This document shows positions 1-35,246 of a stretch of DNA of 35,246 nucleotides, piece by piece. Made by a program: the position numbers and the translations under genes. Below the pieces are notes generated by a model. That model searched no databases. It saw nothing but the letters and a program-made list of their open reading frames with translations, and was not told the origin of the DNA. Every line of letters begins with the position of its first letter. The stretch's first letter is position 1. Source of the DNA: Candidatus Bathyarchaeota archaeon (GTDB lineage: Archaea > Thermoproteota > Bathyarchaeia > Bathyarchaeales > Bathycorpusculaceae); the NCBI GenBank assembly GCA_026015145.1, contig JAOZGY010000015.1:1-35246 (forward strand). Direction: 5' to 3'.

Positions 1-466
1 AGAAATGCAGAACCTTGCTTGACAGCTCCATTGTTTTGCGCCGATAACCTAATGCCAAAAGGGCTATTACTTGGAATCTTTCTGGGATGATTAGAAGTTT
101 TTTAACTTGATTCTCATTAAAGCTTCCAATCCAACATGTACCCAAGCCTTCGCTGGTAGCGGTCAAAACCATGTTTTGCATAGCAATAGTCGTATCAACC
201 GCGTGCCAGTTGGGTGACGTTTTTTTGTCTCCACAGCCCACCAATACAACAGGTGATTCTACTAAGAACTTGGCATATCTTCCTTTTGACAGCTTCTTTC
301 TTTTCTGTGGATCGGTGACAACTATGAAATGCCATGGTTGTATATTTCCAGCAGAAGGTGCCAAACGTGCAGCTTCCAAGATTTTTTCCAATTTTTCACT
401 AGGAACTTCATCGGACAAATATGATCTAACTGAATGTCTCTTTTGGATTGCCTCAAACACTTCCAT
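1..466 (-). CDS. Nitroreductase family protein (partial, 3' end runs off the window)
   Basis: Minus-strand translation from ATG at 466: MEVFEAIQKRHSVRSYLSDEVPSEKLEKILEAARLAPSAGNIQPWHFIVVTDPQKRKKLSKGRYAKFLVESPVVLVGCGDKK...GLGTCWIGSFNENQVKKLLIIPERFQVIALLALGY; typical nitroreductase motifs. The + ORF 171-470 is antisense to it. Confidence 0.9.
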   Translation of the reverse strand, partial: MEVFEAIQKRHSVRSYLSDEVPSEKLEKILEAARLAPSAGNIQPWHFIVVTDPQKRKKLSKGRYAKFLVESPVVLVGCGDKKTSPNWHAVDTTIAMQNMVLTATSEGLGTCWIGSFNENQVKKLLIIPERFQVIALLALGYRRKTMELSSKVLHF

Positions 467-771
467 TTAATCTCATCTCATTGAGTAGGAATTGATCCAA
501 AACTACCTGATATACAATTCTTTAGTTTTGAGATTTAATTTTAATCAAAAAAATCCGATCCATAAACCTGTGAACCTGATGACTTGGCATTAACAACCAA
601 TTCTTCTTCTAACTTAGAGCCTATAAAAGACTAATCCAACAAATAGTTAATCTTTGAAAAAAAGTTTCGCTATTAATAGCTCATATAGAAATTTAATAGG
701 TAGCTCGGGTAACCAAAAGTAAAAACAAGAAATCAACAAAGATAATTAAATCCTATGTTCATTCAACTCTT

Positions 772-1164
772 ATGAGAAACAAGCTAAACGTATCCATGAA
801 CCAAGAGTTATTAGATACAATCTTTGAGGGAGCAAAACAACTCTACCCAAGAGAAAACATTTTGTTTCTTAGGGGAAAAAAAAACGCAAACCTGCTGCAG
901 ATAACTGAGCTTGTTATTCCTCCTTTAGCAGTTCATGGCAGCAGATTCGCAAACGCTCCACTATACATGTTACCCACGGATTTTTCAATTATGGGAACTG
1001 TGCATTCTCATCCTTCTGGGAACTTGTCTCTTTCAAATGTCGATTTTAATCATTTTTTTGGGAGAATAATGATGATTGTTGGTTTTCCTTTCCTTTGCAA
1101 AAACAACGTTGCAATCTATGATTCGAAAGGAGAACAATTAGAATTAGAAATAACCAAAAAGTAA
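772..1164 (+). CDS. JAMM/MPN (Mov34/JAB1-like) metalloprotease-fold protein
   Basis: HSHPSGNLSLSNVDFNHF matches HxHx(7)SxxD JAMM motif. Confidence 0.85.
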   Translation: MRNKLNVSMNQELLDTIFEGAKQLYPRENILFLRGKKNANLLQITELVIPPLAVHGSRFANAPLYMLPTDFSIMGTVHSHPSGNLSLSNVDFNHFFGRIMMIVGFPFLCKNNVAIYDSKGEQLELEITKK

Positions 1165-1277
1165 CAAAACTCTTTCTTCAAAAATGCTAAGTCACAAAAA
1201 CAAAAAATAGACGACACCACTAAGGATCACAGTGTATAGCTGATTCCAACCTAGATTTTTATTTAATCCTCATTAAC

Positions 1278-1342
1278 TATCTCGATTTTTATTATTTCAA
1301 GAGTTCTTATTGATGGTATTATTAGGGCTATCGCGGGGGGTT
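1278..1342 (-). repeat. LIIPAIRTL dispersed tail repeat, copy A (partial second copy 1366-1390)
   Basis: ctcgatttttattatttcaagagttcttattgatggtattattagggctatcgcgg. Confidence 0.85.
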
Positions 1343-1462
1343 TTTTGGCTTTTTAGCTCAATCTTCTTTTATTATCTTGATTTTTATTCTAAAAGATATC
1401 AATAATTCTTATTCAAAAGATGGAATTACCTAATTTGCGTAGTTTTAAAGCCAACCGAAAAA

Positions 1463-2359
1463 TCACATTGCTCTTAGTCGTTTTATTCTTTCTCCTATTG
1501 GGGGATGAGTCGCAAAAAGACTGTCCAATGAACTTTTTTTAGGATCCACAAAAAATAGATGACTCAAAGCTTCACTTACCTTCATTTTTCCCCGATTTAC
1601 ACTACCTATTTTTTCGAGAGCAGATGCAAGTCCTTCAGGGTATCGAGTTACACCCACCCCAGAAGCATCAGCTAAGTACTCGCGCTTACGAGAAATAGCA
1701 AACTGCACCAAACGAACAACAATCGGAGCAAAAATAGCTAAAATGATCCCTACAATAATCAAAAGCCACATAATCCCTCCTCTATCTCGACTATCTCTTC
1801 GACCCCCAAACCACATTGACCGCAAAATCAAATGACTCACAATCGCAGCAAGACCAACCAAAACCGCAACAAGAGTCATAAATAGTATATCTCGGTTTTT
1901 TACATGAGAGATCTCATGAGCGATTACACCTTCAAGCTCTTGCCTATTCAAAGAACGAACAAGCCCTGAAGTAACTGCAATACTAGCATTTTGTGGATTT
2001 CGCCCAGTCGCAAAAGCATTCAAATCCTCACTTTCCACCACATAAATTTTAGGAGCCGGAATCCCTGAAGCAATACTCAAACCCTCAACAACATCCCGCA
2101 AATACTGGTATTCTCTACCTTGAGCAAGCTTAGCATTAGTAGCTGAAAGAACCACCCTATCCCCAAACCTATAAGAACTATAAGTGTAAACCACAATCAA
2201 AATAACCGAAATAGGCAAAGCCACAAGAACAAGCTCAGGTAATAAAAAAAATATTATAAAGTAAACCAAAAAAAATAGTATCAACGAAACAACTATAGCC
2301 AAAAAAAGAGAAGATCGTTTATTCTTCGCTATTTCATCAGCAAAACTGGTAATACCCAT
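1463..2359 (-). CDS. htpX: HtpX-like membrane zinc metalloprotease (M48)
   Basis: HEISHVKNRD motif, N-terminal TMs, ATHPPIGERIKRL C-terminus. Confidence 0.95.
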   Translation of the reverse strand: MGITSFADEIAKNKRSSLFLAIVVSLILFFLVYFIIFFLLPELVLVALPISVILIVVYTYSSYRFGDRVVLSATNAKLAQGREYQYLRDVVEGLSIASGIPAPKIYVVESEDLNAFATGRNPQNASIAVTSGLVRSLNRQELEGVIAHEISHVKNRDILFMTLVAVLVGLAAIVSHLILRSMWFGGRRDSRDRGGIMWLLIIVGIILAIFAPIVVRLVQFAISRKREYLADASGVGVTRYPEGLASALEKIGSVNRGKMKVSEALSHLFFVDPKKSSLDSLFATHPPIGERIKRLRAM

Positions 2360-2916
2360 CAGAACTTCACTTTAACAACACTTCGTTCTTCCTCAGGAAC
2401 TGCCAAGAAAGCATGTTTACTTCTGCCACCAGCAAACCAACGACCAGGAATTGTTGTGATAAGATTGTTGTACCCTAAAACTGAACTATTATAATACTGT
2501 CGGGCATAAGCAATTTTATTCTCAACACCTTCCAGCTGCTCTTGGAGCAATTTAAAGTTGTCACTAGCCTTAAGAATAGGATAATTCTCAGCCACAGCAA
2601 ATAAAGTTTTTAAAGTACTTGTTAATTGATTCGAAGATTTCACCCGCTCCTCTCTACTACCACTAATCATCCCTTTCCTATCTTCAGAAACCTTTTCAAA
2701 AATCTCTTTCTCATGCTTAGCATAACCTTTCACAGTCTCAACTAGATTTGGAACTAGATCATAACGCTTTTTTAATTGAACATCAATCTGAGCCCAAGCC
2801 TCCTCAATACGATTGAACAAAATTCTTATTCGATTATAATAGTAAAAAAATAACACAACACCAATCACAACACCTAATCCTATCACTCCGCCAACAATCC
2901 ATGTAACCAAGCTCAA
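2359..2916 (-). CDS. lemA: LemA family protein
   Basis: N-terminal TM, YYNRI...AWAQIDVQLKKRYDLVPNLVETVKGYAKHE and FPGRWFAGG-like C-terminus; overlaps htpX by one base. Confidence 0.95.
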   Translation of the reverse strand: MSLVTWIVGGVIGLGVVIGVVLFFYYYNRIRILFNRIEEAWAQIDVQLKKRYDLVPNLVETVKGYAKHEKEIFEKVSEDRKGMISGSREERVKSSNQLTSTLKTLFAVAENYPILKASDNFKLLQEQLEGVENKIAYARQYYNSSVLGYNNLITTIPGRWFAGGRSKHAFLAVPEEERSVVKVKF

Positions 2917-3038
2917 AAATTCATACCTCCCATAAACCGATTCATCTAAAAACTATTAAATATTATGTAATACCCAATCAAGAAAAAAAACATTATTATA
3001 ATATACTACAATATTATAAGATACTTTATTTCTGATCT

Positions 3039-3112
3039 TCTTGTTCTTTCTCGTTTTTTATTATTTTTAGGGTTCTTATTGCTGGTATTATTAGGGCTAT
3101 CGCGGCGGTTGC
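3039..3112 (-). repeat. Tail repeat copy B
   Basis: ttgttctttctcgttttttattatttttagggttcttattgctggtattattagggctatcgcggcggtt. Confidence 0.9.
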
Positions 3113-3345
3113 CATTCGCTCACCCGCAAATCCAATAGTTGGTCGGCATCATTTTATCGGAGATCAACCATAATTTAAGACGGGTGGACAGTTCCAACTT
3201 CTAAAAGGTGTATTTACAAGAAAAAAGCACGCATAAAAATTTTAAATTAATTCTTAAATCACCCTACTGCTTACTATTACTAGGAGGAACCCTCTGTGAA
3301 AACAGGAAAAAACCTGGATAAAGAGTTCCCAAGCGTCATGGATAG
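3040..3345 (+). repeat. Duplicated 5' module, copy 1 (promoter + first ~16 codons of the CBS gene)
   Basis: Aligns almost colinearly with 9137-9445. Confidence 0.9.
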
Positions 3346-4132
3346 CGCGTACAAACAGTACAAACACAATCTTTCGCGCTACAAACAAGCAAATGAAATT
3401 ATGACAAGAACCGTTTTTACAATAAACCCTGAAGCTTCAATGTATGAAGCCGCCAAAATAATGGGTGAAAAACACATTGGAAGCTTAATTGTAACAAAAT
3501 ATGACACCCCTGTAGGCATAGTAACTGAGAGAGACTTACTCACAAAAGTTTTGGCATTAGAAAAAAACCTAAAAACAGAAAAAATCGAAAAGGTGATGTC
3601 TTATCCTTTAGTTTCAATTGGCTTAACCACTAAAATAAAAGAGGCTGCAAAAACCATGATCAACCAGAAAGGCAGACTCGCTGTTTTTGATGCCGGAAAG
3701 CTAGTAGGCATAGTAACAGCCTCAGATCTCATTAGAAGCCTACCAGAAATTCATGAAACAGAGGCAAAAGTGGACGATTTCATGACCAAAAAAGTCATAA
3801 CCACGGACGAAAAAACATCCATAAACACGGTAGCTAAAATTATGGGCAAAAAGCGAATAGGCAGCGTCATAATAACCAAGAAAGGAAAACCCATAGGAAT
3901 TTTTACAGAACGAGACCTACTCACCACCATCCTTTCAAAAGACAAACCACTAACAACCCAAGTAGGCAAAAAAGCTTCTTCACCACTCATAACCCAATCC
4001 AGCGGAATAAGTATTCATAAAGCCGCCATCACAATGACCATCAAGCATATCAGAAGATTACCAATAGTCAAAAGAGAACAAATCATAGGGATTATCACAG
4101 CTAGAGATCTTGTCGAGGCTTACGCAAAATAA
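3296..4132 (+). CDS. Four-CBS-domain protein (GTG start) with N-terminal extension MKTGKNLDKEFPSVMD
   Basis: Repeated (I/V)MGxxxIGSxIxTxxxxPxGIxTERDL; RBS aggagg upstream. Confidence 0.93.
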   Translation: MKTGKNLDKEFPSVMDSAYKQYKHNLSRYKQANEIMTRTVFTINPEASMYEAAKIMGEKHIGSLIVTKYDTPVGIVTERDLLTKVLALEKNLKTEKIEKVMSYPLVSIGLTTKIKEAAKTMINQKGRLAVFDAGKLVGIVTASDLIRSLPEIHETEAKVDDFMTKKVITTDEKTSINTVAKIMGKKRIGSVIITKKGKPIGIFTERDLLTTILSKDKPLTTQVGKKASSPLITQSSGISIHKAAITMTIKHIRRLPIVKREQIIGIITARDLVEAYAK

Positions 4133-4191
4133 CATCCCCTTTTTTTAGATCACATGCTATTTTGAATAAAAACTAGATTCTCACTATTCTG

Positions 4192-4260
4192 CTTCTTCTT
4201 GTTCTATTTCGATTTTTATTATTTTTAGTGTTCTTATTGCTGGTATTATTAGGGCTATTA
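4192..4260 (-). repeat. Tail repeat copy D
   Basis: cttcttcttgttctatttcgatttttattatttttagtgttcttattgctggtattattagggctatta. Confidence 0.9.
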
Positions 4261-4470
4261 TCTTTGTTGTTTGCGTTTTTTAGTTTTTTTGAGATCTGAA
4301 AAATCCGTTAGACTCTGAACTGGATAATCTTCTATTCCATAATCTTTTCTTATCTTATTTTTATAACTTTTTTCCAAGATTTTTGCATCTGTTTCTTTTG
4401 CGCTTAACTCTACACTATTTTCCAATATCTTAATTGTTCTACGCAGCCGACGTTGACTTCTAGTAACCAT
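4258..4470 (-). CDS. Small basic hypothetical protein; stop codon lies in dispersed repeat copy D
   Basis: Open 70-aa frame MVTRSQRRLRRTIKILENSV...; no family recognised. Confidence 0.45.
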   Translation of the reverse strand: MVTRSQRRLRRTIKILENSVELSAKETDAKILEKSYKNKIRKDYGIEDYPVQSLTDFSDLKKTKKRKQQR

Positions 4471-4668
4471 ATCTTATCTTTCTCCAAAAAGAGTAATAGT
4501 TATTATTATATCTTTTATATTGTAAGAATAATTATTTAAGCTCCAAAATTCTAAGAGTATTTTAAACTTCGGAGATCGATTAACTAAACAGATAGAATTA
4601 CTTATATCATAGAGAAAATGAGAAACACGGAGATAATGAGGACCTGAAGAAGATTAAATTTTAATCCT

Positions 4669-4708
4669 CTTCTTGTATTATTTCGATTTTTATTATTTTT
4701 AGGATTCC
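4669..4708 (-). repeat. Tail repeat copy E (truncated)
   Basis: cttcttgtattatttcgatttttattatttttagg. Confidence 0.7.
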
Positions 4709-4726
4709 GGTTCCTTACATCTATCT

Positions 4727-4918
4727 TTATTTCTTTTGAGTAAAAGTTCCTATTAAGACTCCGATTACCAATGTAAACGATGACAACGCGAAACTCTCAT
4801 GATGAAGATCTTCTACTTGAAACCAAATCTCATTAATCAAATACTGATCATATAAAATAAGAAAACCTACAACTGCAAACAATAACGAAACACCTAAGGC
4901 AATCCACATTCTGTTCAT
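4727..4918 (-). CDS. Small two-TM hypothetical membrane protein
   Basis: 63 aa, two hydrophobic helices. Confidence 0.5.
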   Translation of the reverse strand: MNRMWIALGVSLLFAVVGFLILYDQYLINEIWFQVEDLHHESFALSSFTLVIGVLIGTFTQKK

Positions 4919-5284
4919 TCTTAGTCATCCTTTCTCACTAACACTGTATTGCTACTAGAAAAACATTATTCGAAATCTAATAATACCAAAGAATATCAAA
5001 ACCAAAGAAATCTACTTGTCATTGCAAAATCCATCATTCCTTAGAATGTGTAAACGAATTTGGTAGATGGAACTGGCTGCAGAAAATCTCCCACAAAGAA
5101 ACATTCAAACTCAAAATAATATAACACCCCCAGCTTAGGGGTTGGGAGAATTCTTGGATAAATGAAAATAAAAATTGCAGCAATATAACCATTTTTTCTC
5201 TATTCTTAAAAACGGTTTAAAGTTCAAGAAATGAAATGCGGGTTTTAGTATACTAAATATTTAATCAAATTGGTCTTTTGTGTG

Positions 5285-6079
5285 TTATTTTGAAAGGATG
5301 GTATAAAAACATAAGATTACTCCGATGATTAATGCAATAGCTGCAATCCCATAATATACGGTTTTTCTTTGCTCAAATTCTAAGGATAATTCTTCATTTC
5401 CAAATAAAGGGGTGCTTGTGGGCGAAGGGTTTGGCGTTAGAGATGGGGAAGGAACTGGGGTTGGATCTTTGTCTTGGTTAGGGGGCGTTGGGGATATTGA
5501 TGGTTGAGCTGTTTGTTTTGGAGTAGGTGTGGGAGAAGCTGGGGGAGAAGGAGCTAAAGTTGGTGTAGGAGTTGGCTCTGGTGTTGGTGTGGGTGTTGGA
5601 TTGGGGGTTGGAGTTGGTGTGTGAGTTGGTGTTGGTGTGGGTGTTGGCTGAGTAATTAAAATAATAGTATCTGTATAAGTGACAGAAACCAAATTGTCGT
5701 TGTTTTTAATTTGGTAATATACAGTTTTCACTCCATTTCCAGGCAGCAGCGTCCAGGATTTGGTTGAGGAAAATTTCTCCCAAGGCTTGTCCCAACCACC
5801 ATTATTGCTAAATCTAACCTCATTTACGCCAGATTCTGGATCATAAGCAGTAAGGCTCAAAGACACAGAGATTGAACCTGTAGACTCCTCACCATTGTTA
5901 ATTACTATAGAACCTGTTGGTGGGGTTTTATCTTTTTTAGCATAAACATCAACTACCTGAGCTTCAAAGAGCAATACCAAAAGCAAAAATATTAGCAAAA
6001 TCCAAGCTAGAAAAGAGGTAGCTCTCATACCAATTCTTCGCTCTCCACTTAACGAGTTTAGCAATCTAAAATCAGACAT
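5285..6079 (-). CDS. Surface protein: Ig-like domain, PT-rich linker, C-terminal TM anchor
   Basis: [40 protein letters not shown]...(PTPTPT)n...[20 protein letters not shown]. Confidence 0.8.
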
Positions 6080-6292
6080 CCTTTTCCTTAAATAAATTCA
6101 CACTATTCATTATCTATGATGATCTTATTGAAGTACCAGATATCTCTCTTTTCTTTCTCCTATCAAATCTGCAAATTATTCAAATAATATTATTCTTTTG
6201 GATATATATCCTGAAAATAACCTATTTAAAAAGAAATTTAGATCAATAAATCTAGTCAAGCCAACAACATCTCCCGCTCATTCTTCCCTTTT

Positions 6293-6321
6293 TTATTCTT
6301 CTGTTTCTATTTCGATTTTTA
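6293..6321 (-). repeat. Tail repeat copy F (short, degenerate)
   Basis: ttctgtttctatttcgatttttat. Confidence 0.45.
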
Positions 6322-6421
6322 TCGAAAAATTCTGTTTCTATTTGGTTTTTTAATATCTCGCCTGTTCTTATTATTAACGATAGATATGGTTTAGTATTAG
6401 GAAAAAAGGAAAAAAATACCA

Positions 6422-7630
6422 ATGCAATCCAAAGTAAGAAACGCGGCTATAGTAGTCATATTAATCCTTACGGCATTTCTGCTTGTGAGCTATACTCGAT
6501 GGCCTATCGAAACGCCCCTTTCCAACGTCATATCACCCAGAGAAACCTATTATGTTCAAACAGAAAAACTGGTTTATGAAGTCGCAGACGATCTAGTGAA
6601 CATCCGAGAATTAAATGGACCCAATGAAATAAAGATTCAAATTGTCAATGTGGAATGGACTAAAGAAAATTGGGGAAGAAAAACAAACCAAGGAGAAATT
6701 AACCAACTCAAGATCGAAGAGGAAATTTACAAACACTTATTTATTGTTCCCCAAGACTTTGATCTCTTAGCCCAGAAAGAACAGGAAGCCGGCTCTATTC
6801 TGGCTGCACTTTGGGGAGATACTTTGTATTTTGTAAGCGATTATTTTGATCCCTACAATGAAGTGAGCGCAAAAGAAGCCATTGCTCATGAAGTGGCACA
6901 TTTACTTCAAAGCATCAATTTTAAGATAGAGCAACCATTCAAGTTGGACGCTACCTTAGCTCGAGGGGCATTAGTTGAAGGCGAAGCTGAGGTGACAAAA
7001 ACTCAATATCTTGAACTTGTGCTAAATAAAAGGGTGGACAAAGATTTCTTTCCTGTGGGCAATCAAACAATAAGTGTTGACGAGTTTTTCTGGTTAAAGT
7101 GGGTTGCCCCCGGCATCTTTGGCATTGAATTTGTTGAAATGCTCTATAGGGAAGGGGGTTGGATTCGGGTTAATGACGCCTTTATTGATGTTCCCAAGAC
7201 CATGGAACAAATCATGCATCATGAAAAATATACTATGAAAGAGGAGTACCTGGATTTTGAAGAAGAAATGCTTGAAGATTGGGACCTTGAGAGGAGCGAT
7301 AGATTTGGTGAACTCTTCATTGTATTGTTTCTTGCACGACACATGCCTGTTGATGATGCGAGAATTGCAGCACAAGGATGGGGCGGAGATAACTTTGACT
7401 ATTACAAAAAACACAATGAATATTTTTTTGAATGGAAAACCGCATGGGATACCACAACAGACGCAGACCAGTTTATTAGCGCTCTTGAAAGCTTGTTTGG
7501 ATCAATAGAAGCTAAAGAGATAGCACCCAAAACCTGGAAAATTAATGAAGAATATCTAAAGATTAAAAGCAATAATTGGAATGTTACAATTGTCGGCTCG
7601 TCAAACTATGAAACCTTAGAAAATCCGTGA
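6422..7630 (+). CDS. Secreted/membrane-anchored HExxH zinc-protease-like protein
   Basis: N-terminal TM; AIAHEVAHLLQ with downstream GALVEGEAEVTKTQ. Confidence 0.75.
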   Translation: MQSKVRNAAIVVILILTAFLLVSYTRWPIETPLSNVISPRETYYVQTEKLVYEVADDLVNIRELNGPNEIKIQIVNVEWTKENWGRKTNQGEINQLKIEEEIYKHLFIVPQDFDLLAQKEQEAGSILAALWGDTLYFVSDYFDPYNEVSAKEAIAHEVAHLLQSINFKIEQPFKLDATLARGALVEGEAEVTKTQYLELVLNKRVDKDFFPVGNQTISVDEFFWLKWVAPGIFGIEFVEMLYREGGWIRVNDAFIDVPKTMEQIMHHEKYTMKEEYLDFEEEMLEDWDLERSDRFGELFIVLFLARHMPVDDARIAAQGWGGDNFDYYKKHNEYFFEWKTAWDTTTDADQFISALESLFGSIEAKEIAPKTWKINEEYLKIKSNNWNVTIVGSSNYETLENP

Positions 7631-7674
7631 AGAAAAGGATTAAGTGTAGTTTCTAATTGCCAAAATAATTTTCT

Positions 7675-7744
7675 AATCTTCTTGTATTGTCTCGATTTTT
7701 ATTTTTTTTAGGGTTTTTATTGCTGGTATTATTAGAGCTATTAG
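7675..7744 (-). repeat. Tail repeat copy G
   Basis: cttcttgtattgtctcgatttttattttttttagggtttttattgctggtattattagagctatta. Confidence 0.85.
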
Positions 7745-7881
7745 CTTGGTTATTTTTGGATTTTTTTCACTCGATTAGTTATCCAAATAAATCCCACAAA
7801 TCCTAAAGTTTATCTCATCTCATTAACAGACAAAAATATGATCTAAGCTGACAGAAAAGCTAAAAGCTAATACTTGAATTG

Positions 7882-8964
7882 TTATGGGAGAACTTCCACA
7901 ATAGATACATTATCAATTTTCAGAGGATCAAAATTATTTTCATTTACTTGGTTTAAGTAAATCATAATTGTGTTGATGTTTACATCGTTAACAAAGGGTA
8001 TGTCTGTTACGCTTGCACCTGGTCCCCCTCCTGTGACTGTTAAATCAAAAGTTTTCGCATCCAGATCCGCAATGACCTCTATGGTTGCTTGTTCACTAAC
8101 GCTTACAACTCCAGTTGTGGATCCATCATAGTAACCCAATGTTTCGTGACCCCCAAATCCGTTGTTAGGTCCACCCCATTTGATGTTAACTGCAACATCT
8201 TGAGTTTCACCTGGCGGAGCACTTGTTAAGTCCTCACCAAGCAACATAAATATCTCATAGGTCCCTTCGCTGCCTGTTCTCTCAAAGTCAAGATCAAAAG
8301 TCCAATTAATTTTCCCCGCTGCAACCGCAGAGAACGAATGGTAAACTAATGGTTGGTGATTATCATCTAAGGTTTCAAAATGCAAACTATTATCTAGTAT
8401 TTGAGCATCTGCACTAGCATCAAAGTCAATTTCAACCCAACCCATACCCACTGTAGAACTATCTGCTCGATCAAAGTTATCATCAAGAAAAACTATTGGA
8501 GTTACACCACCTGCTGCCTCACCGGGATATCCACTGATTTCTGTGAAGGTGCCATCCATTGTCACAACTCTAACTTCCACAAGCTCTCCTAAACCTCCCG
8601 CTGAGCCAGCTACCACTAGGGTGGCGGTTGTTCCTTGTGGGATTAGTCCATCTACTGGGTCTAGGCTGCAGGGTTTGAGGGCGCCGTTTACGTATGCTAT
8701 TGAGGCACCGGTGGGGTCTAGTTCTATTGTGCCTTCGCCTACGTTTTGGGCGTAAACGACAAGATCTGTTCCATCGTTGGCTATGCTTTGGATTTGGAGG
8801 GCGTGTCCGGCTTTGGTTGTGGTGAAGCCTAAATAGCCCATTACCCAGGCGTAGGTTACTAGGCCGGCTGCTACAGCAACTATGATCATCATTAATACAG
8901 CAAGAATTGGCGAAATGCCCTTGATACCTTTTCGTAATCGGCTAAATCCTAAATTCACATTCAA
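7882..8964 (-). CDS. Archaeal type-IV-pilin/archaellin-like N-terminus with large C-terminal jelly-roll-like domain
   Basis: RKGIKGISPILAVLMMIIVAVAAGLVTYAWVMGYLGF class-III-like signal; C-terminal LDDNFDRADSSTVGMGWVEIDFD... LamG-like. Confidence 0.8.
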   Translation of the reverse strand: MNVNLGFSRLRKGIKGISPILAVLMMIIVAVAAGLVTYAWVMGYLGFTTTKAGHALQIQSIANDGTDLVVYAQNVGEGTIELDPTGASIAYVNGALKPCSLDPVDGLIPQGTTATLVVAGSAGGLGELVEVRVVTMDGTFTEISGYPGEAAGGVTPIVFLDDNFDRADSSTVGMGWVEIDFDASADAQILDNSLHFETLDDNHQPLVYHSFSAVAAGKINWTFDLDFERTGSEGTYEIFMLLGEDLTSAPPGETQDVAVNIKWGGPNNGFGGHETLGYYDGSTTGVVSVSEQATIEVIADLDAKTFDLTVTGGGPGASVTDIPFVNDVNINTIMIYLNQVNENNFDPLKIDNVSIVEVLP

Positions 8965-9136
8965 TTCTCCCTGATTTTTTAAAATAAGTTATTAAATCTT
9001 CAAGTAATTCTGAAAATTTTTACTTATAAAACCCAAAGGAATTATCTTATAGAATTATTTTACATACAGAAAAAAGCAAATCTCCCAAAAACGACTTAAA
9101 CATCTGCAACCTAATTTCTATCAAAAATCTGATCTT

Positions 9137-9445
9137 TTTTATATCTCGATTTTTATTATTTGTAGGGTTCTTATTGCTGGTATTATTAGGGCTATCGCGG
9201 CGGTTGCCATTCGCGTGCCCGCTATTCCCATAGTTGGTCGGCATAATATTTTATCAGAGATCAACATTAATTTAAGACTGGTGGACCGTACTAGCTTCTA
9301 TAAGTTTTGTTTACTATAGGAAAAAAGTACACAGAAAAATTTTAAATTAATTCTTAAATCGCTCCAATACCTACTATTAATGTAAGGAACTCTCTATGGA
9401 AACAGGAAAAAACCTGATTAATGAGTTCCCAAGCGTCATGGATAA
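9137..9445 (+). repeat. Duplicated 5' module, copy 2 (promoter + first ~16 codons of the IPCT/DIPPS-like gene)
   Basis: Shares gttggtcggcat, tttatc(g/a)gagatcaac, aaaaattttaaattaattcttaaatc, acaggaaaaaacctg, gagttcccaagcgtcatggata with copy 1. Confidence 0.9.
9139..9206 (-). repeat. Tail repeat copy C
   Basis: tatctcgatttttattatttgtagggttcttattgctggtattattagggctatcgcggcggtt. Confidence 0.9.
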
Positions 9446-10799
9446 CGTGAGCGAAGTTAAGCAAGCCCTTGTTTTGGCAGCTGGAAAAGGAAGCCGGCTG
9501 AGCGAATGCGCAAAGCAAAAATTAATTCATTATATTGCAGGTGTACCCCTACTAGGGAGAATCCTTCAAGGTCTTAAAGAAGCTGGAATAGAAAGCGTTC
9601 ATATAGTTATCGGATATGAAGGAGATGATATACGCCAAGAGATTGGCAAGAATTACTTGGGACTCGATGTCAGTTACGTAATGGCCCAAAACTGGGAAAA
9701 AGGAAACCTACACTCATTTCTGGCTGCTAAAGGGACTTTCAAAGAGGATTTCATTCTTTGTATGGGTGATCACATTTTTGACAGCCAAATCGTGACAAGC
9801 TTCATCAATGTCGATCATAATAGTTCTGTTGTTTTGGCTATTGACACGATTGGGTACGCCTTCGATGACACAAAAGTGCTAGAGCATGAGGGAATGATCC
9901 TTGATATTGGCAAGGACATAAATCCTTCAAACTGCGTGGAAACTGGATTTTTTTTCTGTTCGCCAAAAATATTCTCATATGCAGAAATGGCTGTGAACCA
10001 AGGGAAATCAGAACTTGCTGACTGCATTCGAATCGCTGCCCAAAACGGAGATGCACAAGTGCTCGATGTAAGTGGACACTATTGGGTAGATGTAGACAAC
10101 AAAAAAGACATTGAACGTGCAAAAAGAGTTCTGGCTAAATACTCACAAAAGAAGCGAGGCGCATCCGACTTTGTAGCCCATTACTTTAATAGACCGATAG
10201 AAAACGCAATTATCCATCGCCTATCGGATTCTAGGGTAACACCCAACCAGATTACTATCTTAGTAAATGTGTTAGCCTATCTCGTAACGGCTTTATTCCT
10301 TTTTGGTCACTTGTTTATAGGATCAGTCTTAACTTTTGTGGTGGGGCTTATAGACGGGTTGGATGGCAAATTAGCTAGAATACGAGGACACTCAACAAAA
10401 CTTGGGCGTATGGAACATTTGTTTGATCTGTTATTTGAATTTTCATGGTTAATAGCTATTGCCATGTTTTTAAGCCAAAGCAAAGGTTCGTTGCCACTCT
10501 TACTTGTTGCCTCTTCCATCACATTTATCGCATTCTATCGGTTTTGCTACGATCAATTCAGCAGAACAACGGGCATTAGTCTAGACGTGTACGGGCGGTT
10601 TGAACGTGCTTTCAGGAGGATTGCTGGTAGAAGAAACATATACAACGTTTATATTCTGATAGGAGTTATCTTGGGAACGCCACTTTACTCATTAATTGTA
10701 ATTCTATTTCACTCAGCTTTAACAGCAGTGGTATATGCTTCTAGAGTAGCTATACACCTGCATAGGATTGATAAAAAAGAACAGGTAAATCTTTTGTAA
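9396..10799 (+). CDS. Bifunctional sugar/inositol-phosphate nucleotidyltransferase + CDP-alcohol phosphatidyltransferase (IPCT/DIPPS-like)
   Basis: LVLAAGKGSRLSE nucleotidyltransferase motif; C-terminal DGLDGKLAR CDP-alcohol phosphatidyltransferase motif and TMs; N-terminal tag METGKNLINEFPSVMD. Confidence 0.88.
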   Translation: METGKNLINEFPSVMDNVSEVKQALVLAAGKGSRLSECAKQKLIHYIAGVPLLGRILQGLKEAGIESVHIVIGYEGDDIRQEIGKNYLGLDVSYVMAQNWEKGNLHSFLAAKGTFKEDFILCMGDHIFDSQIVTSFINVDHNSSVVLAIDTIGYAFDDTKVLEHEGMILDIGKDINPSNCVETGFFFCSPKIFSYAEMAVNQGKSELADCIRIAAQNGDAQVLDVSGHYWVDVDNKKDIERAKRVLAKYSQKKRGASDFVAHYFNRPIENAIIHRLSDSRVTPNQITILVNVLAYLVTALFLFGHLFIGSVLTFVVGLIDGLDGKLARIRGHSTKLGRMEHLFDLLFEFSWLIAIAMFLSQSKGSLPLLLVASSITFIAFYRFCYDQFSRTTGISLDVYGRFERAFRRIAGRRNIYNVYILIGVILGTPLYSLIVILFHSALTAVVYASRVAIHLHRIDKKEQVNLL

Positions 10800-10829
10800 A
10801 AGTTTTGCGAGCGCTTTGTGTGCATTTCA

Positions 10830-11618
10830 TTAAGCTCTTTTTGCTTTAAAAGCGTCCCAGCAGTTGACTATCTTTTGCATGAGTTCAGGTTGAATGTCGT
10901 AGAAGTCGTTTATCCTTCCTTCTGGAAAGAACATTCTAATCATAAACTCTCTTCCAAGCCTATCCATCTTGGATAAGCTCAGCTCCGGCTTTTTTATTAA
11001 TTTGTCTTTGTATGTCTCGTAGAATCTTTCAATAGTAGGTTTGATGCATTCATCCATTAATTCTTGGTTGGTTATGTTATCTAGATGGGGGAAGCCCATC
11101 GGAAAGGAGTAGTCGATTACGTCTTTTCTTCCTGAATAGTTGAGGATGATGCTGTCCAAAACTTTCCGGTTTGGGATCTCCGTGATATTGTAGGTTGGAG
11201 CATAGATTTTCGTGTAGTTGATGGTTATCTCCCGAACCTCTCCCTCAATATCCCCGATTTTCACATAATCTTTCACCATGAAGGGTCTTGATATCATGAG
11301 ATAAAGTCCAGCTAAAAAATTACCTACGGTCTGAGTGGAAGCAAAACCAATCGCTGCTCCAGTTAAAGCGGAGATTCCGATAAACCAATCAGTACCCACA
11401 CCAAATAGGCTTAGGATAACGATCACACCAACAGAAAAGACGATGATTCTAGAGATTAAGTTGAGGATATTAGCAACATGAGGATCTAGTTTTAATCTCT
11501 TTGCGTATCTTGATATTGCTCTCCGAATCAACCGGTCAACGACAAGAATTATGACAACAATTAACAAAGCTGTTCCCGCAAGCAGAAGGTTCTCCATGGA
11601 TAGAAGATTCGGAAACAT
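10830..11618 (-). CDS. MscS-family mechanosensitive ion channel (start may be internal ATG near 11597)
   Basis: TALTGAAIGFASTQTVGNFLAGLYLMISRPFMVKDYVKIGDIEGEVREI. Confidence 0.92.
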   Translation of the reverse strand: MFPNLLSMENLLLAGTALLIVVIILVVDRLIRRAISRYAKRLKLDPHVANILNLISRIIVFSVGVIVILSLFGVGTDWFIGISALTGAAIGFASTQTVGNFLAGLYLMISRPFMVKDYVKIGDIEGEVREITINYTKIYAPTYNITEIPNRKVLDSIILNYSGRKDVIDYSFPMGFPHLDNITNQELMDECIKPTIERFYETYKDKLIKKPELSLSKMDRLGREFMIRMFFPEGRINDFYDIQPELMQKIVNCWDAFKAKRA

Positions 11619-11774
11619 TTCTTGCCAAACACCTTGCAGGAACAGAAAGCGACTTTGTTAAAAAAACTTTCGATGACATGCGTTCCCCAAGAAACCCTAT
11701 TGATGTCCTATTGAATTGAAACTAATGAAGTTACCACGCATGTGCGTCCAGTGTGTGTGCATAATATCTTTTAA

Positions 11775-12256
11775 TTAGCGCGCGTTATTAAGCATAGAAG
11801 GGAAAAAGTGGGGTTTCCCGGTTTTCCTTTTGGTAGCGTCCCATTTGCTCAGTATTCTCGCAGCCTCATTGGCAATTCTGATTGCGTTCTCTTCTCCAGC
11901 ATGCGGCTTGAACTCGCCTGTAACATGACTGTTATAAACCGCAAGCACCGCGCCCGCCCTCAACCCAAAAATGCTTGCCAACGCAAAGAGCGTGGCAGTT
12001 TCCATCTCTACATTCAAGACTCCTGCTTTCTGAAGAGCAGGAACTATATTCTCCCCATAGGAAACCCCTCTCCTCATGGGGTGATTTTGCCCAGCGTAGA
12101 AATCAGCCGTGGTCGCTGTCACGCCCACATGATAATTACGAATGCCCAATTGCTCGGCCGCCTCAATGAGCGCTAAGAGCACTTCATAGTGGGCCGCGGC
12201 TGGGTACTCAGGAACGACGTAGCAGTTGCTTGTAGCGTCTAAGCGCACGGCAGCCT
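11775..12256 (-). pseudogene. Uridine phosphorylase, 5'-truncated (C-terminal ~160 codons)
   Basis: AVRLDATSNCYVVPEYPAAAHYEVLLALIEAAEQLGIRNYHVGVTATTADFYAGQ...VLNVEMETATLFALASIFGLRAGAVLAV resembles Udp from about residue 105; sequence upstream of ~12256 in this frame is antisense of another gene. Confidence 0.75.
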
Positions 12257-12548
12257 CGAAAGGCTTCACACAGAATCCAGTAGCCCAAGCGACCTGGAAA
12301 ACCGCCTTATGGAGTTTAAAGGCGTTGGCCCCGTGGGTGTGAACATATTCCTGAGAGAACTTAGGGGAATCTGGGAAAAAGCAAAACCGCACCCTTCGTC
12401 CATGACCATCGTTACCGCACAAAAAATAGGTCTAGACATAGAAGACGTTGAACGGTACGAATCTCAGCTTGTGCGATTAAACCTTGAGTACTGCAAGAAA
12501 CACAGAAGCTTGGAGTGTCCGCTTGGAATTAATTGTGCAGATAAATAG
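12255..12548 (+). pseudogene. C-terminal fragment of a helix-hairpin-helix DNA glycosylase/endonuclease III-like protein
   Basis: LENRLMEFKGVGPVGVNIFLRELRGIWEKAKP...LVRLNLEYCKKHRSLECPLGINC; HhH GVGPVGVN plus cysteine-containing tail; N-terminal half absent. Confidence 0.6.
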
Positions 12549-12813
12549 ACTAGGACTAGTAGTACTAAATTTAGAGCAATAAAAGGCAAAGTGTGATACA
12601 TGAATTTCAATCAAGGAATATCCAAGTGTCGAAGATGTATACGGTTAACGAGTTCCGGTCGGCTTAATACTGTTGAAAAGTCTTTTGCTAAATTTCAGGT
12701 AGAAGAAGTGTGGAAATCAAATCAAGTGAAAGTTTTGTTTGTGTTATGTGGAGTGTAGCATTGGACTTAGTTATTATGTTTATTAGAAGCCGGAAGCTTT
12801 TTTTAAGAAGAGT

Positions 12814-13140
12814 CTAATACGCCATTTCTAGGATTTGTAGATATTTATTGAACCTATGTTTTAGTTGTTTTTCATTATTTGTTAATGAATAAAGTTGACG
12901 TCTTGGAGCATGATTGCTACTCTGTTTTATTGTTTTCTCGATTAATCCTGCTCCACGCAAATCTTTTAGATGACGGTAAACATTGCGTAAATTATCGTCA
13001 TCAAGGTAGCAATGAAATCTTGTTTTAAGAATGGTCCAGATGCTGTAACCGTAAGAGTTGTTTCCGTTGATAGTGTTGATGTATATTATTGCTAGTATCT
13101 TGAATTTTGTTTCTCCGATTGATCCGTGATTGCGTGGCAT
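12814..13140 (-). CDS. PadR-like winged-helix transcriptional regulator
   Basis: YGYSIWTILK...VYRHLKDLRGAGLIEK...RRQLYSLTN. Confidence 0.8.
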   Translation of the reverse strand: MPRNHGSIGETKFKILAIIYINTINGNNSYGYSIWTILKTRFHCYLDDDNLRNVYRHLKDLRGAGLIEKTIKQSSNHAPRRQLYSLTNNEKQLKHRFNKYLQILEMAY

Positions 13141-13146
13141 TGTTAG

Positions 13147-13164
13147 CCCTAATGTTTTTTAGGG
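13147..13164. promoter_or_regulatory. Inverted repeat ccctaa-N6-ttaggg between PadR start codon and a TATA-like taatatatatatta element; putative operator
   Basis: Seen directly. Confidence 0.5.
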
Positions 13165-13332
13165 TTAATGGTAATATATATATTATCTACAGGTAATTTA
13201 CCTCTATTCTGGAATAAGCAAAAATCAAGAATCTTAAAGCAACCAACTTCTGTAAGCAACACTTGCAATAAAATATCAGAACAAAGAAGCCATTAGGGGA
13301 TTGATGTAGATGAAAACTAAAGCGGATAATAA

Positions 13333-14244
13333 ATGCAAGAAATGCTCCAAGAGCAAAACAAAGGATGCGCTCACTGCAAGAGTGCGAACCTTATCACAGA
13401 CAAAAACAGTGGCGAGATCGTATGCAGCCAATGCGGCTTGGTTACAACAGATGATATGCTAAACCAAACCCCTGAATGGAAGGCAGTCACACTAGAACAG
13501 TATAAAACTCAAACCAGAACTGGAATTCCAATCAGATACTCTCGTTTTGACAAAGGCCTACACACGACCATAACAGGCTATATGGATGGATTAGGGAAGC
13601 CTCTTTCATCTAAAGCAAAACGTCGAGCATATTATCTTAGAAGAACACATAATAGATCAATAACACATGATTCACATGAGCAAAACCTAAAGTTAGCTAT
13701 GAATGAACTACGAATCCTTTCCGAAAAACTACACATTTCTTTTCCAGTTCAAGAATTAGCCGCTGTTATATACAGAAAAGCTCTTAATAAAGACCTGATA
13801 CGAGGTCGATGCATCAAAACAATCGCAGCTGCAGCTATGTACGTTGCCTGTAGGTTCACTAAGACTTCTAAGACTCTCTCAGACATAGCACGATACAGTG
13901 GTCTAAACAGGATAGAAGTCTCAAGGGATTATCGTTTGATTATAAATACGCTTAAAATTAAAATGCCTTCACATGATCCTTTGAATTACATTTCAAGGCT
14001 AGCTGAAAAAGCTAATATTTCAGGAAAGGTTCAGGGTGCTGCCATAAGGATATTAGCTAAGGCTAAACGAAAGCGGATAACCACGGGTAAAGATCCTGTT
14101 GGAATGGCTGCTGCGGTGCTCTATATTGCTTGTCAGCTAAAAGGTGAGAACGTGACTCAAGAAAAAATAGCGAAAGTAGCAGGAGTAAGCGAAGTGACTG
14201 TTAGAAACAGAAAGAGAGAGCTTTGCAAAAAACTCGGTTTATGA
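13333..14244 (+). CDS. tfb: Transcription initiation factor B (TFB/TFIIB)
   Basis: CAHCKSANLITDKNSGEIVCSQCG Zn ribbon, two cyclin-like repeats, C-terminal HTH VTQEKIAKVAGVSEVTVRNRKREL. Confidence 0.95.
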   Translation: MQEMLQEQNKGCAHCKSANLITDKNSGEIVCSQCGLVTTDDMLNQTPEWKAVTLEQYKTQTRTGIPIRYSRFDKGLHTTITGYMDGLGKPLSSKAKRRAYYLRRTHNRSITHDSHEQNLKLAMNELRILSEKLHISFPVQELAAVIYRKALNKDLIRGRCIKTIAAAAMYVACRFTKTSKTLSDIARYSGLNRIEVSRDYRLIINTLKIKMPSHDPLNYISRLAEKANISGKVQGAAIRILAKAKRKRITTGKDPVGMAAAVLYIACQLKGENVTQEKIAKVAGVSEVTVRNRKRELCKKLGL

Positions 14245-14317
14245 AGGATGTTTCTCTTAAGTAAAAAAATGAAGAGATTACCTTTCTGGGGTTACTATAG
14301 GTATTGGGGAATTCAAA

Positions 14318-14530
14318 ATGCTTTTAGAGTTTTTCGTTAAAAATGTTCTTCAACGGCATCTTGGTAGAAGATTAGCCCTAACACTAAAAGAACTTAGGAT
14401 GACGGATTGCTTAATCTACATTGGTATTAGGTATGGATTGCTGTTTTTGGAAAAGGAGTTGAAAGAACACATTGAGACGGAAGAGGTTACAGATTCTGAT
14501 GTAATTTTGGAAGGAGTTGCTCAACAATAA
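14318..14530 (+). CDS. Small hypothetical protein immediately upstream of radical SAM gene
   Basis: 70-aa ORF; stop overlaps the likely start region of the next gene. Confidence 0.5.
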   Translation: MLLEFFVKNVLQRHLGRRLALTLKELRMTDCLIYIGIRYGLLFLEKELKEHIETEEVTDSDVILEGVAQQ

Positions 14531-15963
14531 AAGTTGTTCTTATTAATCCACCTATGTTGAGTGCGGAGGCTACTCAAGTTTTAGGAATTAAAACTCCACC
14601 TATGGGTTTAGCGTATTTGGCTGCTGCTTTGGAAGCAGAAGGTTACCAGCCTAAGATAATTGATGCAAATGCTTTAGAACTCAACTTTATTGAAATGAGA
14701 AAAAAATTGGAAAAAGAAAGCCCAGATGTTGTTTGCGTCACTTCGATAACCCCTATGATATATGAAGCCATGGCATCAGTGAAGGTTGCTAAGAGTGTAA
14801 GTCCGAATTCCACAACAATTCTAGGTGGACCTCACGCAACATTCTGTCCGATGGAAACACTTGAAAACTGTCCTGAACTTGATGTGGTTTGTTTAGGAGA
14901 AGGCGAAGAAACTCTAACTGAATTAATCCAAAAAGTGGAAAAAGAGCAAAATTTGGATGATGTGAAAGGAATAATATATCGAAAAAGTGGTCACTTTTAT
15001 AGAACAGAACCAAGACCTCTGATAAAAGATCTAGATAACCTTCCATTCCCAGCAAGACATTTGTTACCAATGAACCATTATACAGTTCTTGGTCGAAATT
15101 ATCCTTCAATAAACATTGTTTCCAGTCGAGGATGTCCATTTCGCTGTAGCTTTTGCTCATCTTCCTATTTTTACGGAAAAAGCTATCGCGCTAGAACCGC
15201 AAAAAACGTCGTCGATGAAATCGAGCAAGTCGTTAATAAATACAAAGTTAAATCAATTGAATTTAGTGACGACACTTTCACCCTTTATCGGTCGAGAGTA
15301 GAGGAGATATGTGAAGAAATCATTAGACGGAAATTGGACATCTCTTGGGTATGCTCATCAAGGGCAAATTTAGTGACAAGGGATTTACTCATTAGAATGA
15401 AGAAAGCTGGTTGTCACATAGTATTGTACGGCATAGAGTCAGGTAGCCCGAGAATATTGAAGTTGATGAAGAAAGGGGAGACACCAATCCAGATGGCGAG
15501 AGCGGTGAAAGTAACTAAAGAAACTGGAATGGAAACTTTAGGCTCGTTTATTTTAGGTTATCCAGAAGAGACGCGAAGCGAACTTTTGCAGACTATCCAT
15601 TTTTCAAAGAAAATAGGGATTGATTTCGCGGAGTTTTCCATTGCAACACCATATCCAGGAACTGAATTATTTGAATTCAGTGTGAAAAAGGAACTTCTGC
15701 TGACAAAAGATTGGTCTCTCTATACGGGTGTCAAACCAGTAATTAATCCAAAATATTATTCAGTAGAAGAGCTTAATCATCTCTTTGTGAAAGCCTATAG
15801 AAGTTTTTATGCTTCTCCAGGTTTGCTAATTCATCATTTGGGTAAAGGTCGAATTGGATTTTTCGCGAAAGTAATCAAGAATCTGATTCCCAAGTTTTTC
15901 CGTATGGGTGAACGCAGGAGTAAATTGAAACCAAGAAAAACCTTCGATTTTTGTGGAGAATAA
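14527..15963 (+). CDS. B12-binding-type radical SAM protein (conserved N-terminus begins at 14527 with ATA; first canonical ATG is 14554)
   Basis: KVVLINPPM...PPMGLAYLAAALEAEGYQPKIIDAN and SSRGCPFRCSFCSS CxxxCxxC motif. Confidence 0.9.
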   Translation: MKVVLINPPMLSAEATQVLGIKTPPMGLAYLAAALEAEGYQPKIIDANALELNFIEMRKKLEKESPDVVCVTSITPMIYEAMASVKVAKSVSPNSTTILGGPHATFCPMETLENCPELDVVCLGEGEETLTELIQKVEKEQNLDDVKGIIYRKSGHFYRTEPRPLIKDLDNLPFPARHLLPMNHYTVLGRNYPSINIVSSRGCPFRCSFCSSSYFYGKSYRARTAKNVVDEIEQVVNKYKVKSIEFSDDTFTLYRSRVEEICEEIIRRKLDISWVCSSRANLVTRDLLIRMKKAGCHIVLYGIESGSPRILKLMKKGETPIQMARAVKVTKETGMETLGSFILGYPEETRSELLQTIHFSKKIGIDFAEFSIATPYPGTELFEFSVKKELLLTKDWSLYTGVKPVINPKYYSVEELNHLFVKAYRSFYASPGLLIHHLGKGRIGFFAKVIKNLIPKFFRMGERRSKLKPRKTFDFCGE

Positions 15964-15991
15964 TAGCAACTATTTGTTCAAGTTTTGTAAT

Positions 15992-16053
15992 TATTTGGAT
16001 TTTTATTATTTCTAAGGTTTTTATTGCTGGTATTATTAGGGCTATCGCGGCGG
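15992..16053 (-). repeat. Tail repeat copy H
   Basis: ttatttggatttttattatttctaaggtttttattgctggtattattagggctatcgcggcgg. Confidence 0.85.
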
Positions 16054-16070
16054 TTTTTTGGTTTTTTAGC

Positions 16071-16607
16071 TCAATCTTCTCTTATTATTTCGATTTTTAT
16101 TATCTCAAGGGTTCTTATTGCCGGGATTATCAGAGCTATTAGCGCAACTACCATAAGGGCTAGGGCGGATGCGCTGGTTGGATTGTAGGAGCTGCCCCAG
16201 TTGAAGTTGGTGGGGAGTCCATATTCTATTAGGCGGTTTTGCAGTAGGGTGTCTATTTGTCTTAGACTATAGATGCTTGTGGCCAGGTAGGCTATGGAGA
16301 GGGCTGGGAGCATAAAACCCAGGATCTTTGATGTCCTGCTGGGCTTTTGACTGTACTGATAATGAGGAATAATCGAGAGAGCAGAGAGCGCTGTGCTGCC
16401 AAAGAGAAAGCCCCAAAGCAAACCAGTATAATACCAGTAATCCGATGCCCAATCAAAACTAAACACTAAACCAAAATCGTATAGGTCCCCATTCACAAAA
16501 AGATCTAAGCGCCACAACAAAACAAAAACAATAGCATCCAAAATGATTATGAACAACAAAACCTGAACCACCCGATCCACTAAAAGCCTCTTAAAATCCA
16601 CCCGCAC
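16071..16607 (-). CDS. Four-TM membrane protein; intact founder-type member of the LIIPAIRTL-tail family
   Basis: 178 aa ending ALMVVALIALIIPAIRTLEIIKIEIIRED; relics of the same protein found at 19060-19210, 24350-24508, 17420-17510. Confidence 0.8.
   Translation of the reverse strand: MRVDFKRLLVDRVVQVLLFIIILDAIVFVLLWRLDLFVNGDLYDFGLVFSFDWASDYWYYTGLLWGFLFGSTALSALSIIPHYQYSQKPSRTSKILGFMLPALSIAYLATSIYSLRQIDTLLQNRLIEYGLPTNFNWGSSYNPTSASALALMVVALIALIIPAIRTLEIIKIEIIRED
16075..16146 (-). repeat. Tail repeat copy I (C-terminus of the intact 16071-16607 gene)
   Basis: tcttctcttattatttcgatttttattatctcaagggttcttattgccgggattatcagagctatta. Confidence 0.85.
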
Positions 16608-16828
16608 ACCTCAACAACAAACATAGTATTGAACTATTACAGGACTACAAACGATAAATAATTAAAAGCCTTTCCCAATCAGAACTTTTAACGATGGTGG
16701 TATCTTCTGCAAAATCCTCCTTTTTAGGGATTAACCTTTAATCTTCTCTCAGGAAACATTAATGTTCGCTATTGCAGGCTCTCGTCGCAAAGACGTCAAG
16801 TAAGGTCAAGTGCAGTGGGCGCTAGAGT

Positions 16829-17167
16829 TTACGTGTTATTCATGTACTTTTTGATGGCCTTGACTTTGTCCTTCATAGTGCGCGGTTTGTCCCTTCTGTC
16901 GTCGATTCTGAGGGTGGACCAAACTCTCAAAATCCCTTTGGCAATTATGGCTTCGTGAGCGGCTTTAACTGCTTCAAACACGGTTTCCAGGTTACTCGCT
17001 TCCAGAACAGTTCCCATAGGTGTCACTTCATAGTTTAAGCCCTTCACCTTCTTGACGGCATTTATAGCCTCTGCAACATAGCAGCCTACACTCGTTTCTC
17101 CATGACCAATAGGGATTATGCTAAGATCAGCTATCACGGAGTACTTTTTCTCCAAAAGCATCACCAA
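16829..17167 (-). CDS. MTH1187/YkoF-type thiamine-binding protein (DUF77)
   Basis: VIADLSIIPIGHGETSVGCYVAEAINAVKKVKGLNYEVTPMGTVLEASNLETVFEAVKAAHEA. Confidence 0.92.
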   Translation of the reverse strand: MVMLLEKKYSVIADLSIIPIGHGETSVGCYVAEAINAVKKVKGLNYEVTPMGTVLEASNLETVFEAVKAAHEAIIAKGILRVWSTLRIDDRRDKPRTMKDKVKAIKKYMNNT

Positions 17168-17419
17168 ATTGTAACAATAGCTCTATATTTATTAGAGTTG
17201 CCTTACTTGCACAGCCCCTGAAAATTCTATTTGAAAACACATTCACCAAGCGCGTGCACGTGTATTAAGAAATCTCCTGTCTCAGGCTGAGAACCATGGA
17301 GAAAATGTTAACTTTAAGTACTAATTTAGCACAATAGAACGCCATTGATGATTTCATAGATAACAAACTGTAACAAATAATGGTGGCATTAATGAAATCG
17401 TTTAGGTTTTCATTTTTTA

Positions 17420-17510
17420 CTTCTTGTTCTATCTCGATTTTTATTATTTGTAGGGTTCTTATTACCGTACCACTATCGTACCACTCAAACGCAAAGAAAG
17501 CAATGCTCAA
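17420..17510 (-). pseudogene. 3' fragment of the same membrane-protein family (repeat copy J)
   Basis: VIRTLQIIKIEIEQEVKNEN encoded on minus strand. Confidence 0.65.
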
Positions 17511-17563
17511 TAAAGAAGAAAAAATGGGTGCTAAATAAGCGACCTGAACTTTTTTGTTGCGAA

Positions 17564-18376
17564 CTAAGTGGATTTAACTTTAAGGGTTTTACTGTATTTT
17601 ATCGCTACAACTGCTGCTACTAAGCATAAAGCAACTCCATATATATTATAGAAGATCACCCAATTCACAGGCGCCATTGTTGTTGAGATCAGTATTCCAT
17701 AAAAGCCTGTTGAGCTAGCATGCATCAACATAGCTAATGGAAGGCTTTGTGTGTTTTCATATACCCACACAATCAACACTCTTAGCGGAATAATATGCAA
17801 GCCAAAACCAATAAAGTAAGGCAGCCAATACCCTCCAAAAGCCGCATTGTTTGCTAGAAAGTCAGCTAAAACATGCCACACTATATGAATAAACCCAAAG
17901 TATAGGGCTACTGTTAGGGCACTTCTTTTGGCTTTCATTTTAGGATAAACAAATCCCATCCACCCGGTCTCTTCGAGCAATCCAGCCATGGGTCCACCCA
18001 CCACCCCAAAAAAACCAAATACTGGTGCCAACTCAGGGGAAACAAAAACACCCAAAAACACAGAAACCAAAAGCAAAAGAGCAGGGAAGATCAAAAGCGG
18101 AAGATACCAGCGCCATGCAACCTTGATTTTCTTCATTCTGCTAAACAAGTCTTTTAATCCGGCTTTTCCATCAACAAGATAACTCATTATTAAGCCAGCA
18201 AAGAAAGGCCCATTTAACATGCCCACAGCCATCAGCCCAATGTCGCTTAACTCAAAGGCCTCACCTGCAAGAAACTTTGGTCCTGCTATTGCAAAGGTGC
18301 TAATCCAAGAAATCGCAAAGGCCAACACAAAAAAGACAGCAACTGAGTGGCGCTTAACAAAGCTTTGATTGTTCAT
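17564..18376 (-). CDS. CPBP-family intramembrane metalloprotease (CAAX-like)
   Basis: GLLEETGWMGFVYP EExxW-type motif, FGFIHIVWH, multiple TMs. Confidence 0.9.
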   Translation of the reverse strand: MNNQSFVKRHSVAVFFVLAFAISWISTFAIAGPKFLAGEAFELSDIGLMAVGMLNGPFFAGLIMSYLVDGKAGLKDLFSRMKKIKVAWRWYLPLLIFPALLLLVSVFLGVFVSPELAPVFGFFGVVGGPMAGLLEETGWMGFVYPKMKAKRSALTVALYFGFIHIVWHVLADFLANNAAFGGYWLPYFIGFGLHIIPLRVLIVWVYENTQSLPLAMLMHASSTGFYGILISTTMAPVNWVIFYNIYGVALCLVAAVVAIKYSKTLKVKST

Positions 18377-18999
18377 TAATTTTCACCTCCTATAGAGTTT
18401 TTTGCAATTTCTGAGATGAATTTGATATGAGAGAGCATCTTTTCTTGAATCGTTTTGGTAGGAAGATTCCAATTGCTAAGAATATTGTACTCAAACTGCA
18501 ATCCCAACATGCCATAAGTATACTCTAAAGCCAAAACCTTTGGATCATTATCTTTTCCTATCAGATTGCTTTCTTGCATTATCTCAAAGATCATAACAGC
18601 AAGCTTTTGCTGTCTAGTGAAAAACTCCTCAAGAGCGATGTCTCGTGCTCTTTGGTTTTGAAACATTTCTAATAAAACAATCTTTGATATCTTTTGTATC
18701 TGGGGTGTTTGGGTTGCTTTTTGAAAGTTAACCAATCCAGTTTCCCAAAACTGCTCTGGGGGGATGGTTTTGATTTTTTCTTGTAAGTACTGCTTTGTGG
18801 GTGTGGCTTTTTGCATTTGTGTTTGGAAGTAGTCAAAGATCTTGGTTAGGATATCGTCTTTGTTTTTGTAGTGGTTGTAGAGGGAGCTCTCTTTTATGCC
18901 TACGTTTCTTGTGATTTCGCGGACAGAAACGCCGCTAAACCCCTTTCTGGAGAACAAATCGACTGCTGTGTTGAAGATTTTTTGTTTGGTGGTGCTCAT
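18376..18999 (-). CDS. TetR/AcrR-family transcriptional regulator
   Basis: TKQKIFNTAVDLFSRKGFSGVSVREITRNVGIKESSLYNHYKNKDDILTKIFDYF. Confidence 0.95.
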   Translation of the reverse strand: MSTTKQKIFNTAVDLFSRKGFSGVSVREITRNVGIKESSLYNHYKNKDDILTKIFDYFQTQMQKATPTKQYLQEKIKTIPPEQFWETGLVNFQKATQTPQIQKISKIVLLEMFQNQRARDIALEEFFTRQQKLAVMIFEIMQESNLIGKDNDPKVLALEYTYGMLGLQFEYNILSNWNLPTKTIQEKMLSHIKFISEIAKNSIGGEN

Positions 19000-19016
19000 T
19001 TATTTTCACTTTATAA

Positions 19017-19058
19017 CTAACGTTCGTTAGTCTAATATATAAAACTAACGATCGCTAG
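19017..19058. promoter_or_regulatory. Two tandem operator-like palindromes flanking a TATA-like element upstream of TetR
   Basis: ctaacgTTcgttag (19017-19030) and ctaacgATcgctag (19045-19058), centres 28 bp apart, with taatatataaa between. Confidence 0.75.
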
Positions 19059-19059
19059 C

Positions 19060-19210
19060 AACAAAAAAAAACAACAAACCATACAAAAAAATCACAAAAA
19101 ATAGAACCTGAACAATCCGATCCCTTAGCAAATCCTTAAAATCCACAAGCATACCTCAACAACAATTAATGTTACAAACGATTACACAGCCATAAATAAT
19201 TAAAAACATT
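19060..19210 (-). pseudogene. 5' fragment (promoter + N-terminus) of the 16071-16607 membrane-protein family
   Basis: Minus translation MLVDFKDLLRDRIVQVLFFVIFLYGLLFFF versus MRVDFKRLLVDRVVQVLLFIIILDAIVFVLL; upstream DNA also similar (caacaacaa...ataaataattaaaa). Confidence 0.75.
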
Positions 19211-19314
19211 TTCTAATCAACCTATCAAAAGCGTAAGGGAAAAAATTGTTTATTGCCTATAATTAGAAACGCCAAAATGCAACAAGACAAATTGCTTTTT
19301 CTCTTCAAGCAAGC

Positions 19315-19938
19315 TTAAGTGTTCCTATAGGCGAGGATTTCGAGAAACAACCCCTCCCATTTCAGTATATCAATTGCTATTAGATCTGCTTTCTTTTTAA
19401 AATCTTTCAAATTTTTATTAGCTGCTTCTATGTTACCCTTCATCCAAGGAAACCACTCCTCTTCTAGTTTTCTAGCATGCTTTAGAGCTTCAATTCTAAA
19501 CTCGCGGTTGAGCAGTTTAAATCCTCCTATCTGTTTTAATATATCGGTTTTCTTTTCGATAATTTTCAACTTAAGATAAATAAACTGCATTTTTAATTTA
19601 GGATTTTTTTCCTGCTCACAAAGACGACAAGCTTCCTCATAAGCAATATCATATTCTAACATCAAACCAGAGACAAGAGACTGGGTGTCTTTCGCGTTCA
19701 GGTAGGTTTCCATCCATTCTTTACGATTGCTCCAATCTCTCTTCACCGCCTCCTCTGAAGCCCCATACTTGCGAGCCACCTGAGAAATCCAATCTTTAGC
19801 CTTGATGCCTAACCTGTCATAGTTGATCATCTCTCTTCTTCTAGCTAAAATTTTTACTCTTGTAGGACGCGTCTTACTGCCAACCGCTAAAACGGCTGCT
19901 GCACACTCTTCCTTTTCAATTAACCCTTGTTTCAACAT
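19315..19938 (-). CDS. Hypothetical protein with HTH-like N-terminal segment
   Basis: DWISQVARKYGASEEAVKRDWSNRKEWMETYL then helical region; no firm family. Confidence 0.55.
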   Translation of the reverse strand: MLKQGLIEKEECAAAVLAVGSKTRPTRVKILARRREMINYDRLGIKAKDWISQVARKYGASEEAVKRDWSNRKEWMETYLNAKDTQSLVSGLMLEYDIAYEEACRLCEQEKNPKLKMQFIYLKLKIIEKKTDILKQIGGFKLLNREFRIEALKHARKLEEEWFPWMKGNIEAANKNLKDFKKKADLIAIDILKWEGLFLEILAYRNT

Positions 19939-20094
19939 ATTTTCCTCTTTTAAGCCTATTGTAATCCTATAAAGGCTTTTAGAGCCTAAATAACGCTTTT
20001 AACACTTAACAAAATCATGTATCATCCGATAAAATAAACCTTTCTGAGAACTTGTTAAACACAAATACACAAACCCACACCACCCCCCTAAAAA

Positions 20095-20110
20095 GGGAAT
20101 ATATATTCCC
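20095..20110. promoter_or_regulatory. Perfect 16-bp palindrome gggaatatatattccc
   Basis: Seen directly, in intergenic region 19939-20277. Confidence 0.45.
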
Positions 20111-20277
20111 CTAAAACCAAATTCCTATTAAGAGATTCGTTAACAAAATCTATCTTTTATTCTATAATATGTCAATAATTCTTATTCAAAAGATAGCTCT
20201 TATTTTTGGTATGTCATTTGATCTTGAGATCTCTTTTATAGATTTTATATCCAATCTCCGGCAGCCTATATCTAAAG

Positions 20278-21117
20278 TTAATTTTTTGGTTTCTTAAACG
20301 ACCTCTTCACAGCTTCAATCCCGTCTCCCATGACCTCAATTAGGTCTATCTCACCTAACTTTTTTTCATAGGCTCGTCTAATATGACTGATGTTATGAGG
20401 ATCAAAGCCCATGACTCTACACGCCGTTGAGTCTGTAGCAACAGGATCTAATCCTGCAATAATTGTGTCCATCTGAACAGAGTTACCTCTTGTCGGACCT
20501 TTACCTTCCATGGCTACAAAACCATCTATCACAGTTATTGCTGGTCTTAATACAGTGCTGATATCCACGATTACTTTGCTGATTCCCTTGAGATGATATT
20601 TAAACTTAAATCTATCAGGAAGAAGACCAAACATGTTCTTCATCCCCAACGTGACCTTGGTTGCGTTATGAGTTTTTAGTTTAGCAGCACTAATTACAGC
20701 AGATTCCTTAACCAAACGAGGAACAGTGATCTTCTTTAAAACTAAACCATCCTCTATGGGAATCGCTACTTTCTCTTTTAAATGCCTAAGATTAATCCAC
20801 TCCACCCCGTTTCTCTCACACATATCTGCCATGCCTGTAGCCTTGAAAGCTTTATTTGCACGCGTTATCGTTGCGTCTGATTCAACTACCTGTATCTCCA
20901 CAGGAAGATCCTTCAATTTCAAGATTATTGCCTCGACAACAATTGGATCTGTAGTCGCACCTGTGTCCCAGGTTTTAGTTGTTATGAAGTTGACTTTGAT
21001 TAGCACTCTTTCAAAATCCGCAAGTGCCTCCTTAAAATCAATTAGATCAAGAGCTCTAAAAACAGGCTCATGACCCCTGCTTCCCTTAACAACAGCAACC
21101 CTAGACAAAACTATCAC
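20278..21117 (-). CDS. DUF362 domain protein
   Basis: VLIKVNFITTKTWDTGATTDPIVVEAII...SAAKLKTHNATKVTLGMKNMFGLLP...VIDGFVAMEGKGPTRGN...AGLDPVATDSTACRVMGFDP. Confidence 0.9.
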   Translation of the reverse strand: MIVLSRVAVVKGSRGHEPVFRALDLIDFKEALADFERVLIKVNFITTKTWDTGATTDPIVVEAIILKLKDLPVEIQVVESDATITRANKAFKATGMADMCERNGVEWINLRHLKEKVAIPIEDGLVLKKITVPRLVKESAVISAAKLKTHNATKVTLGMKNMFGLLPDRFKFKYHLKGISKVIVDISTVLRPAITVIDGFVAMEGKGPTRGNSVQMDTIIAGLDPVATDSTACRVMGFDPHNISHIRRAYEKKLGEIDLIEVMGDGIEAVKRSFKKPKN

Positions 21118-21379
21118 TATCTAAATCTAAAAAAACAGCTCCAAGTTAAATGAATTTCGTTAAAAAAATTTGATTTTTTTTGCATATAAAAAAACCAAGA
21201 CCTTCTCTTTACTATTGAAATAACTTTGCTATTAATTAAAGATCTAACAAAAAACAGAAATGTTACCACAACCAACACAACAAAAAAGAACAAACCACAG
21301 CTTCTAAAAAAAATTCAATTTATTTCTAATCGTGCGTAAATAAATTTAAAGATAAGGTCAACGAAATATAAAAGAGAGT

Positions 21380-21670
21380 GTGAGACAAAAAATGTCTTGG
21401 GAAGGGTCCAAGAAATTGGCTTTTCGGAAGTTCCCAATCCTCGACATACTGGCTATTGTAGTACTCGGCGTCATATCTGCTGGTGGGTCTATTTATGACG
21501 AGGCAGTGGCTTTTGGTTTGCCTGCCTTTCTTTGCGTTTTGGGTTCTGTTTTGCTATTTGCTGGATTGAGGAAAGGAAAGAGGACACAGTTCCTCTACGG
21601 GGTCAGGATCATCATTATAGGTGTGCTGGCTGTCATTTTGGTGGCAATTCTCAAACAAGTTGCCTTTTAA
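21380..21670 (+). CDS. Small membrane protein, hypothetical
   Basis: 96 aa with three hydrophobic segments. Confidence 0.55.
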   Translation: MRQKMSWEGSKKLAFRKFPILDILAIVVLGVISAGGSIYDEAVAFGLPAFLCVLGSVLLFAGLRKGKRTQFLYGVRIIIIGVLAVILVAILKQVAF

Positions 21671-21834
21671 CATAGAGGCCTTCAAGCGGTATATTAAGAC
21701 TGTTGAAAAGAAATGGTGGCAATTCCGCAGATAACCTTTGTTTTATGCTTTGAAAATAAACATTGGCAAAGCTACGTTTAGCTAGTTGTGAAAAACTTAT
21801 CTGTATAACCCGGATAGAAAGAGATAGAGGTATA

Positions 21835-23370
21835 ATGTTCTGGAGAAAGAAACTACCGGAAGAGGAGAAAGCAGACGAGTTCCGCAAGCTCTTGAAGGAG
21901 AAGGACGTAAACAAACGGTTATCAGCTATCTCCTCCCTGACCGATGTAGGCTCAAGATCCCCCCAAATATTTCCATCACTTTTACAGGACAGAGATATAC
22001 ATGTTTGCTCATCAGCGGCTTTCGCCATCTCAGGCCTAATATCGAGCTACCCTGAACTTCGAGAGGAACTCGTTAGAAAGATGATGGAGTTGTTGAAACA
22101 TCGAGATTATCGAATGCAGAGGTACGCTGCATCACTCCTAGGACGCGTGGCAGCTCACTTTCCAGAACTCATAAAAGATCTCTTGCCCGAGATCACGCCT
22201 CTGGCTAAGGAAGGAGATGTTGCATACGCGCTTGCCGTACGCGAAATAGGAATCCAAGCTCCTCAACTCATTGAAGACATGATGCCAACGATGACTCAGG
22301 CATTGGAAGGAAAGAAGCATGCAATCAGAGCAGCTCTTATCGCATTAGAACGTATCAGTTGGAAGTCTCCCGTGCTACTTAGAGATTCCATGCCTCATTT
22401 GCTCAATATCGTGAGGAAGACAGACAGTCTGCAAATAAGTGTTTTGGCTGCGGGAGCGTTGACGAATATATCAATGAGCTCTCCTGATCTTGGGAAGCAA
22501 CTTGTTTGGCCTCTGGTGGAAGATCTGATGGAAAAGAAGAAGGAGGTTGCTCGTACCTGTGTTTCCCTCATGGTCTGGGGGGTTGGACTTGCACATCCCG
22601 AACTTGTGATGAACGCCTTGCCGAAGATAGCGAAGCTTTCAGAAGATGACGTGGCGATCGGCATGCTATTAGGGTTAGGTTTAGGGAGGATAGGTTCTCA
22701 ATCTCGCGTTTTGGCAGAGAAGGTGACTCCTGAGTTGCTGAAATTCGTAAATGATCCCCATCCAGCAGTACGCGTCCTTGGCATTATTGGTTTGAGATAT
22801 GTAGCCCAGATCTCTCCTAAACTTGTGAAGGCGGTTGTACCAGATCTATCAAAGATGCTGGAGCATAAAGACGCAACCGTACGGGGGACTGTAGCGATCG
22901 GTTTAAAACTGATCTCCCTTGTATCTCCAGATATTCTGCAGGATGTCGTGGAGATGGTGTCAGACGTAATCGCAGAAGAAAACATAGGCGCTCGACATGC
23001 CGCTGCAACCGTCTTTAACATGATCGCTAAATACTATGATCCTACTGTTGATGAGGGAGTCATCCCTGAAATTGCCGGATTTCTCGGAGACGAAGACTCA
23101 AAGGTACGGGATCAAGCGTTGCTAGCCATCAAGAACATTGCCTTAAGAAACCCAAGCCTTGTCAAAGAATGGGTACCTCAGGTAGCGAAGCTGTTAGAGG
23201 ATAAAAATGAGACCGTTCGAAGACATGCAACTTGGGCTCTCGAAGAAGTTGCAGTAGATCACCCAGAACTTGTCAAAGAGACCGCATTATCAAAGATAAT
23301 CATGTTGCTTGATGACAAGAGTGTGAAGGTACGCATGTTCGCTGCACTTAGCCTAGGAAAACTCATTTAG
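21835..23370 (+). CDS. HEAT-repeat protein (track start 21763; ATG 21835 more likely)
   Basis: Repeated ~38-aa helical units, e.g. LLEDKNETVRRHATWALEEVAVDHPELVKE. Confidence 0.85.
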   Translation: MFWRKKLPEEEKADEFRKLLKEKDVNKRLSAISSLTDVGSRSPQIFPSLLQDRDIHVCSSAAFAISGLISSYPELREELVRKMMELLKHRDYRMQRYAASLLGRVAAHFPELIKDLLPEITPLAKEGDVAYALAVREIGIQAPQLIEDMMPTMTQALEGKKHAIRAALIALERISWKSPVLLRDSMPHLLNIVRKTDSLQISVLAAGALTNISMSSPDLGKQLVWPLVEDLMEKKKEVARTCVSLMVWGVGLAHPELVMNALPKIAKLSEDDVAIGMLLGLGLGRIGSQSRVLAEKVTPELLKFVNDPHPAVRVLGIIGLRYVAQISPKLVKAVVPDLSKMLEHKDATVRGTVAIGLKLISLVSPDILQDVVEMVSDVIAEENIGARHAAATVFNMIAKYYDPTVDEGVIPEIAGFLGDEDSKVRDQALLAIKNIALRNPSLVKEWVPQVAKLLEDKNETVRRHATWALEEVAVDHPELVKETALSKIIMLLDDKSVKVRMFAALSLGKLI

Positions 23371-23540
23371 CTTAGGTAAAAATTATATCAATACTTATTA
23401 AGTTTGTATTCGTCCAGTAATGTTTTTGATTACTTTCGATGAGCCAGAAAGTTTTTTATTTCTTTGTCTTGTTTTCCATAATGAAACACTATTCTAGGAG
23501 AAGAATTATCCTTTTTTAGGTTTTAATTTATATTGTTATA

Positions 23541-23738
23541 ATGAGGTGGATTTTTTGGGAAGTTTACAAGCCTGAAGATCTGGCTGGCAAAAAGAAAAAG
23601 CCCTCTGACTTATCACCGTTACCAAGTGGAATTGCGCCTACAACTTTGCAGGATGTTATTCGAGAGGTTAGCTCTCTTAGAGCTGAAGTGAACAAAATTA
23701 AAAAAGTACTAAGAGCTGAGGGCAAAGTATTAGAGTAG
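23541..23738 (+). CDS. Small hypothetical protein with C-terminal coiled coil
   Basis: 65-aa ORF ending LQDVIREVSSLRAEVNKIKKVLRAEGKVLE. Confidence 0.5.
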   Translation: MRWIFWEVYKPEDLAGKKKKPSDLSPLPSGIAPTTLQDVIREVSSLRAEVNKIKKVLRAEGKVLE

Positions 23739-23921
23739 CTTGAAAATAAAATCGATGTTAAGCAAATGAGGGATGCTTTTGTGGGTATCCTTTTTATTTA
23801 TACCAATCCAATAGTCAATTGGTGATATTTTACGAACAATTTTTCTATTGAAGACTGCAAAATTCGCTGGTGGAAAAAAGCTAAAATATCAACTGATGAA
23901 AAACAGGTTTTAATTTCAGAT

Positions 23922-24212
23922 TTGAAAAACACATCAGACATTATTGCAGAGGCTATGAACTTTACAATAAAAAGACAAAAAAGAAAAGTTGTGATCAAAT
24001 TTTCAATAGGACCTAAAAATGTTCCACAAGTCTATTCCTTGCGTGTGTTTTATACGGGTATGGACGGCTGGAGTGTATCAATCAATAGGAAAAAATATGC
24101 TAAAGGTGGTATTGATGATTCTGAAGATGTTTTAGCGGAAATCGTGAGTAGAAAATGGCAATTAATTTTGGTGTTTGATGAGGAGGACTATGGGCCTTTA
24201 GAGGAAATTTAA
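23922..24212 (+). CDS. Small hypothetical protein
   Basis: 96-aa ORF; no family recognised. Confidence 0.45.
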   Translation: MKNTSDIIAEAMNFTIKRQKRKVVIKFSIGPKNVPQVYSLRVFYTGMDGWSVSINRKKYAKGGIDDSEDVLAEIVSRKWQLILVFDEEDYGPLEEI

Positions 24213-24349
24213 TTTTTTTAACAAAAAATGATTCTAATAATTTAGTATTGTAGCTGTTTGTTTTCAATTTGTCCTTTTCTTGTAATTTAAACCTGTGGGC
24301 CCCTGTAAAAATGAAATGTAGATATGGAAGGAAGAAAGGGTTATGTTCT

Positions 24350-24508
24350 TAGTTCATTAGCGATAGGGCTGAGGTGCTTGTTGGATTATAGGAGCTGCCC
24401 CAGTCAAAGCTTGGGGGTAGCCCATATTCTATTAGGCGGTTTTGCAGTATAGAATCTATTTGTCTTAGACTCCAAATGCTAGCACCCTCATAGACTATGG
24501 CGAGGGCT
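24350..24508 (-). pseudogene. Internal fragment of the LIIPAIRTL-tail membrane-protein family
   Basis: Minus translation SLRQIDSILQNRLIEYGLPPSFDWGSSYNPTSTSALSLMN* versus SLRQIDTLLQNRLIEYGLPTNFNWGSSYNPTSASALALM in 16071-16607. Confidence 0.85.
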
Positions 24509-24523
24509 GATGCAATAAGGAAA

Positions 24524-25069
24524 TCAATGTTTCGTAAGATATATTTTGGTAGCTGAGAACTGAATTACGGTGGCCACCGCTCCAAACGATATAATTTCTG
24601 GCACAGCGATACCAGCACTATATACATTCATTCCAAACAGCACGAATGAAATTAAACCTACTAAGAACGCTGTTAATGCTAACAGTGATTTCTTTTCAAT
24701 GGCATTAACTATCGATGTACTCCATATTGACAGGAAGAATAATACTGCAACTAAACCGTGGAGAAAACCGTAGACTTCGTCGAATGTGGCTACAAGCTGA
24801 AGTATAACTGCTGAAGCGATTATACAAAAGCTGGTGTACTTTGCATGTGTTTTAAGGATGGTTACTGTATAGATTATTATAATAAAGCCTGTGAAAAACA
24901 AGCCTAGATTAAATATTGGCGCAACTCCACTATTTACTGAATGTCCAAGATCACTTAGAGCGTTTCTTTGCCAACTAAACCAAGGGGCATACACAATAGA
25001 AAACACAATAGAAAAGTAAGTTACAAAGGGACCAATGATGCCTAACAACGCATAGTTTTTTTCTTTCAT
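24524..25069 (-). CDS. DUF998-like six-TM membrane protein
   Basis: PWFSWQRNALSDLGHS...FNLGLFFTGF. Confidence 0.75.
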   Translation of the reverse strand: MKEKNYALLGIIGPFVTYFSIVFSIVYAPWFSWQRNALSDLGHSVNSGVAPIFNLGLFFTGFIIIIYTVTILKTHAKYTSFCIIASAVILQLVATFDEVYGFLHGLVAVLFFLSIWSTSIVNAIEKKSLLALTAFLVGLISFVLFGMNVYSAGIAVPEIISFGAVATVIQFSATKIYLTKH

Positions 25070-25534
25070 GGGTCTTCCTCCTTTTAAAACCGTATTAATT
25101 GTAACTATGTTAATAATTTCAGATAAAACATTTTTCCGTTGGATTTTCCCAGGAATAATGAGCTTTAGTGTCTCTTATTGGATATAATCTAATTCTACAC
25201 GTTTTGCCATTAATTGGGTTTAGCTTAAATCCCAAAAAAAGGAGAGTTTGCGGGTGTTATCTCAAGCTTTCACTAGAGATATCGCACTTGGTTAGAGGTC
25301 CAAATTGTGTTAATAGATACCTTAGGGTAATTAATTCAAGCGATTATCACTTATACTAGATTTAAAAAAATTTTAGTCGACACTAATGTACATGTACTGC
25401 AAAAATTAGGTATTTTGTGACATTTTCTTATAGCGATTATATCACCTGAGCAAGAATCTGTATTTTGTGTTCATAAAATAGATATAATTCCCTTAAAAAT
25501 AAATAAACCAAAAAATTCTAGGAGGCAAAACTTT

Positions 25535-26482
25535 ATGTCTTTTGATTTTAAAAAAGCCCTTCCAATAATTCTTATCACATGGATTCTTGGTCTTGCAACA
25601 ACAATAGCCCTTGTTTACGTTTCGCCAAGTATTTTTCCTCCACTTGGAGCTGCAAACATTGAAGATGAAGCTATAACATCTACAAAGATTGCAGATGAGG
25701 CAATTATTGCAGTTAAATTAGATGATGGATCTGTCACTTCAGCGAAAATAGTTGATGGAACAATTACAGCACAAGATCTAATGGATGGATCAATCTTATC
25801 CATCAAAATTGCAGATGGCGCAATCAATAGCAATAAAATTGCCAATAATTCCATAACTGCTGATAAGGTTGCAGATGGAGCAATTGTCACAGTTAAACTA
25901 TCGGATAATGTGGTTACTTCAGCAAAAATAGTTGATGGAACGATAATGGCAGAAGATATCAGCGATGGATCAATAGTAAGTGTAAAAGTAGCCAACGGCG
26001 CAATCACAACCAACAAAATTGCTGATAACGCAATAACAACACCCAAAATTAATGACAACGCTGTAACTAACAGCAAATTAGCCCCAAACGCAATCCCTTA
26101 CAGATCAATGTACAACACAACCCTGGTATCAACAACATCAACGAGTTTTGTAGACATACCTGAAACTTCCTTAGAAATAACATTGGCAAGGAGAAGCAAT
26201 TTGATAATAATGTTTAATGCTGAAGCTTGGGTGGATGGAGCTGGTGACTCACTTTTTGTTCGAGCTTTAGTTGATTCTACTGTTGCTAATCCTAATGGCG
26301 GATCGCAAATATTATTTACAACAGCTGGTGAATCGCAGCATGGATCGTATGCTGTAAATTTCTACTTGGAAAATGTTGAGGCGGGAACTTACACTGTGAA
26401 GATTCAGTGGAGTGAAATGCTGGGGGCGAATAATGCACATATGGCTGATAGAACGCTAAATGTAATAGCTTTACCTGCATGA
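25535..26482 (+). CDS. Secreted surface protein with ~10-aa solenoid repeats (DGxIxxxKIx) and C-terminal beta-sandwich-like domain
   Basis: N-terminal TM/signal; ITADKVADGAIVTVKLSDNVVTSAKIVDGTI...; RBS taggagg. Confidence 0.85.
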   Translation: MSFDFKKALPIILITWILGLATTIALVYVSPSIFPPLGAANIEDEAITSTKIADEAIIAVKLDDGSVTSAKIVDGTITAQDLMDGSILSIKIADGAINSNKIANNSITADKVADGAIVTVKLSDNVVTSAKIVDGTIMAEDISDGSIVSVKVANGAITTNKIADNAITTPKINDNAVTNSKLAPNAIPYRSMYNTTLVSTTSTSFVDIPETSLEITLARRSNLIIMFNAEAWVDGAGDSLFVRALVDSTVANPNGGSQILFTTAGESQHGSYAVNFYLENVEAGTYTVKIQWSEMLGANNAHMADRTLNVIALPA

Positions 26483-26566
26483 ACTATAATCTCTTTTTTT
26501 TTAAAAAAAATCTACTTTTTTATGAATTAATTGAAATAAAAAAGTTAGGATAAGTGAGTTTTTAGT

Positions 26567-26773
26567 TTAAAACCCACTTCCATCAGGAATGCCATCACCA
26601 GAATTAGGAGCAGGTCCAACACCAGGATTATCAGGTCGAATAAACTGATTACCCGATGGTATACCGTCACCCGAATCGGGTGCTGGTCCCGGACCAACTT
26701 CAGCTGTTACAATCCCGCACATTATGCTTGCAAATACTAGGAATAGTAAAGCAGTGACTACAATTTTTTTCGT
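26567..26773 (-). CDS. Small secreted peptide with two repeats (GPGPAPDSGDGIPSG / GVGPAPNSGDGIPDG); apparent non-ATG start (ACG 26773 or ATA 26779)
   Basis: Minus translation (M)KKIVVTALLFLVFASIMCGIVTAEVGPGPAPDSGDGIPSGNQFIRPDNPGVGPAPNSGDGIPDGSGF*; ggaggg just upstream. Not in ORF track. Confidence 0.65.
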   Translation of the reverse strand, partial: TKKIVVTALLFLVFASIMCGIVTAEVGPGPAPDSGDGIPSGNQFIRPDNPGVGPAPNSGDGIPDGSGF

Positions 26774-26822
26774 ATTTATCCCTCCAATTTTTGATACTCC
26801 AGATATTATTCTCTATTTGATT

Positions 26823-26965
26823 TAAGGGACATTATGAAACGCTTATTCCAACATGTCCCTTATGTATCACGTTTCATATAGTGCAAAAAGTGGGGGTTTC
26901 GGGTGACATCTCCACTGCGGCGAGGGTTCAAATCTATCCTCAGATGGATTAGGACTGGTGGGCAT
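26823..26965. ncRNA. Candidate structured RNA/DNA element with interleaved inverted repeats
   Basis: 10-bp and 9-bp perfect complementary arms in A-B-A'-B' order followed by GC-rich stems in an AT-rich intergenic region. Confidence 0.4.
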
Positions 26966-27077
26966 CTAAAAAGAAATTACTTTTAAAAATTTTTAATGTA
27001 ATAAAGAACTTGGATTAATGTACAGACTATTAGGTATACATAGACGTGATTCTACACAAAAAGGCTAACACATGCAT

Positions 27078-28991
27078 TCAATTTAAAGTAAAATCCATTA
27101 AAGTTCTTTTTTTTGTGCTTTGATTTGAAAATGTGATATTCATAGGTTCGAAAGTTTGATTTAGTGCAGTTTTAAGATTCCTCACATAATCTTCTACATT
27201 AATTTCATGAATATTTTTCACAAGCCCTGTAGGTTTAACTGTAAATCTTTTTGCGTTATAGTTGAATGGTTTGACTTTTATGAAATGCATTAGATCACCT
27301 CTCTTCACAGTTTTTCCATTGTTCAAAAGTTGAATTGCACACTGATATGGCTGATGAAGAGTCTTTCCTTTCCTTTTCTCATTTGGATTTTCATGAATTA
27401 CAACACTGTACTCTAAATCTTTTATTGGAACTTTTCCAAGTTTAAGATCGTTTATAGCTTTTCTTACAACTGTTTTTATCCTGCTTTTTGAACTCAAAAA
27501 TTCCGATTCATTTCTTACATTCTTTAATTCCTGAATGCAGCTTTTGAAAATATTGTAAATAAAATCTGGGGAATTAGATTTTATTGCAGTTAATCCTTTG
27601 ATGTCTACTGATCCGTCTTTTCTTATTCCGAAATAGGCTTTTGCAGCTTTAGGAAGAACGCATAGATTGTATCTTTCTTCAACCGACATATCTAATTTTA
27701 GTTTATCTTTCACGGTTTTAATTAGCCATTGTATTTCTTTTTCGGTTGGATCTTCCAAAAAAAGCGAGTCGGTATCTCCATAAATGGTATGAATTCCTTT
27801 ATCTTCTGCAATTTTGCATGCAGTTTTCAAACTGTAACGACCATAAGCGGTAATAGATTCACCTAAAGAGGATCGGGATAAACCATGAATTCTTATGACT
27901 ACTCCGTAACTTGAAACTAAAATCAATTTAAGAAGCTCAGAGGTAGCCTCAGCAAGTCTGCGATCTTGTACTGATAGTGCTTTATTTTTGGATCGTGGTT
28001 TAAACCAATGAATTCTCAAATCCTTAAGAGAACCAATTAGTATTGAATAGACTCCTCTTCGTTTAGTGCAAACATAGTGCGAAAGTTCAGGTACCTTGTT
28101 GCTTTGGTACTCCTTATCGCCACAGTCTATTGTTTCATGAGAAAGATTGTACAAATCAATAAGGCTTGGATACATACTGTCAAAATCAACAACCGCTGTA
28201 TTGAAATGAACTCCAGGTTCAGGAGTTAAGGTAAGTGCACCTTTGACTGAATGTGTTTTCTCTCCTCTTCTTAGCTCATCTGATGTGGGAATCAGAATGT
28301 TTTTCTTTCTTAGGTAATTGTGAAGAATTGATTTTATCCAATTACTCACCTGTCGATTATGATGAGTATTGGGAACTGGTATGTTTGCAATTCTTGCCAG
28401 CATGAACATTGAGTGAAGTTGACTTGGCTCAATCTTTTTTCTTAGTCCAAATCTTTCAAGGTTAACTTCAGGAACAGATTGGGAACAAAGAATAAACAGC
28501 CTTTTTGAAAGCTTATATTTTTCAGGATCTGCCTTTTTTATCTCTGAAAAAGCTCTTCTAAAAGCATCCAAATCTTTTTTTGAAATGTCCAAAAAAGGAA
28601 TTATCTCTTTGCCTTTAATTTTATATTGAGCTCCAAAAACCAGATTGTTATCATACATGTAACTTGAAACTACAGGAACCTGTTTTTCCCATGACTTGCT
28701 GAACTTTCTTGATGTTTGCAAAGGATTGGAGAAATCATTTAATTCTATTCTAGATAATTTTATAGGTTGACCAGTGAAAAGATCGGTTTTCTCTAAACCT
28801 TTTACGCTTAATTTAAGGTCTTGTATTACTTTCAAATCGTTATCAGGTAGTGGATGCCGAATGAAAAAATATGGTCGATAATTAGTGTCCAGTATTTCTT
28901 TCCATTTGTTTTTGGAGGGATTGAAAAAAATCAGTTTTATTCCCTGCTCCTTTTCTGAAACAGCAGCATCCAAGAGATAATAAATTGTCAA
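27078..28991 (-). CDS. Family B DNA polymerase, exonuclease domain apparently missing
   Basis: Motif A VVDFDSMYPSLI, motif B-like LKLILVSSYGV, motif C IYGDTDSLF; only ~75 aa between N-terminal domain and palm-entry region; no DIE/NxxxFD/YxxxD exo motifs. Confidence 0.9.
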   Translation of the reverse strand: MTIYYLLDAAVSEKEQGIKLIFFNPSKNKWKEILDTNYRPYFFIRHPLPDNDLKVIQDLKLSVKGLEKTDLFTGQPIKLSRIELNDFSNPLQTSRKFSKSWEKQVPVVSSYMYDNNLVFGAQYKIKGKEIIPFLDISKKDLDAFRRAFSEIKKADPEKYKLSKRLFILCSQSVPEVNLERFGLRKKIEPSQLHSMFMLARIANIPVPNTHHNRQVSNWIKSILHNYLRKKNILIPTSDELRRGEKTHSVKGALTLTPEPGVHFNTAVVDFDSMYPSLIDLYNLSHETIDCGDKEYQSNKVPELSHYVCTKRRGVYSILIGSLKDLRIHWFKPRSKNKALSVQDRRLAEATSELLKLILVSSYGVVIRIHGLSRSSLGESITAYGRYSLKTACKIAEDKGIHTIYGDTDSLFLEDPTEKEIQWLIKTVKDKLKLDMSVEERYNLCVLPKAAKAYFGIRKDGSVDIKGLTAIKSNSPDFIYNIFKSCIQELKNVRNESEFLSSKSRIKTVVRKAINDLKLGKVPIKDLEYSVVIHENPNEKRKGKTLHQPYQCAIQLLNNGKTVKRGDLMHFIKVKPFNYNAKRFTVKPTGLVKNIHEINVEDYVRNLKTALNQTFEPMNITFSNQSTKKRTLMDFTLN

Positions 28992-29189
28992 TCAACCTAC
29001 CTCATTATCTATTCTCTTTTTCCTTCTTTTCTCCTTTAATTCTTTGCCCAAGGATCCAACAAACCACCTTTAGAAATAAAAACTGTGTTTTGTTGATGCT
29101 TTCATATACAAATTTGATTCTTCATTTAAGATTAAAAGTTTACAGCAAAAGACATTAGGATCAATAGCTAAAGAGCTAAGGGAAAAACG

Positions 29190-29411
29190 ATGAACAATTT
29201 CCAACCCTTTACTGTGATCGGCATTATCTTCATAGTTTTGGGCATAATTTTGGTAATTCTTCCCTTCATTGCACAATATATACCAAATCTAGAAAAACTG
29301 CCATGGATAATCATCTGGGTATACAAAACCGACAATTTCACTTTCGCAACCTCACCAATACTTCTAATCATAACAGTCCTCTCCTTCATCATTAATTATT
29401 TCAAGCGATGA
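29190..29411 (+). CDS. DUF2905-like small membrane protein
   Basis: 73 aa, two TMs, IPNLEKLPWIIIWVYKTDNFTFATSPILLIITVLSFIINYF. Confidence 0.55.
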   Translation: MNNFQPFTVIGIIFIVLGIILVILPFIAQYIPNLEKLPWIIIWVYKTDNFTFATSPILLIITVLSFIINYFKR

Positions 29412-29472
29412 ACCTTGGAATTCATTCGTTTTTTCCTTACTTTAGCGGTTCTTTGCACATTGGGTACTGTTT

Positions 29473-29526
29473 GATTGTTATTACTTCCAGGGTTCTTATT
29501 GCTGGTATTATTAAGGCTATTAGCTT
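29473..29526 (-). repeat. Tail repeat copy K
   Basis: gattgttattacttccagggttcttattgctggtattattaaggctatta. Confidence 0.8.
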
Positions 29527-29590
29527 GTGGTTGCTATTCGATTGTGTTACTTTATAAAGGAAGCTGAGATAATAGCAAAAAGGATCAAAG

Positions 29591-30367
29591 ATGATCTCTT
29601 TCGAAATATTCGTTTCTTTTTTTTGCGGGATTCTTTTTGTAATACTTGCCGTTGGCTCAATTAAATTAAAAATCCCCCGAAAAGTCAGTATTAAAGGAAT
29701 CGGCGATCCCAGGGTGGTAGAAGAGTATGACCGCATAAGCCGCTTGCCACAATTTAAACTAATAAGACAAAACATTGTGAAGAAACTCAAAAAATACAAT
29801 ATTAAAAAAGTCATCACTGATATAGGATGCGGTCCAGGATACCTTCTACAAAACATAGCCAAAGAACTACCAGACATCAAGCTAATCGGGGTAGACATTT
29901 CCAAAGAGATGATTCAAAGAGCCAAAAACAACCTTAACACAATAGGACTTAGTGGAAGAGCAGAGTTCAAGGTAGGCTCAGTAGAGCATCTGCCCTTTGA
30001 GGATCTCACACAAGATTTTATTATAAGCACAGGTGCTCTTCATCACTTCGCTAACCCCAACTTGGCATTAGATGAGATTTATCGTGTTCTCAAACCAGAC
30101 GGACAGATGCTAATCTTTGATTTGAGAAGAGACGTGCGAAGGATCTTCTTTTGGCTACTTTGGTTCGCTCAAAACATAGCTTTTAGAATAATGGGATTAA
30201 ACGCGTTGAGAAGAATCAACGAGCCAACAGGTTCAATGCTAGCTAGCTATACCATTGAAGAAATCCAAGAAATAATGTCAAAAACCAACTTTAGAGATTG
30301 GACGATTGAAGGAAAAACAGGCTGGATCTATATTTGGGCCAGAAAAAAACCCCTCTTAACACAGTAA
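29591..30367 (+). CDS. Class I SAM-dependent methyltransferase with N-terminal TM
   Basis: ITDIGCGPGYLLQNIAKELPDIKLIGVDIS...GALHHFANPNLALDEIYRVLKPDGQMLIFD. Confidence 0.9.
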   Translation: MISFEIFVSFFCGILFVILAVGSIKLKIPRKVSIKGIGDPRVVEEYDRISRLPQFKLIRQNIVKKLKKYNIKKVITDIGCGPGYLLQNIAKELPDIKLIGVDISKEMIQRAKNNLNTIGLSGRAEFKVGSVEHLPFEDLTQDFIISTGALHHFANPNLALDEIYRVLKPDGQMLIFDLRRDVRRIFFWLLWFAQNIAFRIMGLNALRRINEPTGSMLASYTIEEIQEIMSKTNFRDWTIEGKTGWIYIWARKKPLLTQ

Positions 30368-30930
30368 AGAAGTACCTTGAAAAGAAGGAATAGAAAAAAA
30401 AACACGGCTTCTGGAAAGCACTGACAGGCCATGAAATTGGTTGGATTAAATTTTAATCCCAAACCCAAACCCACGTACTCCCGCATACATACCCGTATAC
30501 ACATACACATATACGTGCGTGCAGTCAATCACTCAGTCACTCACTCACCCGCATATAGAAAATATGAAAATATGAAAACTCTTTCAAATCTAATATTCTC
30601 TTCTACCTTTTCTCCCTCTCTCTTACTCTCTCCTTACACACCCACAACACACAAGAAAAAGTGAATAGGAGAAATATGAAATAATATTCTTCTTTCAAAT
30701 AATTTGTTACTGTTTAATAAGTCATGGTCTAATTTCACAGAAGGCAAATTGTTGTCGAGATGAGGTAGCCTCGTTCAGAATGGACACTTTTTCAACATAT
30801 CTCGCAAACCTTTTCCCTTTTTTAGTTTTTAAATTTACTGAATACGATCAAAGAAAACAACGAATGAGTTGATACAACCCAAAATTTTATTTTCCACTCC
30901 GAACAATTCAACTTGGTGATTGAATTGGGT

Positions 30931-31014
30931 ATGGGAAAAAGCTCTAAGAAGAAACAAATGACCAAGAAAGAACGAGCTGAAAAAAAGAAAAAGCGAAAAG
31001 AAAAAAAAGCCTAA
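30931..31014 (+). CDS. Lys-rich micro-protein (27 aa)
   Basis: MGKSSKKKQMTKKERAEKKKKRKEKKA*; not in ORF track. Confidence 0.4.
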   Translation: MGKSSKKKQMTKKERAEKKKKRKEKKA

Positions 31015-31084
31015 ACTAGATTAAAAAAATTTGTTAATTTATCCAATTTTTATAAGCTATTCTATTTTCTTTTTTGTTTGATAC

Positions 31085-31648
31085 TTATTGTTCAGGCAAG
31101 AAAACAGCAGCTGCAATAGTTGTAGTCCAAAGCCCATTCTTATCAACTTTTGCTGATTGAGTAATATTTTGAGTTTTAATAATCAATCCACTAGTTTTAA
31201 AGATCTGCTTTCTCTCATCCCAAGCAGTCTCAGGATTAAACTTAATTCCCATAGTTGTAGCTAACATAGTAGCAGCCAAATCTTCAGAATAATCACCGGC
31301 AACTTCATCAGTCTGACCAAAAGAATGATGCTCAGACAAATACCCATACTTACTCTTTTTAGAAGGCATAGCAACACCAATAGAAGAAACTAACAATCTG
31401 TTAGATTCATTTGAGGCAATTCTAGCTAAAACTACAAAGGTGATTTCACCAGGAGAAAGCATCTTTAATCCTTTAGCTCTGGTAATTAATTTGCATCCGG
31501 GTGGAACAATACTTGAAACATTCACTAAATTGCAATGAGCTATTCCAGCTTTTCTAAGAGCTAACTCAAAGCTTTGAAGTTTCTCTTTGTGCTTGCCAAC
31601 ACCTTTTGTGAGAAAGAAATATTTTGGAATCATATTTGTATCCTCCAA
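31085..31648 (-). CDS. pdaD: Pyruvoyl-dependent arginine decarboxylase
   Basis: [49 protein letters not shown]; Ser-Ser self-cleavage site. Confidence 0.95.
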
Positions 31649-31668
31649 TGAAGTAAAGTCTTGCTTAA

Positions 31669-31818
31669 TTAGGATTTTGATGTTTCAAGATAATTTCTAA
31701 GTTTAGTTTGAAATCTTTCGTATTCAAAAATTATGCCATCTTCATCATTGTTTTCTTCTTTTGCCTTAAAGTCTTCTTTAGCTAATTTTTCTTCATCATT
31801 ATTCATATTTTTTTTCAT
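31669..31818 (-). CDS. Small acidic protein (49 aa)
   Basis: [49 protein letters not shown]; directly upstream of pdaD, same strand. Confidence 0.4.
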
Positions 31819-32030
31819 CAACTACACCTTCTTCAAAGATCATAAGCTAATATCACTTATTATCCCATGAACAAACACTACAATATACCCATTTTTTCAA
31901 AAAAACAAACTCTTAGAACTGATATTTCACCAAATAATATCTTAATATGACTCATTTTTTAGCATATAAACAAAAACTATTCTTCTTAAAACTTAATTAT
32001 TTTTTAATTAATGTATTAATGGTTTCTTGT

Positions 32031-32288
32031 CTAGTCAATCAAACCTCTCTTTTTGGCTTCTTCTAACTCATAGTGTTTAGGACATAGTTTGGTACAATCC
32101 TGTGCAAAATCATCAACTAATTCATAGCCCAACTCCAAACTTCCTGCATACCACCCACAAACACAAAACCTATCTGGAGCATCATTCCACGGTAATCCCT
32201 TGCATAAGGGAATGTCTTCTTCTCCGTTAACCACAGGAATAATCATTAATGGACATTCTTCAGATTTATGAACATCTTCATAATTCAT
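32031..32288 (-). CDS. Cys-rich putative metal-binding miniprotein
   Basis: 85 aa with six Cys: ECPL, LCKG, FCVCGW, DCTKLCPKH. Confidence 0.6.
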   Translation of the reverse strand: MNYEDVHKSEECPLMIIPVVNGEEDIPLCKGLPWNDAPDRFCVCGWYAGSLELGYELVDDFAQDCTKLCPKHYELEEAKKRGLID

Positions 32289-32456
32289 TCATTTTACCCC
32301 TATTAAATTTATAAAATTTTATTCTTTATTTGGTTTATCTAGTAATTATAACACAAAAAAAATAGCAAAAGAAATTAGCTGATGTTTCTAAATCATACAA
32401 AATTGTTATACAAGCTAATTATACCAGAAACAGTTTGCTAAAAATAATTCGAATAA

Positions 32457-32894
32457 ATGAAAGTTCGGGAGCGGAAAACTATGAATTTAAAACTTCATGT
32501 TACAAAAGACAATGGTCGTGAACGGTACTATATTAGAGACAATTCTAAATCTAGTTTAATAAGATTTGCAGTAATAGATCTTGATATATCCAGGAAATAT
32601 CCAATTAACTTTGTTTGCGTTCTACCAAAAAATATTAATCCGAAAATAAAAATGCAAACCCATTTTCAAATGAAATTTAAAGAAGAAAGCCTCGAATTAG
32701 CAAAAAATCTTTTAAAAAGGGCTTTAAAAAAAGAAAAAGACGAAGATAAGATACTAGAAATTAAAAAAAGGTTAAAGATACTTAGTCCAAAACTAAAAAT
32801 GGCTAAATGTAACAGGTGCGGTGAAGATTTTTCTCCTAGAAAATTTGGTTATTCAATACAAAAAACTTGTAATGATTGTTGGAGTAAATTATAA
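32457..32894 (+). CDS. Hypothetical protein with C-terminal zinc ribbon
   Basis: CNRCGEDFSPRKFGYSIQKTCNDCW. Confidence 0.65.
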   Translation: MKVRERKTMNLKLHVTKDNGRERYYIRDNSKSSLIRFAVIDLDISRKYPINFVCVLPKNINPKIKMQTHFQMKFKEESLELAKNLLKRALKKEKDEDKILEIKKRLKILSPKLKMAKCNRCGEDFSPRKFGYSIQKTCNDCWSKL

Positions 32895-33006
32895 CAAACC
32901 CAGTTTTGAGCTCACCAATTTGTTTAAGAGTTCATTATTATTTTGGAAAATAGAAAAATTTTATAAAGCCTATAGTGATGCCATAATTTTAGTAGGTGAT
33001 TAAGAA

Positions 33007-33129
33007 TTGCCTAAGAAAAGCAAAAAAGATAAAATCGCTGGATTGGAAAAACATAAAAAACAACAAAGAGAAAAAGAACAAAAAAGGAAAGAGAGAAGAA
33101 AGGTTTCTATTCCTAAACGTCGCAAATAG
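33007..33129 (+). CDS. Lys/Arg-rich micro-protein (40 aa, TTG start)
   Basis: MPKKSKKDKIAGLEKHKKQQREKEQKRKERRKVSIPKRRK*. Confidence 0.35.
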   Translation: MPKKSKKDKIAGLEKHKKQQREKEQKRKERRKVSIPKRRK

Positions 33130-33213
33130 TGGTTTTTTTTCTTTTAATTGTTGAACTTATTTCGAGTCAGTAAATTTGATTTCTTAAAAGTTTTGAGGAA
33201 TGGTGGAAATTTT

Positions 33214-33510
33214 ATGAATAAAAAACTTATAGTTATTCCAAAACCTAAACCAGATTCAGTAACTCTACTATTGCCTAAAAAAGGAGAAAGATTGCCGTTA
33301 ATCAAATTTGATGGAGATCTGAATCTTTTATGTGGAAACTGTAACGAAATTTTGGTTGAAGGATTAATCGAAGACAATAACCAAATATTAAATGTAGTAA
33401 TTCGTTGTCCAGTTTGTAGACAATACAATCAAATAAATATACAATCATTTGACTCTAAAAATTTTAAAAAGAACATAAAAAAACCTACTGATATTACTCA
33501 TTTTTACTAA
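33214..33510 (+). CDS. Zinc-ribbon miniprotein (internal ATG 33214 preferred over track start 33148)
   Basis: LLCGNCNEILVEG...VVIRCPVCRQYN. Confidence 0.65.
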   Translation: MNKKLIVIPKPKPDSVTLLLPKKGERLPLIKFDGDLNLLCGNCNEILVEGLIEDNNQILNVVIRCPVCRQYNQINIQSFDSKNFKKNIKKPTDITHFY

Positions 33511-33555
33511 AACAAAAATTGTTCAACCTTAAAATAATGAAAAAATTTTAGGAGA

Positions 33556-34755
33556 ATGAAATTGACTGGAAAAACAAAGTTACTTGAGAGAGCATCCAAA
33601 CATTATTTTACTCTTGGTCTTGGAGATGGAGCATCATACTTATGCAGAGAAAATATGAAATATGGTATAGCAAAAATCCATATTGCACAAGAGAAGCTTG
33701 GATTCAAGCCAGATGCTACCTTTCTTTCAACTCCAGATGAAACAGTTACCCGAAATAAGACACGTTGGAAAGCAGGATTTGGATATGGTGGAAAATTGGT
33801 TTGGGGTTCAGGAAAAGAACATTTTATTGTACTTGATACAAAACCAAATGCATGTGGAATGTTAGTAGGGGGTCTTGATGAGCTTCCAAATCCTAAGAGC
33901 CTTATAGAAAAAATAACTTCCTATAAAAACGAATGCTATATTGATAATATTAAATTGGATTGGGACTTTGCTGAAAGCAACCACTTTATTGATTTATTTG
34001 AGGTTGAAAGTTTAAAATTAGACTATAATTTCCCAAAATATGTTTTTATCATTCATGGCGCTGTACCTGAATTATGTGGAAAAAATGAGAAAGGAGTTGG
34101 GCTTTATTTTGACAAAAGTCCTAAACTTCAAAATATTTCCGAGAATATTAAAACAGACTTTGGGTGTCTTAATGTTTTAATTGATAATGCTGCAAAAGAA
34201 TATTATGATTTTTATAAGTATGCAGAGCAATTTTCCAAAAAAAAGAGAAGTCTTGTCGGTGAGTTATTATTTGGAAAATATCAAGAGATTTGCAATGTAA
34301 CCCATCAGGGTCTATTAAGCTATAATGAGCTTGTTTTAGGTTGTCATAACACAAAGGATTCAAGTACTGTTTTTCCTATGGCTTTAAAAGCTGATCTTCC
34401 AGGTTTCTTATTTGAAGGAAATGAGAATATTTCAGATGAGATAATTGAGGTTTCAGGTTTTTCTAAGCGAGCAGAGAGTTTGGGTTTTACTGATAGATTG
34501 AGAGGATCTAATGTTCTTCCTCATGGTGGTGGTTATTCTTTTAGTGATTTTCTAAAGGTTAAAGAAGTAATTGAGATTGGTGACTCTCGTTATTTTATTT
34601 TAGAGATGAGGGCTGAAATTGGAAATAAAATCTGTTCTGATGTTCGTGATATGGAGTTTGATTATCGAGGAAAAGCGGTGGTTTTGAGAACTGTAGAGCT
34701 TCAACTTGGACAAATAGTTGCCAAACTTATTCCTAAGTTTGTTCTAAAAATATAA
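33556..34755 (+). CDS. Divergent RtcB-like protein
   Basis: ACGM, ESNHFIDLFEVE, IHGAVPELCG, GCHNTKD, PHGGGYSF align in order with RtcB metal/nucleotide motifs (DxxCGM, GxGNHFIE, HSGSRG, HN, HGAGR). Confidence 0.5.
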   Translation: MKLTGKTKLLERASKHYFTLGLGDGASYLCRENMKYGIAKIHIAQEKLGFKPDATFLSTPDETVTRNKTRWKAGFGYGGKLVWGSGKEHFIVLDTKPNACGMLVGGLDELPNPKSLIEKITSYKNECYIDNIKLDWDFAESNHFIDLFEVESLKLDYNFPKYVFIIHGAVPELCGKNEKGVGLYFDKSPKLQNISENIKTDFGCLNVLIDNAAKEYYDFYKYAEQFSKKKRSLVGELLFGKYQEICNVTHQGLLSYNELVLGCHNTKDSSTVFPMALKADLPGFLFEGNENISDEIIEVSGFSKRAESLGFTDRLRGSNVLPHGGGYSFSDFLKVKEVIEIGDSRYFILEMRAEIGNKICSDVRDMEFDYRGKAVVLRTVELQLGQIVAKLIPKFVLKI

Positions 34756-34837
34756 ACTGTTGATAGATAAATAATAGGTAATTTTTTCATTAAAGCAAAA
34801 TCTGTATTATTCTGAAGTTATTTGATCAGAAAATAGA

Positions 34838-35246
34838 TTAAGAAAATAATAATTTATCCGCAGCATAAGGGATCTTGTTATTATTGTATATTTTAAAATA
34901 ATTTTTTGTAAGTACACGCACTTTTTTTTCATCATTTAGGTATTTTATGTGTAAGAGTTCATGGATTAAAGCCGCTCTGCCCCGATTTTTTATATATGAA
35001 AAAAGTGTTTTTTTCCCAAATCTGGAGACTATTTTTGAACATAAATTTTTTGTTTTTGGAAAAATTTTGATAACGCCTTTAGGGTGACATCTTCCTATAA
35101 CCCAATGATCTTCTTTATTTTTAAGAGGTAAAACTCTAATGTGAATTTGAGTAATTTTGCTTTCTGGAATTTTCTCTCTTTTTAGGAGATATTTAATGAA
35201 TCTTTGAAATTTAGTTTTATTAATTGTATTTAGAGTGTACTTGGAA
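34838..35246 (-). CDS. YgjP/SprT-like HExxH metallopeptidase-fold protein (partial, 5' end runs off the window)
   Basis: Minus translation ...VLPLKNKEDHWVIGRCHPKGVIKIFP...GRAALIHELLHIKYLNDEKKVRVLTKNYF...*. Confidence 0.65.
   Translation of the reverse strand, partial: SKYTLNTINKTKFQRFIKYLLKREKIPESKITQIHIRVLPLKNKEDHWVIGRCHPKGVIKIFPKTKNLCSKIVSRFGKKTLFSYIKNRGRAALIHELLHIKYLNDEKKVRVLTKNYFKIYNNNKIPYAADKLLFS

Follow-up and report, generated by a model that had tools for sequence, protein, structure and literature searches.

The adjacent tetR and CPBP/Rce1-like protease genes on the minus strand of the window (the whole stretch of 35,246 nucleotides that was analysed) form an autonomous operon with its own promoter. 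We put the probability at about 0.7 that this operon was acquired and came to adjoin a truncated gene relic in a rearrangement-rich region, close to a non-coding 3'-end repeat that has been amplified locally. The first-pass annotation had read the same stretch differently: the regulator-protease pair was said to have been inserted into, or to have replaced, the body of one gene of a membrane-protein family, whose two ends survive on either side. Part of that reading holds, in that a self-contained unit lies flush with a truncated 5' end of the family gene, but the 3' piece (here c17) does not stand as the end of that same gene. A cassette inside one gene copy is thus only partly supported; a single interrupted gene is not established because the sequence taken for its back end belongs to a repeat with about ten scattered same-strand copies.

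The operon begins with tetR (18376..18999, minus strand; TetR_N, Pfam PF00440, 5e-12), followed by the CPBP/Rce1-like membrane protease gene (17564..18376, minus strand; Pfam PF02517, Rce1-like, 3e-7), and its promoter (19009..19063, minus strand) has an operator-TATA-operator arrangement, CTAGCGATCGTTAG / TTTTATATA / CTAACGAACGTTAG. Judging from this layout, TetR very probably binds both palindromes around the TATA box and represses tetR-CPBP. The two genes are likewise adjacent and co-oriented in two genomes from the same order as the window archaeon and another family, G084 and G091, with identities of 58% and 64%, respectively, for tetR and of 70% and 63% for CPBP, and the order and spacing of the operators and TATA box upstream of tetR are kept in all three genomes. 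Neither relative has membrane-protein-family sequence flanking the operon; in G084 (L099), palindromic GGGTTAAATTTTAACCC-like repeats lie between genes on both sides of it. CPBP is found in 6 of the 257 genomes of the class, the window genome counted, and was absent from the three congeners searched. The intact operon with its operators in the two relatives, together with this absence, is the evidence for acquisition. In the congener G002 only the decayed first ~40 codons of tetR are present (L073, 11799-11914), upstream of a membrane-protein-like ORF.

The relic beside the operon belongs to a family with one intact member in the window (16071..16607, minus strand, 178 aa), our reference copy, which has no Pfam match and whose protein gave no match when scanned directly against GTDB contigs; it agrees at 55-57% with genes of G002 (C41) and G003 (C78). 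The G002 member (L051, 8224-8910) extends beyond the end of the window gene into a helix-hairpin-helix-like tail, with an HHH_5 match just under the cut-off, and the tails of the G003 members are lysine-rich; by comparison, the window gene stops early. At 19059..19219 (minus strand), the relic covers such a gene from its promoter through the leader to about codon 30, retaining a TATA-like TTTTTAATTATTTA, a TTGAGGT leader, and an ATG that starts a residual ORF of 35 codons. The annotation's minus-strand promoter and first ~30 family codons at 19060-19210 are borne out: 19059-19219 matches 16515-16681, both on the minus strand, at 71% across 171 bp (67% in a global alignment), with a local score of 103, where shuffled sequences reached at most 35. 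The other fragment, 17420-17467 on the minus strand, matches the family 3' end over 38-44 bp with a score of 51, the best shuffle scoring 31; both fragments therefore exceed chance, and both lie on the minus strand in the correct order and orientation, as had been stated. The relic is 71-75% identical to the G002 gene (C41), and the intact gene and the G002 gene agree at 66%, about the same divergence as that between relic and gene, so the relic is old. A similar 5' relic in G001 (C395), 74% identical to the intact gene, contains a stop and has lost its start; it directly precedes another, co-oriented ORF for a different small membrane protein, with no 3' piece within the 6.7 kb read there, and G001 has no family protein match.

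On the tetR side, family homology ends at ~19059 and the first operator starts at ~19063 with no spacer; because the operator block begins where family homology stops, this left junction is genuine and direct. The far side of the cassette is less simple than the annotation had it, with only TetR operators, tetR, and CPBP between the fragments: the two genes are confirmed by their Pfam matches, but ~97 bp without family sequence also separate the CPBP stop (17564) from the 3' piece. Between CPBP and the 3' piece lies a 55-bp non-family stretch (17460..17514, minus strand) that is 84% identical to G000:C79:1482-1536, upstream of another tetR, and adjoining it on the CPBP side is a possible 3' untranslated stretch shared with G084, marginal at a score of 35 when shuffles reach 29. 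The family gene lacks codons ~31-165, which makes a clean insertion impossible, and beyond the cassette only ~44 bp of repeat are present.

The 3' piece c17 (17419..17475, or about 17419-17467, minus strand) is a 5'-truncated member of a repeat. Searches of the window by blastn and nhmmer, with the 3' end of the family gene as query, recovered at least nine strong solo copies (~60-75 bp) and one weak copy on this 35-kb contig besides the gene's own 3' end, all of them on the minus strand: c1 (1271..1340, with a degenerate second copy at ~1360-1421), c3 (3034..3108), c4a (4192..4262), the truncated c4b (4664..4721), c7 (7674..7749), c9 (9132..9204), c15 (15979..16053, just downstream of the intact gene), c17, and c29 (29465..29526) by nhmmer, and the weak, degenerate c6 (6297..6372) by blastn only (nhmmer E 0.29). 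The c1 region matches 15988-16101 at 88% over 115 bp. In the draft assembly of 139 contigs, where copies could be lost at contig ends, the other 138 contigs contain only 17-18-bp matches; clear matches in congeners coincide with the family genes' own 3' ends, and the remainder are fragments of at most 42 bp. The repeat matches no known RNA family in Rfam, the window contains no tRNA target, and no exact match of the repeat was found in public genomes or viral contigs. Compared over a 44-bp core, c17 shares 91% of positions with c3 and with c4a and 89% with c9, but 80% with the intact gene. This grouping with the solo copies is not strongly resolved at such a length (~44 bp), and gene conversion could have homogenised the repeats and so masked a common origin of the relic and c17. 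The family C-terminus annotated at 17420-17480 is a real 3'-end match, but it is a member of the repeat, and its being the other end of the relic's own copy is not supported.

Differences among the repeat copies fall about evenly over the three codon positions (25/22/20), and coding constraint is absent. The intact gene differs from its orthologues at 9/2/22 and from the repeat consensus at 3/2/8. This even spread among copies, set against the uneven spread between gene and consensus, suggests that the repeat most likely derives from a once-coding paralogue that then spread as non-coding DNA. We also considered the solo copies as conserved mini-genes and rejected this because their differences are even across codon positions. 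Nearly all copies are intergenic, and in the part of the window from 1.16 to 9.4 kb, seven of the eight gaps between listed ORFs contain one if the weak copy is counted. The simplest guess for the confinement of the repeat to one region and one strand is local same-strand duplication, by template switching or unequal recombination.

The junction of relic and tetR is one of several gene-fragment joins in this region. An interior fragment of another family copy (24355..24509, minus strand; 80% identical to 16152-16306) starts exactly where the homology of a DUF998 gene region to G002:C95 (24509-25071) ends, a junction that we noted across 24355-24561. The segment 3031-3347 is duplicated at 9128-9447 (84% over 322 bp) and holds a copy of the 3'-end repeat, the promoter region of a CBS-domain gene, and its first 16 codons; at 9396 the duplicated CBS 5' end is fused in frame to an NTP-transferase/CDP-alcohol phosphatidyltransferase (CDP-OH-P-transferase) gene, an apparent capture of promoter and start. 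At 11775-12495, the 3' end of an endonuclease-III-like gene (12249-12495, plus strand; a name read from the sequence without a database match) overlaps a truncated phosphorylase gene on the minus strand in a chimaeric junction, and the phosphorylase gene is N-terminally truncated, covering only positions 96-228 of the PNP_UDP_1 profile. Three short dispersed repeats (25234-25286, 26885-26963, and 30756-30824) match many contigs in G000 and G002, with at most 93% identity between species and no match in Rfam; the second contains GGTTCAAATC, resembling a tRNA T-loop.

These data bear unequally on the explanations that could be offered. That the operon entered one family gene or took the place of its body, with the two fragments as the ends of that gene, would account for two real fragments in order on one strand and for a left junction flush with the cassette, and the same observations count against an acquired operon joined to an unrelated relic, since they also fit replacement of most of one gene. 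We nevertheless regard a single interrupted gene as unlikely: the 3' piece is a repeat with many nearby copies, which it resembles more than it does the gene; nothing of the gene body is left; and sequence from outside the family intervenes between CPBP and the 3' piece. Furthermore, for positions drawn at random from the window, a repeat copy lies within 1.65-1.8 kb downstream in 40-42% of cases, and with a ~40% chance of such a neighbour the pairing of 5' and 3' fragments weighs little. An uninterrupted gene at this locus was found in no relative, nor was another locus found with cargo between the same 5' and 3' fragments, the G001 relic preceding a different gene without a 3' piece. Gene order around these genes is scrambled even among the congeners examined, and because it is not conserved, no orthologous or empty site was identified in them. 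A somewhat likelier, though still doubtful, alternative is that the relic may be kept because its promoter and leader help to express the gene downstream, as part of a pattern in which 5' ends would have been pasted repeatedly before unrelated genes in the genus. The preserved promoter and ATG of the window relic would suit this, as would the position of the G001 relic and the CBS promoter region and first 16 codons carried by the NTP-transferase gene at 9396. Against it, a conserved TATA of the operon's own lies between the tetR-CPBP operators, and the G001 relic contains a stop and has lost its start.

The repeats could alternatively be sites of site-specific recombination, akin to att or attC, left by the serial integration of cassettes including tetR-CPBP. 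Their clustering on one strand of one contig, with one or two genes between most of the copies that lie from 1 to 9.4 kb, is in keeping with this, as are the origin of the repeat from a gene 3' end, the kind of sequence that many integrases target, and the tyrosine-recombinase genes elsewhere in the genome. Against it, no recombinase gene was recognised in the window and the genome's PF00589 matches all lie outside the contig; six of seven sequences tested fold no better than their shuffles (z of about +0.6 to +1.4, with -1.5 in the other); copy boundaries are ragged; several of the genes between copies are present in congeners too, but at unrelated positions; and gene order is scrambled in the congeners examined. 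Lacking both the fold and an integrase in the contig, the att/attC reading is very improbable, and we reject it. The looser idea that the repeats mark a local, strand-biased system of gene acquisition or rearrangement, with the ~60-bp 3'-end sequence as the joining point of one- to two-gene units such as tetR-CPBP, appears just as remote.

Under the preferred reading, an acquired autonomous operon joined to a gene relic, the lineage most likely acquired tetR-CPBP as a self-regulated two-gene operon, which then came to abut the 5' part of a family gene; the gene body would have been lost or cut at about codon 30, by the same rearrangement or an earlier one. The operon's own promoter would suffice, and the relic promoter would be unneeded because TetR would act on the palindromes around the operon's own TATA box; the relic promoter may add read-through transcription that the operators would block. 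The 3' piece c17 would be a copy of the non-coding repeat, itself made from the 3' end of a paralogue since lost, spread in one region and on one strand, and would be present through local abundance or have arrived separately, rather than being the other half of the 5' relic.

This reading corrects an attractive but over-read pattern: where a locally repeated sequence supplies the 3' fragment, 5' and 3' fragments of the same family need not derive from a single copy. The analysis further describes an archaeal genus in whose genomes there are 5' relics that carry promoters, chimaeric genes, and a gene-end repeat biased to one strand and restricted to one region, and provides material useful for studying the reshuffling of operons and promoters in archaea. 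A search of the literature found only general material, but individual parts resemble known systems. Like integron attC arrays and the att repeats at gene 3' ends in SCC-like elements, the window has direct repeats in one orientation that separate one to two genes; unlike attC arrays, its repeats are without an attC-like fold, no recombinase was recognised in the window, repeat ends are ragged, and the genes between are ordinary chromosomal ones. The palindromic operators around a TATA box, followed by tetR and then CPBP, correspond to a TetR-autoregulated operon for a CPBP/Rce1-like protein of the CAAX protease family (PF02517), a layout that the two relatives share; the window differs in that its operon adjoins the truncated 5' end of an unrelated gene, in a genus whose searched congeners are without CPBP. 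Finally, truncated-gene relics and junctions born of rearrangement have a counterpart in the fusions described in PMC12803068, in which fragments of distant genes are joined at intragenic breakpoints; the window is alike in holding several such joins, which deletion or insertion may have produced.
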